The position numbers were made by a program, and so were the translations under genes. Below the pieces are notes generated by a model that saw only the letters and a program-made list of their open reading frames with translations, had not been told where the DNA came from and did no database searches. DNA of 64,000 nt from Burkholderiales bacterium (GTDB lineage Bacteria; Pseudomonadota; Gammaproteobacteria; Burkholderiales; SG8-39). Positions within the stretch are counted from its first letter, which is position 1. Each line of letters starts with the position of its first letter. The DNA lies in assembly GCA_020848075.1 (NCBI GenBank), contig JADLAV010000031.1, positions 154,840-218,839 on the forward strand, read 5' to 3'. This document shows positions 1 through 64,000 of the stretch, one piece after another.

Positions 1-1900
1 CGAGCACGCGCAGCACCTTCCACGCCGGGCGCGCGTCGCCGAGCGGCGGGACGACGCCATTGAAACTCTGCGCGCGTCCCTCGGTGTTCACGAAGGTGCC
101 CGAGGTCTCGGTGAACGGTCCGATCGGAAGGATCACGTCGGCGTAGTCGAGCGCGCCGCCGCCGAAGGCCGACAGCGCGATGACCATGTCGGCGGCATGC
201 ATCGCGGCGAGCGCCTGCGCCGCGTTGTGGCAATCGAGCGCGGGCTCGACATTCAGCAGCACGTAGGCCTTGCGCGGATCGGCGAGCATCGCGCCGGCAT
301 TCATTCCGCCGGGGCCCGGCACGCAGCCGGCCAGATAGCCGCCGACGCTGTTCGCCGCCTCGCCGAGAAAGCCGAACCGCGCGTCGAGCGCACCGGCGAG
401 CTCCTGTGCGATCGCGTGCAGCTCGGCCGCCCGGGGATGCTGCTCGGCCGCGTTGCCGAGAAAGATGCCCACGCGCGCGCCCGAGGCGAGACTCGCCGCA
501 ATGGCGCGGGCCGTCTCGGTCACTGCCGGCGCCGCCTCGAGCTGCGCGAGCGCCGGCGGGAGAGCGCCGCCCTTCGCCTCGATCACCGCGCGCGCGATCC
601 GCGCGAGCGCCACGGGCAGCGCGCTCGGCGCCACGGTCAGGCGGTTCGCGAGCCTGACGAGCGGATCGTCGCCGGCAACGTGCAGCAGGTTGATCTGCTG
701 GCCGCGCTTGGCCGCCTGCCGCAGGCGCTGCGCGATGAGCGCGTGATCCTTGCGCAGGAACGAGCCGACCACCAGCACGCGGTCGAGCGCGCCGATCTCG
801 GCCACCGGCATCCCGAGCCACGGCACGCCCGCGCGCTTCCCGTCCGCGGAAAAGTCGCACCGGCGCAGGCGGAAGTCGACGCTCTCCGAGCCCAGGCCGC
901 GCGCGAGCTTCTGGAGCAGGTGCAGCTCCTCGAGGGTCGCGTGCGGCGAGCCGAGCGCTCCGATCGCGCCGGCCCCGTGCTTCGCGCGCGTCTCGCGCAG
1001 CGCGTGCGCCGTGTGCTCGAGGGCGACCTGCCAGTCCACCTCGCGCCACTCGCCGCCCTGCTTCAGCATCGGGCGGCGCACCCGCTCCTCGGAATTGAGA
1101 CCCTCGTACGAGAAGCGGTCCTTGTCCGACAGCCAGCACTCGTTCAGCGCCTCGTTCTCCCGCGGCACCACGCGCATCACGCGGTTGTGGATCGCCTGCA
1201 CGATGAGGTTCGCGCCCAGCCCGCAGTGCGGGGACACCGACTTGCGGCGGGCGAGCTCCCACGTGCGCGCGGTGTACCGGAACGGCTTCGAGGTGAGCGC
1301 GCCGACCGGGCAGATGTCGATCATGTTGCCGGAGAGCTCGGAATCGACGGTCCTGCCGACGAACGCCACGATCTCCGCGTGCTCCCCGCGGCCGATCATG
1401 CCGAGCTCCATCACGCCGCCGATTTCCTGGCCGAAGCGTATGCACCGCGTGCAGTGGATGCAGCGCGTCATCTCCTGCGCCGAGACCAGTGGGCCGATCT
1501 CTTTCTCGCTGACGACCCGCTTCGGCTCGCGGTAGCGCGACGCGCTGCCGCCGTATCCGACCGAGAGATCCTGCAGCCGGCACTCGCCGCCCTGATCGCA
1601 GATCGGGCAGTCGAGCGGATGGTTGATGAGCAGGAATTCCATCACGCCCCGCTGCGCCTGCCGCGCGAGCTCGGACTGCGTCCACACCTTCATCCCGTCG
1701 GTAACGGGCGTGGCGCAGGCGGGCAGCGGCTTGGGCGCCTTCTCGACCTGCACCAGGCACATGCGGCAGTTCGCGGCGATCGAGAGCTTCTTGTGATAGC
1801 AGAAGTACGGGATGAAGACGCCGACCCGGGTGGCCGCGTCCATCACGGTCGCGCCGGGCGGAACTTCCGTCTGCCGGCCGTCGATCTCGATCTTCAGCAT
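1..1900 (-). CDS. nuoG: NADH-quinone oxidoreductase subunit G (partial, runs off left edge)
   Basis: Iron-sulfur subunit of the complex I peripheral arm, carrying electrons from NuoF toward NuoB. The reverse strand opens with ATG at 1900 (MLKIEIDGRQTEVPPGAT) and stays open to base 1, about 633 codons; the family is usually near 780 residues, so the C-terminal end lies outside. Visible ligands are the [2Fe-2S] cysteines (CYHKK...NCRMCLV...PACA), the His-Cys3 motif HPLDCPICDQGGEC, and the 4Fe-4S motif CIHCTRCIRF with NMIDICPVGAL. The ORF track omits this gene, apparently because no stop lies in the window; the 617-aa plus-strand ORF over it is its antisense shadow. It is the most distal visible gene of nuoABCDEFG, 46 bp after nuoF. 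Confidence 0.96.
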   Translation of the reverse strand, partial: MLKIEIDGRQTEVPPGATVMDAATRVGVFIPYFCYHKKLSIAANCRMCLVQVEKAPKPLPACATPVTDGMKVWTQSELARQAQRGVMEFLLINHPLDCPICDQGGECRLQDLSVGYGGSASRYREPKRVVSEKEIGPLVSAQEMTRCIHCTRCIRFGQEIGGVMELGMIGRGEHAEIVAFVGRTVDSELSGNMIDICPVGALTSKPFRYTARTWELARRKSVSPHCGLGANLIVQAIHNRVMRVVPRENEALNECWLSDKDRFSYEGLNSEERVRRPMLKQGGEWREVDWQVALEHTAHALRETRAKHGAGAIGALGSPHATLEELHLLQKLARGLGSESVDFRLRRCDFSADGKRAGVPWLGMPVAEIGALDRVLVVGSFLRKDHALIAQRLRQAAKRGQQINLLHVAGDDPLVRLANRLTVAPSALPVALARIARAVIEAKGGALPPALAQLEAAPAVTETARAIAASLASGARVGIFLGNAAEQHPRAAELHAIAQELAGALDARFGFLGEAANSVGGYLAGCVPGPGGMNAGAMLADPRKAYVLLNVEPALDCHNAAQALAAMHAADMVIALSAFGGGALDYADVILPIGPFTETSGTFVNTEGRAQSFNGVVPPLGDARPAWKVLRVL

Positions 1901-1946
1901 CGTTCCCACACCGCTCTCCGCCTCGTCCTTCAGGCCGCCTCGCGCT

Positions 1947-3302
1947 TCACGCCGCCTCGCCGAGGGGGACGCCCGGCACGGTCGCGTAGCCGCCCGGAAT
2001 GCTCACCAGGCAGCGCTTGTGTTCGATGTGGTAGGCGAACTCCTCCCTGAAATGGGCGATGAAGCTCTTCACCGGCAGCGCAGCCGCATCGCCGAGCGCG
2101 CAGATCGTGCGGCCCAGGATGTTGTCGGCGACGTTCACCAGGACGTCGAGATCCTCGGGCCGGCCGTGCCCGGTCTCGATCCGGTGCACCATCCGGTAGA
2201 GCCACCCCGTGCCCTCGCGGCACGGCGTGCACTGCCCGCAGGACTCCTCGAAGTAGAAGTAGGACAGCCGCTCGAGCGCCTTCACCATGCAGGTCGAGTC
2301 GTCCATGACGATCACCGCGCCGGAGCCGAGCATCGATCCGGCCTTGGCGATCGAGTCGTAGTCCATGTCCGTGCGCATCATGGCCTCGCCCGGCAGCACG
2401 GGCATCGACGAGCCGCCCGGGATCACCGCCTTCAGCGTCCGCCCGGCGCGCACGCCCCCGGCCATCGCGAGGAGCTTCGCGAAGGGCGTGCCGAGCCGCA
2501 CCTCGTAGTTTCCCGGACGCTCGACGTGTCCCGACACCGAGAAGATCTTGGTGCCGCCGTTGTTCGGACGCCCGAGCTCGAGGTAGCGTTCGGCGCCGTT
2601 CGCGACGATCCACGGGACCGCGGCGAACGTCTCGGTGTTGTTGATCGTGGTCGGCTTGCCGTACAGGCCGTAGCTCGCCGGGAACGGCGGCTTGAAGCGC
2701 GGCAGCCCCTTCTTGCCCTCGAGCGACTCGAGGAGCGCGGTTTCCTCGCCGCAGATGTATGCGCCCCAGCCGTGGTGCGCGTGCAGCTCGAAGGCAACGC
2801 CGCTCCCGAGGATGTTGCTGCCCAGGTAGCCGGCCGCACGCGCCTCTTCGATCGCCTCCTCGAAGCGCTGGTAGACGTCCCAGATCTCGCCGTGGATGTA
2901 GTTGTACCCGACGGTAGTCCCCGTCGCGTAGCCGGCGAGGACCATGCCCTCGATGACGCTGTGCGGGTTGTAGCGCAGAATGTCGCGGTCCTTGAACGTC
3001 CCGGGCTCGCCCTCGTCGGAGTTGCACACGATGTACTTCTGCCCCGGGAATTCGCGCGGCATGAAGCTCCACTTGAGCCCGGTCGGGAATCCGGCGCCGC
3101 CGCGCCCGCGCAGCGCCGACTTCTTCACCTCGGCGATCAGCGCATCGGGCGTCATCTTCTCGGCGATGACCTTGCGCAGCGCCCGGTAGCCGCCGCGCGC
3201 CTCGTAATCCTTCAACCGCCAGTTGAGCCCGTCGACGCCTTTCATGATCAGCGCGTCGGGTCCGTACGCGTCGGCGGGGAGCGGGGGGTGCGCAGTGGTC
3301 AC
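1947..3302 (-). CDS. nuoF: NADH-quinone oxidoreductase subunit F
   Basis: NADH-oxidising flavoprotein of complex I; it binds NADH, FMN and cluster N3. About 451 residues, normal for the family. It shows the nucleotide-binding [13 protein letters not shown], the FMN-site [24 protein letters not shown], and N3 ligands CGQCTPC plus a late cysteine in TICALGD. The listed 630-residue ORF begins far upstream inside nuoE; the family start matches [14 protein letters not shown], a GTG at 3302 that overlaps the nuoE stop as GTGA, so translational coupling is likely. The N-terminal 179 residues of the ORF-track entry are nuoE out of frame. Confidence 0.97.
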
Positions 3303-3775
3303 TTCGAGAGTTCCGCGAGCAGCTGGTCGATCCGGTCCGGCGTCATGAACGAAAGCATCCGCTTGTTGTTGTGGAGCATGACCGGCGCATCGCCGCAGGC
3401 GCCGAAGCACTCGCCCTCGCGCAGGGTGAACTTCCCGTCCGGCGTGGTCTCGTTCAGCTCCACGCCGAGGCGCTGCTTGAGGTGCTCGAGCGCGGCCACC
3501 GAACCGCGCAGCGCGCACGGAAGGTTGGTGCACACGCAGAGCTTGTTCGCGCCGGCGGGCGTGCAGTCGAACATCGTGTAGAAGGTCGCGACCTCGTAGA
3601 CCGCGACCGGAGGCATGCCGAGGTAGTGCGCCACGAAGTCCATCACCTCGGTCGAGAGGTGCCCCTTCTCCTCCTGGGCGATCACGAGGGCGGCCAGCAC
3701 CGCCGACTGCTTCTGGTCGGGCGGGTACTTGGTCAGCGCGCGGTCGACCTTGTCTAGCGCTTCTCGGGACAGCAT
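3299..3775 (-). CDS. nuoE: NADH-quinone oxidoreductase subunit E
   Basis: Thioredoxin-fold [2Fe-2S] subunit (cluster N1a) that pairs with NuoF in the dehydrogenase module. From ATG 3775 ([14 protein letters not shown]) it is 158 residues, the usual NuoE length. The four cluster cysteines are visible as CTNLPC (C-x4-C) and CFGAC (C-x3-C). The ORF track extends it to 507 residues by reading through nuoD in another frame; that extension has no NuoE character. The gene starts 8 bp after the nuoD stop and its own stop overlaps the nuoF GTG. Confidence 0.97.
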
Positions 3776-3783
3776 CGCTTCCG

Positions 3784-5037
3784 CTACCTGTCGATTTCTC
3801 CGAACACGATGTCCAGCGTTCCGATGATCGCCACGACATCGGCCAGCATGTGCCCCCGGGTGATCTCGTCCATGGCGCTCAGGTGCGCGAAGCCCGGCGG
3901 ACGGATCTTCATCCGGTAGGGCTTGTTGGCGCCGTCCGAGACGAAGTAGATCCCGAACTCGCCCTTCGGATGCTCGACCGCGGCATAGGCTTCCCCGGGA
4001 GGCACGTGGATCCCCTCGGTGAACAGCTTGAAGTGGTGGATCAGCTCTTCCATGTTGCTCTTCATGGCCACGCGCGAAGGCGGCGCGACCTTGTGGTCGT
4101 CCACGATCACCGGGCCCGGATTGGCGCGCAGCCAGTCGATGCACTGCCGGACGATGCGCGCCGACTGCCGCATCTCCTCCATCCGCACGAGATAGCGGTC
4201 GTAGCAGTCGCCGTTCACGCCCACCGGCACGTCGAAGTCGACCTTGTCGTACGCCGCATAGGGCTGCTTCTTGCGCAGGTCCCAGGCCACGCCCGAGCCG
4301 CGCAGCATCGGACCGGTGAACCCCCGCGCCACCGCCCGCTCGGGTGACACGACGCCGATGCCGACCGTGCGCTGCTTCCAGATGCGGTTCTCGGTGAGCA
4401 GGGTCTCGTACTCGTCCACGCGCTGCGGGAAGCGCTCGACGAAGCGCTCGATGAAGTCGAGCAGCGATCCGGACCGCGCCTCGTTCAGCCGCGCGACCTC
4501 CCGTGCGCTGCGATAGGGCGAGGCCTGGTACTGCGGCATCGTGTCCGGCAGGTCGCGGTACACGCCGCCGGGCCGGTAGTAGGCCGCATGCATGCGCGCG
4601 CCCGAAACCGCCTCGTAGCAGTCGAGCAGGTCCTCGCGCTCGCGGAAGCAGTACAGGAACATCGTCATGGCGCCGATGTCCAGGCCGTGCGTCCCGAGCC
4701 ACAGCAGGTGATTCAGGATCCGGGTGATCTCGTCGAACATCACGCGGATGTGCTGCGCGCGCACCGGGATCCCGATGCCGAGCAGCTTCTCCACCGCCAT
4801 GCAGTACGCGTGCTCGTTGCACATCATGGACACGTAGTCGAGGCGGTCCATGTACGGCAGCGACTGGACGTACGTCTTGTGCTCGGCGAGCTTCTCGGTC
4901 GCGCGATGCAGGAGCCCGATGTGCGGATCGGCGCGCATGATCACCTCGCCGTCCATCTCGAGGACGAGGCGCAGCACGCCGTGGGCCGCCGGATGCTGCG
5001 GGCCGAAGTTCAAGGTGTAGTTGCGGATCTCCGCCAT
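3784..5037 (-). CDS. nuoD: NADH-quinone oxidoreductase subunit D
   Basis: 49-kDa-type subunit of complex I that forms the quinone-binding cavity together with NuoB. 417 residues, full length. The N-terminus carries the conserved [11 protein letters not shown] loop and the C-terminus ends in VFGEIDR as in other NuoD proteins; the central part contains the expected [16 protein letters not shown] helix. It begins with ATG at 5037, 4 bp after the nuoC stop. nuoC and nuoD are separate here, not fused as in enterobacteria. Confidence 0.98.
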
Positions 5038-5041
5038 GCGC

Positions 5042-5644
5042 TCAGCCGCCGGACTCCCCGTACTGCTCCTCGCGGATCACCCGCGGCGTGACCTCGCGCG
5101 GCTCGATCGTCACGGGCTGGTAGACGACGCGCTTGCGTTCGGGGTCGTAGCGCATCTCGACCTGGCCCGAGAGCGGGAAGTCCTTGCGGAACGGATGGCC
5201 GATGAAGCCGTAGTCGGTCAGGATGCGCCGCAAGTCCGGATGGCCGGCGAACACGATCCCGAAGAAGTCGAACGCTTCGCGCTCGAACCAGTCGGCCGAC
5301 GGCCAGACGTCGATCAGCGAGGCGACGAGCGGGAAGGCATCGTCGGGCGCAAAGGTGCGCAGCCGCAGCCGCCAGTTGTGCCGCAACGAGAGCAGGTGCG
5401 CCACGACCGCGAAACGCGGCCCGGTCCAGGCGCCGTCGCCGTAGGCGGAGTAGTCCACGCCGCACAGATCGACGAGCTGCTCGAACGCGAGGTCCTCGCG
5501 GTCCCGCAGCATGCGCGCTGAGGCGGCATAGTCCGCGGCCTTCACCACGAGCGTGAGCTCGCCGCGCGCGGCCGTCAGGCTCGCCGCACGCTCGCCGAGC
5601 GCGGCGCCCACCTTCGCGGCGAGCTGCTCGAGCTTAGTGGACAT
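5042..5644 (-). CDS. nuoC: NADH-quinone oxidoreductase subunit C
   Basis: 30-kDa-type peripheral-arm subunit of complex I, structural partner of NuoD. The 200-residue form starts at ATG 5644 ([13 protein letters not shown]). The track extends it by eight codons to a GTG at 5668, 3 bp after nuoB; neither start has a clear ribosome-binding site, so the start is a preference based on usual family length. Family segments [26 protein letters not shown] and HPFRKDFPL are clear. It lies between nuoB and nuoD in the operon. Confidence 0.96.
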
Positions 5645-5671
5645 CGGGACAGCGGACGGTGGTGACACGCA

Positions 5672-6151
5672 TCAGCGGGCGATGGTGTTCGTCCTGCGGA
5701 TCTTGTTCTGCAGCTGCAGCAGCCCGTACAGGAGGGCTTCGGCGGTGGGCGGGCAGCCCGGAACGTACACGTCCACCGGCACGACCCGGTCGCAGCCGCG
5801 CACGACCGAGTACGAGTAGTGGTAGTAGCCGCCGCCGTTCGCGCACGAGCCCATCGAAACCACCCAGCGGGGTTCGGCCATCTGGTCGTAGACCTTGCGC
5901 AGCGCCGGCGCCATCTTGTTGCAGAGCGTGCCCGCCACGATCATCACGTCGGACTGCCGCGGGCTCGGCCGGAACACGATCCCGAACCGGTCGAGGTCGT
6001 AGCGCGCCGCGCCGGCGTGCATCATCTCGATCGCGCAGCATGCGAGCCCGAACGTCATCGGCCACATCGACCCGGTGCGCGTCCAGTTGATCACCTTGTC
6101 GATCGAGGTCGTGACAAAACCTTGCCGCATCAGGCCTTCGTCAGCACCCAT
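5672..6151 (-). CDS. nuoB: NADH-quinone oxidoreductase subunit B
   Basis: Carries the terminal 4Fe-4S cluster N2 that reduces quinone. 159 residues, full length. Cluster ligands are visible as the tandem cysteines in [10 protein letters not shown], the cysteine of [12 protein letters not shown] and that of [17 protein letters not shown] 6151 follows AGGTGGA at good spacing. A 99-bp gap separates it from nuoA, unusually wide for this operon; the gap holds a 34-codon ORF with no recognisable product. Confidence 0.98.
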
Positions 6152-6250
6152 GCTCCACCTCCACGGGCGCGCCGCGCAGCGGCGAGGCGGTGCCGGCGGT
6201 GTCCGCGAGCACGCCCAGCCTCGGAGCGGCCGCGCTTGCGGCCATCGGAC

Positions 6251-6619
6251 CTACTCCCACTCGAGCGCCCCCTTCTTCCATTCGTAGACGAAGCCCACCA
6301 CGAGGATCGCGAGGAAGATCATCATCGAGACGAAACCGAAGGCGCCGATCTCGTTCAAGGTGATCGCCCACGGAAACAGGAAGGCGATCTCGAGATCGAA
6401 GAGGATGAAGAGGATCGCAACGAGGTAGTAGCGCACGTCGAACTTCATGCGCGCGTCCTCGAACGCCTCGAATCCGCATTCGTAGGGCGAGAGCTTCTCG
6501 CTGTCCGGGCGATTGACGCCGAGCAGCGTGCTCGCCGTCCAGCCGAGGCCGATCAACAGGGCGCCGAAAGCGAGGGCGACGACGATGAAGAGCAGGATCG
6601 GGAAGTATTCGGCGAGCAT
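6251..6619 (-). CDS. nuoA: NADH-quinone oxidoreductase subunit A
   Basis: Small membrane subunit at the junction of the peripheral and membrane arms of complex I. The family start is ATG 6619 ([18 protein letters not shown]), giving 122 residues; the extra 23 residues of the listed ORF are upstream sequence. Three membrane helices are apparent, near residues 5-28, 62-84 and 90-110. The conserved loop [13 protein letters not shown], with its cysteine, lies between the first two. It is the first gene of nuoABCDEFG, downstream of tRNA-Leu on the same strand. Confidence 0.97.
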
Positions 6620-6778
6620 CGCTATACGGCCGAGTGCGAGGGAGCCGGTGCCGGCGGGATCACAACGGGGGCCGCAAAGCAGCCGCATCCGGTCCGATCG
6701 ATCAGCTCCTCGAGTCGCACGCTCTTCCCAGGAATTTGGAAACCGGACGGGGCGCTCCCGCTCCAGTCCCCCGTATCG

Positions 6779-6862
6779 TGGTGCCGACGGTGAGATTCGA
6801 ACTCACACGGCAAAGCCACCGCCCCCTCAAGACGGCGTGTCTACCAATTTCACCACGTCGGC
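6779..6862 (-). tRNA. tRNA-Leu (anticodon GAG)
   Basis: The reverse strand folds as a leucine tRNA. The acceptor stem GCCGACG pairs with CGTCGGC, followed by discriminator A and an encoded CCA. The D-loop is leucine-like (AAATTGGTAGAC). The anticodon stem CCGTC/GGCGG has one T-G wobble and presents loop TTGAGGG (anticodon GAG), followed by a long class II variable arm and the T-arm GTGAG-TTCGAAT-CTCAC. It sits between secG and nuoA on the same strand, as in many betaproteobacteria. Length 84 nt including CCA. Confidence 0.97.
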
Positions 6863-6912
6863 GTCGGATTGCGCCATGCTTACCGGCACGGCGCGCAGAC
6901 TAGAATTCTACA

Positions 6913-7287
6913 TTACTTCGGCACCTCGTTGGCCCGCGAACCTTCGGTTTGGGCCGGAGGTCTCGGCGTCTCCTGCTCCTTCTGCGCCGGCGCGGCCGCG
7001 GGTGGCTGCTGCACCGATTCCATCACCGTGCCGCCGGAGGTGCTCGGCTTGCTCGTCGCGAGGTAGGCGAGCCCCAGGCTCGTGAGGAAGAACACCGTCG
7101 CCAGCACGGCCGTCGAGCGCGACAGGAAGTTCGCCGACCCGCTCGCACCGAACAGGCTGCCGGACGACCCGCTGCCGAACGCGGCGCCCACGTCCGCGCC
7201 TTTGCCGTGCTGAAGCAGCACGAGCACCACGATGCCCGCCGCAGTGAGCACGTGCACGGTCAGAACCACGATGGTCACGATATTCAT
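6913..7287 (-). CDS. secG: Protein translocase subunit SecG
   Basis: Auxiliary subunit of the SecYEG inner-membrane translocon, which aids SecA-driven export. 124 residues with two membrane helices, near 3-24 ([20 protein letters not shown]) and 58-77 ([18 protein letters not shown]), separated by the typical loop [18 protein letters not shown]. The C-terminal 45 residues are Pro/Ala/Gln-rich and poorly conserved, as is common in proteobacterial SecG. It lies between tpiA (59 bp upstream) and tRNA-Leu (50 bp downstream), the usual order in this group. Confidence 0.96.
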
Positions 7288-7346
7288 GCAACTCCTCTTC
7301 CGGGCGGGCGCCGCCCCCCTTGCTCAAGTCACGTTCGATCGATCCG

Positions 7347-8120
7347 TCAGCGCCGGGCCGCGGCCGCCTTGCAGATCGCGATGAAATCCTCGGCCACCAG
7401 CGAGGCGCCGCCGATCAGGCCGCCGTCGATGTCCGCCATCCCGAAGAGCTCGCCGGCATTCGCGGGTTTCACGCTGCCGCCATAGAGCATCGTCACGCGG
7501 GCGGCGATCTCCGTGTCCCGCTCCGCCACGGTCCGGCGCAGGAACTCGTGGACGCTCTGCGCCTGCGCCGGAGTTGCCGTGCGCCCGGTGCCGATCGCCC
7601 AGACGGGCTCGTACGCCACCACCGCGTCCGCAAGCGCCCGCACGCCGGCCGTGTCGAGGATCGCGCGAAGCTGGCGTCCGACGACCGCTTCGGTCTCCGC
7701 CTTGTCCCGCTCGGCGAGGGTTTCGCCAACGCACAGGATGGGGATCAGCCCGGCGCGCTGCGCCGCTTGGAACTTCGCGGCCACTTGGCCGTCGCGTTCG
7801 CCAAAGAGCGTCCGCCGCTCGGAATGGCCGACGATCGCGTAGCGGCAGCCGAAATCGCGCAGCATCGGGCCCGAGACCTCGCCGGTGTACGCGCCGCTGT
7901 CGTGTTCCGAGACGTTCTGGGCGCCGAGCGCGACCGCGGAGCCCGCGAGCGCGTTCTGCGCCTGCTCGAGATACGGGAAGGGCACGCACACTGCGCACTG
8001 GGCGCCGCCGAATTCTGCGGCGGCCGACTTGACGGCCTCCAGCAACCGCTGGTTCGCAGCGCGGCTGCCGTGCATCTTCCAGTTTCCCGCAACGAGCTTG
8101 GCCCGCATCTGGTCGCGCAT
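7347..8120 (-). CDS. tpiA: Triosephosphate isomerase
   Basis: Interconverts dihydroxyacetone phosphate and glyceraldehyde-3-phosphate in glycolysis and gluconeogenesis. Catalytic features are all present: N-terminal VAGNWKM (Asn, Lys), IVGHSERR (His) and AYEPVWAIGTG (Glu), plus the phosphate-binding YGGSVKP. The track begins at 8210, but its first 30 residues are basic non-TIM sequence. ATG 8120 (MRDQMRAKLVAGNW) has GAGG upstream and gives 257 residues; ATG 8108 is an alternative. The 269 bp upstream (8121-8389) hold no gene; the only notable part is an AT-rich patch near 8240 that could supply a promoter. Confidence 0.97.
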   Translation of the reverse strand: MRDQMRAKLVAGNWKMHGSRAANQRLLEAVKSAAAEFGGAQCAVCVPFPYLEQAQNALAGSAVALGAQNVSEHDSGAYTGEVSGPMLRDFGCRYAIVGHSERRTLFGERDGQVAAKFQAAQRAGLIPILCVGETLAERDKAETEAVVGRQLRAILDTAGVRALADAVVAYEPVWAIGTGRTATPAQAQSVHEFLRRTVAERDTEIAARVTMLYGGSVKPANAGELFGMADIDGGLIGGASLVAEDFIAICKAAAARR

Positions 8121-8389
8121 TCGCCCTCGTCTGCCGCGTTGTCTGCCGGTATGGCGCTTGCCGCACGCGGATGGCCGCCCGGTGCGAATCCGCCGGCGCG
8201 CGCTCTGCACGCCATGGAAGCGCGCCAGCGCGATAAAGCTTTTGATTTTACCGGCCTGCAGCGCTGCCGGTCAACGCTCCACGCCGTCGCATCGCCGCGG
8301 GCGCAGCCGTGCGACCTCCCCACGCACACGCCCGCGCTCGCCGCCACCCGCCACGCTCACGTAGGCAACGCTACGCGCGGCGCGGCGGG

Positions 8390-8995
8390 TCATTCTTCAT
8401 CGGCATCCGGCGCGAACCGGATCGGGCTCTGCTGGTCCGGATGCTTGCCCACCTTTCCGGCGTAGAAGGCGCTCATCCGCTCCAGGTCGCGCTTCTCGTC
8501 CCCGGAGAGGGCGATCCATTCGCCCACGCCGACCACTCGCCGGCCATAGTCGATGAAGGCGAGGCCGACCGGCGCCCGTGCCGCGCGGGCCACGCGGTAG
8601 AAGCCCGACTTCCAGTGCTCGGTGCGGGCGCGCGTGCCCTCCGGCGTGAACACGAGATGAAACTCGTCGCTCCGCTCGAAATGCCGCACCACCTGATCCA
8701 CGAACCCGATCGGCGCCCGCCGGTCGACCGGAATGCCGCCCACCCGGCGCAGCCATGCGCCGAACACGCCCCGGAACAGCGATTCCTTCGCGACAAAATG
8801 GCAGCGCAAGCCGACCGCCGCCCGGGCGAGGAACCCGATCACGAAGTCCCAGTTCGACGTGTGAGGGTAGACAACGATCACGGTCTTCGGCGCCGGCGGA
8901 GGCACGAACACGGTCCGCCAGCCCATGAGCGCGAGGAGCCCGCGCCCGAGGCGCGCGCCGAAACCCAGACGGAGCGCACCAGGCCTCACCTTCAC
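8390..8995 (-). CDS. PlsC-like lysophospholipid acyltransferase family protein
   Basis: Probable membrane-associated acyltransferase that moves an acyl chain onto a lipid acceptor. 201 residues. It carries the acyltransferase H-x4-D signature as HTSNWD (about residue 45) and the glycine-rich FTPEGTR block (about 115), with VGGIPVDRR between them. This matches the short proteobacterial 1-acyl-glycerol-3-phosphate acyltransferase-like subfamily; the true acyl acceptor is not evident. The start is a GTG at 8995, preceded by GAGGGG. It follows dtd by 25 bp on the same strand. The C-terminus ends in an acidic tail. Confidence 0.85.
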   Translation of the reverse strand: MKVRPGALRLGFGARLGRGLLALMGWRTVFVPPPAPKTVIVVYPHTSNWDFVIGFLARAAVGLRCHFVAKESLFRGVFGAWLRRVGGIPVDRRAPIGFVDQVVRHFERSDEFHLVFTPEGTRARTEHWKSGFYRVARAARAPVGLAFIDYGRRVVGVGEWIALSGDEKRDLERMSAFYAGKVGKHPDQQSPIRFAPDADEE

Positions 8996-9020
8996 GAGAG
9001 GCCCCTCGCGAGCATCGCGC

Positions 9021-9476
9021 TCACCCGGCGCGCTCCGGATCGACGCGCAGCCAGAACGTCACCGGCCCGTCGTTCACCAGGCTCACCTGCATGTGCGCGC
9101 CGAAGCGGCCGGTGGCGACCGGCGCGTGCGCCGCAGACACCGCGCGTACGAGTTCGTCGAAGAGGCGCTGCCCGGCTTCCGGGTCCGCCGCCGGCGTGAA
9201 GCTCGGCCGGTTGCCGCTGCGCGTGTCGGCGACCAGCGTGAACTGCGACACCAGGAGCACGCCCCCGCCGACCTCGCGCACCGAGCGGTTCATTCTGCCG
9301 TCCTGGTCCGCAAACATCCGCAAGTTGACGATCCGCTCCGCAAGGCGTGCGGCCTGCCGCGGCGTATCGCCCCGCTCCGCGCATGCGAGCACGAGCACCC
9401 CCGGACCGATCTCTCCGACCGTCTCCCCCGCGCAGGACACGCGCGCGCTCGCGACCCGCTGCAGAAGCGCGATCAA
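9021..9476 (-). CDS. dtd: D-aminoacyl-tRNA deacylase
   Basis: Hydrolyses D-aminoacyl-tRNAs (for example D-Tyr-tRNA), a proofreading role. The family motifs SQFTLVADT with GNRPSF and the Gly-cisPro motif NDGPVTF are intact. No ATG or GTG matches the conserved N-terminus. The best start is TTG 9476, giving IALLQRVASARVS as in other Dtd proteins and 151 residues, the normal length. The 202-residue ORF in the track adds unrelated upstream sequence. The gene follows pstB on the same strand after about 200 bp, where phoU might have been expected. Confidence 0.93.
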   Translation of the reverse strand: MIALLQRVASARVSCAGETVGEIGPGVLVLACAERGDTPRQAARLAERIVNLRMFADQDGRMNRSVREVGGGVLLVSQFTLVADTRSGNRPSFTPAADPEAGQRLFDELVRAVSAAHAPVATGRFGAHMQVSLVNDGPVTFWLRVDPERAG

Positions 9477-9653
9477 GGCACGAAGGATCCGGACGCCCGC
9501 GCGAGGCAGGGACGTCCGCGGGCGCGCTGCGTTCTCGACATGCTGCCGACCCCGATTCGAACAGGCGATGAGAAGTGGAAGTTTAGCCCGGGCGCCGATC
9601 GGGCCGCCGGCGCGCGACGTTCCGGACAAGGTGCCGCGCCGCGGATCCTGGCA

Positions 9654-9673
9654 CCGCCCTGCCGCGAGGGCGG
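9654..9673 (-). terminator. GC-rich hairpin after pstB
   Basis: A 7-bp inverted repeat CCGCCCT / AGGGCGG with a 6-nt loop lies just past the pstB stop in the direction of transcription. It has no T-tract, so intrinsic termination is uncertain; it could also stabilise the mRNA 3' end. The rest of the roughly 200-bp pstB-dtd gap shows only a tRNA T-arm-like stretch near 9550. Confidence 0.35.
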
Positions 9674-9681
9674 GCGGCGGC

Positions 9682-10494
9682 TCAGCCGAATCGGCCGGTA
9701 ATGTAGTCCTCCGTCTCCTTCTTCTTCGGCTTGATGAAGATCGTGTCGGTGACGTCGAACTCGACGAGCTCGCCGAGGTACATGTAGGCCGTATAGTCGG
9801 AGACGCGCGCGGCCTGCTGCATGTTGTGGGTGACGATGACGATCGTGTAGTCGGCCTTCAGCTCGCTGATCAGCTCCTCGATCCGCGCGGTCGAGATCGG
9901 ATCGAGCGCCGAGCAGGGCTCGTCCAACAGCAGCACCTCCGGCTTCACCGCAATGCCGCGCGCGATGCAGAGCCGTTGCTGCTGCCCTCCGGAGAGGCTC
10001 ATGCCGCTCTGCTGCAGCTTGTCCTTGACCTCGTCCCACAGCGCCGCCTTGCGCAGTGCCCATTCGACGCGCTCCTGCATCACGCGGCTCGGCAGCCGCT
10101 CGTACAGCCGCACCCCGAAGGCGATGTTGTCGTAGATCGACATCGGGAACGGCGTCGGCTTCTGGAACACCATGCCGACCTTCGCGCGCAGCTGGTTCAG
10201 GTCCTGCTTCGGCGACAGGATGTTCTGGGCATCGACCAGGATCTCGCCCCGCGCCTCCTGGTTGGGATACAGCGCATACATCCGGTTGAAAGTCCGCAGC
10301 AGGGTAGACTTGCCGCACCCCGAAGGCCCGATGAACGCGGTGACCTTGCGCTCGGGCACCACGAGATTGATGCCCTTCAACGCGTGGAACTTCCCATAGA
10401 AGAAGTTCAGGTTCCGCACCTCGATCTTGACCTTCTCGCGGGACAGCGCGGGTGCGGCGGCGGGCGCGGGATTTGCGGTGGCGGGCGCGGGCAT
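9682..10494 (-). CDS. pstB: Phosphate ABC transporter ATP-binding protein
   Basis: ATPase that energises PstSCA phosphate import. Walker [10 protein letters not shown], signature LSGGQQQR, Walker B VLLLDEP and the H-loop VTHNMQQA are all present, and the PstB-typical [16 protein letters not shown] region follows Walker A. I take ATG 10494 ([12 protein letters not shown]), 270 residues. The track begins at a TTG at 10521 that overlaps the pstA stop as TTGA, which is possible if coupled. The first 30 residues are Ala/Pro-rich and outside the domain. It is the last gene of pstSCAB; no phoU follows. Confidence 0.97.
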
Positions 10495-10517
10495 TGCGGT
10501 TCGGGGGCTCGATGATG

Positions 10518-11360
10518 TCAATAAGCGCTCGTCTTCGACCGGAAGAGCACGCGCGCCACGATGTTCAGCGCGAGCACGCTGAACGTGATCAGGAGCGCGC
10601 CAGCCCAGGCGAGCTTCTGCCAGTCGTCATAGGGACTCATCGCGAACTGGAAGATCACCACCGGCAGGTTGGCCATGGGTGCGCCGAGGTCGAGGCTCCA
10701 GAACTGGTTGTTGAGCGCGGTGAACAGGAGCGGGGCGGTCTCGCCCGAGATCCGGGCGATCGCGAGGAGGACGCCGGTCACGACGCCGGCGCGCGCAGCG
10801 CGCAGCGTCACCAGGGTGATCACTTTCCATTGCGGGGCCCCGAGCGCGGCCGAGGCCTCGCGCAGACTGTCGGGCACGAGCCGCAGCATGTTCTCGGTCG
10901 TGCGGATGACGACCGGTATGACGATCAAGGCGAGGGCGAAGATTCCCGCCAGCGCCGAGAAATGCTTGGCGTGGAAGACGTAGGCCTCGTAGACGAAGAG
11001 CCCGATGATGATCGATGGCGCGCTCAGCAGGACGTCGTTGACGAATCGCGTCGTCGGAGCGAGCCACCCTTCGCGGCCGAATTCAGCGAGATAGACCCCG
11101 GCCAGGATCCCGATCGGCGTGCCGAGAAGAGTGGCGCCCCCGGCCATGATGAGCGAGCCGACGATGGCGTTCAGGAGCCCGCCCGCGCTGCCGGGTGGCG
11201 GGGTCATCTGCGTCACCACCGCGGGCGTGAGCGCTGCCAGGCCGGCGTCGAACAAGGTCCACAGGATCCACGCCAGCCAGAACAGGCCGAAAGCGGTCGC
11301 CAGCAGCGACACGAACAGGTTGAATCTGTTCAACCAGAGCCGGCGCGCGTAGAGGCTCAT
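10518..11360 (-). CDS. pstA: Phosphate ABC transporter permease PstA
   Basis: Inner-membrane permease that pairs with PstC to form the phosphate channel. 280 residues from ATG 11360 ([14 protein letters not shown]); the track's two extra codons start at a TTG. Six hydrophobic segments are visible: an N-terminal anchor near 15-38, then [52 protein letters not shown] and two more near the C-terminus. The permease (EAA-type) loop is [19 protein letters not shown]. The stop lies at the start of pstB. Confidence 0.96.
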
Positions 11361-11375
11361 GGCCAATCGCCCCCG

Positions 11376-12452
11376 TCACGCCTGGAGGCCTTCCTGCCGG
11401 GCGAGCCGGAGCAGGAGCAGCTTCGAGAGCGAAAGGACGATGAACGTGATGACGAAGAGGATCAGCCCGAGCGCGATGAGCGCGGAGAAGTGCAGCTCGC
11501 CGACCGCCTCGGTGAACTCGTTGGCGAGCGCCGACGCAATCGTGTTTCCGGGTGCGAGGAGCGAGCTGCTGAGACGGTACGCGTTGCCGATCACGAAGGT
11601 GACCGCCATCGTTTCCCCGAGCGCGCGCCCGAGGCCGAGCATGATGCCGCCGATGACACCCGCCCTGGTGTACGGCAGCACGACGTTCCAGACAACCTCC
11701 CAGGTCGTGCCGCCGACCGCGTAGGCCGATTCCTTCAGCACCGCGGGCACGATCTCGAAGACGTCCCGCATCACGGCCGCGATGAACGGAATCACCATGA
11801 CGGCGAGGATGATGCCGGCGGTGAGCACGCCGATGCCCATCGGTGGCCCGCGGAACAGCGCCCCCGCGTAGGGGACCGGACCGAGCACGGAGATCAACAC
11901 CGGCTGGACGTGCTCGGCGAAAAACGGGGCAAAGACGAAGAGGCCCCACATGCCGTAGATGATGCTCGGGATCGCCGCGAGGAGCTCGATCGCGGTGCCG
12001 ATCGGGCGCCGCAGCCATGGCGGCGAGAGCTCGGTGAGGAAGAGCGCGATGCCGAAGCTCACCGGCACGCCGATCAGGAGCGCGATCGCGGAGGTCGCGA
12101 GGGTGCCGGCGATCGGGACGAGCGCGCCGAAATCCTCGGTGACCGGGTTCCACGCGCTGCTGAACAGGAACCGGACTCCGAAGTGCGACAACGAAAGCCA
12201 GCTGCCGGAGGCGAGCGTGACGATGATTCCGCCGAGCAGAAGCAGCACCAGGAAGGCGAACCCCTGCGTGACCGCGCGGAATGCCGCATCCTGCCGGCGC
12301 AACCGCCCGCCCGCGCCCGTGAACGCTGCGCGCGGACCGGACTCGGCGCGCGCTGAGGCGGAGGCGACGCTCTCCAGGCCTGCCCTCACGGCAGACCCGG
12401 AGAGTCGTTGTACGGCGGCGCCGGCGTGCTGCTCATCTTGGTCCGCGATCAC
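11376..12452 (-). CDS. pstC: Phosphate ABC transporter permease PstC
   Basis: Second permease of the Pst importer. The start taken is GTG 12452, overlapping the pstS stop as GTGA (358 residues); a later GTG at 12389 would give about 337 residues, closer to the family norm, so the start is open. Multiple membrane helices begin near [19 protein letters not shown]. The ABC permease loop is [21 protein letters not shown]. The N-terminal 60 residues are hydrophilic, Ala/Arg-rich and not conserved. It lies between pstS and pstA. Confidence 0.95.
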
Positions 12453-13489
12453 TTCCAGATCGGTGCGCCGGACGAATCCTTCAGTCTCGCCTGCCACTCG
12501 TCCTTGATCAGGGCGACGACGCTCTCGGGAATCGCGACGTAGCCCAACTCGGAGGCCATCTTATCGCCGTTCACAAACGCCCAGTCGAAGAACTTCAACA
12601 CCTCGGCCGCGCGGGCGGCATCGGCCTGCGACCTCTGCAGCAGGATGAAGCTCGCGCCGGTGATCGGCCAGCTGTCCGGCCCCGGCTCGTCCGTGAGGAT
12701 CTCATAGAAGCCCGGGGCCTTCTTCCAGTCGGCACCGGCCGCGGCCGCCTGGAACGTCTTCTCTCCCGGCTGCAAGAATTTGCCGGTGCGGTCCGGCATC
12801 TGCACGTGGACCATCCTGTTCTGCTTCGCGTAGGCATATTCGACGTAGCCGATCGCGCCCTTGAGCCGCTGCACCTGCGCCGCGACGCCCTCGTTGCCCT
12901 TGCCGCCCACACCCGCCGGCCAGGCGACCGAAGTGTGCTCGCCGACTTTCGACTTCCATTCCGGACTGACCTTCGACAGGTAGTCGGTGAAGATGAAGGT
13001 CGTACCCGAACCGTCCGAGCGATGGACGACGATGATGTCCGCGGCGGGAAGGTTCGCGCCGGGATTCAGCTTCGCAATCGAGGCGTCGTTCCATTTCGTG
13101 ATCTTGCCGAGGTAGATATCGGCGAGCACCGCGCCGGTCATCTTGAGCTCGCCCGGCCGGATCCCGGCGACGTTCACGACCGGCACCACGCCGCCCATGA
13201 TCGCCGGAAACTGGATCATCCCGTCTCGCTCGAGCTGTTCCGCCTTGAGCGGCATGTCGGACGCGCCGAAATCGACGGTCTTCGAACGGATCTGCTTGAT
13301 CCCGCCGCCGGACCCGATCGACTGGTAGTTCAGCCCGATGCCGGTCGCCTTCTTGTACGCGTCCGCCCACTTCGCGTAGATCGGGTAGGGCAACGTCGCG
13401 CCGGCGCCGGTGATGTCGGCGGCGCTCGCGGCGCCGGCGACCGCGGCGGCGGAAAGCGCTACGCCAAGTGAGATCATCTTCGCGCGCAT
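12449..13489 (-). CDS. pstS: Phosphate-binding periplasmic protein PstS
   Basis: High-affinity periplasmic phosphate receptor of the Pst importer. ATG 13489 follows AGGAGCC and gives 346 residues with a clear signal peptide ([23 protein letters not shown], cleavage before ADITGAGAT). Phosphate-contact motifs [28 protein letters not shown] and [16 protein letters not shown] are intact. The 44 extra residues of the listed ORF are the leader region. It is the promoter-proximal gene of pstSCAB; a Pho box lies about 70 bp upstream. Confidence 0.98.
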
Positions 13490-13541
13490 TGGCGGCTCCT
13501 TGATCAGGGCGTGTGCTCCGGTGTCGCGTTGGGCGGACGAC

Positions 13542-13575
13542 AGTGTAACGGCCGCATGTGACAGCGAGGTTACAG
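13542..13575 (-). promoter_or_regulatory. Pho box and -10 element of the pstSCAB promoter
   Basis: On the reverse strand two direct heptamers CTGTAAC and CTGTCAC are separated by CTCG (13558-13575), the 11-bp-period architecture of a PhoB binding site. Exactly 10 bp further is TACACT (13542-13547), the spacing found between Pho boxes and -10 elements in PhoB-activated promoters, where the Pho box replaces the -35. A third partial copy GTGTCAG lies just upstream. The start codon of pstS is about 50 bp past the -10. PhoB control is an inference from this match. Confidence 0.82.
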
Positions 13576-13690
13576 GGCTGACACGCGGATCCGGGCAGCA
13601 CGTTGCAGACGTGCCGGCCATGGCATGCCCCGAGTGCCGCGCGAACGAAGCCGACGCCCGATCCGCGCCGGGGCCTAGGAGGCGCGCAGG

Positions 13691-15067
13691 CTATGCGTTC
13701 GGACCGGCGACGCCGACGCGCCCGGCGGCCTGCTCCACCGATCGCGCGACCTCGGCCGCGATGGCATGCACCTCCGCGGCATCCTCACCTTCGACCATGA
13801 CGCGCAGCACGGGCTCGGTTCCGGACGGGCGCAGCAGCAGCCGACCGCGCTCGCCGAGCCGCGTCTCGGCGTCGGCGCACGCGCGGGCGATGGCGGGACT
13901 CGAGCGCCAGTCGAACTCGCGAGCGACGCGGACGTTGATCAGCTTCTGGGGGTAGAGTGCGAGCGCGCCGGCGACCTCGTCCAGCCCGCGCCGCTGCTCG
14001 CGCATCGCGGTGAGCACCTGCAGCGCCGACACGATGCCGTCGCCGGTCGTGTGCTTGTCGAGGCAGATGATGTGTCCCGAGTTCTCGCCACCGATCGACC
14101 AGCCCCGCTCGTGCAGCAGCTCCAGCACGTACCGGTCGCCGACCTTCGCCCGCACGAACTCGACGCCGAGCGTCGCCAGCGCCCGCTCGAGCGCGAGATT
14201 GGACATCAGCGTGCCGACCACGCCGGGCACGCTCCCGCCCCTTGCCCGGTTGGCGACGATGGCGTAGAGCAGCTGGTCGCCGTCATACACCGCGCCGTTC
14301 GCGTCGGCCATCACGACGCGGTCGCCGTCGCCGTCGAGCGCGACGCCGAGATCCGCATGGCTCGCACGCACCAGATCGGCGAGCGATTTCGGATGCGTGG
14401 CGCCCACCCGCTCGTTGATGTTCAGTCCGTTCGGGCTCGTGCCGGTGGTCGTCACGTCGGCACCAAGCTCGTGGAACACGTGCGGCGCGACGTGATACGC
14501 CGCCCCGTTCGCGCAATCGACGGCGATCCGCATGCCGCGCAGGTCGAGCGCGGACGGGAAGGTGCTCTTGCAGAACTCGATGTAGCGGCCGGCCGCATCG
14601 TCGATGCGCCGCGCCCTGCCGAGCTCGCCGGAGGGCCGGCACGCGAGCGGGCGCTCGAGCGCGTCCTCGATCTCCTGCTCGATGGCATCCGGCAGCTTGC
14701 CGCCGTCCGCGGAGAAGAACTTGATGCCGTTGTCGGGGTACGGATTGTGCGACGCGCTGATCACGATGCCCGCCTGCAGCCGCAGCGCGCGCGTGAGATA
14801 GGCGACGGCGGGCGTCGGCATGGGGCCGCAGAGCATGACGTCCACACCGCCGGCGGAGAAGCCCGCCTCGAGCGCTGCCTCGAGCATGTAGCCCGAGACG
14901 CGCGTGTCCTTGCCGATCAGGACCGCCGGCCGATGCTCGCCCGCGGCACCGCGGCGCACGAGGACTTCCCCGGCGGCGAAGCCGAGGCGCAGGACGAAGT
15001 CGGGCGTGATCGGCGCCTCGCCGACCCGCCCCCGGATGCCGTCAGTCCCGAAGTATTTTCTGCCCAT
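13691..15067 (-). CDS. glmM: Phosphoglucosamine mutase
   Basis: Converts glucosamine-6-phosphate to glucosamine-1-phosphate for UDP-GlcNAc, feeding peptidoglycan and LPS synthesis. 458 residues, full length. The phosphoserine loop is [13 protein letters not shown], the Mg2+ loop [13 protein letters not shown], the sugar-binding loop GGENSGH and the phosphate-binding loop [12 protein letters not shown]. It begins at ATG 15067 and overlaps the folP 3' end by 26 bp, consistent with the ftsH-folP-glmM operon common in proteobacteria. Confidence 0.98.
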
Positions 15068-15956
15068 CCCCTGTCAGCCATAGCCACACGGCGAGCGCGT
15101 CGCGCGTCGCCGCAACGTCGTGGACGCGCAGGATTCTAGCGCCGCGCTCGGCGGCGAGCAGCGCGGCCGCGATGCTCGCCGGCATCCGCTCGCCCGCGGG
15201 CCGGCCCGTGATCCATCCCAAGGTCGACTTGCGCGAGAGCCCGGCGAGCACCGGGTAGCCGAGCTCCGCGATCGCGCCGAGCGCGCGTAGCAGCGCGCGA
15301 TTGTGCTCCACCGTCTTGCCGAATCCGAAGCCGGGATCCACCACGATGCGCTCGCGGGCGATGCCTGCCGCGATCGCGGCCGCCGCACGCTCAGCGAGGA
15401 ATCGCTTGACCTCGTCGACCACGTCGGTGTATCGGGGCGACGCCTGCATCGTGCGGGGTTCGCCCTGCATGTGCATCAGGCAGATCGCGGCGTCCGACGC
15501 CGCCACCGCCGCGAGCGCACCCGGCTCGCGCAGCGCGCTGATGTCGTTGATCATCGCCGCGCCGAGGCGGATCGCCTCGCGCATCACCTCCGGCTTCACG
15601 GTGTCGACCGACAGCGGCACCGCGCCGCCGTTCAGCGCTTCGAGCACGGGCGCGATCCGGGCGAGCTCGCGCTCGGCGGACACCGGTGCCGCGCCGGGAC
15701 GGCTGGACTCGCCGCCGATGTCGATGAGATCGGCGCCCTCCTCGATCAGCCGCTCAGCGTGCGCGACCGCCGCGCCGGGCGCGAGCAACCGGCCGCCATC
15801 GGAGAACGAGTCGGGGGTGACGTTGACCACCCCCATCAGCAGCGGGCGGTCGAGGGAAAGGACGAAGCGCCCGCAGCGGAGCGCCCGCGCGGCGGAGTTC
15901 GGGCGAGGCAGCGCCGCTTCGAGCGGCCCGGCCGGGCCGCCCTCCTCACGCCTCAC
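15042..15956 (-). CDS. folP: Dihydropteroate synthase
   Basis: Condenses p-aminobenzoate with the pterin pyrophosphate in folate synthesis; target of sulfonamides. Motifs [32 protein letters not shown] and [12 protein letters not shown] are in order. The start is taken at GTG 15956 with GAGGAG upstream (304 residues). No other plausible start lies before the conserved domain, and the first 30 residues are not conserved. The GTG falls within a heptamer repeat shared with another site in the window. It is 33 bp downstream of ftsH. Confidence 0.96.
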
Positions 15957-15963
15957 GCCTCAC
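15942..15963. repeat. Heptamer tandem repeat at folP start
   Basis: On the reverse strand GTGAGGC occurs twice in tandem followed by GTGAGGAG. The same 22-bp string recurs at 51627-51648 on the plus strand. Here it overlaps the GTG start and first codons of folP and may also provide Shine-Dalgarno-like sequence. Confidence 0.6.
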
Positions 15964-15989
15964 TCCTCGGCCCCGAGGCGCCGAACGCC

Positions 15990-17873
<1,884 letters not shown>

Positions 17874-17966
17874 TTGCTCTCCTCGTCGGCGGATACTACT
17901 CGCCAGCTATTCTAAACCCAAAAAACCGCCCGACGCAGGTACAACTCCCCACGTCGCATCAACCAC

Positions 17967-18599
17967 TTAGCCTGTGTTCGGGACCCTCGGCCGGCGCGCG
18001 ACGAGATACAGTTCGCTCGATCGCCCGCGCGAGGCGCCCGGCTTGCGCGACGCGACCGATGCGAAGGCCTTCCGCAGGTGCGCAAGCAGTTCCGGGAACC
18101 CGGCGCCCTGAAACACTTTGACCACCAGCACCCCGTCCGGTTTCAGCTGGCGTTGCGCGAACGCCACCGCGAGCTCGGCAAGATGAATCCCGCGCACCTG
18201 ATCGGTCGCAGACACGCCGCTTATATTGGGGGCCATGTCGGAGAGCACAAGATCGGCGCCGCCTGGGCCGACGGCGCGCTCGAGCGCCGCCAGTGTCTCC
18301 GCGGCGGTGAAATCGCCTCGCACGACCCGGACGTTCTCCAGCGGCGCGATCTCGAGCAGATCGACCGCGATCACGCGCCCGGACGGGCCGACCATGCGCG
18401 CGGCGACCTGCGACCAGCTGCCGGGCGCCGCGCCGAGATCGACTACGGTCTGACCTGCGGCGAGCAGCCGCTCCTTCGCCGCGAGCTCGAGCAGCTTGAA
18501 CGCCGCGCGCGACCGGTACCCCAGCGCCTTCGCCCGCTGCACGTACGGATCGCTCACGTGCTCCCGCATCCACGCGCTGCTCGACTTCGAACGCCTCAT
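17967..18599 (-). CDS. rlmE: 23S rRNA 2'-O-ribose U2552 methyltransferase
   Basis: RrmJ/FtsJ enzyme that methylates U2552 of 23S rRNA in the late 50S subunit. 210 residues. The SAM-binding motif is VVDLGAAPGSWSQ; the K-D-K-E catalytic set is visible in RAAFKLLEL, LSDMAPNISG, VVKVFQGAGF and SSELYLVA. ATG 18599 is back-to-back with yhbY, 41 bp apart, implying divergent promoters in a very short space. Downstream is ftsH on the same strand, the classical rrmJ-ftsH pair. Confidence 0.97.
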   Translation of the reverse strand: MRRSKSSSAWMREHVSDPYVQRAKALGYRSRAAFKLLELAAKERLLAAGQTVVDLGAAPGSWSQVAARMVGPSGRVIAVDLLEIAPLENVRVVRGDFTAAETLAALERAVGPGGADLVLSDMAPNISGVSATDQVRGIHLAELAVAFAQRQLKPDGVLVVKVFQGAGFPELLAHLRKAFASVASRKPGASRGRSSELYLVARRPRVPNTG

Positions 18600-18640
18600 C
18601 CGTGAAATGTATCTAGAATCCCTGGCATGGAGCCGTTCGC

Positions 18641-19111
18641 ATGCAGAAGCCGCTCACTCCGGCGCAGCGGCAGGCCCTGAAGGGCCGCGCCCACCGCCTT
18701 GCCCCGGTCGTCCTGATCGGCGCCGGTGGCCTCACCGCCGCGGTGTCGGCCGAGATCGAGCGCGCACTCGCCGCGCATGAGCTCATCAAGATCCGCGTCG
18801 CCGGGGAAGGCCGCGCCGAGCGCGATGCGCTGCTTGCCGAAATCTGCGAGCGCTCCGGCAGCGCCCCGGTGCAGCACATCGGCAAGACGCTCGTCGTGTA
18901 CCGGGAGCACATCGAGCCGCCCGTCCCGCCGGAGCGCCCCGCAGCGTCCGGCCAGCCCGCGCGACCGGCAAAGCGCCTCCGCCCTCGCCCGGCGGCACGC
19001 TCCGAGCCCCGCTCGCGGGTCCGCCGGCAGCCCGGCCGCGCGGCACTGCAGCCACCGGCGCGCGGGGCGCGCATCAAGCGGGCGCGTCGCGGAAAAGCCC
19101 GGCCGCGATAG
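18641..19111 (+). CDS. yhbY: YhbY-family RNA-binding protein (CRM domain)
   Basis: Ribosome-assembly factor with a single CRS1-YhbY (CRM) domain that associates with pre-50S particles. Residues 1-95 form the domain: TPAQRQALKGRAHRLAPVV, the RNA-binding GAGGLT loop (GxxG type), ELIKIRVAGEG, and GKTLVVYRE. Residues 96-156 are a long Arg/Pro-rich basic tail, longer than in E. coli YhbY (about 97 residues) but common in high-GC betaproteobacteria. It is divergent from rlmE and convergent with greA. The 94 bp between yhbY and greA show no strong terminator. Confidence 0.93.
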   Translation: MQKPLTPAQRQALKGRAHRLAPVVLIGAGGLTAAVSAEIERALAAHELIKIRVAGEGRAERDALLAEICERSGSAPVQHIGKTLVVYREHIEPPVPPERPAASGQPARPAKRLRPRPAARSEPRSRVRRQPGRAALQPPARGARIKRARRGKARPR

Positions 19112-19205
19112 TCGAGGTCGTTGCATCGAGACCCGGGGCTTCCCGAGACCATGGACCCGTGGGCAGCAATCGGCCCCGCTCGGCCGACCGCCGCGCTGCT
19201 CGCCG

Positions 19206-19682
19206 CTACTCGTACCTGACGTCGAGGATCTCGTAGCGCTTCACCCCGCCGGGCGCCCGCACCTCGGCCACGTCCCCCGCGTACTTGCCGATCAGCGCAC
19301 GCGCGATCGGCGAGCTGATCGAGATCTTGCTCTCCTTGATGTCGGCCTCGTCGTCGCCGACGATCTGATAGGTGACGCGGTCGCCGCCGTCCTGGTCCTC
19401 GATCTCCACGGTGGCGCCGAACACGCAGCGTCCGTCCGCGTCGACGAGCTTCGGATCGATGATCTGGGCGCTCGCGAGCTTCGCCTCGACCTCGGCGATC
19501 CGGCCCTCGATGAAGCCCTGCCGCTCCTTCGCCGCGTCGTACTCGGCGTTCTCCGAAAGATCGCCGTGCGAGCGCGCGTCGGCGATCGCCGTGATCGCTT
19601 TCGGGCGCTCCACGGTCTTCAACCGGTGCAGCTCGGCGCGCAGCTTCTCGGCGCCGGCCACCGTGAGGGGGGTCTTCTGCAT
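19206..19682 (-). CDS. greA: Transcription elongation factor GreA
   Basis: Rescues backtracked RNA polymerase by stimulating transcript cleavage through the secondary channel. 158 residues. The N-terminal coiled coil carries the acidic tip [15 protein letters not shown], and the C-terminal FKBP-like globular domain includes [14 protein letters not shown]. It lies after carB on the same strand, but a T-tailed hairpin separates them, so it may depend on its own promoter or readthrough. No clear Shine-Dalgarno precedes ATG 19682; the leader contains a repeated GGATTCGCC. Confidence 0.97.
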
Positions 19683-19706
19683 GAGGGATTCGCCGAAGGA
19701 TTCGCC

Positions 19707-19738
19707 AAAAAAGTAAAACCCCGGCGCTGGGGCCGGGG
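19707..19738 (-). terminator. Rho-independent terminator after carB
   Basis: Reverse strand: stem CCCCGGC / GCCGGGG with a 6-nt loop, directly followed by TTTTACTTTTTT. This is the most canonical intrinsic terminator in the window. It starts 24 bp past the carB stop and ends 25 bp before greA, so it should uncouple carAB from greA. Confidence 0.85.
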
Positions 19739-19761
19739 AGAGAGAGGTCGCAAGCGCGTAG

Positions 19762-22966
<3,205 letters not shown>

Positions 22967-22974
<8 letters not shown>

Positions 22975-24100
22975 GGGCTGCCATCAGGTTCACGAACCGG
23001 TCGAACAGGTGGCCGATGTCGTGCGGCCCCGGGCTCGCTTCCGGATGGCCCTGAAAGCAGAATGCGGGCCGGTCGGTGCGCGCGAGGCCCTGCAGGCTGC
23101 CGTCGAAGAGCGACACGTGCGTCGGGCGCAGCGTCGGCGGCAGCGTGCCCGGATCCACCGCGAAGCCATGGTTCTGGCTGGTGATCGCCACCCGCCCGGT
23201 GTCGAGATCCTGCACCGGGTGATTCGCGCCGTGATGCCCGAACTTCAACTTCATCGTGCGCGCGCCCGATGCGAGCCCCATGAGCTGTTGGCCGAGGCAG
23301 ATGCCGAACACCGGGATGTCGGTGCCGTCGAGGATCTCCCGGATCGCCCGGATCGCGTAGTCGCACGCTTCCGGGTCGCCCGGTCCGTTCGAGAGGAATA
23401 CGCCGTCGGGGCGAGTGGCGAGGATTTCGCGGGCCGTCGTCTGGGCCGGGTAAACCGTCACCCGGCATCCGCGGTCGACCAGCATCCGCAGGATGTTGCG
23501 CTTCACGCCGTAGTCGTACGCGACCACCCGGAAGCGGGCGTCCGCACCCTCGGCGTGACCGGCGCCGAGCTTCCAGGCGCCGGCGCGCCACTCGTACGGT
23601 TCGCGAGTCGTCACCACCTTCGCCAGGTCGAGGCCCGCCATGCTCGGGCACGCCTTCGCTCTGGCCACGGCCGCCGCCGCGTCCTCTCCCACGAGGAGGC
23701 ACCCGTTCTGCGTGCCCTTCTCCCGCAGCATGCGCGTGAGCCGGCGCGTGTCGATCCCGGCGATCGCAACGACCTGCTGCGCCCTGAGATAGTCGGAGAG
23801 TCCGCGTTCGGCTCGCCAGCTCGATGCACGGAGCGGCAGGTCGCGCACGACGAGGCCGGACCCGAACACGCGCCCCGATTCCTCGTCCTCGGCGTTGACC
23901 CCGGTATTGCCGATGTGCGGATAGGTGAGCGTGACGATCTGGCCGCAGTAGGAGGGGTCGGTCAGGATCTCCTGATAGCCGGTCATCGCGGTGTTGAACA
24001 CCACCTCGCCGACCGCGAAGCCTGCGGCCCCGATCCCCTCGCCGCGAAACACGGTGCCGTCAGCGAGCGCGAGGATGGCTGGCGGAAACGGCGCGGTCAC
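22967..24100 (-). CDS. carA: Carbamoyl-phosphate synthase small subunit
   Basis: Glutaminase subunit that supplies ammonia to CarB. 377 residues starting at a GTG (24100). The class I amidotransferase triad is visible: the nucleophile Cys in [11 protein letters not shown] and the His/Glu in [11 protein letters not shown]. The N-terminal domain shows [17 protein letters not shown]. The leader between dapB and carA contains a -10-like TATACT and a T-tailed hairpin, so expression may be attenuated or independently started. Confidence 0.98.
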
Positions 24101-24125
24101 GGTGCAACTTCCAGGGGACGATGTG

Positions 24126-24155
24126 AAAACGGGACCGGCGCTCGGCCCGTCCCGT
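24126..24155 (-). terminator. Terminator or attenuator hairpin upstream of carA
   Basis: Reverse strand: ACGGGAC pairs with GTCCCGT; an inner GGC/GCC pair extends the stem across a G-G mismatch, and TTTTC follows. It lies downstream of dapB and its 3' duplicate, and 26 bp before the carA GTG. It could end dapB transcripts or attenuate a carA transcript starting at the nearby TATACT. No PyrR-like leader peptide was recognised. Confidence 0.6.
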
Positions 24156-24167
24156 CTGATGCGGCAA

Positions 24168-24173
24168 AGTATA
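24168..24173 (-). promoter_or_regulatory. Candidate -10 element for carA
   Basis: TATACT on the reverse strand, 5 of 6 to the sigma-70 consensus, lies just past the duplicated dapB tail. No convincing -35 is found 16-18 bp upstream; that region falls inside the duplicated segment. A start near 24160 would place the hairpin at 24126-24155 in the carA leader. Confidence 0.4.
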
Positions 24174-24175
24174 CC

Positions 24176-24246
24176 TCAGCGAAGCCCCAGCACGTCCTGC
24201 ACGTCGTACAGCCCCGGCCGCTTGTCCGCCAGGAACCGCGCCGCGC
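24176..24246 (-). pseudogene. Duplicated 3' end of dapB (fragment)
   Basis: This 71-bp stretch repeats the last 71 bp of dapB (24274-24344), offset by 98 bp, with three differences. Translated, it gives [21 protein letters not shown] and a stop, against ...[10 protein letters not shown] in the real gene (Met to Val). It has no start codon or upstream domain, so it is a non-coding remnant between dapB and carA. Two changes are synonymous or in the stop flank, suggesting a fairly recent duplication. Confidence 0.85.
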
Positions 24247-24273
24247 ACCGGTCAACGAGCGCGCGGCGACGCC

Positions 24274-25071
24274 TCACCGAAGGCCCAGCACGTCCTGCAT
24301 GTCGTACAGCCCCGGCCGCTTGTCCGCCAGGAACCGCGCCGCGCGTAGCGCCCCGAGAGCGTAGGTCATGCGGCTCCCGGAACGCACGACGAGCTCGATC
24401 CGCTCGCCGGTACCCGCGAACATCACCGTGTGCTCGCCGACGATGTCGCCGCCGCGCACCGCGTGGAAGCCGACGGCGCTCTTCGGGCGCTCGCCGGTCT
24501 CGCCGCTGCGCCCATGCACCGCGGTCCGCGCGAGGTCCCGGCCGAGCGCCGCGGCGGCGATCTCGCCCATGCGCAGCGCCGTGCCCGATGGAGCATCGAT
24601 CTTGTGCCGGTGGTGCGCCTCGATGATCTCGACGTCATAGTCGTCGCCGAGCGCGCGCGCCGCCACGTCGATCAGCTTGAACAGCACGTTCACGCCGACG
24701 GCGAAGTTGGGCGCGAACGCGATCGGGATCCGCTTGGCTGCAGCGGCGACCTTGGCCCGCCCGTCGACGCTGAATCCGGTGGTCCCGATGACGGCCGGCT
24801 TGCCGTGCCGCAGGCAGGCGTCCAGGTGGGCGAGCGTTCCCTCGGGCCGGGTGAAGTCGATCAGGCAGTCGCTCGCCGCGATGCCGGCGTCGAAGTCCGC
24901 GCTCACCAGAATGCCGGTTCGGACCCCCGCGGCTTCGCCGGCATCGCGGCCGAGCGCGGGCGAAGCCGGGATCTCGAGCGCGGCGCCGAGCGTGCAATCC
25001 CCGGCCTGCAGGACGGCCTCGATCAGGCTTCGCCCCATCCGGCCACCGCTGCCCGCGACCGCTACGCGCAT
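24274..25071 (-). CDS. dapB: 4-hydroxy-tetrahydrodipicolinate reductase
   Basis: NAD(P)H-dependent step of the lysine and meso-diaminopimelate pathway. 265 residues, full length. The N-terminal Rossmann motif is [14 protein letters not shown]. The catalytic and substrate-binding segment is [19 protein letters not shown], and the C-terminal [12 protein letters not shown] helix matches the family. It follows bamE by 26 bp and precedes carA. Its terminal 71 bp are duplicated downstream, but the gene itself looks intact. Confidence 0.98.
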
Positions 25072-25097
25072 TAGCCCTCCTCCACCTCGCGCCTCGC

Positions 25098-25472
25098 TCA
25101 GCGGGTCGCGGTCGGACCCGGCTCGCCCCCGCTCTTGGCGGCAGCTGGCACCACGTCCCCTTCGACGCGGTCCAACAGGCCCTCCTTATCGAAGTAGAGG
25201 GTCAGCCGGCGCTGCTCGGCGATGGTGGTGGTGCGCGCCGGCCTTCGCGTGTAGACGTAATCCCACCGGTCGGCATGGAAGATGTCGTTGACGAGCGGCG
25301 TCCCGAGCACGAAGCGCACTTGATCCTTGGTCATGCCGCGCTTCAACTGGGAGACGGCCTCCTGGTCGACGAAATTGCCCTGCTGGACCTCGATCCGGTA
25401 CACGATGGAGCCGCACCCGGCGAGGGCGAGCGCAAACGCGCTAAAGAGGAAACCAGCCAGTCGGCGAACCAT
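25098..25472 (-). CDS. bamE: Outer membrane assembly lipoprotein BamE
   Basis: Lipoprotein subunit of the BAM complex that inserts beta-barrel proteins into the outer membrane (SmpA/OmlA family). ATG 25472 gives 124 residues with a lipoprotein signal [20 protein letters not shown], lipobox Cys at 20. The SmpA domain follows: [33 protein letters not shown] and the DYVYTRRPA strand. The 119 extra residues of the listed ORF are the fur promoter region read backwards. It is divergent from fur, a conserved arrangement in this group. Confidence 0.96.
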
Positions 25473-25546
25473 GCAGCGGGCGATGAGGCGGCGAGAGAAG
25501 AGGTGGCGAGAGAAGCGGCAGGCCGGACGCGGGATCAGTAGTTGCG

Positions 25547-25586
25547 GGCGAGAATCGTTCTCGCCGGGCAGCAAAGCGGTTATCAT
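25547..25586 (+). promoter_or_regulatory. fur promoter with Fur-box-like operator
   Basis: A perfect 8-bp inverted repeat GGCGAGAA-TCG-TTCTCGCC (25547-25565) lies 16 bp before TATCAT (25581-25586), a plausible -10 for fur. The palindrome covers the -35 region. Against the 7-1-7 Fur consensus TGATAATnATTATCA, the GA, AAT, TT and TC positions match. Autoregulation by Fur is known in proteobacteria and is inferred here. The site could also affect bamE on the other strand. Confidence 0.55.
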
Positions 25587-25603
25587 ACCGGAGATCCATC
25601 TCT

Positions 25604-25649
25604 TTCCCCGCGACCGGTTTTCCCGCGACCCGCCTTCCCGCGACCCGCC
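25604..25649. repeat. 15-bp tandem repeat in the fur leader
   Basis: TTCCCGCGACCCGCC occurs twice in perfect tandem (25620-25634 and 25635-25649), preceded by a degenerate third copy from about 25604. It lies in the fur 5' leader, 34 bp before the ATG. On the bamE side GGCGAGAGAAG is also repeated with a 16-bp period. Confidence 0.7.
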
Positions 25650-25683
25650 TCCGCGCGATCCGCTCCCCGACGCCTCCGCCGCC

Positions 25684-26154
25684 ATGCCCAACGCCTCGGA
25701 CCTCAAGAACATCGGCCTGAAGGCGACCGTCCCGCGCCTGAAGATCCTGGAGCTCTTCGAGAGGAGCGACGTGCGCCACCTCACGGCCGAGGACGTGTAC
25801 CGGCTGCTGACCGGCGAAGGGCACGACATCGGGCTCGCAACCGTCTACCGCGTCCTCACCCAATTCGAGCAGGCCGGGCTGCTGACACGCCACCACTTCG
25901 AGTCCGGACGGGCCGTCTTCGAGCTGAACGACTCGCGGCACCACGATCACCTCGTCTGCCTCGAGTGCGGCCGCGTCGAGGAGTTCTACGACCCGGAAAT
26001 CGAGAAGCGGCAGATGCGAATCGCCAAGGAGCGCGGCTTCACTATCCGCGACCACTCGCTCTACCTCTACGCGGAGTGCAACAATCCCGAGTGCCCGTAC
26101 CGCCACTCCGACAGGCCGGCGCCGCCCGTCCGCAAGCCGAACGCCGAGAAGTAG
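25684..26154 (+). CDS. fur: Ferric uptake regulator Fur
   Basis: Fe2+-responsive DNA-binding repressor of iron acquisition. ATG 25684 ([24 protein letters not shown]) gives 156 residues; the listed ORF's upstream 119 residues are leader. The winged helix includes [11 protein letters not shown] and [19 protein letters not shown]. Metal sites are visible in [16 protein letters not shown] (His cluster and C-x2-C) and the C-terminal [10 protein letters not shown]. It is convergent with the lipoprotein gene 8 bp away and divergent from bamE. Confidence 0.97.
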
Positions 26155-26161
26155 CGCAACC

Positions 26162-26668
26162 TCAGCGGGAGCTGCCGCCGTCGGAGGGCGTGGACGAGAA
26201 GGCGGGATCGCGAACAAGCGCGATCGACTTCAGGCTGCCCGTGCGCGCGTCGAAGAGCGCTTCGGCGATCATCTCGAGCGTACCGTCCATCCAGCGGTAG
26301 GTCCACGCCTCGGTCGCGGTGCGCGGAAAGCTCATGCGCTCCATCGGCGGGCCGAACTGGTCGAGCACCGCGTCCCGGCTCGCGCCGGCGCTCATTGCCT
26401 GAAAGTTCGCTGCCGTCAGCACCTGCGCGTATTCGGTCACGGCGCCGGCGCTGTTGAACAGCACACGCCAAGTGTAGAAACCCGACGGTCCGGTCGCGTA
26501 ATACCAGGCGGTCGTTCCGGTGGCCATCTTGCGCTCCATCGTGGGTACACCGAGCGTGGCCCGCACCTGGGCCTCGGTGTCGCCGATCCGGACGGATCCG
26601 GGTCCGGGCGCGAGCGCCGCACAGCCCGCGAACGCGAGCGCCCCGATCAGAATTGCGATTTGCCTCAT
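26162..26668 (-). CDS. SmpA/OmlA-like lipoprotein
   Basis: Predicted outer-membrane lipoprotein of unknown role. 168 residues. The signal MRQIAILIGALAFAGC has a lipobox cysteine at 16. The mature part contains two SmpA-like halves: IGDTEAQVRATLGVPTME with a following strand (FYTWRVLFNSAGAV), and ASRDAVLDQFGPPMERMSF with TEAWTYRWMDG. This resembles BamE-fold repeats. It is preceded by GGAGGGC at good spacing. It is a second SmpA-like lipoprotein within 1.2 kb of bamE, but it is too divergent to call a paralogue with certainty. Confidence 0.8.
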   Translation of the reverse strand: MRQIAILIGALAFAGCAALAPGPGSVRIGDTEAQVRATLGVPTMERKMATGTTAWYYATGPSGFYTWRVLFNSAGAVTEYAQVLTAANFQAMSAGASRDAVLDQFGPPMERMSFPRTATEAWTYRWMDGTLEMIAEALFDARTGSLKSIALVRDPAFSSTPSDGGSSR

Positions 26669-26670
26669 CT

Positions 26671-26698
26671 TTGCCCTCCTGGCGGGCGGAGATAATAT
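26671..26698 (+). promoter_or_regulatory. Candidate sigma-70 promoter for sixA
   Basis: TTGCCC (26671-26676) and TAATAT (26693-26698) are separated by 16 bp, 81 bp before the sixA ATG. The TAATATTCTAATTA tract is a strong AT island in a GC-rich background and may also serve the divergent lipoprotein gene. Confidence 0.5.
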
Positions 26699-26778
26699 TC
26701 TAATTACGCTACCGCACGTGCGCGGCTTGCTCTTTCGCGCCGGCGCATGACAGCCACGCGTTGCCGGCAGGAGACGGG

Positions 26779-27225
26779 ATGGAACTCATACTCTGGCGTC
26801 ACGGCGAGGCCGAAGACGGCGTACCGGACTCGGCCCGGGCGCTCACCAAGCGGGGCCGCAAGCAGGCGAAGGCGATGGCCAAGTGGCTGGAGGGCCGGCT
26901 GCCCACGCGCTGCACGATCCTCGTCAGCCCGGCCATGCGCGCGCAACAGACTGCCGAGGCCCTCGGGCGGAGGTTCTCGACCGCGCCGGAGATCGATGCT
27001 GGCGCTTCCGCGGGCAGCGTGCTGCAGCGGGCGGGTTGGCCGAACGGAACCGGCACGGTGATCGTCGTTGGCCACCAGCCGGCGCTGGGACGGGTGGCTG
27101 CCCGGCTGCTCTCCGGTGCCGAGGCGGAGTGGTCGATCAGGAAGGGTGCCATCTGGTGGATCGAGCGCCGCGCCCGCAGCGGCGAGGTCGTGCTCCGGGC
27201 GGCGATCGATCCGGACCTCGGCTGA
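26779..27225 (+). CDS. sixA: Phosphohistidine phosphatase SixA
   Basis: Histidine-phosphatase-superfamily enzyme that removes phosphate from His-containing phosphotransfer proteins; in E. coli it acts on the nitrogen PTS (PtsN branch). ATG 26779 with AGGAG upstream gives 148 residues. The RHG motif is ILWRHGEAEDG, and the second catalytic His is in VIVVGHQPALG. LVSPAMRAQQTAEAL is also typical. It is convergent with ppx, about 100 bp apart; the sixA-ppx-ppk neighbourhood recurs in betaproteobacteria. Confidence 0.93.
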   Translation: MELILWRHGEAEDGVPDSARALTKRGRKQAKAMAKWLEGRLPTRCTILVSPAMRAQQTAEALGRRFSTAPEIDAGASAGSVLQRAGWPNGTGTVIVVGHQPALGRVAARLLSGAEAEWSIRKGAIWWIERRARSGEVVLRAAIDPDLG

Positions 27226-27328
27226 TCGCCTCACGCGGTCCCGACGCAAACGGCGGCACCGGCCCGTTTATTCCGCCGCGGACGTGCAGCGCCTTGGGCG
27301 CCCGAACGAATGCTTGCGGGCGCTGTGT

Positions 27329-28828
27329 TCACCCGCTCGCCTGCGCCCCAGCGCCATCCAGCGGTTCCACCCCCAGTTTCAGCCCGACCGCCCGCCAGTC
27401 ATCCCCCTCGGCTTCGAGCGCGGATGCGGTGAGCGGATGCGCGTCCAGCCAGGCCCCCGGAAGCGCCACCTGGAAGCCGCTGCCGGTGGCCCGGCAGCCG
27501 ATGCGGGGCAGCGGGACGTCGGTCCGGCGCCGAAACAAGAGCGTTGCGAGCCGCAGGCAGCAGACGAGCTGCCAGTCGGGGCTGCGCGCTGCCAGCCCCT
27601 CGAGCTTTGCGAGCCTGCCCCGGTGCGCCAGCACGAGCCGCGCGAGGCGCGCCTGCTCGTCGCGGGAGAAGCCCGGCATGTCGGCGTTCGAGAGGATGTA
27701 CGCCGAGTGCTTGTGATAGGCGGCGTGTGCAATCGTCACGCCGATCTCGTGCAGGGCCGCCGCCCACGAGAGCATCAGCCGGTCGTCCTCGCTCGCACGC
27801 GGCGCGAGCCCCGCGTGGAGCCCGAGCGCGAGCCCGCGTACCCGCTCGGCCTGGCCCGCGTCCACGCGGTAGCGGCGCATGAGCGCTCTCACGGTGAGCT
27901 CGCGCATGTCGTGATGCCGCACCCGTCCCATGAGGTCGTACAGCACGCCTTGCCTGAGCGCGCCGTCCGAAACGTGCAGGCGCTCGATGCCAAGCTCCCC
28001 CAGCACCGCACGCATGATGGCCACGCCTCCGGCGGTGATCGCCTTGCGGTCATCGCGCAGGCCGGGAAGCTCGAGTCGCTCGAGGTCGCCCGCTTTGATC
28101 AGCTTCTCGCGGAACCGGTCGAGCCCGCCCAATTCGATGCCCCGCTCGCTCCATCCGTTCGCGGCGAGCACCGCGGCGATCGATTTCGCCGCGCCGGAGG
28201 ATGCGACCGCCTCCCGCCAGCCGGTCTTGCGGTACTCCTTCACGATGCGTTCGAGCTCGTTCGATGCCGCGAGCTCCGCCTTTTTCATGCCGGACTTGTC
28301 GATGCGGCCGTCCGGAAAGTACCTCAGCGTGTAGCTCACGCAACCCATCCGCAGGCTTTCCGTCAGCTCCGGCGCGTAGCCGGTGCCGATGATGAACTCG
28401 GTGGAGCCGCCGCCGATGTCGACGACGAGACGCCGATGCTCGGCAAGCGGCAGCGTGTGCGACACGCCGAGATAGATCAGGCGGGCCTCCTCGCGCCCGA
28501 ACACCACCTCGATCGGGAAGCCGAGCGCCTCGCGCGCCTCGGCCAGGAACTGCGGCGCGTTCTTCGCCTCGCGCAGCGTGTTGGTGCCGACGGCACGGAC
28601 CGCGCCGGCGGGGAAGCCGCGCAAACGCTCGCCGAAGCGCGCCAGCGCCTCGAGCGCCCGCAGTTGCGTCGCGCGATCGATCTTCCTGTCGCGCGTCAGG
28701 CCCGCGCCGAGGCGCACCGGCTCGCGCAACCCGTCGAGCAGGTAGATCTGGCCCTCGGCCACGCGGCCGATCTGGAGGTGGAAGCTGTTCGAGCCGAGGT
28801 CGACCGCGGCAAGCGTGTTGTTCTGCAC
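27329..28828 (-). CDS. ppx: Exopolyphosphatase (Ppx/GppA family)
   Basis: Releases phosphate from polyphosphate chain ends; the family can also hydrolyse pppGpp. 499 residues. The actin-like ATPase-fold domains show AAVDLGSNSFHLQIGR and VVDIGGGSTEFIIG, with GTNTLREAKN between. The C-terminal part (about 310-499) is the HD-like domain typical of Ppx. It begins with ATG 28828, 28 bp after a small ORF on the same strand, and is divergent from ppk1. Opposing Ppk and Ppx side by side indicates local control of polyphosphate. Confidence 0.95.
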   Translation of the reverse strand: MQNNTLAAVDLGSNSFHLQIGRVAEGQIYLLDGLREPVRLGAGLTRDRKIDRATQLRALEALARFGERLRGFPAGAVRAVGTNTLREAKNAPQFLAEAREALGFPIEVVFGREEARLIYLGVSHTLPLAEHRRLVVDIGGGSTEFIIGTGYAPELTESLRMGCVSYTLRYFPDGRIDKSGMKKAELAASNELERIVKEYRKTGWREAVASSGAAKSIAAVLAANGWSERGIELGGLDRFREKLIKAGDLERLELPGLRDDRKAITAGGVAIMRAVLGELGIERLHVSDGALRQGVLYDLMGRVRHHDMRELTVRALMRRYRVDAGQAERVRGLALGLHAGLAPRASEDDRLMLSWAAALHEIGVTIAHAAYHKHSAYILSNADMPGFSRDEQARLARLVLAHRGRLAKLEGLAARSPDWQLVCCLRLATLLFRRRTDVPLPRIGCRATGSGFQVALPGAWLDAHPLTASALEAEGDDWRAVGLKLGVEPLDGAGAQASG

Positions 28829-28856
28829 GTGCGCAAATCACAGGACGTGGCGCGGT

Positions 28857-29123
28857 TCACGATAGCATCGCGCCGCCCGGCCCGCAACGGCGCGCCCGCC
28901 TCTTCACCGCGCCCTCGATCTCCTCGATGCCGACGCGGTGCACGTCATTGCCCTCGAGCATGCAGGTCACGTGTTCGACGATGGCGCCCGTCTCGAGCAG
29001 CTGGACGCGGGGGCGCTCGCTTTCGGTGTCGATTTCCCGAGCGTGTGCGCAAGGGGAGCGCAAGAGCGTGGAAGCGCTAGAATAGCGGGATCCTCGCGCT
29101 GGATCGTGGCGGTTTTGCCGCAT
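28857..29123 (-). CDS. Possible small protein upstream of ppx (unrecognised)
   Basis: This ORF fills most of the 355-bp ppx-ppk gap. It ends 28 bp before ppx on the same strand. The C-terminal half (VQLLETGAIVEHVTCMLEG, then IEEIEGAVKRR) uses codons with very high GC at third positions, like real genes here, whereas the opposing frame does not. The start is unresolved: ATG 29123 (88 residues), TTG 29063 (68) or GTG 28970 (37). The N-terminal 20 codons look non-coding and overlap the promoter element, so a short form is more likely. No family was recognised. Confidence 0.35.
   Translation of the reverse strand: MRQNRHDPARGSRYSSASTLLRSPCAHAREIDTESERPRVQLLETGAIVEHVTCMLEGNDVHRVGIEEIEGAVKRRARRCGPGGAMLS
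29078..29083 (+). promoter_or_regulatory. Candidate -10 element for ppk1
   Basis: TAGAAT lies 101 bp before the ppk ATG in the divergent ppx-ppk region. The overlapping reverse-strand reading TATTCT could serve the ppx side. No obvious -35 or Pho box was found, so PhoB control of ppk is not supported here. Confidence 0.35.
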
Positions 29124-29183
29124 TGCGCAGCGCGTGCGTCACGCCGGCTTTCGAACCTCGTCCTCCACGGTACGCTCGTGCGC

Positions 29184-31286
29184 ATGGCACCCAGACTGGC
29201 GGTCGCGTCGCGGCACGTCCGCGCGCACTTCCTCAACCGCGAGCTTGGCATCCTGGAATTTCAGCGGCGCGTCCTCGCCCAGGCGGAGGACGAGGGCGTC
29301 CCGCTGCTCGAGCGCCTGCGCTTCCTCTGCATCGTCTCCTCCAACCTCGACGAGTTCTTCGAGATCCGCGTGTCCGGACTGAAGGAGCAGATCGAGATGG
29401 GTCTGCCGGGCTCGGGGCCGGACGGCATGACGCCGCGCGAGACATTCGCGCAGGTGAGCAAGGTCGCGCACGAGCTGGTCGAGCGCCAGTACCGGCTGCT
29501 GAACGAGGCGCTCCTGCCGGCGCTCGAGCGCGCGCGCATCCGCTTCCTGCGCCGGTCCGAGCTCACCGAGGCGCAGCGCGCCTGGGTGCGCGACTACTTC
29601 TTCCGCGAAATGCTGCCGGTGCTCACGCCGATCGGGCTCGATCCCGCCCACCCGTTTCCGCGGGTGTTCAACAAGAGCCTGAACTTCGCCGTGGAGCTCG
29701 AGGGCCGCGACGCGTTCGGCCGCGATGCGCGCGCGGCGATCGTGCAGGTGCCGCGCATCCTGCCGCGCGTGATCCGGGTGCCCGCGGAGCTCGTGGACGA
29801 GGGAGAGATCCACTTCGTCTTCCTCACGTCCATCCTGCACTCGCACGTGGACGAGCTCTTCGCCGGCATGAAGGCGCTCGGCTGCTACCAGTTCCGGGTG
29901 ACGCGCAACAGCGAACTCTTCGTCGAGGAGGAGGACGTCAAGGACCTGCGGCTCGCGCTGCAGGGCGAGCTCCCGCAGCGCCATTTCGGCGACGCCGTGC
30001 GCCTCGAAGTCGCGGACGATTGCTCTGCCGACATGACCGAGTTCCTGCTGCGGCAGTTCGGGCTGGAGGCCGCGGACCTCTATCGCGTGAACGGTCCGGT
30101 CAACCTGGTGCGCCTGATGGCCGTGCCCGACTCCGTGCGCCGTGAAGATCTGCTGTACCGGCCATTCGGCCCGGGCTTTCCCGCTGAGTTCGCTGAGCGC
30201 CCCTCGGACATCTTCGCCGTCATCCGCGGGCGCGACGTCCTCATGCACCACCCGTTCCAATCGTTCGCGCCGATCGTGAACTTCGTCGAGCAGGCGGCCG
30301 CCGATCCGAACGTCGTGGCGATCAAGCAGACCGTCTACCGCACCGGGACCGACTCGGTGCTGATGGAAGGGCTCATCAAGGCGGCACGGAACGGGAAGGA
30401 AGTGACCGCGGTGGTGGAGCTCAAGGCCCGCTTCGACGAGGAGGCCAACATCAACTGGGCGGCGCGGCTCGAGGAGGCCGGCGCCCACGTGGTCTACGGC
30501 GTCGTCGGCCACAAGACACACGCGAAGATGCTCATGGTGGTGCGCCGCGAGGACGGCCGGCTGCGACGCTACGTCCACCTCGGCACCGGCAACTACCATC
30601 CGCGCACCGCGCGGCTCTATACCGATTTCAGCCTGCTCACCGCCGACGAGCACCTGTGCGCGGACACCAACGAGGTGTTCACGCAGCTCACCAGCCTCGG
30701 CCGCGGCGGCAAGCTCCGGCACATCTGGCAGTCGCCGTTCACCCTGCATGCGAACGTGCTCGCCGCGATCCGGAACGAGACGCGGCTCGCCCAGGAGGGC
30801 AAACCCGGGCGGATCATCGCGAAGATGAACGCCCTCCTCGAACCCGAGATCATCGAGGCCCTCTACGCGGCGTCCGGCGCCGGCGCGAAGATCGACCTCA
30901 TCGTGCGCGGCGTGTGCGCACTGCGGCCCGGCGTCCCGGAACTTTCCGAGAACATCAAGGTGCGGTCGATCGTCGGGCGGTTTCTGGAGCACCATCGCGT
31001 CTTCTACTTCCGCAACGACGACCGGCACGACGTCTACCTCTCCAGCGCCGACTGGATGGACCGCAACTTCTTCCGGCGGATCGAGCTCTGTTTCCCCGTC
31101 CTGGACAAGGCGCTCAAACGGCGCGTCATCAAGGAAGGCCTCGATGCGTATCTCGCCGACAACGTGCGCGCGTGGGAGATGCGCCCGGACGGGAGCTATG
31201 CCCGCTGCCAGCCCGGGCGGCGGGCACCGCAGGATGCGCAGCAGCTCCTGCTCGTGCTCCTCGCCGGCAGCAAGGACGTGGCGTAA
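29184..31286 (+). CDS. ppk1: Polyphosphate kinase 1
   Basis: Polymerises the ATP gamma-phosphate into polyphosphate. The family start is ATG 29184 (MAPRLAVASRHVRAHFLNREL), giving 700 residues; the first 82 residues of the listed ORF are non-conserved. Landmarks: NRELGILEFQRRVL and SSNLDEFFEIRVSGL in the N-terminal domain, DVLMHHPFQSF, and the phosphorylated-histidine region YGVVGHKTHAKMLMVVRRE, followed by GTGNYHPRTARLYTDFSL and SADWMDRNFFRRIE. It is divergent from ppx; the CYTH-CHAD gene is convergent, 82 bp downstream. Confidence 0.98.
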   Translation: MAPRLAVASRHVRAHFLNRELGILEFQRRVLAQAEDEGVPLLERLRFLCIVSSNLDEFFEIRVSGLKEQIEMGLPGSGPDGMTPRETFAQVSKVAHELVERQYRLLNEALLPALERARIRFLRRSELTEAQRAWVRDYFFREMLPVLTPIGLDPAHPFPRVFNKSLNFAVELEGRDAFGRDARAAIVQVPRILPRVIRVPAELVDEGEIHFVFLTSILHSHVDELFAGMKALGCYQFRVTRNSELFVEEEDVKDLRLALQGELPQRHFGDAVRLEVADDCSADMTEFLLRQFGLEAADLYRVNGPVNLVRLMAVPDSVRREDLLYRPFGPGFPAEFAERPSDIFAVIRGRDVLMHHPFQSFAPIVNFVEQAAADPNVVAIKQTVYRTGTDSVLMEGLIKAARNGKEVTAVVELKARFDEEANINWAARLEEAGAHVVYGVVGHKTHAKMLMVVRREDGRLRRYVHLGTGNYHPRTARLYTDFSLLTADEHLCADTNEVFTQLTSLGRGGKLRHIWQSPFTLHANVLAAIRNETRLAQEGKPGRIIAKMNALLEPEIIEALYAASGAGAKIDLIVRGVCALRPGVPELSENIKVRSIVGRFLEHHRVFYFRNDDRHDVYLSSADWMDRNFFRRIELCFPVLDKALKRRVIKEGLDAYLADNVRAWEMRPDGSYARCQPGRRAPQDAQQLLLVLLAGSKDVA

Positions 31287-31368
31287 ATATCCCGCGCGTG
31301 TCGCCGCCGTCGAGGCACCGGCAGCCTCGACGTACCCCGCTTCCGCGGACGCGAACGTCTCCCCTGCC

Positions 31369-32910
31369 CTACTTCCAGAATTTCCTGCGGCCGGCGAAAT
31401 CCGCCCAGGCGTCGCCGAAGCGGGCAAGCTCGCGCTCGGCGCCGGCGGCGAGCCAGCCGCGCACGATACCGAGCAATTGCGCGTCGATCGGGGTCCGTCC
31501 GGCGCGGGAAGCCTCGTCGAGCAGCCGCTCGGTGGTGGCAGCATCGTTCACGACGCCGAGGATGTCCTGAATCTTCGCGAGCGCGGCGATGTAGCGCTTC
31601 GCGCGCTTTCCCGGGTAGAGCGGCGCGAAGAACTCCGCCGCGTAGCGCAACCGCTTTGCCGCGATCCGGACCGCGTGCCGCTCCTCTGGCGTGGCACGGA
31701 CGACGCCCAGCGCGCGCTTCCGGAGCCTGCGGTCGCGTCGCTCGAGCACCGCGGCCGCGAACTCGCCGATCGGCGCGGCGAGCGCCGGGACGCCATCGGC
31801 GACCGGCGAGAGATCCTCGCGCGCAAGCGCGGCACCGAGCGCGAGGATGAGCGCGGTGTACCGCGGCGACGCCACTGCCTCGCGCCCCTGGGCGCCGTGC
31901 AGGCGCCGGAGCCGGCCGGCCCGACGCCGCAAGACCGGCAGCCCCTGGGCCCCGGCGAAACGCTTCGCGATGGGCGGCAGGCTCTCGGTCACGAAGACGT
32001 CCCATTCGCGCGCGGGATTCAGCGCCTGCCCGAGCCAGCGAAGCTCGACCATGCGATCGGCGAGCCGCTCCGGCGGCACGGACTTCACGATGAGCGACAA
32101 GCACGAGCGCAGCCGCCGCAGCCCCACGCGGAGCTGGTGCAGATGCTCGGGATCGCGCCTCCTGGAAACTCCGGGCGCCAGGAACCCCTCTTCGTTCGCC
32201 TGCATCTGCGCCAGGCATCCGCAGGCGATGCGCCGCAACGCGCTGGCGGCGGACAGGGGCGGATCGAGCGCGACCGGCTGCTGCTTCTGCGGCCGCGGCG
32301 GTGAGAATCCGGCGACCGCATAGCCCCGCTCCGCCTTGCTGCGATGCCCCGGACGCAGCGGGATGTCGGCATGCAGGGCTTGGGCGAGTTCGAAGAGATG
32401 CGCCGGATCGCCTGACCGCAGCTCCACCTCCACTTCGCTGATCGGATCGGCGCGGTCCGCAGCGCGCACCTCGCCGCGATCGATCGCGAGCTCGGCGCTC
32501 GTACCGTCTTGCCACGCGATCAGGAGCGTCGTCCGGTCGAATTCGGTCGTGAACACGGGCACGAGTCGATCGCGCACCGCCGCCCTGGCGAAGAGCACCG
32601 CCATCGGCGTCTCGGCGAGGAGCGCAGGATCCGGGCGATCGTCGACGAGCGCCCACTCGTGCTCGTCGCGCTGATGGAGGCCCGCCGCGCTTCCTCCGCC
32701 GCCCTTCACCGTCTGGATCCAGCGTTCGCCTGTCCGGCGCACGCGCAGCGCCACGCCGGCATGCGCAAGATCGGCGTCCGGCGTGTCGAAATAGACGCTG
32801 CGGAGCGCTTCGCGGCGCGCGGCACCGGTTTGCAACCGGACGACCGCCGGGTGCGCCGCAACCCGGTCCAGGTCCTCCGGCCGGACCAACAGCTTGAGCT
32901 CGCTCTCCAT
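31369..32910 (-). CDS. CYTH and CHAD domain-containing protein
   Basis: N-terminal CYTH triphosphate-tunnel domain (about 1-200) opens with the ExExK-like MESELKLLV and continues with SVYFDTPDADLAHAGVALRVRR-type strands and ISEVEVELRSG. The C-terminal CHAD helical domain (about 215-500) contains conserved His/Arg helices HLHQLRVGLRRLRS and HAVRIAAKRLRYAAEFF. CHAD domains bind polyphosphate; CYTH proteins hydrolyse tripolyphosphate or related substrates. Location next to ppk1 and ppx supports a polyphosphate role. ATG 32910 gives 513 residues, and relA ends just upstream on the same strand. Confidence 0.92.
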   Translation of the reverse strand: MESELKLLVRPEDLDRVAAHPAVVRLQTGAARREALRSVYFDTPDADLAHAGVALRVRRTGERWIQTVKGGGGSAAGLHQRDEHEWALVDDRPDPALLAETPMAVLFARAAVRDRLVPVFTTEFDRTTLLIAWQDGTSAELAIDRGEVRAADRADPISEVEVELRSGDPAHLFELAQALHADIPLRPGHRSKAERGYAVAGFSPPRPQKQQPVALDPPLSAASALRRIACGCLAQMQANEEGFLAPGVSRRRDPEHLHQLRVGLRRLRSCLSLIVKSVPPERLADRMVELRWLGQALNPAREWDVFVTESLPPIAKRFAGAQGLPVLRRRAGRLRRLHGAQGREAVASPRYTALILALGAALAREDLSPVADGVPALAAPIGEFAAAVLERRDRRLRKRALGVVRATPEERHAVRIAAKRLRYAAEFFAPLYPGKRAKRYIAALAKIQDILGVVNDAATTERLLDEASRAGRTPIDAQLLGIVRGWLAAGAERELARFGDAWADFAGRRKFWK

Positions 32911-32938
32911 CTCGCGCCGGGCTTTGCGGCGCACCCGG

Positions 32939-35140
32939 CTAGCGCCGGCGCGCGACCGTCACGCCTTTCACCTCGCCCACCTGCGCCAGCGCCCGGGCGA
33001 GATGGCCGACGTCGCCCACCTCGACCGTGAACTGCATGGTTGCCGTCCCTTGCCGGCTCAGCGTGTTGACCGCGGTCACGTTGATGCCCTCCCGCGAGAA
33101 CACCTCCGAGATGTCGCGCAGGAGACCCTGCCGGTCGTGCGCCTCGACCGACACATCGACCGGGAAGGCGCCGGCGCCGCGCTCGCCCCACGCAGTCTCG
33201 ATCGCCCGCTCGGGATGGCGCGCCAGCAGCGCGCCGAGGCTCTTGCAGCCCGCCCGGTGGACGCTGACGCCGCGGCCGCGCGTGACGAAGCCCACGATCG
33301 GATCGGGCGGCGCCGGCTTGCAGCACCGCGCGAGCTGGGTCATCAGGCGGTCGACTCCCACGATGAGGACGCCTTCGGCCGCGCCGGCCGCCCGGCTCTT
33401 GCGTGCAACCACCGCCTCGGGCGGCGGCGCCGCCTGCGGGCCGCGCAGCGCGACGCGCAGCGCTTGCCCGCCGATTTCATCGCGCCCGACTGCAGCGAAG
33501 AAATCCTCGGTCTTCGCGTACCCGAATTCGCGCGCGAGCCCCTCCAGCTTGGCGCCCGTCACGCCCTCCCGGTGCAGCTCGCGCTCGACAATGGCCCGGC
33601 CCGAAGCGGCGAGTGTCGCCGTCTCGACCGCGTTGAACCACTGCCGCACCTTGTTGCGGGCGCGTGAGCTCGCGAGATACCCGAGCTCCGCGTTCAGCCA
33701 GTCGCGCGACGGGCCGCCGGTCTTCGCCGCGACGATCTCGACCCGCTGCCCGTTCTCGAGCCGGGTGTTGAGCGGCACCATCGCGCCGTCGACCTTGGCG
33801 CCACGACAGCGGTGCCCGAGATCGGTGTGCAGCGCATAGGCGAAGTCCACCGGTGTCGCGCCGGCCGGCAGGTCGATGATGCGACCCTGCGGCGTGAGCA
33901 CGTAGACGGTCTGGTCCAGCGCGGCGCGCTTGGTCTCGGCGACCCAGTCCGCACCGTCCACGACCTCGTCCCGCCAGGCGAGCACCTGCCGCAACACCGC
34001 AATCTGCTCGTCGAACGGGTCGCTCTTTCCGCCCTCACCCGGGCGCCGCGCCTGACGCCCTTCCTTGTAGCGCCAGTGCGCGCCGAGGCCGAGCTCGGCG
34101 TGCCGGTGCATCTCGTGCGTGCGGATCTGCACCTCGAGCGGGCGCCCGTCCGGCCCGACCACCGCGGTGTGCAGCGACCGGTAGAAGTTCGCCTTGGGAC
34201 GCGAGATGTAATCGTCGAACTCGCGCGGGATGGGCTGCCACAGGTTGTGCACGATCCCGAGCGCGGTGTAGCAGTCCTTGATCGAGTCCACGAGCACGCG
34301 CAGTCCGCGCACGTCGTAGAGCTCGGCGAAGTCGAGGTTCTTGCCGCGCATCTTGTGATAGATGCTGTAGATGTGCTTGGGCCGGCCGTTCACCGCCGCC
34401 TGCACGCCGGCGTCGGCGAGCTCGCGCTCGAGGGCGGCCTGCACTGATGCCACGAAGGCCTCGCGCTCGCCGCGCTTCTCCTCGAGCATCCCGGCGATCC
34501 GCTTGTAGAGGTCGGGCTCGAGGAAGCGGAACGCGTAGTCCTCGAGCTCCCACTTGAGCTGCCAGATCCCGAGCCGGTTCGCAAGCGGTGCATAGATGTC
34601 GAGCGTCTCGCGGGCGAGCGGGCGCCGGACGTCGTCGGCGGCCTTGGCGACCGCGCGCATCGTCTGCGTGCGGCTCGCGAGCCGGATGAGCACCACGCGC
34701 AGATCCTCGACCATCGCCAGGAGCATCTTGCGGAGAATCTCGGCCTGCGAGCCCTTCGCGGCGCCCGCATCCTGCGCCGCGAGCCCGCGCGTCACCACGC
34801 GCAAGCGGTTGAGCTTCCAAGTCCCGGCGACGAGCGCGGCGACAGGCTCGCCGAACGCCGCGGTGATCCGCTCGGCGGCGTCCGCCACGTACTCCGGCAC
34901 GGCAAAGAGGAGTCCGGCGGCGCGCGCTTCGCCGTCGAGCCGCAGCGCGCCGAGGATCGCAGCGAGTCCGTGCGCATGGTCGATCGCCGCCTCGCCCGTC
35001 CCGAGCCGTCGGTCCACGTAGGCCTCCGCGGCGAAGCTTCGCGCGCGCGCGACGAGCTCGCGCTCGGCGGGCTCGAGCCCGACGAGCGCCGGCGTGAGCG
35101 CGGCGTTCGACGCTTCGTTGACGGCGGTGACCGAGACCAT
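32939..35140 (-). CDS. relA: (p)ppGpp synthetase RelA
   Basis: Ribosome-associated alarmone synthetase of the stringent response. ATG 35140 (MVSVTAVNEASNAAL) gives 733 residues. The HD-hydrolase region is degenerate: where bifunctional enzymes carry HDxxED, this has FAVPEY, so it should be synthetase-only. The synthetase domain is clear (RPKHIYSIYHKMRGKNLDF, LYDVRGLRVLVDSIKDCY, FYRSLHTAVVGPDGRPLEVQ). A TGS domain (TVYVLTPQGRIIDLP) and a C-terminal ACT domain (VDVSVEAHDRQGLLRDIS) follow. The first 39 residues of the listed ORF are a tandem-repeat leader. It is 28 bp upstream of the CYTH-CHAD gene. Confidence 0.96.
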   Translation of the reverse strand: MVSVTAVNEASNAALTPALVGLEPAERELVARARSFAAEAYVDRRLGTGEAAIDHAHGLAAILGALRLDGEARAAGLLFAVPEYVADAAERITAAFGEPVAALVAGTWKLNRLRVVTRGLAAQDAGAAKGSQAEILRKMLLAMVEDLRVVLIRLASRTQTMRAVAKAADDVRRPLARETLDIYAPLANRLGIWQLKWELEDYAFRFLEPDLYKRIAGMLEEKRGEREAFVASVQAALERELADAGVQAAVNGRPKHIYSIYHKMRGKNLDFAELYDVRGLRVLVDSIKDCYTALGIVHNLWQPIPREFDDYISRPKANFYRSLHTAVVGPDGRPLEVQIRTHEMHRHAELGLGAHWRYKEGRQARRPGEGGKSDPFDEQIAVLRQVLAWRDEVVDGADWVAETKRAALDQTVYVLTPQGRIIDLPAGATPVDFAYALHTDLGHRCRGAKVDGAMVPLNTRLENGQRVEIVAAKTGGPSRDWLNAELGYLASSRARNKVRQWFNAVETATLAASGRAIVERELHREGVTGAKLEGLAREFGYAKTEDFFAAVGRDEIGGQALRVALRGPQAAPPPEAVVARKSRAAGAAEGVLIVGVDRLMTQLARCCKPAPPDPIVGFVTRGRGVSVHRAGCKSLGALLARHPERAIETAWGERGAGAFPVDVSVEAHDRQGLLRDISEVFSREGINVTAVNTLSRQGTATMQFTVEVGDVGHLARALAQVGEVKGVTVARRR

Positions 35141-35193
35141 GGTTTGCGGGCAGAACGCGCTGGAACGCGCCAAGGCATGCCGCCCGGCACGCG

Positions 35194-35258
35194 CGGCACA
35201 GACACGCGGCACAGACACGCCGGACAGACACGCCGGACAGACACGCGGCACGAACACG
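35194..35258. repeat. 13-bp tandem repeat between relA and mtfA
   Basis: Five consecutive 13-bp units: CGGCACAGACACG twice, CCGGACAGACACG twice, then CGGCACGAACACG. They lie in the 263-bp divergent gap, 54 bp upstream of the relA ATG and about 145 bp before mtfA. A 13-bp unit is not a multiple of 3, which argues against coding. Copy-number change would alter the relA leader or promoter spacing. Confidence 0.9.
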
Positions 35259-35403
35259 CGGCGCGACTCGGCGCACGCGGGTTGCTGCCATTATGCCACC
35301 CCCAAGCGCCACCGCGGGCGCGATCGCGCGGTCAACGGAGTGCGCGGGCTCGGCGATAATCGCCGGGATCGGTGCCGCGCCACGAGCCGGCCAGCCCTCC
35401 GAC

Positions 35404-36222
35404 ATGAGCATGATCAAAGAATGGCGCCGCCGGCGCCTCTTGCGGCGCGTGCGCCTCGATCCGGCGCTCTGGGCGCAGGTCACCGCGGCGCTGCCCTTTC
35501 TCGGCTACCTGAACGAGGCCGAGCTCGCGCGGCTGCGCGACATGGCGGTGATCTTCCTGCACGAGAAGGAGATGCACGGCGTGCACGGGGTCGAGCTCGC
35601 GGACGACGTGCGCCTGTCGATCGCGCTGCAGGCGTGCCTCCCCGCCCTGAATCTCGGCCTCGCGCTCTACGACGGCTGGATCGGCATCGTGGTCTACCCG
35701 GGCGAGTTTCGCGTGCATCGCGAGGAGACCGACGAGGACGGCGTGGTGCACCAGTGGGAGGACGAGCTTGCCGGCGAGTCCTGGCCCGGGGGACCGGTCG
35801 TCCTGTCGTGGCAGGACGTGCGGCTCGGCGACGCCGGCTACAACGTGGTCATCCACGAGTTCGCGCACAAGATCGACATGCTGAACGGCGATGCGGACGG
35901 CTATCCGTTCGCACACGCCGGCATGGACGCGGCCGCGTGGCACCGGGCGCTGGAAGAGGGGTACGCGCGCTTCTGCGAGGCGGTTGACCGCGGAGAGCGG
36001 CGCCAGGGGCGCCGCGCCGATGCGTCCGCCGCGATCGACGAGCGCGGGCGCGAGCTGCCGTTCGATCCATATGCGGCGGAGCACCCCGCGGAGTTCTTCG
36101 CGGTGATGAGCGAGGAATTCTTCACCGATCCGCTCACCCTACGCGACGAGGTCCCTGCGCTCTACCGCCAGCTCGCGCTCTTCTACCGTCAGGATCCGGC
36201 GGCGCGGCTCGCAGCGGCGTGA
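35404..36222 (+). CDS. mtfA: MtfA-like zinc peptidase (Mlc titration factor A family)
   Basis: M90-family metallopeptidase; E. coli MtfA binds the repressor Mlc and has aminopeptidase activity. ATG 35404 (MSMIKEWRRRRLLRRVRLDP) gives 272 residues. The zinc motif is VIHEFAHKIDMLNG with a later glutamate in FFAVMSEEFF. The listed ORF's first 37 residues are leader. Mlc is not visible in this window, so the partner here is unknown. It is divergent from relA across the tandem repeat and convergent with the hydrolase gene, with stops only 4 bp apart. Confidence 0.9.
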   Translation: MSMIKEWRRRRLLRRVRLDPALWAQVTAALPFLGYLNEAELARLRDMAVIFLHEKEMHGVHGVELADDVRLSIALQACLPALNLGLALYDGWIGIVVYPGEFRVHREETDEDGVVHQWEDELAGESWPGGPVVLSWQDVRLGDAGYNVVIHEFAHKIDMLNGDADGYPFAHAGMDAAAWHRALEEGYARFCEAVDRGERRQGRRADASAAIDERGRELPFDPYAAEHPAEFFAVMSEEFFTDPLTLRDEVPALYRQLALFYRQDPAARLAAA

Positions 36223-36225
36223 CCG

Positions 36226-37086
36226 TCATGCGGCGCGCAGAAAGCTCCGCACCATCGCGATCTGGTCCGGCTTCATCAGGGTCGGCGCGTGGCCGACCCC
36301 GGCCACTTCGGCCACGTGCGCGCGCGGGCCCCGTTCCTGCATCTCCGCGACGGTCTCGCGCGTGAGCAGATCGGACAGCTCGCCGCGGATCACGAGCGTC
36401 GGGCACGCGATCGTGTCCCACATTCCCCACAACTCGACGTCCTGATGCGGACGGGATGCATTGAACGGCTCGGCGAGCCGCGGATCATAGTGCAGGCAGT
36501 ACGCGCCGTCTGGCTGCTGCCGCACCACATGCTCGGTGAGAAAGCGCCACTCCGCGTCGCTGTGGGGCCCGAACGGGGCGCTCACCGCGCGCACGTAGCG
36601 CTCGGCGTCCGCGAGCGAAGCGAAGCGCGGCGCGAGACCGACATAGGTCGAGATCCGCTCGAGCGATTCCGCCTTGACGAGCGGGCCGGCCTCGTTCAGC
36701 ACCATGCGCCGAACCGGCGCGTCCGGTTGCGCCGCGAGCGCCATGCCGATCAGGCCACCCATCGACGTGCCGACCCAGTCGATCTCCTCCACGTCGAGCC
36801 GCGCGACGAGCGTGACGATGTCGTTCACGTAGGTGGGGATGGCGTACTCGGCAGGATTCTTCAGCCAGTCGGAGAACCCGCGGCCCGGCATGTCCGGGCA
36901 GATCACCCGGTAGTCCGGCGCGAGCGCCTGGGCCAGCGGGTCGAAGTCGCGCGCGCAGCGCGTCAGCCCGTGCACGCAGAGCACCGCGCGCGGATTGTCC
37001 CGCGCACCCCACTCGACGTAGGAGAGCCTGTGCAGCCCGCTCGGGCTGGCGCAGGTGACGGTGCGCCGGCGCAGGGCCTCCTCCAC
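36226..37086 (-). CDS. Alpha/beta hydrolase
   Basis: Serine-type alpha/beta-hydrolase-fold enzyme of unknown substrate. 286 residues. The oxyanion region LCVHGLTRCARDFD, nucleophile elbow GTSMGGLIG (Ser about 110) and catalytic His in GVGHAPTLMKPDQ are present; an Asp in RGELSDLLT is the likely acid. The start is GTG 37086, one base past the stop of a 27-codon ORF. The downstream neighbour mtfA is convergent; the TAXI protein gene lies upstream on the same strand. Confidence 0.88.
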   Translation of the reverse strand: MEEALRRRTVTCASPSGLHRLSYVEWGARDNPRAVLCVHGLTRCARDFDPLAQALAPDYRVICPDMPGRGFSDWLKNPAEYAIPTYVNDIVTLVARLDVEEIDWVGTSMGGLIGMALAAQPDAPVRRMVLNEAGPLVKAESLERISTYVGLAPRFASLADAERYVRAVSAPFGPHSDAEWRFLTEHVVRQQPDGAYCLHYDPRLAEPFNASRPHQDVELWGMWDTIACPTLVIRGELSDLLTRETVAEMQERGPRAHVAEVAGVGHAPTLMKPDQIAMVRSFLRAA

Positions 37087-37087
37087 C

Positions 37088-37171
37088 TCAACGCTCCGCC
37101 GGCGAGAGCGAGCGCCGGGCGACGAGCGCCGCGCCCGTCATGGCCCCCCAGGGGATTCCCTCGTCCGCCAT
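37088..37171 (-). CDS. Possible 27-residue leader ORF before the hydrolase
   Basis: ATG 37171 follows GGGAGGTGG at good spacing and encodes 27 residues (MADEGIPWGAMTGAALVARR...), stopping one base before the hydrolase GTG. The arrangement suggests translational coupling or a leader peptide. It is too short for the ORF track. No homologue was recognised; it could equally be a chance ORF in GC-rich DNA. Confidence 0.3.
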   Translation of the reverse strand: MADEGIPWGAMTGAALVARRSLSPAER

Positions 37172-37237
37172 CGAACCACCTCCCGCGCAACTCGCCTTCG
37201 GCGCGCGGGCGAGCGCGCCCCGCGGAAGGCGCGCCGC

Positions 37238-37243
37238 AGTATA
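37238..37243 (-). promoter_or_regulatory. Candidate -10 element for the hydrolase transcript
   Basis: TATACT on the reverse strand, preceded by TTGC, about 65 bp upstream of the 27-codon ORF. No good -35 is present. It suggests the hydrolase can be transcribed apart from the TAXI gene. Confidence 0.35.
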
Positions 37244-37279
37244 GCAAGCGCTTCGCGCGGTGCGCGCGGCGCCCGGAGG

Positions 37280-38611
37280 TCAGGCGGCGGCTGCGCCGGC
37301 CCCCCGGATGAGCTCACGCACCAGCCTGATGTGCTCGCGCAGCGTGTACACCTCGTGCGCGAACCCGAGCGGTACCCTGATCGCGCTCACTTCGCCCTCG
37401 ATCTCGTCGAGGCGCTCGAACTCCGCCGGCGCGTCGCCGTGCGGCCCGCGGCGCCGCACGTTCTCCTCGATGAACTTCAGCTCGCCGTACCAGCGATAGA
37501 CCTTGCGCCGCACGCGCCACGCGTAGAGGCTCGGGAGGATCCGGACGAGCGGAATCGCCACCGCGAACAGCGGCACGAGCAGCACGATCATGCGGTCCAC
37601 GAGCGTCGCCGCCCAGAACGGCAGGTAGCGCTGCAGGAACGGCGGACCCGACTTGTAGAACCGCTCGGCTTCGCTCAAGAGCGGAAAATCGCTGTCCCCG
37701 GGATTCGGGAACGCACCGAGGCGGTGGAACGGTCCGGCGCCGCCGTGCACCTCCCTCGCCGCCTGCAGGATCAGGTACACGAGCGCCGGGTGCAGGCTCT
37801 CGTGCGCGACGAGATTCGCGGTCGGTGCGACGAGCACGACGTCCTCGGCAGGGATGTCCCGCGCGATGTCGATCGCTCCCCGCGGCAGCACCAGCTTGTG
37901 CAGGTACGGCAGGCGCATCGCATAGGCGTCCGCGCGCGAGAAGCTCATCAGCCCGACCGCGGGCGCGGCAAGGAGCCGGCGCACCGAGTCGGCCTCCGGT
38001 CCGGCCACTACGAACGCGGCATCCACGCTGCCGGCGAGGAGCGCGTCGGCGGCCGCATTCCCCCCCAAGTCGCTCAGCACGGCTGCGCCCCCGGTCATCC
38101 CCGTCGCCTCGAGGAGCGCGAGCGCGAGCTTGCGCGAGCCGCTGCCCGCCGGCCCGACCGCCAGGCGCTTCCCCTTGAGGCGGAGGAGCTGATCGATCGG
38201 CTCGCGCCCGCGGTGGAAGACCCACAGCGGCTCGTAATAGACGCTGCCGAGGGTCACGAGCTCGGGCGCGTCCTTCGCCGTGGCGAGGCCACCCTGAACG
38301 AACGCGAGGGAGACGTCGGACGCCGGATCGTTGAGCCGCGCCAGGTTCTCGACGGCTCCCGACGAGGGACGCAGTTCGAGCCGCACGCCGTCGCGCGCGA
38401 GGATCGCCTGGTAGCGCTGCCCGAACGCGTGATATGCCCCGCCCTCGACGCCGGTCGACATCACGACCGTGCGCGGCGGTGCCGGCTGGACGAACCTGTA
38501 GGCCACCCAGAACGCCGCCGCGACGACGAGCGCGACCGGGAGCGCGACGGCGGTGAGCTCGTGTGGCGTGTAATCGCGGATTCGCTTCATCGGATTCGGT
38601 GCGCCGGACAT
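37280..38611 (-). CDS. TAXI-family TRAP transporter solute-binding protein, membrane-anchored
   Basis: Substrate-binding protein of the TAXI type, but with membrane anchors at both ends. 443 residues from ATG 38611 (MSGAPNPMKRIRDYTP); ATG 38590 is an alternative. One helix lies near 21-42 (AVALPVALVVAAAFWVAYRFV). The binding fold follows (VVMSTGVEGGAYHAFGQRYQ, LRPSSGAVENLARLN, AVGPAGSGSRKLALALL). A second hydrophobic stretch near 345-365 (MIVLLVPLFAVAIPLVRI) precedes a cytoplasmic-looking charged tail. No TRAP permease gene is nearby. It sits between comEC and the hydrolase. Confidence 0.85.
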   Translation of the reverse strand: MSGAPNPMKRIRDYTPHELTAVALPVALVVAAAFWVAYRFVQPAPPRTVVMSTGVEGGAYHAFGQRYQAILARDGVRLELRPSSGAVENLARLNDPASDVSLAFVQGGLATAKDAPELVTLGSVYYEPLWVFHRGREPIDQLLRLKGKRLAVGPAGSGSRKLALALLEATGMTGGAAVLSDLGGNAAADALLAGSVDAAFVVAGPEADSVRRLLAAPAVGLMSFSRADAYAMRLPYLHKLVLPRGAIDIARDIPAEDVVLVAPTANLVAHESLHPALVYLILQAAREVHGGAGPFHRLGAFPNPGDSDFPLLSEAERFYKSGPPFLQRYLPFWAATLVDRMIVLLVPLFAVAIPLVRILPSLYAWRVRRKVYRWYGELKFIEENVRRRGPHGDAPAEFERLDEIEGEVSAIRVPLGFAHEVYTLREHIRLVRELIRGAGAAAA

Positions 38612-38658
38612 CGCGCCACGCCGATTATACGGGCGGGTTGGCCCGCCCCGGCCCGCCA

Positions 38659-41016
38659 TCACCGCGCTGGGTCACCGCGCGTGCGCCAGTAGCGGCGGCC
38701 GCGATCCCGCTCGGCCGCCGCCTCGAAGCCCGCCGGGCTCAGGGTGAAGGTGACCGCGCCGTCGCCGTCGGTTCGCCATCGTCGCGCCCCCGCGTAGCGC
38801 GCCACGACGTCGTCCTTCGGATGCCCGAAGCGATTGCGATAGCCGACGGAGAACACCGCCTCCGCGGGCGCCACTGCGGCGACGAAGCCCGGCGTGGACG
38901 ACGTGCGGCTCCCGTGGTGAGGCACAAGCAGCACGCGCGCACCGAGCACGGCGCCGCGCGCGACGAGCGCCGCCTCGTCGCGCGCTTCGATGTCGCCTGC
39001 GAGCAAGACCGCGCCCCGAGCGGTCTCGATGCGGAGCACGCAGCTGCGCGAGTTCGGCTTGAGCCGGCTGTCGCCGTAGCTCGCCGCGGTCGGGTGCAGG
39101 ATGGAGAATGCGACGCCGTCCCACGTCCAGCGTTGTCCGGCCTGGCACGGCAGGCGATAGGGCGCCTGCGCCAGGCGGTCGGCCGCGAGCGGCGAGAACA
39201 CCTGCCCGACCTCGACCGCACCGAGAACACTCGATGCGCCGCCCGCGTGATCGGCATCGTCGTGCGTGATGACCATGGCGTCGAGATACGCAACCCCTGC
39301 CGCCCGAAGATGCGGCACGACCACGCGCTCACCCGCATTCGCATTCGCGTCCGCGCCGTAGGCGGGCCCGGCGTCATACAGGAGCGTGTGCCCGCGGGTC
39401 CGCACCACCACCGCCAGCCCCTGTCCGACATCGAGGACCTCGACCTGCGCCGTGCCCTCCGGCAGCAGTGCCGGCGGCACGGCGAACATCGGCGCAAGGA
39501 GCAGGAGCCCGTGCAAGCGCGCCGGCGCACCGCGCGGCAGCAGCAGCCACGCGATGCCGGCCAGCGCGAGCGGCAGCGTCCATCCGGCCGGGGCGTGCTG
39601 CTGCCAGACCGCGGCAGGCGCCGCCGCGAGCGGGGCAAGCACCACCATCAGCCACTCGAACACCCAGTGCGCGAGGCGAGCGAGCGCATCGCCCGGCCAC
39701 AGCGCGCCCGCGAGCGCGAGCGGCGTGACCACGAAGCTCACCACCGGGATCGCGATCGCGTTCGCGACCGGCGAGACGAGCGACACCTGCCCGAACAGGA
39801 CGAGCAGCAGCGGTGCGAGCCCGATCGTCACCGCCCATTGCATGCGAGCCCACGCGACCAGCCAGTGGCCGCGCCGCGTCGCCCCCGCACCGGCGTAGAA
39901 GATGGCGGCGACCGCGCCGAAAGAGAGCCAGAACCCCGGGGCGTTGACTGCCCACGGATCGAGCAGGAGCACGATGCCGAGCGCCGCGCAGAGGACCTTT
40001 GACGCCGCGTCGCAGCGGTCCAGCCAGAGCGCCGCCGCCGCCACGCCGATCATGTAGAGGGTTCGCTGCGCGGGAATCTCGAAACCGGCCAGCAGGCAGT
40101 ACGCAAGCGCGGCCGCGAATCCGGCCACGGCCGCCGCCTTGCGCGCGGGCAGGCGTAGCGTGAGCCGCACCGAGCGGCGCCATAGCCCGTAGGCGACGAG
40201 CGCCGCGAGCCCCGAGATCATCGTCACGTGCAGGCCCGAGATGCTCATCAGGTGATTCACGCCCGTGCGCGTGAACACCTGCCAGTCCGCCGGATCGATC
40301 GCACGCTGATCGCCGATCGCGAGCGCGATAACCACGCCGGCGTAGCGGTGCTCGGGCAGCGCCTCCAGGAACTTCGCGCGCAGCCGCTCGCGCAGGCGCT
40401 CCACGAAATAGGCCGGCCGCGCGACGTACGGGGCGAGCCGCACCGGCTCGCCGCGCGCCGACACGTAACCGGTGGCGCCGATCCCGCGCTCGAGGAGCCA
40501 GGCTTCGAAGTCGAAGCCGTGCGGATTCGCGAGACCGTGCGGGCGGCGTAGCCGCACGGGGAACGCCCAGCGCTCCCCGGCGTGCACCGGCGCGAATGCC
40601 TGGCCTGTCCCGGCGTCGAGGTCGTGGTACCAGGCGAGCAGGATGCGGCCGGGAACCCGGATCGTGCCGGGCTCGGCGCGCTCGACGTCGAGCGTGAACC
40701 GCACGCCGCGCTCGAAGGGCTGCGGGAGGCTCGCGATCACGCCGGTGATCACGATGTCACGCCCCTCCAGCGTGGGCTCGAGCCGATCGGCGAGGCGCAC
40801 GTGAGCGAAGCCCGCCGCCCACGACCCACCCAGGACTGCCGCCGCGACGGCGCTGGCGATGCGTGGCACCACGGCGCGGCGCCCAAGGGCTCGCGCATCC
40901 GCCCAGACGCCGAGCGCGGCGACCGCGCTCGCCACGATCGGCCCCGGCGCCGGGAGCCCAGGCAGCTGCTGGACGAGCCAGATGCCGGCGGCGAACGCGA
41001 GAAGGTCGAAGCGCAT
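38659..41016 (-). CDS. comEC: ComEC/Rec2 family DNA internalisation protein
   Basis: Inner-membrane channel for single-stranded DNA uptake in natural transformation. ATG 41016 (MRFDLLAFAAGIWLV) gives 785 residues; the 115 additional residues of the listed ORF are outside the family. It has an N-terminal membrane and OB-type segment (DUF4131), the Competence domain with many helices (VNHLMSISGLHVTMISGL), and a C-terminal metallo-beta-lactamase-like domain (LEVDVGQG-type LDVGQGLAVVV, ITHDDADHAGG, LLVPHHGSRTSS). DNA uptake in this organism also needs type IV pili, which are not in this window. Confidence 0.94.
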   Translation of the reverse strand: MRFDLLAFAAGIWLVQQLPGLPAPGPIVASAVAALGVWADARALGRRAVVPRIASAVAAAVLGGSWAAGFAHVRLADRLEPTLEGRDIVITGVIASLPQPFERGVRFTLDVERAEPGTIRVPGRILLAWYHDLDAGTGQAFAPVHAGERWAFPVRLRRPHGLANPHGFDFEAWLLERGIGATGYVSARGEPVRLAPYVARPAYFVERLRERLRAKFLEALPEHRYAGVVIALAIGDQRAIDPADWQVFTRTGVNHLMSISGLHVTMISGLAALVAYGLWRRSVRLTLRLPARKAAAVAGFAAALAYCLLAGFEIPAQRTLYMIGVAAAALWLDRCDAASKVLCAALGIVLLLDPWAVNAPGFWLSFGAVAAIFYAGAGATRRGHWLVAWARMQWAVTIGLAPLLLVLFGQVSLVSPVANAIAIPVVSFVVTPLALAGALWPGDALARLAHWVFEWLMVVLAPLAAAPAAVWQQHAPAGWTLPLALAGIAWLLLPRGAPARLHGLLLLAPMFAVPPALLPEGTAQVEVLDVGQGLAVVVRTRGHTLLYDAGPAYGADANANAGERVVVPHLRAAGVAYLDAMVITHDDADHAGGASSVLGAVEVGQVFSPLAADRLAQAPYRLPCQAGQRWTWDGVAFSILHPTAASYGDSRLKPNSRSCVLRIETARGAVLLAGDIEARDEAALVARGAVLGARVLLVPHHGSRTSSTPGFVAAVAPAEAVFSVGYRNRFGHPKDDVVARYAGARRWRTDGDGAVTFTLSPAGFEAAAERDRGRRYWRTRGDPAR

Positions 41017-41156
41017 GCGGCGCGGCCCGCCGGTCGGCAAGTGGGGATCAGCGGAGAACGCGCGAGCCGCGCCTGCGGTTGATCGCCGCTGCGCATATCC
41101 CGGGTAGAATCGCGCTGCAGACGGCGCGCGATCACTCGAGTGGCGCCGGCCGATGC

Positions 41157-41720
41157 ATGCCCCGCAAGCTTCTCCGCAAATTCCTGCCCACGAGCGAGGA
41201 GATCCACCGGAACCGGTACGTCGGCCGGTTCGGCGGCCTGCTGCGCCATCCCAATCTCTGGCACCTGAACCGCCACTCGGTCTCGGGCGGCGTGGCGGTC
41301 GGCCTCTTCTCGGGGTTGGTGCCCGGGCCGTTCCAGATGCTGACCGCGCTCGCGCTCGCAATTCCGCTGCGGGTGAACCTGCCGGTTGCGCTCGCCACGA
41401 CCCTCTACACCAACCCGTTCACGATCGTGCCGCTCTACATCGCGGCCTTTTACATCGGCAGCCTGCTCACCGGCGCCCCGCTGGGCGCGATGGTCGAGCC
41501 GCCCGCATTCGCGTGGTCCGATCTCGCGCAGTCGGTCGCGGCGCTCGCCCACTGGGCGATCTCGCTCGGCAAGCCGCTTGCGGTCGGGCTGGTGGCGCTT
41601 GCGCTGTCGCTCGCTGCGCTCGGCTGGATCGGCGTGCAGGTCGCATGGCGCGCGTGGGTGGTGGTGCAGTGGCGGCGCCGGCGTCTGCGCCGTGCGAAGC
41701 CCGGCTCCCGCGGCTTGTGA
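41157..41720 (+). CDS. DUF2062 membrane protein
   Basis: Small inner-membrane protein of unknown function. 187 residues from ATG 41157 (MPRKLLRKFLPTSEEI). The DUF2062 core is visible: SGGVAVGLFSGLVPGPFQ, ALAIPLRVNLPVALATTLYTNPFT and IVPLYIAAFYIGSLL. Three or four hydrophobic stretches are apparent, and it ends in an Arg-rich tail. It is divergent from comEC (140 bp gap, with a TAGAAT near 41105) and convergent with lolD. A neighbouring position to comEC recurs in betaproteobacteria. Confidence 0.88.
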   Translation: MPRKLLRKFLPTSEEIHRNRYVGRFGGLLRHPNLWHLNRHSVSGGVAVGLFSGLVPGPFQMLTALALAIPLRVNLPVALATTLYTNPFTIVPLYIAAFYIGSLLTGAPLGAMVEPPAFAWSDLAQSVAALAHWAISLGKPLAVGLVALALSLAALGWIGVQVAWRAWVVVQWRRRRLRRAKPGSRGL

Positions 41721-41744
41721 GGCGCGCGCTCGAGGCGCGAAGGC

Positions 41745-42437
41745 TCACGCGCGCTCCACGACCAGCACGCCGTCCTGCAACCGCAGCACCCGGTCGGCGC
41801 GCGCCGCAAGCGCGGGATCGTGAGTGACGATCACGTAGCTCGTGCCATACGTGCGATTCAGTGCGAGCATCAGCTCGTAGACCGACGTCGCGGTCAGCCG
41901 GTCCAGATTGCCGGTCGGCTCGTCGGCGAGCACGCACGCGGGCCGCGTCACGAGCGCCCGGGCCACCGCGGCGCGCTGCCGCTCGCCGCCGGAGAGCTGG
42001 CTGGGCGCGTGCTCGAGCCGCTCGCCGAGCCCCACCTCGCGCAGCACCTCGGCCGCCCGCGCCTGCGCTTCGGCACGCGGCATGCGGCGGATGAGCAGGG
42101 GCATCGCGACGTTCTCGAGCGCGCTGAACTCCATCAGGAGGTGGTGAAACTGGTAGACGAACCCGAGCGCGGCGTTGCGCAGCCGTCCGCGCTCGACGTC
42201 CGACATCGCGGTCATCGGGCGGCCGAGGATCTCGACTGCGCCCGCGGTCGACTCGTCGAGCCCGCCGAGCACGTGCAGGAGGGTGCTCTTGCCGGACCCG
42301 GAGGCGCCGACAATCGCGACGACTTCGCCGGCGGCGACCTCCATGTCGACGCCGCGGAGCACCGGCAGCGGCACGCGCCCCTCGAAGTATGTCTTCTCCA
42401 ACCCGCGGCAGGCGAGGACCGGCGCCACCGCGGTCAC
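41745..42437 (-). CDS. lolD: Lipoprotein-releasing ABC transporter ATPase LolD
   Basis: ATPase of the LolCDE complex that extracts lipoproteins from the inner membrane for LolA. GTG 42437, preceded by GGGAGG, gives 230 residues; the 24 upstream residues in the listed ORF overlap lolC. Walker [11 protein letters not shown], the LolD-type [18 protein letters not shown], signature LSGGERQR, and Walker [12 protein letters not shown] are present. It directly follows the LolC/E gene. Confidence 0.97.
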
Positions 42438-42465
42438 GTCGCCCTCCCCGGGTGCGCGCCACGCA

Positions 42466-43707
42466 TCATTCGTACCTGAGCGCCTCGGCCGGCCGCACGC
42501 GCGCCGCACGCCAGCTCGGGTAGAGCGTCGCGAGGAACCCCAGCGCCAGCGCGACCACCGCGATGGCGATCACGTCGCCGCGCTGCAGGTCCGAGGGCAG
42601 CTCGCTGATCATGTACACGTCTTTCGCGAGGAACCGGATGCTGAGCAGCCGCTCGAGCGCCGGCACCACCACGTCGATGTTCAGGGCGAGCGCGATCCCG
42701 CCGACCACGCCGAGCACCGTGCCGAGCACCCCGATCACCGCGCCCTGCACGACGAAGATCTGCATGATGCTGCCCGGGGTCGCGCCGAGCGTGCGCAGGA
42801 TGGCGATGTCGGACTGCTTGTCGGTGACGGCGATCACGAGCGTGGAGACCATGTTGAACGCAGCGACCGCGATGATCAGCGTGAGGATGATGAACATCAT
42901 GGTCTTCTCGATCTGCACCGCGCGGAAGAAGTTCGCGTGGCTGCGCGTCCAGTCGCTGACGTACACGTCGCCCCCGGCCGCCCGGGCCACGTCGCGCGCG
43001 ACCGCGCGCGCCCGGAACAGATCGTCGAGCTTGAGGCGCACGCCGGAGATCTGGTCCCCCATCTGGTACAGCCGTTGCGCGTCCTCGAGATTCACCAGCG
43101 CGAGCCCGCCGTCGTACTCGAAGAAGCCGACGTCGAACACGCCGACGACCTTGAACTGCTTGAGCCGCGGGATGACCCCCGCCGGAGTGACGAGCCCCTG
43201 CGGCGCGATCAGCGTGACGTGATCGCCCGGATGGGCGCGGAGCGCGCGGGCGAGATCAATGCCGAGCACGATGCCGAATTCGCCGGGTACGAGCGCCGCG
43301 AGCCGCCCGGCGGCCATATGCGCGCCGATCTCCGCCACCTCGTCCTCGAGCTCGGGCACCACGCCCCTGACCAGCACGCCGCGCACGACGCCGTCGTGCG
43401 AGAGGAGGCCCTGCGCGTTGACATAGGGCGCGGCCGCGACGACGTGCGGCACCCGCCGCGCACGCTCGGCCACCGCGCGCCAGCCCCGGAGCACGTTGTC
43501 CGGCCCGGTGATCTCGACGTGCGAGGCCACCGAGAGGATGCGCGTACGCACTTCCCGCTGGAAGCCGTTCATGACGGAAAGCACCACGATGAGCGCGGCA
43601 ACGCCGAGCGCGATGCCGAGCATCGAGACGAGCGAGATGAAGGAGACGAAGTGGTTGCGGCGCTTGGCGCGGGTGTAGCGCAGGCCGACGAGAAGCTCGT
43701 ACCGCAC
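42466..43707 (-). CDS. lolC: Lipoprotein-releasing ABC transporter permease LolC/E
   Basis: Permease of the Lol export machine. 413 residues from GTG 43707. The N-terminal [40 protein letters not shown] is the expected first helix, followed by a large periplasmic domain (about 45-260) and three C-terminal helices ([60 protein letters not shown]). Only one permease gene is present with lolD, the usual state in organisms with a single LolF-type or LolC/E protein. It is divergent from the rpfE-recJ pair. Confidence 0.95.
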
Positions 43708-43880
43708 GCGGATGGCGTCTTGGCGAGGACGCGCAAGTGTGCCACACGCCCATGGTTTGCGCGACCGCGTTCGCGCCGAGCGCGCGTGCTAGACTGGCGG
43801 CGACCGTGCCCGATGAGCGCGACACCGCGCGCACCGGGCGCGGGCGCTTGCGCAGCCACCCGCGGCTCGCCTCTGGCGCG

Positions 43881-44900
43881 ATGAACCTCCACCTGATCGT
43901 TCCTGATCTCCTCTGGCCCCAAGACCGGGAGCCCGCCGACCGCGCTGCGCGGCACGATGCGATCGAGCTGCTGCTCGCGCGGGGCCGGCGCGCGGCACGC
44001 CCCGCGGCCGGTCTCGAGCAGTGGTTGCTCGAGCGCTTCGGCGCCGGCTGCGCTGGCGATTGCCCCGCGGCGCCGTATTCGCTCGCGGCGGACGACCACG
44101 ATCCGGGCGAGGCCTGGTGGCTGCGCGCGGATCCGGTCCATCTCGAGGTGGATCGCGATACCCTGTGGATTGCCGACAGCGCCACGTTCGACGTCTCGCG
44201 CGACGAGGCCGATGCGCTCGTCGCGGGGTTGAACGCACGCTTCGCGCCCGACATCGCGTTCGCGGCGGTCCGGCCCGACCGCTGGTACGCCCGCGTGGCT
44301 CGCCCACCCGCGATCGCGACCTCGCCGATCGCGGACGTGCGCGGCCGCTCGGTGCAAGATTTCCTCCCGCGAGGCGCCGATGCGATGCACTGGCATGCGG
44401 TGCTGAACGAGGTGCAGATGCTGCTCCACGAGCACCCGGTGAACGAGGCGCGCGAGGCCCGCGGCGCCGCGTCGATCAACAGCATCTGGTTGTGGGGCGG
44501 TGGGCGGCGGACGGCGCTCGCCCGGAAGCCCTACGCATGCGTGTGGGCCGACGACCCGGTCGCGCGCGGGCTGGCGCGTGCCGCGGGGACGCGGCACGCT
44601 CATCTCCCGCGCGCGGCAGCGGCGCTCCTGGATGTGGCCGGCGATGCCGGCGTCGCCGCGGTGGTGCTGGATGCGCTGCGGGGAGCCGCCGCCTACGGCG
44701 ACGAGCGCGCCTGGCACGACGCGCTCGGCGTGCTCGAGCGCGACTGGTTCGCGCCGCTCCTGCACGCGCTGCGCGCCGGCCGCATCGGGATGATCACGCT
44801 GCATGCGCTGGGGATGACGCGCACGCTGGAAGCGGAGACGACGCGCCAGGACCTGCGCTTCCTCTGGCGACGCGCGAAGCCGTTGGCGGCCTACGCATGA
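43881..44900 (+). CDS. RpfE-like / phosphoglycerate-mutase-like protein upstream of recJ
   Basis: 339 residues from ATG 43881 (MNLHLIVPDLLWPQ). It resembles betaproteobacterial proteins annotated as RpfE-type regulators or cofactor-independent phosphoglycerate mutase-like proteins that precede recJ. Conserved segments include LADDHDPGEAWWLRADPVHL-type sequence, HWHAVLNEVQMLLHEHPVNEARE and INSIWLWGGGR. I do not see a complete mutase active site, so no enzymatic claim is made. Its stop overlaps the recJ start as ATGA, indicating co-translation. The 48 upstream residues in the listed ORF are leader. Confidence 0.8.
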   Translation: MNLHLIVPDLLWPQDREPADRAARHDAIELLLARGRRAARPAAGLEQWLLERFGAGCAGDCPAAPYSLAADDHDPGEAWWLRADPVHLEVDRDTLWIADSATFDVSRDEADALVAGLNARFAPDIAFAAVRPDRWYARVARPPAIATSPIADVRGRSVQDFLPRGADAMHWHAVLNEVQMLLHEHPVNEAREARGAASINSIWLWGGGRRTALARKPYACVWADDPVARGLARAAGTRHAHLPRAAAALLDVAGDAGVAAVVLDALRGAAAYGDERAWHDALGVLERDWFAPLLHALRAGRIGMITLHALGMTRTLEAETTRQDLRFLWRRAKPLAAYA

Positions 44901-46591
44901 CGACGGCGATCAGCGTCCGCAAGGTGCCGCAGCGCGAGTTCCACCTGCTGGTGCAGCAAGGGGTGCATCCGCTCCTGTCGCGGCTTCTCGTCGCGCGCGG
45001 CGTGCGAAGCCCGGCGGAGCTCGGCTACGAGCTCGGCTCGCTCCTGCCGCCCGGCGAGATGAAGAACGCCGAGGCGGCCGGCGAGCTCGTCGCCGATCAC
45101 GTCCAGGCAGGCAAGCGGATCCTCATCGTCGCGGACTACGACTGCGATGGCGCGACTGCGTGTGCGGTCGGCATCCGCGCCCTCCGGGCGTTCGGGGGCC
45201 GCGTCGAGTATCTCGTGCCGAACCGGTTCGAGACTGGCTATGGCCTCTCGCCCGAAGTGGTCGAGGCCGCGGCAGCGCGCGCACCCGACCTGATCGTCAC
45301 GGTCGACAACGGCATCGCGAGCGTCGAGGGCGTCGCCGCCGCCAACCGTCTCGGCATCGCGACGCTCGTCACCGACCATCATCTGCCTGGCGACACGCTG
45401 CCGGATGCGGCCTGCATCGTCGACCCGAGCCAGCCGGGCGACCGGTTTCCGAGCAAGTCGATCGCGGGCGTCGGCGTCATGTTCTACGTGATGCTCGCCG
45501 CGCGCGCCGCGCTCCGGCGCCGCGGCGCGTTCGCCGATCGGCCCGAACCCAACCTGGCGGACCTGCTCGACCTCGTCGCCCTCGGGACCGTGGCGGACGT
45601 CGTCCGGCTGGATCACAACAACCGCGTGCTCGTCAGCCAGGGCCTCACGCGGATCCGCGCTGGCCGCATGCAGCCGGGTGTCGCCGCGCTCTTCGCCGTC
45701 GCGGGCCGCAACCCGCGGCGCGCCGGGACGTTCGACCTGGGCTTCGCGATCGGACCGCGGCTGAACGCCGCCGGCCGGCTCGCCGACATGAGCCTCGGCG
45801 TCGAGTGTCTCGTCACCGACGACCCGGGCCGCGCGCTCAACATCGCGCGCGAGCTCGACGCGCTGAACCGCGAGCGCCGCGAGCTCGAGGCCGGCATGCA
45901 GCGCGACGCCGAGGCGCTGCTGGCGGACTTCGATCCCGGCGAGTCGACGAGCGCCTGCCTGTTCGACCCGCAATGGCACCAGGGCGTGGTCGGCCTGCTC
46001 GCCGCACGGCTGAAGGACCGCCTGCACCGTCCGGTGTTCGCGTTTGCGCCGGCGAGCGCGGGCGAGCTGCGCGGGTCGGGCCGGTCGATCCCCGGGTTGC
46101 ACCTCCGCGACGCGCTCGACCTCGTCGCCAAGCGGGCGCCCGGGCTGCTCCTACGCTTCGGCGGACACGCGGCGGCTGCGGGTCTCACGCTGCGCGCTGA
46201 AGGGCTCGCGCAATTTCGCGCGCTGCTCGAGGCCGCAGTGCGCGAGATGGCCGATCCGGCGGCGCTCGCGCGCACCGTCGAGACCGACGGCTCGCTCGAG
46301 GTGGAGTTCGCGAGCCTGGACGTCGCGCGCATGCTCGAGCGCGAGACGTGGGGCCAGGGCTTCCCGCAGCCGGTGTTCCTGGACGAGTTCACGGTGCAGA
46401 GCCAGCGGATCGTCGGCGAGCGCCACCTGAAGCTGCGGCTGGCGCGTCGGGGTCGGAGCTTCGCCGCGATTCTGTTCCGGCACGAAACGCCGGTGCCCGA
46501 GCGCATCCGCGGCGCCTATCGCCTCGCGATCGACGACTTCAGCGGCGCGGAATCGGTGCAGCTCACGCTCGAACACTGGGAGGCGGCCTGA
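44897..46591 (+). CDS. recJ: Single-stranded-DNA-specific exonuclease RecJ
   Basis: 5'-3' ssDNA exonuclease for RecF-pathway recombination and repair. ATG 44897 overlaps the preceding stop and gives 564 residues. DHH-family motifs are in order: VADYDCDGATA, VTVDNGIAS, VTDHHLPG and LVALGTVADVVRL; the DHHA1 region ends in RFGGHAAAAGLTL; a C-terminal OB-like domain follows. The 856-codon listed ORF includes 292 codons read out of frame through the upstream gene. Confidence 0.97.
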   Translation: MTTAISVRKVPQREFHLLVQQGVHPLLSRLLVARGVRSPAELGYELGSLLPPGEMKNAEAAGELVADHVQAGKRILIVADYDCDGATACAVGIRALRAFGGRVEYLVPNRFETGYGLSPEVVEAAAARAPDLIVTVDNGIASVEGVAAANRLGIATLVTDHHLPGDTLPDAACIVDPSQPGDRFPSKSIAGVGVMFYVMLAARAALRRRGAFADRPEPNLADLLDLVALGTVADVVRLDHNNRVLVSQGLTRIRAGRMQPGVAALFAVAGRNPRRAGTFDLGFAIGPRLNAAGRLADMSLGVECLVTDDPGRALNIARELDALNRERRELEAGMQRDAEALLADFDPGESTSACLFDPQWHQGVVGLLAARLKDRLHRPVFAFAPASAGELRGSGRSIPGLHLRDALDLVAKRAPGLLLRFGGHAAAAGLTLRAEGLAQFRALLEAAVREMADPAALARTVETDGSLEVEFASLDVARMLERETWGQGFPQPVFLDEFTVQSQRIVGERHLKLRLARRGRSFAAILFRHETPVPERIRGAYRLAIDDFSGAESVQLTLEHWEAA

Positions 46592-46662
46592 CCGCACGCG
46601 CCGCCGGGACACACGCCAGGACTTCCCGAGGTCAGCCAACGCAGCGAGTCGAAGGAGCAGCC

Positions 46663-46872
46663 ATGGAGCGAAAGCGCGTCAACTCGAGCCGGATCCGGAC
46701 CGTCGGGTACGACCCGAAGACCCGCACCCTCGAGGTCGAGTTCAGCGACGGCCAAGTGATGGCCTACGGCGGCGTGTCGCCCGAAATCCACCGGCAGTTC
46801 ATGGCGGCGCCGTCCCCGACGAGCTTCTTCGAGGACAAGATCGCCGAGGACTTCACGGGACGTCGGGTGTGA
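46663..46872 (+). CDS. KTSC domain-containing small protein
   Basis: 69-residue protein (MERKRVNSSRIRTVGYDP) with AAGGAG at good spacing upstream. The sequence matches the KTSC domain, named for its occurrence at the C-terminus of some lysyl-tRNA synthetases: VNSSRIRTVGYDPKTRTLEV, FSDGQVMAYGGVSPEIHRQF and SPTSFFEDKI. The function of free-standing KTSC proteins is unknown; nucleic-acid or tRNA binding has been suggested. It is 71 bp after recJ on the same strand. The track merges it into a longer out-of-frame ORF. Confidence 0.88.
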   Translation: MERKRVNSSRIRTVGYDPKTRTLEVEFSDGQVMAYGGVSPEIHRQFMAAPSPTSFFEDKIAEDFTGRRV

Positions 46873-46972
46873 GCGCGAGCGTGCCGGCATCGCGTGTGCG
46901 GTGCGTCATGCCCGAGCGAGCGGGTTTGGCTAAACTCCGGCGTCCCCGCGCTACCTTCGGACGCTCATCGCC

Positions 46973-48238
46973 ATGACGCCCCTGCTGCGTAACGTCATCG
47001 CCCGCTTCGGATCGCGCACCTCGCTGCCCTTTCGCGTGCAGTTCGCCGATGGATCGACGTGGCAGAACCATCCGGGCACGCCGGCCGCCACGTTCACGTT
47101 CAAGACGCGGGCCGCGCAGCTCGCCACGATCGTCTTCGGCCACATCGGGCTGCTCGACGCCTACTTCGACCGGCAGATCGAGATCGACGGCGATTTCAAT
47201 GCGATCTTCAAGATCGGCGGCGAGAGCGGCTTCGACCAGGGCGTGGACCGGCTCCCGATCCGGGTGCGCAACCAATGGCACGAGCTCCGGTTTTCGAACA
47301 AGACGATCGCGCAGGCCAAGACGAATGCGCGCTTCCACTACGGGCTCGGCGCGGATTTCTACCGGCAGTGGCTCGACGTGCCGCTGATGATGTACACCTG
47401 CGCGTACTGGAAGGAAGGAACGCGCAGCGTCGAGGAGGCGCAGGCGAACAAGATCGAGCACGTCTGCCGAAAGATCCGCCTCGCGGCGGGCGAATCGGTC
47501 ATCGACATCGGGTGCGGCTTCGGCGGCTTCATGTTCCAGGCCGTCGAGCGCTACGGGGTGCACGGCACCGCGCTCAACACCACCACCGAGCAGGTCGAGT
47601 GGCTGCGCGAGGAGGTGGAGCGGCGCGCGCTCGCCGACCGGATCAACGTGCGGGAGGCCGACTTCCGCGAGGTCGACCGCCAGTTCGACAAGGTGGTGTC
47701 GATCGGCGTGCTGGAGCACGCGGGCCGCGACCAATTGCGCGCGGTGGTGAAGGCCCACGCCGACTTTCTGAAGCCCGGCGGGCTCGGCATGCTGCACTTC
47801 ATCGGCCACGTGGGCGTGCGCGACACCGAGTTCTACATCCGCAGGCACGTCTTCCCCGGCGGCTGGATCCCGAGCCTCGCCGAGGCGATCACCGCCATGG
47901 AAGACTGCGGGCTCGAGGTGATCGACATCGAGAACCTGCGGCGCCACTACGCGCTCACGCTCGACGCGTGGGCGGAGCGCTTCGATCGCAACTGGACGGC
48001 GATCCAGGCGCTCGACCCGGGGAAGTTCGACGAGCGCTTCCGCCGCATCTGGCGGGTGTACCTGCGCGGCTGCGCCGAAATGTTCCGCGCGCCGCACGGC
48101 CGCACGCATCTTTTCCAGATCGTCTTCGGCAAGGGCAACATCGACCGCAAGCGCTACCCCATGAGCCGCGCGTTCCTCTACGACGACGCGGCACGGGCGC
48201 GCCGTGCGGAGGACGCGTCGCTCCCTCGCGCGGCCTAG
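46973..48238 (+). CDS. Cyclopropane-fatty-acyl-phospholipid synthase family methyltransferase
   Basis: SAM-dependent enzyme that adds a methylene or methyl group to unsaturated acyl chains of membrane phospholipids. 421 residues. SAM motif VIDIGCGFGGFMFQAV; active-site signatures MMYTCAYWKEG (Cys), SIGVLEHAG (Glu) and HFIGHVG (His), FPGGWIPSL, and a Tyr in RRHYALTLDAWAERF. A TAAACT element about 45 bp upstream may be its -10. The FAD oxidoreductase gene starts within 10 bp, which suggests the product is modified further rather than left as a plain cyclopropane. Confidence 0.93.
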   Translation: MTPLLRNVIARFGSRTSLPFRVQFADGSTWQNHPGTPAATFTFKTRAAQLATIVFGHIGLLDAYFDRQIEIDGDFNAIFKIGGESGFDQGVDRLPIRVRNQWHELRFSNKTIAQAKTNARFHYGLGADFYRQWLDVPLMMYTCAYWKEGTRSVEEAQANKIEHVCRKIRLAAGESVIDIGCGFGGFMFQAVERYGVHGTALNTTTEQVEWLREEVERRALADRINVREADFREVDRQFDKVVSIGVLEHAGRDQLRAVVKAHADFLKPGGLGMLHFIGHVGVRDTEFYIRRHVFPGGWIPSLAEAITAMEDCGLEVIDIENLRRHYALTLDAWAERFDRNWTAIQALDPGKFDERFRRIWRVYLRGCAEMFRAPHGRTHLFQIVFGKGNIDRKRYPMSRAFLYDDAARARRAEDASLPRAA

Positions 48239-48247
48239 ACGAAAGTG

Positions 48248-49582
48248 ATGGAAACGTACGCGGATCGCAAGAACCGGCTCGTCCGCGACCTCGCCGCGAC
48301 CGCGGGCGCGCCGCCGCGTCTGTGCAAGGACACCTCCAACCTGTTCCGCGACCGCGCACCGGGACCGCGGCGGCGCCTGGACGTTCGCGCCTTCAATCAC
48401 GTGCTTGCCGTCGACCGGGAGGCGGGCTGGGTGGATGCGGAGGGAATGACGCCGTATGCGGCGCTCACGGAAGCGACGCTCGCGCACGGCGTCATGGTCT
48501 GCGTCGTCCCGCAGTTGAAGTCGATCACCATCGGCGGCGCGGTCGCGGGCGTGGGCATCGAGTCGTCCTCCTTCCGGCACGGGCTGGTGCACGAGTCGAT
48601 CGAGGAGTTCGAGGTGCTCCTGGGCGACGGTTCGGTGGTGCTCGCCCGGCCGGACAACGAGCACGCGGACCTCTTCTTCGGTTTCCCGAACACCTACGGG
48701 ACGCTCGGCTACGCCCTGCGCGTGCGCGCGAAGACCGTGCCCGTGCGCCCGTTCGTGCGGCTGACCCACGTCCGGCACACCGATCCGCGCGCGTACTTCG
48801 CCGAGCTCGAGCGCGCCTGCGGCACCGATGCGGACTTCGTCGATGGCGTGGTCTTCGGTCCCGCCGAGCAGGTGCTCACCGTGGGCCGATTCGTCGACGA
48901 GGCCCCGTACGCCAGCGACTACACTTACGAGCGGATCTATTACCGCTCGCTCCGGACCCGTACGGAGGACTACCTCGGCGTGCACGACTACATCTGGCGC
49001 TGGGACACCGACTGGTTCTGGTGCTCCAAGAACCTCCATGCCCAGAACCCGATCGTCCGGCGCCTGCTCGGCCGCAAGCGCCTGAACTCGGTCTTCTATA
49101 CGAAGGTGATGCGCTGGAACGCGCGCGTCGGCCTCACCCGCCGCATCGATCGCATGCTCGGCAAGCATCCGGAGTCGGTGATCCAGGACGTCGACATTCC
49201 GATCGAGCGCGCGCCCGAGTTCCTCGAGTTCTTCCTGCGCGAGATCGGGATCCTGCCGGTCTGGATCTGCCCGTTCCGGTCGCCGGATGCCGGGCGGCGC
49301 TGGCCGCTCTTTCCGGCCGATCCGCGCAAGCTCTACGTGAACTTCGGCTTCTGGGACGTGGTCCGCCCCGACGAGCCGCATCCGCCCGGGCACTTCAATC
49401 GCCTGGTCGAGCGCAAGGTGCACGAACTCGCCGGGATCAAGTCGCTCTACTCGGACGCCTACTTCACGCCCGACGAGTTCTGGGCGAGCTACGACCGCGC
49501 CGCCTACGAAGCGTTGAAGGCCCGGTACGACCCCAACCGCGTCTTCAAGGATCTGTACGAGAAAACGGTCTTGAAGCAGTGA
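48248..49582 (+). CDS. FAD-binding oxidoreductase (FAD_binding_4 type) paired with the CFAS-like enzyme
   Basis: About 444 residues from ATG 48248 (a GTG three bases earlier is possible). The PCMH-type FAD domain (about 20-180) has LCKDTSNLFRDR, NHVLAVDREAGWVDAEGMTPYAAL and QLKSITIGGAVAGVGIESSSFRHG. The rest resembles DHCR24-like proteins (DYIWRWDTDWFWCSKN, LYVNFGFWDVVRP, YSDAYFTPDEFWASYD). Such oxidoreductases adjoin CFAS-like methyltransferases in tuberculostearic-acid loci of actinobacteria and in furan fatty acid loci of alphaproteobacteria. Here it is 9 bp after the methyltransferase, so a joint role in branched or modified fatty acids is inferred. Confidence 0.85.
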   Translation: METYADRKNRLVRDLAATAGAPPRLCKDTSNLFRDRAPGPRRRLDVRAFNHVLAVDREAGWVDAEGMTPYAALTEATLAHGVMVCVVPQLKSITIGGAVAGVGIESSSFRHGLVHESIEEFEVLLGDGSVVLARPDNEHADLFFGFPNTYGTLGYALRVRAKTVPVRPFVRLTHVRHTDPRAYFAELERACGTDADFVDGVVFGPAEQVLTVGRFVDEAPYASDYTYERIYYRSLRTRTEDYLGVHDYIWRWDTDWFWCSKNLHAQNPIVRRLLGRKRLNSVFYTKVMRWNARVGLTRRIDRMLGKHPESVIQDVDIPIERAPEFLEFFLREIGILPVWICPFRSPDAGRRWPLFPADPRKLYVNFGFWDVVRPDEPHPPGHFNRLVERKVHELAGIKSLYSDAYFTPDEFWASYDRAAYEALKARYDPNRVFKDLYEKTVLKQ

Positions 49583-49615
49583 ATCGGGCGGCCGCGTGCG
49601 CCGGCCGCGGCGGCG

Positions 49616-50548
49616 TCAGAGCCCGCCAAGCACCCGCAGATGCTGCGCGACCGAGCGGCCGAGCGCGCTCAGGGCGTAGCCGCCCTCCAGCATCGAGACG
49701 ATGCGGCCGCGGGCGAACCGCTCGGCGACGCGCTTCACCTGCTCCGTCACCCAGGCATAGTCGGCATCCACCAGCCGCAGCATCGCCATGTCGTCCTCGA
49801 CGTGCGCGTCGAAGCCCGCCGAGACGAACACCATCTGCGGGGCGAATGCCGCGAGCGCCGGCATCCACGCCTCCGCCACCGCCTTGCGGAACCCTTCGCT
49901 GCCGGTACCGGCGGGCAGCGGCACGTTCACCATGTTCGGCGCGGGATCCTCGGTGCCGCTGTACGGATAGAAGGGATGCTGGAAGGTGTTCACCATCAGC
50001 ACGCGCGGGTCGTCGGCGAAGATCGCCTCGGTGCCGTTGCCGTGGTGCACGTCGAAGTCGACGATCGCGACGCGCTCCAGCCCGTGATGCTCGATGGCGT
50101 GCTTCGCCGCGACCGCGATGTTGTTGAAGATGCAGAAGCCCATCGCGCGCGTGCGGGTCGCATGGTGCCCCGGCGGCCGGACGCTGCAGAACGCGTTCGC
50201 GTGCTTGCCGCCGAGGACGAGATCGGTCGCGAGCACGCCCGCGCCCGCCGCGCGCAGCGCCGCATCGAGCGTTCCCGGGCTCATCGCGGTGTCCGGATCG
50301 AGATGGACGATGCCGTGCGACGGCGCCGCCGACTGGATCGCCTCGACGTAGGGCCGCGGATGCACGCGGAGGAGCTGCTCATCGGATGCGCGCGGCGCAT
50401 CGTAGGGCGCCAGGAAATCCGCGATCCGGCCGGCGATCAGCGCGTCGTCGATCGCGGCGAGGCGCTCGGGACACTCCGGATGCTGTGCCCCCATGTCGTG
50501 CCGGGAACAATCGGCGTGGGAGATGAACGCCGTCGCGGCCGTTGCCAT
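49616..50548 (-). CDS. Histone deacetylase family protein
   Basis: Zinc-dependent deacetylase of the class II/AcuC/acetylpolyamine amidohydrolase group. ATG 50548, preceded by GAGGAAT, gives 310 residues; the listed 415-codon ORF adds unrelated upstream sequence. Signatures: HPECPERL, RPPGHHATRTRAMGFCIFNN, the zinc-site VDFDVHHGNGTEAIF, FVSAGFDAHVEDDM and LEGGYALSALGRS. Substrate (acetyl-lysine or acetylpolyamine) cannot be told from sequence. It is convergent with the FAD oxidoreductase and divergent from moxR. Confidence 0.93.
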   Translation of the reverse strand: MATAATAFISHADCSRHDMGAQHPECPERLAAIDDALIAGRIADFLAPYDAPRASDEQLLRVHPRPYVEAIQSAAPSHGIVHLDPDTAMSPGTLDAALRAAGAGVLATDLVLGGKHANAFCSVRPPGHHATRTRAMGFCIFNNIAVAAKHAIEHHGLERVAIVDFDVHHGNGTEAIFADDPRVLMVNTFQHPFYPYSGTEDPAPNMVNVPLPAGTGSEGFRKAVAEAWMPALAAFAPQMVFVSAGFDAHVEDDMAMLRLVDADYAWVTEQVKRVAERFARGRIVSMLEGGYALSALGRSVAQHLRVLGGL

Positions 50549-50628
50549 ATATTCCTCATTCGCTCCGCAATGCGCGCTGCAATGATAGCGCAAGAGCGCG
50601 TAAACTACCGTTTTTCGGCGCTTTTCCC

Positions 50629-51630
50629 GTGATTCTCCAGCCGGTCCCGCAGTTCGATTCCAAGTCGGTCCCGCCGTCCTCCCCCAGTGGTCATGCCGGC
50701 GCGACGCCGATCGCCTCCGCGGCACTCCGGCGCGTCGTCGAGCAGACCTCCAAGGTGATCCTCGGCAAGGAGCGCCAGATCCGCCTCGCGCTCGCCTGCC
50801 TGCTCTCGCGCGGGCATCTGCTGATCGAGGATCTGCCCGGCGTGGGCAAGACCACGCTCGCACACGTTCTCGCGCGCTCGCTCGGGCTCGGCTTTCACCG
50901 CATCCAGTTCACGAGCGACATGCTGCCCGCCGACATCATCGGAGTGTCGATCTACGACCGCGAGTCGGCGAGCTTCAAGTTCCATCCCGGCCCGATCTTC
51001 TCGCAGCTCGTCCTCGCCGACGAGGTGAACCGCGCCACGCCGAAGACGCAGAGCGCGCTGCTCGAGGCCATGGAGGAGCATCAGGTCACCGCGGAGGGCG
51101 AGTCGCGGCGGCTGCCCGAGCCGTTCTTCGTGATCGCCACCCAGAACCCGTCGCACCAAGTCGGGACGTTCCCGCTGCCCGAGTCGCAGCTCGACCGCTT
51201 CCAGATGCGCCTCGAGCTCGGCTATCCGGACCGCGCCGCCGAGCGCGCGCTTCTCCAGGGCGTCGATCGGCGCGACCTGATCGCCAGCCTGGAGCCCTGC
51301 GTCACGCCGGCGGAGCTGCTCGCCTTGCAGGGCGCAGTCCGCCAGGTGCACGTGTCACCCGCGCTCGTCGACTACGTGCAGGCGCTCGTGGAGTACACGC
51401 GCCGCTCGCCCGATTTCGTGAACGGCCTCTCGCCGCGCGCGGCGCTCGCGCTCGTCGCCTGTTCGCGCGCCTGGGCGACTGTGGAAGGCCGCGATCGCGT
51501 CATCCCGGAAGACGTGCAGGCCGTGCTGCCCGGCGTCGCGGGCCACCGCCTGCATCCCGTCGTGAACGGCGTGCGGCGCACGAGCTCGGACATCGCGGTG
51601 GGACTCGTCGAGGCGGTGCCGATTCCGTGA
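50629..51630 (+). CDS. MoxR family AAA ATPase
   Basis: Chaperone-like AAA+ ATPase, first of a cluster with DUF58 and a transglutaminase. The start is taken at GTG 50629 (333 residues); there is no clear Shine-Dalgarno. Walker A EDLPGVGKTTLAHVL, Walker B LVLADEVNRATPKTQSALLEAMEEH, sensor FFVIATQNP, and the MoxR lid domain (SPDFVNGLSPRAALALV) are clear. Upstream TAAACT (about 50602) may be a -10 in the 80-bp gap shared with the deacetylase gene. A heptamer repeat overlaps its stop. Confidence 0.93.
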   Translation: MILQPVPQFDSKSVPPSSPSGHAGATPIASAALRRVVEQTSKVILGKERQIRLALACLLSRGHLLIEDLPGVGKTTLAHVLARSLGLGFHRIQFTSDMLPADIIGVSIYDRESASFKFHPGPIFSQLVLADEVNRATPKTQSALLEAMEEHQVTAEGESRRLPEPFFVIATQNPSHQVGTFPLPESQLDRFQMRLELGYPDRAAERALLQGVDRRDLIASLEPCVTPAELLALQGAVRQVHVSPALVDYVQALVEYTRRSPDFVNGLSPRAALALVACSRAWATVEGRDRVIPEDVQAVLPGVAGHRLHPVVNGVRRTSSDIAVGLVEAVPIP

Positions 51631-51648
51631 GGCGTGAGGCGTGAGGAG
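51627..51648. repeat. Heptamer tandem repeat at moxR stop
   Basis: GTGAGGC twice followed by GTGAGGAG, identical over 22 bp to the reverse strand at 15942-15963. It overlaps the moxR TGA and provides several in-frame GTG codons upstream of the DUF58 gene. Confidence 0.6.
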
Positions 51649-51721
51649 CGAGGAGGTCGTCCGCGGCCCCGCCGGCCGCCTCCACACGCCGCGGCGGCTC
51701 GCGACGCCGGCCTCCGCCCGC

Positions 51722-52681
51722 ATGCGCGCGCTGCTCGCGCGCTCGCAGCTCTATCGGATCTTCTTCGGCGTGCGCGAGCCCGAGACGGGCACGATTTTCC
51801 TTTCGCAGCGCCGGGTGTACATCCTTCCCACCCGCCACGGCGTCGTGTTCGGCCTCGCGCTCGTGCTGATGCTGATCGGCTCGATCAACTACCAGCTCTC
51901 GCTCGGCTACGTGCTCACCTTTCTGCTGGCGGGCATGGGCCTCGTCTCCATGCTGCACACGTATCGCAACCTCGCGCATCTCTACGTGAGCGCCGCGCGC
52001 GCCGAGCCGGTGTTCGCGGGCGACCTGGCGCGGTTCCAGCTGTACCTCGAGAACCCCAACCGCTTCGACCGGACCGCGCTCTGGCTGCATGCCGGCGACG
52101 GCGCCGGATCGACGGATGTCGCGGGACGAAGCGGCGCGACGGTCCAGCTGCCGGTCCCAGCGACGCGTCGCGGCTACCTGCAGCTGCCGCGGGTGACGAT
52201 CGAGACCCGTTACCCGCTCGCGCTCTTTCGCGCCTGGAGCTACGTCCACCCGGACGCGCGCGCGCTCGTCTATCCGCGGCCCGCCGATGCGCCGCTCCCG
52301 CCGGCGCGGAGCATCCCGGACACCGGCGCCGCCGTGAGCGCCGGCATCGGCGCCGACGACTTCGCCGGATTGCGCCCGTATCAGCCCACCGATTCGCCGC
52401 GGCACATCGCGTGGAAGTCGGTCGCGCACGGCAACGACATGCTCACCAAAGTCTTCGCGGGGCGCGGCGCCGAGGAGCTGTGGCTCGATCTGGCGATGCT
52501 CCCGGCAGCGCTCGATCTGGAGCAGAAGCTCTCGTGCCTCGCGGGCTGGGTGCTGCACGCCGAGCGCGAGGGCTATGCGTACGGCCTGCGGTTGCCGGGC
52601 ACCGCGCGCGCGCCGGGGCACGGCCCGGCGCACCGCGACGAATGCCTGAAGGCGCTGGCGCTGCACGAACGCGCGCCGTGA
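51722..52681 (+). CDS. DUF58 domain-containing protein
   Basis: Membrane protein partner of MoxR ATPases. 319 residues from ATG 51722 (MRALLARSQLYRIFFG); the track starts at a GTG 81 bp upstream, inside the heptamer repeat, and that is less likely. Two helices lie near 40-75 (GVVFGLALVLMLIGS, GYVLTFLLAGMGLVSML). The DUF58 motif DDFAGLRPYQPTDSPRHIAWKS (about 225-250) is intact. Its stop overlaps the tgpA start as GTGA. Confidence 0.9.
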   Translation: MRALLARSQLYRIFFGVREPETGTIFLSQRRVYILPTRHGVVFGLALVLMLIGSINYQLSLGYVLTFLLAGMGLVSMLHTYRNLAHLYVSAARAEPVFAGDLARFQLYLENPNRFDRTALWLHAGDGAGSTDVAGRSGATVQLPVPATRRGYLQLPRVTIETRYPLALFRAWSYVHPDARALVYPRPADAPLPPARSIPDTGAAVSAGIGADDFAGLRPYQPTDSPRHIAWKSVAHGNDMLTKVFAGRGAEELWLDLAMLPAALDLEQKLSCLAGWVLHAEREGYAYGLRLPGTARAPGHGPAHRDECLKALALHERAP

Positions 52682-54612
52682 ACCCGGCTCCAACGCTCGC
52701 CAACCTCCTCGTCCTCGGCGTCGGCATCCTGCTTGCGGCCGCACCGCACGTCGCGCGCCTGCCCTGGTGGGTGAGCGCGCTCGCGCTGGGCGCTCTCGGC
52801 TGGCGCGCGTGGGCGGCCTGGCGCAACGAGCGCATGCCGCGGCGCTGGCTCCTCTACGCGCTCGTGGTCTTCGGCATCGGCGCCGTCTTCCTGAGCTACC
52901 GCACGCTCTTCGGGCGCGATGCCGGGATCACCATGCTGGTTCTCTTTCTCGCCCTCAAGCTGCTCGAAACCCGCACGCAGCGCGACGTCATCATCGTCAC
53001 GTTCCTCTGCTACTTCCTGTCGCTCACGAACTTCTTCTACAGCCAGACCATTCCGACCGGCATTCTGATGGCGGCGACGGTGCTGGTGCTGACCGCGGCG
53101 CTGGTCGGCTTCAGCGGGCCGACGCGCCCGGTTGCGCGCAATTTCCGTACCGCGGGCATGCTCCTCGCGCAGGGCATCCCGGTGATGCTGATCCTGTTCC
53201 TGTTCTTCCCGCGCGTGCCCGGGCCGCTCTGGGGCATGCCGTCCGACGCGTACTCGGGGATGACCGGTCTCTCGGAGTCGATGAGCCCGGGCGACATCAG
53301 CGCGCTCTCGCAATCGGACGCGATCGCCTTTCGCGTGAAGTTCGATGGCGCGCCGCCGCCGAAGAAGGCGCTTTACTGGCGCGGGCCGGTCTTCTGGGAA
53401 TTCGACGGTCGCAGCTGGCGCCCGGGCAGCGTGCCGAACCCGGGCGATCCGCAGTTCGACCCCTTGAGCCCGCCGGTCACTTATTCGGTCACGGTCGAGC
53501 CGCACAACCGGCCGTGGCTCTTCGCCCTCGATCTGCCCGGACGGGTTCCGCCTGGCGCGCAGCTCACCGCCGATTTCCAGCTGCACGCGCGGCGGCCGGT
53601 GCGCACGCGGCTGCGGTACGACATGAGCTCGTTCCTCGAGTATCGCACCGCCGGCGGCTCTGCCGAAGCGCTCGCCGCGGCCCGCGCGCTGCCGAGCGGA
53701 TTCAACCCCAAGGCGCTCGCCCTCGCCGGGCAGTGGGCGCGCGGCGCGGGTAGCGACGAGGAGATCGTGCTGCGCGCGGTCGACTTCTTCCGGCGCGCCG
53801 GGTTCGGCTACACGCTCAGCCCGCCGCCGCTCGGCCACGATTCGGTCGACGACTTCATCTTCGGCACCAAGCGCGGCTTCTGCGAGCACTTTTCCTCCGC
53901 GTTCGCCTACTTGATGCGCGCCGCGGGGATCCCCGCGCGCGTGGTGACCGGCTATCAGGGTGGCGAGATCAATCCGGTCGATGGCTACATCACCGTGCGC
54001 CAGGCCGACGCGCATGCCTGGGTCGAGGTCTGGCTCGCAGGGCGCGGCTGGACGCGCGTCGATCCGACCGCGGCGGCCGTGCCGTTGCGGATCGAGTCCG
54101 GGCTCGCGGCGGCCGTGCCGCGCGGCGAGCCGCTGCCGTTCCTCACCCGCCCCGAGCTCACCTGGCTGCGGACGCTGCGCTTCAACTGGGAAGCCCTCGC
54201 CAACTACTGGAACCAGTGGGTGCTCGGATACAATCCGGAGCGCCAGCGCGGGCTTTTCAACCGCCTCGGCATGCCCGACACGACCTGGCAGACGATGGCG
54301 CAGATGCTGTTCTGGGCGGTGGGCGCGGTGACCGTGGCGTTTGCGCTGTGGCTCCTGCGCAAGGCGCGGCCGCGCGATGCGGCGCACGCAATCTGGCTGA
54401 CCTTCTGCGCCAAGCTCGCGCGCCGCGGCACCGCCCGCGGCGCGGCCGAAGGCCCGCGGAACTTCGCCGACCGCGCGGCGCTCGCGCACCCGCGCGCCGC
54501 CGCCCGGATCCGGGCGATCGCGTCGCTGTACATCGATCTGCGCTACGGCCCCGAGCGCGACCACGGCGGCGTAGCGCGCCTGCGGGCGCTGGTGCGGGGG
54601 TTCCGCGCTTGA
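52678..54612 (+). CDS. tgpA: TgpA-type transglutaminase-like membrane protein (DUF3488/DUF4129)
   Basis: Periplasmic transglutaminase domain in a multi-helix membrane protein; in Pseudomonas aeruginosa TgpA is essential, with unknown substrate. GTG 52678 gives 644 residues. About six N-terminal helices (1-190; DUF3488) precede the periplasmic core domain with catalytic Cys in TKRGFCEHFSSAFAYLM, His in ADAHAWVEVWLAG and Asp in WTRVDPTAA. A further helix lies near 550 and a DUF4129-like tail ends the protein. The 992-codon listed ORF includes DUF58 read out of frame. It overlaps mltB as TTGA. Confidence 0.93.
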   Translation: MNPAPTLANLLVLGVGILLAAAPHVARLPWWVSALALGALGWRAWAAWRNERMPRRWLLYALVVFGIGAVFLSYRTLFGRDAGITMLVLFLALKLLETRTQRDVIIVTFLCYFLSLTNFFYSQTIPTGILMAATVLVLTAALVGFSGPTRPVARNFRTAGMLLAQGIPVMLILFLFFPRVPGPLWGMPSDAYSGMTGLSESMSPGDISALSQSDAIAFRVKFDGAPPPKKALYWRGPVFWEFDGRSWRPGSVPNPGDPQFDPLSPPVTYSVTVEPHNRPWLFALDLPGRVPPGAQLTADFQLHARRPVRTRLRYDMSSFLEYRTAGGSAEALAAARALPSGFNPKALALAGQWARGAGSDEEIVLRAVDFFRRAGFGYTLSPPPLGHDSVDDFIFGTKRGFCEHFSSAFAYLMRAAGIPARVVTGYQGGEINPVDGYITVRQADAHAWVEVWLAGRGWTRVDPTAAAVPLRIESGLAAAVPRGEPLPFLTRPELTWLRTLRFNWEALANYWNQWVLGYNPERQRGLFNRLGMPDTTWQTMAQMLFWAVGAVTVAFALWLLRKARPRDAAHAIWLTFCAKLARRGTARGAAEGPRNFADRAALAHPRAAARIRAIASLYIDLRYGPERDHGGVARLRALVRGFRA

Positions 54613-55598
54613 ACCCGGGCGCACGCGCCGCGCTCGCCGGGATCCTGCTCGGTGTCGCGTGGGGCGCAGCAGCCTCGCCCCCGGCATTCAGCGACCGCGC
54701 CGAGGTCCAGGCCTTCATCATGGAGATGGTCAACCGGCACGGTTTCGCGCGGAAGGAGCTCGACGCGCTCTTCCGGCGCGCGCGCCTCGATCCCGACGTC
54801 ATCCGCCTGATGACGCTCCCGCCGCCGAAGGTGCGCTCGTGGCAGGCGTACCGGACGATCTTCGTCGGCGAGCGCCGCGTCGCGGCCGGCGTCCGGTTCT
54901 GGGCGGAGAACGCGGCGGCGCTCGAGCGCGCCGAAGCGCGCTTCGGCGTTCCCGCCGAGATCATCGTCGGCATCATCGGCGTGGAGACCGAATTCGGTCG
55001 CAACACCGGAACGTTCCGCGTCGCCGACGCGCTCGCCACGCTCGCATTCGACTACCCGCGGCGCGCCGATTTCTTCCGCTCGCAACTCGAGGAGTTTCTG
55101 CTCTTCGCCCGCGAGGGCGGCGTCAACGTCCTCGGCGTCCAGGGCTCCTACGCCGGCGCGATGGGCATTCCCCAGTTTATGCCGGGGAGCTACCGGCGAT
55201 ACGCAGTGGACTTCGACGGCGACGGCCGCCGCGACATTCTCGGCAGCGCTGCCGATGCGATCGGCAGCGTCGGCAACTTCCTCGCGGAGCACGGCTGGGC
55301 GCGCGAGGCGCGGATCGCATTCCCGGCGAGCGTCGAGGGCGATGCGTTTCGCGCCTTCTCCCAGGACGGGCTCGAGCCGCGCCACCCTGCCGCCGCCTTG
55401 CGCCGCGCCGGCGTCGCGTTCGACGAATCGGTGCCGGACGACGCGCGCTGCGTCCTCGTGGAGCTGGCCTCGCCGGACGCGCCGCCCGAATACCGGATCG
55501 GCCTGCAGAACTTCTTCGTGCTGACCCGCTACAACCGCTCGAGCTTCTATGCATCGGCCGTGACCGATCTCGCCGATGCGGTGCGCGCGGCGCGCTAG
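54609..55598 (+). CDS. mltB: Membrane-bound lytic murein transglycosylase B
   Basis: Cleaves peptidoglycan glycan strands in the periplasm. TTG 54609 overlaps the tgpA stop and gives 329 residues with a signal peptide ([23 protein letters not shown], no lipobox). The catalytic Glu is in [15 protein letters not shown]; substrate-site segments are [28 protein letters not shown] and [12 protein letters not shown], as in SltB/MltB. No ATG fits. Its TAG stop shares CTAG with the convergent rpoS stop. Confidence 0.95.
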
Positions 55599-56557
55599 AG
55601 CAGCTCGTCCTTCGACAGACCCCGCCGCCGCAGGATCTTGCGCAGCTGCGCGAGCGCCTCGAGCTGGATCTGCCGGACCCGCTCGCGCGTGACCCCGAGC
55701 GCGGCGGCGAGCTGCTCGAGCGTCACGACCTCCTGCCCGCTCAAGCCGAACCGGCGCTCGATCACCGAGCGCTGCTTGTCATTCAGCTGGCCGAGCCATT
55801 CGCAGACCAGATCCTCGATCTCGCTCGTCGCGAGGCGCGCTTCCGGCGCGACCGTCGCCTCGTCGGCGATGGACTCGCCGATCGACAGCATCGGGTCGAT
55901 GTCGAGCGGCGCGTCGAGCGACGCGAGGTGCTCGTTGTGCCCGAGCACGCGGCGCACCTCGTCCGCCGACTTGCCGGTGAGATCCGCGATGTCCTCGACG
56001 CGCGGCTCGCGGTCGCCGTGCGCCTCGAGGTGCCGCCGCGCGCGCAGCACGACGTTGATCTCCTTGATGACGTGCACCGGCAGGCGGATCGTGCGCGACT
56101 GGTTCATGATCGCGCGCTCCACGTTCTGGCGGATCCACCAGGTCGCGTAGGTCGAGAAGCGGAAACCGCGCTCCGGGTCGAACTTCTCCAGCGCGTGCAT
56201 GAGACCGAGATTGCCCTCCTCGACGAGGTCGAGCAGCGGCACGCCTCGATTCAGGTACTGCTTGGCGATGTTCACCACGAGCCTCAGGTTGTGCTCGATC
56301 ATCTTCTGCCGCGCCGCGAAGTCGCCGCTCGCCGCGCGCCGGGCGAAGCCCTGCTCCTCCGCCGGCGTGAGCAGCGGCTTCAGGCCGATGTCGTGCAGGT
56401 AGATCTGGGTGACGTCGGAGAGGAAGTCGCCGGCGGCGCCGGCCGGTTCGGCCGCGCGGTCCGGTGCCGCCTCCTGGGGTGGTTCGCGCTCGTCCCCCGC
56501 CCCGCGGTCTTCGTCGTCGTCGATCGGACCGTCGGGCGGAACCGCAGGCGCGCTCAT
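55595..56557 (-). CDS. rpoS: RNA polymerase sigma factor RpoS
   Basis: Sigma-38 of the general stress and stationary-phase response. ATG 56557 gives 320 residues. The first 40 residues are acidic and Ala/Pro-rich. Region 1.2 ([19 protein letters not shown]), region 2 ([50 protein letters not shown]), region 3 and region 4 ([19 protein letters not shown]) are intact. It overlaps nlpD by 4 bp (ATGA). The 869-codon listed ORF reads through nlpD and pcm. It fits the surE-pcm-nlpD-rpoS operon. Confidence 0.97.
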
Positions 56558-57618
56558 GGGCGGGCAGGCAAGAACTGCTGCGGATCCACCGGTTTCCCGA
56601 AACGGCGGATCTCGAAGTGCAACCCTGGCCGCTCGCCGGCCGCCCCGGTCGCCCCCACCTCGGCGATCTTCTGGCCTTTGGCGACCGTCTGGTTCTCTTT
56701 GACGAGGATCTTGCTGTTGTGGGCGTACACCGACAGGTACTTGTCGTTGTGCTTGAGGATGATGAGCTTGCCGTAGTTCAGGTAGTCGCCCTGATAGACC
56801 ACCGAGCCGGCGGCCGACGCATAGACCGGGTCGCCGAGCTTCCCGCCAATCGACAGCCCCTTGCTGCCGTTCTCCTGGAAGGTGCCCGTGACCGCGCCTT
56901 TCGCCGGCCATCCCCAATCGACGGCGTCCTCGCCCGTGGCCGCTGCAGTCTTCGGCGCGGGCGCCGCGGCGGGCGCGGCCGGCGGTACGGCCGGTGCGGA
57001 TGGGATCGCGGCGGGCGCGGCCGGCGCGGATGGCATCGCGGCGGGCGTCTCCTCGCCGCGTTGCAGGAGCGCCAGATTCTGATCGGAATACGGCAGCTTC
57101 ACCATCTTGGGTGCGGTCTTGAGCCCGGAAACGACCGTGACCGGCTTGGGCGGCCCGCCCGCAGTCGTCGATCCCGGCGCTGGCGCAGCGGGTGGGGCCG
57201 CAGCCGGGGTCGTCGCGCCGGGCGCCGTTCCGGCGGCCGCGCCGAGCGGCCGCCCCTCGATCGGCGCGGCGCCGGTGACGGGGGTCACCGTCACGGTGCC
57301 GGTTTCGACCACCGGCGCAGGCGCCGCCGCGCGCAGCCGCAGCACCTGCCCGACCTGGATCTTGCTCGCATCCCCGATGTCGTTGAGCGCGGCGAGTTCC
57401 CGCGGATCCATGCTGTGGGCGACGGCGATGCTGTACAGCGTGTCGCCCTGCTTGACTACGTACACGCTCGCGCCTGCCTCCGCCGCCTTCGCGACGGCCG
57501 GACTCGTGGTTGCGGGGCGTGATGCCTGCCGGTCCGCCACCGGCGCCTGCGTGCGCGTTGCGCATCCCGACGCCGCGAGGGTCACGATTCCGATCGCGAT
57601 CCAGAAACCCAAACGCAT
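56554..57618 (-). CDS. nlpD: Murein hydrolase activator NlpD
   Basis: LysM-M23 lipoprotein that activates an amidase during daughter-cell separation. 354 residues. The lipoprotein signal [19 protein letters not shown] has its Cys at 19. LysM (about 53-97) is [18 protein letters not shown]...[11 protein letters not shown] Pro/Ala-rich linker (about 100-225) follows. The C-terminal M23 domain (about 240-345) has [11 protein letters not shown] and [14 protein letters not shown], but the zinc-site residues of active M23 enzymes look lost ([10 protein letters not shown] in place of HxGxD), as expected for an activator. Promoters inside nlpD often drive rpoS. Confidence 0.95.
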
Positions 57619-57621
57619 CGC

Positions 57622-58281
57622 TCAACCCTTCCCCATGCGCAGCGGCACGAAGCGCACCGCGGCGAGCCGCGTCTCGCGCAGGCCGCTCGCCGTACGCTCG
57701 ATCAGCGTCAGCTCCTGGCTCGCCGTTCCCACCGGGATCACCAGCCGCCCGCCGTGCGCGAGCTGCTCCTGCAGGGCACGCGGTACCCGCGGGGCCGCCG
57801 CCGCGACGATGATCGCGTCGAACGGAGCAGCCTCCGAAAGCCCGCGGTTGCCATCGCCATGCGCGAGTCGCAGATTGCCGATGCGCAGCGCCCGCAGATT
57901 CGCGCGCGCGCGCTCCAGCAGCGGTGCGATGCGCTCGATCGAGTACACCTCCTTCGCGATGCGCGCGAGCACGGCCGCGCCATAGCCGCAACCAGTACCG
58001 ACCTCCAGCACCCGTCCGAGTTCCCGCCCGTCGCGAGCGACCTCCACCATGCGGGCCACGGTGAGCGGTTGGGAGATCGTCTGCTCGAACCCGATCGGCA
58101 GCGCGGAGTCCTCGTACGCGCGGCTCGCGAGGGCCTCGTCGACGAACAGGTGGCGGGGCACGTCGCGCATCGCCTCGAGCACCAGCTCGTCGCTCACCCC
58201 GCACTCGCGCAGGCGCGCGACCATGCGGTCCCGCGTGCGTTGCGACGTCATGCCGATGCCGCGGTTCGGCGCGAGGCTCAT
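57622..58281 (-). CDS. pcm: Protein-L-isoaspartate O-methyltransferase
   Basis: Repairs isoaspartyl residues in aged proteins using SAM. 219 residues from ATG 58281; ATG 58251 ([10 protein letters not shown]) is an alternative. SAM motif [50 protein letters not shown] and GGRLVIPVG match the family. It starts 7 bp after the surE stop and precedes nlpD by 3 bp. Confidence 0.97.
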
Positions 58282-58288
58282 CTCGTCC

Positions 58289-59029
58289 TCATTCCAGCCA
58301 GCGCCGCACGGCGCCGATCTGCTGCTGGTGCGTGAGATCGATCTGCAGCGGCGTGACCGAGACGCGGTTCGCGTCCACCGCGTGAAAGTCGGTGCCCGGG
58401 CCCGCGTCCTGCGCGCCGCCGGCCGCGCCGATCCAGAACACCGTCTGGTTGCGAGGCGTCACGGCCTTGATGACCGGCTCGGCCTTGTGCCGCTTGCCGA
58501 GCCGGGTGACTTCGATCCCCCGCACGGCATCGTACGGAACGTCCGGAACATTCACGTTGAGGAGCGCCGGCTGCTCGAGCGGGTGCCGCCCGAAGCGCTC
58601 CACGAGATCGCGCGCGATCCGGGCGGCGGTCGCGTAGTGCTCGCCTACCTTGCCGGTGAGCGACACCGCGATCGACGGGATCCCGAGCAGGAAGCCCTCG
58701 GTCGCTGCCGCGACCGTCCCCGAGTAGATCGTGTCGTCGCCCATGTTCGCGCCGAGGTTGATTCCCGACACGATGATGTCCGGAAGATGTTCGAGCAGTC
58801 CGGTCACCGCGAGATGGACACAGTCGGTTGGCGTCCCGTTCACGAAAAGGAATCCGTTCGCGGACCGCCGCACCGAAAGCGGCCGGTCGAGCGTGAGGGA
58901 GTTGGAAGCCCCGCTCCGGTCGCGCTCGGGCGCGACGACCGTGATCTCGCCCAACTCGGCAAGCGTGTCGGCGAGAATGGCAAGCCCCGGCGCGAAATAG
59001 CCGTCGTCGTTGCTGAGCAGGATCCGCAT
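58289..59029 (-). CDS. surE: 5'/3'-nucleotidase SurE
   Basis: Stationary-phase survival nucleotidase acting on nucleoside monophosphates and short polyphosphate. ATG 59029 ([16 protein letters not shown]) gives 246 residues; six upstream residues in the track are optional. Metal-site [35 protein letters not shown] and [25 protein letters not shown] are intact. It is first in surE-pcm-nlpD-rpoS. About 130 bp upstream to the next gene hold no clear element. Confidence 0.97.
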
Positions 59030-59160
59030 GCGCGTCACCGCCGGCACGCGAGCGCGCCGGCCCGTCGGGCATCAGCGGGCGCGTTCGTGGTCCGGCGCAT
59101 CTTCGACCGATTATAAGCCACCCCCGCGCCCCGACCGCGGCCAGGCCGCGCACCTGCGCG

Positions 59161-59583
59161 TCAACGCGCATCCCGCATCGCCTTCGCGCACGCCCACTCG
59201 AGCTGCCACGCCGCGATGGTCCGCGGCGGCACCGGGTCCATCTGGATGCCCACGCTGCCGAGCAGCACGTGCTCGATCAGGCGCGCATCGGTCGAGAACG
59301 CCATCGCTTCCCGGAATCCCTGCGTGCGCGCCTTGCAGTCCATGACGCGCAGGACCTTCTTGACCTTGATCAGGCGGAGCGAGGCCTCGTCGCGGACCGT
59401 GGGGCTCTCGTACTCGACGCGCTCCCAGAACTCCACGCGGTCGCCGCGCCGCACGATGCTCCCGGCGTCGACCTCGAACCGGATGCCCGGCCTCGCGCCG
59501 GCGACGGACACCCAGTTCTCGGCGGCACGTGCGGCGCCGGCCGTGACGGCGAGCAGGACGAGCGCGTGAAGTAGGAGCCTCAA
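59161..59583 (-). CDS. Surface-adhesin protein E-like secreted protein
   Basis: 140-residue secreted protein with a signal peptide (MRLLLHALVLLAVTAGAARA). The mature part matches the small Adhesin_E-like domain common in betaproteobacteria: ENWVSVAG, FEVDAGSIVRRGDRVEFWERVEYESP, and a central cysteine in VMDCKARTQGFREAM, with a second in WACAKAM, possibly a disulfide pair. Function is unknown. It lies upstream of surE on the same strand; a strong hairpin separates it from the next upstream gene. Confidence 0.75.
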   Translation of the reverse strand: MRLLLHALVLLAVTAGAARAAENWVSVAGARPGIRFEVDAGSIVRRGDRVEFWERVEYESPTVRDEASLRLIKVKKVLRVMDCKARTQGFREAMAFSTDARLIEHVLLGSVGIQMDPVPPRTIAAWQLEWACAKAMRDAR

Positions 59584-59615
59584 GTCGTCCAGGTTCGGCG
59601 GCAGTTGCAGTCATA

Positions 59616-59645
59616 CCCCCGACTCGCCGCATGGCGAGTCGGGGG
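59616..59645 (-). terminator. Perfect 13-bp hairpin
   Basis: CCCCCGACTCGCC pairs perfectly with GGCGAGTCGGGGG around a GCAT loop. It is 48 bp past the stop of the upstream hypothetical gene and 32 bp before the adhesin-like ATG. No T-tract follows on the minus strand, so it may terminate weakly, block ribosome access or stabilise an mRNA end. Confidence 0.5.
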
Positions 59646-59693
59646 GCTGCGCGGAAGGTAATCGAGCCGCCCGTTCTTGACAAGACGGTCCGG

Positions 59694-60044
59694 TCAGCCG
59701 GCGACCGGCGGCGCTTCCTTCGCGCGCGCCAGCGCGTCGACCGCGCCGCGCACGTCCACGTCGACGAAGAACCGCTCCAGCGGCTCGTCGCCGGCGAGGC
59801 GCAGGAGATCCTGGTCGCGGACGTGCAGCATCACGCTCTTGCCTCCGGAGGCGATGCGGAACGCGTGCCACTCGCAGCCGGCGTGCGCGCCGCGGCCATC
59901 GTTCCAGATGATCGATTGCAGCGTGAGCGCCCGATCGCGAAGCAGCGCCGTGACGCGGGCAACGAGCGCTGCGGCTGCGATGCGCCGCATCTCGGCCGCC
60001 ATGGATTCGCGGGGCAGTGCGCCCTCATCCGGATCGGGCTTCAT
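59694..60044 (-). CDS. Hypothetical protein
   Basis: 116 residues from ATG 60044 (MKPDPDEGALPRESMAAEMRRI). No family recognised. The protein appears soluble, with a helical N-terminus (AEMRRIAAAALVARVTALL) followed by alternating strands: TLQSIIWNDGRGAHAGCEWHAF, GGKSVMLHVRDQDLLRL and ERFFVDVDVRGAVDAL. The listed 272-codon ORF extends it with non-conserved sequence. The 271-bp gap to the cyclase gene (60045-60315) holds no gene; it has a short T-run near 60130 and a TAGAAT near 60230 that could be the cyclase promoter. Confidence 0.55.
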   Translation of the reverse strand: MKPDPDEGALPRESMAAEMRRIAAAALVARVTALLRDRALTLQSIIWNDGRGAHAGCEWHAFRIASGGKSVMLHVRDQDLLRLAGDEPLERFFVDVDVRGAVDALARAKEAPPVAG

Positions 60045-60315
60045 TGGGACTCTGGCAGGGCGCGGACGATGACTCGAATGGTATGCCGCGCACGCCGGAA
60101 TCCGGGTGACCGATCGCCGCAAAGTGAGCATTTTTTGCCGAATCGATTTCCGCGCCCGCGCGGCGCCACCAGGTGCGACAAAGCGCACGCCTGCGACTTC
60201 GCATCCGTCGCGGCGCCGACCGAACCCGATAGAATCGCGCCGGATGCGCCGCGGGCGCACGTGAGCGACCGCGCGCATCGTTCGAGGTGCGGCCTCGCCC
60301 ATGAAAATTTCCTGA

Positions 60316-61545
60316 TTGTTCACCGCCCTAGCCCGCACGCTGAGCCCGCTGGCAGCGCCTGCCGCCGTCCTCCTCGCCGCACGGCTGCTGCTTCCCCTCG
60401 CGGCGGCGCTGCCCGCCGGCATCGGGATCTGGGCGCCATGGGTCGTGCTCGCGGGCGGCGGGGCGCTCGCCGTCGCGTTCGGCCGCGGCCGCGTTTTCTT
60501 CGCACTCGCCACGCTCGCCCTCGCCTATCTCGGTGGCCGCAACTGGTTCGCGGTCGCGCCGGACACCTGGCCGGCGCACGCGGTGCTCATCTCGATCAGC
60601 CTGTTCGTCCCGTTCAACCTTGCGCTCTTCGCCCTCGTGCGCGAGCGGGGCATCTTCAACAGGCACGGCGGCAACAAGTCGCTGCTGATCGCCCTAGAGG
60701 TGATCGTCACCGCGTGGATCGGGCTGGAGCACCGGGCGGCACCGCTCGAGCTCGTCGCGCAGCCGTTCCTGCCGCGCTGGCTCGTCCCGGCCACGCCCAT
60801 TCCAGACGCGGGCCTGGCGCTCCTCGCCGTCGGCTTCGCCGCGGTACTCGCCAAGGCCCTGATCCGGCACTCGCCGATCGACGCCGCCGTCGCCGGCGCC
60901 CTGTACGCCTTTGCGGTCGCCGCCGACGCGTCGGCGCGGCCTGACACCTTCGGCCTGTATCTCCTCGCCGGCGCGTTCATGCTCGCGCTCGGCACCTTGC
61001 AGGACTCCTACCGCATGGCGTTTCGCGACGAGCTCACCAGCCTGCCGAGCCGGCGTGCGCTGAACGAGCGGCTGCTCGGCCTCGGCCGGCGCTACGCGAT
61101 CGCCATGCTCGACGTCGACCACTTCAAGAAATTCAATGACGCCCACGGCCACGAGGTCGGCGACCAGGTGTTGCGGATGGTCGCCGCCAAGCTGCGTGAG
61201 GTCGGCGGCGGCGGCCGCGCCTACCGGTACGGCGGCGAGGAGTTCACCGTCGTGTTCGCGCGGAGCGACATCGACGACGCGCTCCCGCACCTCGAAGCGC
61301 TGCGGCAGGCCGTGGAAGGCTACCGGATGGCATTGCGCGGCGCGGACCGGCCGCAGCGCAAGAAGGCTGGCAAGCGCCGGCGATCCCGGAACGGCAAGAC
61401 GCGGTCGGTCTCGGTCACCGTCAGCGTCGGCGTCGCGCAGCGCACCGAGCGGCTGGACACGCCCGACAAGGTCCTGCGCGCGGCCGACAAGGCGCTCTAC
61501 CGCGCAAAGCGCGCGGGGCGCAACCAGGTTGCGCGCTGGCCGTAG
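60316..61545 (+). CDS. Membrane diguanylate cyclase (GGDEF)
   Basis: Makes cyclic di-GMP from GTP. 409 residues from TTG 60316; no ATG or GTG fits better. Residues 1-235 hold about seven hydrophobic helices forming a membrane sensor. The GGDEF domain (about 245-405) has DELTSLPSRRALNERL, AMLDVDHFKKFNDAHGHEVGD and an active YRYGGEEFTVVF. The product-inhibition I-site RxxD five residues before GGEEF is absent. A basic insert (KKAGKRRRSRNGK) precedes SVSVTVSVGVAQR. It is convergent with the EAL protein. Confidence 0.88.
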   Translation: MFTALARTLSPLAAPAAVLLAARLLLPLAAALPAGIGIWAPWVVLAGGGALAVAFGRGRVFFALATLALAYLGGRNWFAVAPDTWPAHAVLISISLFVPFNLALFALVRERGIFNRHGGNKSLLIALEVIVTAWIGLEHRAAPLELVAQPFLPRWLVPATPIPDAGLALLAVGFAAVLAKALIRHSPIDAAVAGALYAFAVAADASARPDTFGLYLLAGAFMLALGTLQDSYRMAFRDELTSLPSRRALNERLLGLGRRYAIAMLDVDHFKKFNDAHGHEVGDQVLRMVAAKLREVGGGGRAYRYGGEEFTVVFARSDIDDALPHLEALRQAVEGYRMALRGADRPQRKKAGKRRRSRNGKTRSVSVTVSVGVAQRTERLDTPDKVLRAADKALYRAKRAGRNQVARWP

Positions 61546-61628
61546 CTTGGTCACGCTACGCGTCACGCGGTTTGTGGCCTCGAGCAATAGCGGCGGTGCC
61601 CGCCCGGCGCCTGAGGCCGCAAATCTGT

Positions 61629-61703
61629 CCCCTCCTACTCAAGGAGGGGTGCCGAGCGCAGCGCGGCGGGGTGGTGTTTCATCCCCTCCTCGGAGAGGAG
61701 GGG
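61629..61703. repeat. Palindromic hairpin element between convergent c-di-GMP genes
   Basis: A 75-bp element bounded by two similar hairpins: CCCCTCCT-ACTCA-AGGAGGGG (61629-61649) and CCCCTCCTC-GGA-GAGGAGGGG (61683-61703). Between them GCCGAGCGC and GCGCGGC form a third imperfect stem. The two end arms are related. This looks like a small non-autonomous hairpin repeat (MITE or REP-like) and may also end transcription from both sides; AAAA flanks its right end. Confidence 0.7.
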
Positions 61704-61754
61704 AAAAGAGATCGCGTCGCGATGAGCTTGCCGCGCGTAGGCGCAGTCGCCCGC

Positions 61755-63917
61755 CTAGGCCGTGCGCAGGTAGCTCGAGAAGTCGGCGGCGCTCATCGGC
61801 CGCCCGAAGAAGTAGCCCTGCATCTCGCCGCAGCCCTTCTCGAGCAGGCTGCGATACTGCGCCTCGCTCTCGACGCCCTCGGCGGTCACGTCGAGGTGGA
61901 GCGCCTCGCCGAGCGAGATGATCGCCGCTGCGATGGCGCCGCTGCGGCGGTGCGAGAGCAGGTCGTGAACGAACGACTGATCGATCTTGATCCTGCTCAC
62001 CGGCAGCTTCTTGATGCGGTCGAGGCTCGAGTAGCCGATGCCGAAGTCGTCGATGGCGATCTTCACGCCGCGCTCGCCCAGCCGGGCGAGGGTCTGCAGC
62101 ACCGTGGGCGAATACTCGCTGAAATCGGTCTCGGTGATCTCGAGCTCCAGCAGCTCGGGCGCGAGATCACCGTCGGCGAGTCCGGCCTCGACGATGCGCA
62201 CGAAGTTCGGATCTTCGAGCTGGCGGCTCGACACGTTCACGGCGATACGCAGCGGGGGCAGCCCCGACGCGCGCCAGGCCCGGCTCTGGCGGCACGCTTC
62301 GCGGACCACCCACTCGCCGATCGGAACGATCTTGCCGGTGCGCTCCGCGACCCGGATGAACTCCGCGGGTGCGACCGGTCCGAGGGCGGGATGGCGCCAG
62401 CGCAGAAGCGCCTCGGCGCCGGCGATCCGCCCGCTGGCGGCGTCCACCTGCGGCTGGTAGTGCAGCTCGAGCTCCTTCTTGTCGAGTGCGCGCGCGAGCG
62501 CCCCCTCGATCGCCGGCCAAACCACATTCTGCCGCAGCAGCTCCCGCGAGTATCCGCGCATGCACCCGCCACCGCTCCGCTTCGCCGCGGCGACGGCCTG
62601 CTCGGCGCACTGCTGGAGCTCGGACAGACCGGAGGCGTGGTCGGGAAACACCGCGATGCCGATGCTCGCCGAGACGCACTGCGCGCGCCCGTCGACAGCG
62701 AACGGCGGCAGCATGGCCTTCAGCAGCTTGCCGGCGACCGTGACCGCATCCTGATGATCCTTCATGCGCGGCACGAGGACCGTGAAGACGTCGGCGCCGA
62801 GGCGCGCGACGGTGTCCTGCTCGCGCACGACCGCCTTCACGCGGCCGGCGACTTGGTGCAGCAGCCTGTCGGCAGCCTCGTGGCCGAATTCCTCGTTCAG
62901 GTTCTTGAAGCGATCGAGGTCGAGATACAGCACGGCAACCCGCTCGTTGTCGCGCTTCGCGAGCACGAGCTGCTGAGTGACGCGGTCCTGGAAGAGCAGC
63001 CGATTCGGCAGCCCGGTGAGCGGATCATGATGCGCGAGGTGATTGAGCCGCGACTCGGCGTCCTTGAACACGGAGATGTCCTGCAGCACCGCGAGGTACC
63101 CGGCGCTGCCGCCCTCGCCGTCGGCGACGCGCGAGATGGCGAGCCACGACGGTCGCGTCTCGCCGTCCGCATGGCGGTTCCAGATCTCGCCCGACCATTC
63201 GCCCGCCTCGTGCAGCCGACGCCACATCCGCTCGTAGAATCCGCTGCCGTGCCGGCCCGAGCGCAGGATGCTCGCCGGCTTGCCGACCACCTCGGCGGCG
63301 GAATAGCCGGTGAGCCGTGCGAACGCGGGATTCACGGCGAGGATGCGGCCGCGCGCATCGGTGAACATCATCGCGTCGGCCGCCGCAGCGAACGCCAGCT
63401 CGGAGAACGAGCGGTGCGGCGTGGCGGCAGCCGGCTCGGCGAGTCGCAGCAGCCAGCTGAGCGTTCCCGCGCCGCCGGGCTGCGCGATCACGCTCGCACC
63501 GACGGGCACGTCGCCGGCGCGCAGGGTGCGCAGCAGCCCGCGCCAGGCGAATGTGTCGGCACGCGCGATGCCGCCGATCCGGTCGAACAGCGCGTCGAGA
63601 TCTTCGCGGCATTCCGGAGCCACCAGGTCGCGCAGGCGCGCGTCCTTCAGCGCCGCGCGCTCGGAGACGAGCGCCGCGAGCTCGGGATCGGCCTCGAGGA
63701 CGATTCCCGCAAAATCGGTCACCAGGTGCAGCTCCGGCCTCGCCGTCCGGGCCGTGCGAACAGCAGCGGGCTCGGCGGGCGAGGTAGCGATGGCGGATTC
63801 GCCGCGCGTCACCTCGCGGGCGCGCTCGTGCACCGAGCGCGACAGCTGCATGCGGGTGGCCGCGCGTTGCGCCTTCAACCGGCCGAGCTCGTGCAGTAAC
63901 TGGTTCGAGTCGGTCAT
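61755..63917 (-). CDS. PAS-GGDEF-EAL protein, probable c-di-GMP phosphodiesterase
   Basis: 720 residues; no membrane helix. An N-terminal helical region leads to a PAS domain (about 165-285: AADAMMFTDARGRILAVNPAFARLTGY) with a PAC segment. The GGDEF domain (about 295-450) is degenerate: LGADVF replaces GGDEF, so cyclase activity is unlikely. The EAL domain (about 465-715) is intact: EALLRW, LELEITETDF, IAIDDFGIGYSSL, KIDQSFV and TAEGVESEAQ. It should degrade c-di-GMP, opposite to its convergent neighbour. GGAGG precedes ATG 63917, which overlaps an upstream stop as ATGA. Confidence 0.9.
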   Translation of the reverse strand: MTDSNQLLHELGRLKAQRAATRMQLSRSVHERAREVTRGESAIATSPAEPAAVRTARTARPELHLVTDFAGIVLEADPELAALVSERAALKDARLRDLVAPECREDLDALFDRIGGIARADTFAWRGLLRTLRAGDVPVGASVIAQPGGAGTLSWLLRLAEPAAATPHRSFSELAFAAAADAMMFTDARGRILAVNPAFARLTGYSAAEVVGKPASILRSGRHGSGFYERMWRRLHEAGEWSGEIWNRHADGETRPSWLAISRVADGEGGSAGYLAVLQDISVFKDAESRLNHLAHHDPLTGLPNRLLFQDRVTQQLVLAKRDNERVAVLYLDLDRFKNLNEEFGHEAADRLLHQVAGRVKAVVREQDTVARLGADVFTVLVPRMKDHQDAVTVAGKLLKAMLPPFAVDGRAQCVSASIGIAVFPDHASGLSELQQCAEQAVAAAKRSGGGCMRGYSRELLRQNVVWPAIEGALARALDKKELELHYQPQVDAASGRIAGAEALLRWRHPALGPVAPAEFIRVAERTGKIVPIGEWVVREACRQSRAWRASGLPPLRIAVNVSSRQLEDPNFVRIVEAGLADGDLAPELLELEITETDFSEYSPTVLQTLARLGERGVKIAIDDFGIGYSSLDRIKKLPVSRIKIDQSFVHDLLSHRRSGAIAAAIISLGEALHLDVTAEGVESEAQYRSLLEKGCGEMQGYFFGRPMSAADFSSYLRTA

Positions 63918-64000
63918 CGCGCCCTCCGAAAGGCGCCGCAGCCGTCGTTCCGGGCGTAGCCGTCCTCGCTCATTCTCGTCTTCTCCCTGCGTGCACTTGC
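63914..64000 (-). CDS. Possible upstream gene end or leader ORF (right edge, partial)
   Basis: A reverse-strand frame is open from the right edge and ends at a TGA overlapping the EAL-gene ATG (ATGA). It could be the C-terminal tail of an upstream gene outside the window, or a 19-residue leader from ATG 63973 (MSEDGYARNDGCGAFRR...). The overlap favours a real upstream cistron, but too little is visible to say. Confidence 0.3.
   Translation of the reverse strand, partial: ASARREKTRMSEDGYARNDGCGAFRRAR

Follow-up and report, generated by a model that had tools for sequence, protein, structure and literature searches.

Mid-chain methyl-branched fatty acids are made in actinobacteria by the bfaAB (tmsAB) operon, whose product is 10-methylstearic acid (Machida 2017, PMC5660069; Blitzblau 2021, PMC7791843). 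BfaB and BfaA together make 10-methyl acids, BfaA carrying out the reducing step (PMC7791843, PMC5660069). In gammaproteobacteria, 10-methylpalmitate is made by tmpBA, in which the methyltransferase gene precedes that of TmpA, a flavoprotein described as geranylgeranyl-reductase-like (PMC7791843). Both BfaB and TmpB generate a methylene product (PMC7791843) by a reaction related to the ring closure of E. coli Cfa, in which bicarbonate, liganded by Glu239, His266 and Tyr317, deprotonates a protonated-cyclopropane-like intermediate (PMC11387697). A CFAS-family methylase and a flavoprotein are also found in the UfaM/UfaD/UfaO system of the furan fatty acids, where UfaD is a phytoene-desaturase/amine-oxidase-type NAD-FAD flavoprotein (PMC7380195).

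The gene pair described here lies in a window of 64,000 nucleotides (the whole stretch of DNA that was analysed) from a Burkholderiales genome, and, judged by its sequence, it is best read as a new variant of the bfa and tmp pathways. Very likely, the two genes form an operon whose products are membrane fatty acids with a mid-chain methyl branch, made in two steps from unsaturated chains. The two open reading frames are confirmed, adjacent and co-directional (+, 46973-49582; Table 1), and the FAD gene follows within 10 bp of the methyltransferase gene, as stated in the first-pass annotation: the gap to the methyltransferase stop is 9 bp with the start at ATG 48248 and 6 bp with the start at GTG 48245. 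Judged by eye, the pair is flanked by recJ/KTSC-like genes on one side and by a histone-deacetylase-like gene in convergent orientation on the other. Like bfaAB, the locus is a two-gene operon with a CFAS-family methyltransferase, and its reductase is of the same family as BfaA (46-59% identity). Unlike in bfaAB, where the reductase gene comes first, the methyltransferase gene is first and the FAD gene second, as in tmpBA and as in about 50 relatives of the window locus; the methyltransferase is also from another clade than BfaB, and the host is Gram-negative. The difference from tmpBA concerns the reductase, which is BfaA-type in the window, whereas TmpA is a geranylgeranyl-reductase-type flavoprotein.

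Table 1. Positions of the features discussed in the text, in window coordinates
Feature	Position	Strand	Remark
CFAS-family SAM-dependent methyltransferase, 421 aa	46973..48238	+	Pfam CMAS 2e-72
Thr142-Cys143 codons (E. coli Cfa Ser138-Cys139)	47396..47401	+	YTC signature of reductase-partnered methyltransferases
Leu247-Glu248 codons (E. coli Cfa Phe238-Glu239)	47711..47716	+	Non-Phe beside bicarbonate ligand
BfaA-family FAD_binding_4 (VAO/PCMH) protein, predicted methylene-fatty-acyl reductase, 444 aa from ATG	48248..49582	+	Pfam FAD_binding_4 2e-12
WRWDTDWFWCS motif, residues 250-260 of the FAD enzyme	48995..49027	+	Invariant in 26-sequence cross-phylum alignment
tRNA-Leu(GAG)	6779..6862	-	Sole tRNA of the window; no further Rfam match at gathering threshold

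The AF2 model of the FAD enzyme (mean pLDDT 87) has the VAO/PCMH fold, and its best PDB matches are cytokinin dehydrogenase and DprE1; the earlier description of this enzyme as DHCR24-like is correct at the level of the fold superfamily only. Homologues are found by tblastn in plasmid records of Variovorax, Nonomuraea, Nocardia, Tsukamurella and Prescottella, and the window reductase is 46% identical to the Tsukamurella protein and 54% to the Nonomuraea protein. The gene order at the Tsukamurella locus (RecR, YbaB/Ebf, amidase, SRPBCC, FAD oxidoreductase, methyltransferase) agrees with that around bfaAB in M. chlorophenolicum, where the operon was tested by experiment, and in its relatives (PMC5660069). 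Among the matches listed, identity to the window reductase is about 50-59% for many homologues from actinobacteria that have a BfaB gene next to them. Scanning 84,980 species genomes gives at least 596 pattern matches, of which at least 595 are relatives, and the best 80 are from Beta- and Gammaproteobacteria, Actinomycetota, Nitrospira, Acidobacteria and candidate phyla. The BfaA-type proteins and the window reductase belong to the same Pfam family, with homology over the full length, and the reductase tree is that of a compact family. Because of the syntenic Tsukamurella orthologue, the Nonomuraea protein and the relatives across phyla, the window FAD enzyme is assigned by sequence to the BfaA family, and it is predicted to be a methylene-fatty-acyl reductase. 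It is related to BfaA of actinobacteria and to homologues from proteobacteria. In a phylum-wide sample of 299 genomes, a BfaA-type gene is found at E<=1e-20 only in the window's own genome, and therefore the distribution of this gene is patchy.

The link with BfaA/BfaB (TmsA/TmsB) drawn in the first pass is supported for the reductase. The methyltransferase is only 32-35% identical to BfaB and falls in a separate clade. In a CFAS tree of 87 proteins, including 28 window-type rows and 14 BfaB, the window type, BfaB and the Nitrospira/candidate-phylum type (with E. coli Cfa) are fully supported separate groups, and the gammaproteobacterial TmpB-like methyltransferases are a further group, such that the window-type and TmpB-like enzymes are separate clades. 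The window type forms its own beta/gammaproteobacterial clade, distinct from BfaB, UfaM and housekeeping Cfa, and the window enzyme is predicted to be a methylene-forming fatty acyl phospholipid methylase of this clade. In the best tree, the window type and BfaB are not sisters; their joint clade is not rejected in the AU test (p=0.21), and a common origin of the window type with BfaB alone remains compatible with the sequences. A single clade of the window type, BfaB and the Nitrospira type is rejected (p=0.0004). Orthology of the window methyltransferase with BfaB is supported neither by the identity nor by the tree. Actinobacteria have a BfaA-type gene followed by BfaB, and in proteobacteria the window-type methyltransferase precedes the BfaA-type gene. 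Since the reductase tree is compact and the methyltransferase groups are separate, one reductase family has been combined with no fewer than two lineages of methyltransferase, and probably with three or more.

The same-strand order of methyltransferase and then FAD gene is present in about 50 window-type loci, mostly with short gaps or overlaps. Among 81 related genomes, 18 have both genes, one has the window-type methyltransferase alone, three have the FAD gene alone and 59 have neither (Fisher p=5e-14, shared ancestry not corrected for). The pairing of the two genes is not due to chance. Zeimonas arvi and Variovorax sp. PDNC026 are cultured carriers. Of the 32 genomes in the genus to which Nitrospira sp. 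CG24E belongs, 14 have both genes of the corresponding pair, two the reductase alone, none the methyltransferase alone and 16 neither gene (p=5e-7, shared ancestry not corrected for); the methyltransferase of this Nitrospira pair is of another lineage than the window type.

More complex arrangements are also seen. At locus L070, two divergent window-type methyltransferase genes (1639-2775, -; 2758-4035, +) adjoin one reductase gene, the second copy being 64% identical to the window protein (as G007:C17); perhaps these copies are paralogues with different substrate chains. In a Burkholderiales MAG (L065, 1175-5329), a Cfa-type (Ser/Phe) methyltransferase is followed by a window-type methyltransferase and then by a BfaA-type reductase, with a universal-stress-like protein downstream of this array, as in the Variovorax locus L032. 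In a genome of the same genus as the window (G001, locus L012), the reductase is split over two frames and has no adjacent window-type methyltransferase, from decay or from assembly indels. Pairs of CFAS-like and BfaA-type genes in Patescibacteria, Magasanikbacteria and Woesearchaeota bins (L091, L095, L097 and L099) are either real or binning errors.

The active site of the window methyltransferase has been described in the first pass as that of a complete cyclopropane synthase. Indeed, Cys139, Glu239, His266, Ile268 and Tyr317 of E. coli Cfa are all kept (here Cys143, Glu248, His275, Ile277 and Tyr326), but the flanking substitutions Ser138->Thr and Phe238->Leu are unlike cyclopropane synthases. 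The bicarbonate-site residues are not diagnostic for Cfa, because BfaB has them too. All 54 methyltransferases adjoining a BfaA-type gene have Thr at position 138 and a residue other than Phe at position 238, and this YTC/non-Phe signature is also present in the TmpB-like methyltransferases adjoining geranylgeranyl-reductase-like genes. Ser138 and Phe238 are found in E. coli, Sinorhizobium and own-genome Cfa and in nearly all standalone Cfa-like copies; the Cfa-type exceptions without Phe238 are L177 (Ser, Ile) and L263 (Ser, Leu). The signature was spotted once the groups had been defined, and the count over 81 genomes is an only partly independent check; the signature is a correlation with about three supported independent contrasts, too few for a sign test. 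A limited literature search (patents outside its scope) gave no description of the two-residue signature. From their place beside Cys139 and Glu239, the substitutions might well change how long the cation lasts or where it lies.

A YTC methyltransferase is present in 33 of the 81 genomes, and 32 of these 33 also have a reductase, which is BfaA-type in 20 genomes and TmpA-type in 12, with both types in none, whereas only one of the 48 genomes without a YTC methyltransferase has a reductase, which is fragmentary (p=3e-20, shared ancestry not corrected for). Neither type of reductase was found in G026, which has a YTC methyltransferase. The simpler idea that YTC is always accompanied by a BfaA-type gene failed: in several related genomes a YTC enzyme occurs in the absence of that gene, and almost all of these genomes have a TmpA-like gene instead. 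The TmpB-like YTC methyltransferase adjoins a geranylgeranyl-reductase-family flavoprotein (TIGR02032-like); that these genes are tmpBA is concluded from the published description and the gene order, not from sequence comparison. Only G040 has a window-type methyltransferase in the absence of a BfaA-type gene, and it carries TmpA. Where a BfaA-type gene is present but unlinked, in gammaproteobacteria and in one genome of the Geminicoccaceae, there is a YTC methyltransferase and no TmpA. In the window's genome, a TmpA homologue is absent at E<=1e-20. The BfaA-type and TmpA-type reductases look interchangeable, because they occur in 20 and 12 genomes, respectively, never together, and because G040 has TmpA in place of BfaA. 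It is conceivable, though we hold this only tentatively, that mid-chain methyl-branching is built from exchangeable modules and has several origins: at least two or three lineages of CFAS-type enzymes would independently have given up closing the ring in favour of forming a methylene, through Ser138->Thr together with Phe238->Leu/Thr/Cys/Met, and each would have been coupled to a BfaA-type or a TmpA-type reductase. If true, this switch would let genomes predict methyl-branched acids across Pseudomonadota, Nitrospirota and candidate phyla.

In the proposed pathway, the methyltransferase would transfer the methyl group of SAM to a mono-unsaturated chain bound in a phospholipid, at its cis double bond. 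No ring closure would follow; the cation would rearrange, and the new methyl would lose a proton, generating an exo-methylene branch, which the FAD enzyme, as suggested by its family, would reduce to the methyl branch. The usual betaproteobacterial chains are 16:1 delta9 and 18:1 delta11, from which the likely products would be 10-methyl-16:0 and 11- or 12-methyl-18:0. Because the identity to BfaB is low, it is the signature and the partner gene that point to methylene formation rather than ring formation. The first pass had suggested that the product could be an unreported membrane lipid; instead, it is probably of a known class, the mid-chain methyl-branched acids, because the reductase is of the BfaA family, the UfaM/UfaD link is not supported and neither is orthology of the methyltransferase with BfaB.

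The FAD enzyme might also oxidise or desaturate the branched chain after the same first step, or the substrate might not be a phospholipid acyl chain, and then the lipid would not be a saturated methyl-branched acid. The best structural matches of the FAD fold are oxidases and dehydrogenases and the methyltransferase clade is uncharacterised, both in agreement with such a variant, but it is unlikely given that BfaA-family enzymes act as reductases in vivo and that the alternating partner in related genomes, the geranylgeranyl-reductase-like protein, is also of a double-bond reductase family. Somewhat less likely still, the methyltransferase is a second cyclopropane synthase, with the FAD enzyme acting elsewhere and their adjacency being incidental. 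All bicarbonate-site residues are kept, and the nearest curated families are cyclopropane synthases, though with scores far below the cut-offs; however, this would leave unexplained the linkage and co-occurrence of the two genes, and Thr142/Leu247 differ from the Ser/Phe of Cfa-type enzymes. The genome also has a separate housekeeping Cfa (C20:108753), which speaks against this reading and also against the window enzyme being the housekeeping copy itself.

A furan fatty acid route, with UfaM-like methylation followed by UfaD-like desaturation, is very improbable. The general likeness of a CFAS-family methylase with a flavoprotein is there, but Azospirillum UfaD matches Amino_oxidase and the window FAD enzyme matches FAD_binding_4, the UfaM-type enzymes are without the Cys139/His266 pair (Gln at 266), and a DUF1365 (UfaO) gene was not found in the window's genome. 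The first-pass link with UfaM/UfaD is rejected on these differences in protein family and active site and on the missing UfaO. An Ufa-like cluster, UfaD-UfaO(DUF1365)-UfaM, does occur in another betaproteobacterium, on a plasmid of Azoarcus sp. KH32C (L153, 813-4086), and the furan route may therefore exist in betaproteobacteria, not at the window locus.

The reading of the pair as a methyl-branching operon can be compared with lipid data at the level of groups. The acid 11-methyl-16:0 is reported for Nitrospira moscoviensis, N. bockiana and N. calida but is not given for N. marina (PMC3660363; table read from text); compared with the genomes at group level, this distribution fits, as a hint, a patchy methyl-branch pathway in Nitrospira. 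For Betaproteobacteria, the literature search for 10-methyl acids gave only the ambiguous MIDI summed feature 9, and it gave no lipid profiles of carriers of the window-type clade.

The active-site signature and the reductase exchange are a more interesting part of these findings than the operon itself. With the signature, mutagenesis can test what makes a CFAS-type enzyme close the ring or form a methylene, and the signature also offers new methyltransferases for making branched lipids. 10-Methyl fatty acids serve as biomarkers of actinobacteria and of some sulfate reducers; if the BfaA-type operon also occurs across Nitrospira and across beta- and gammaproteobacteria that have not been cultured, this biomarker would blur.
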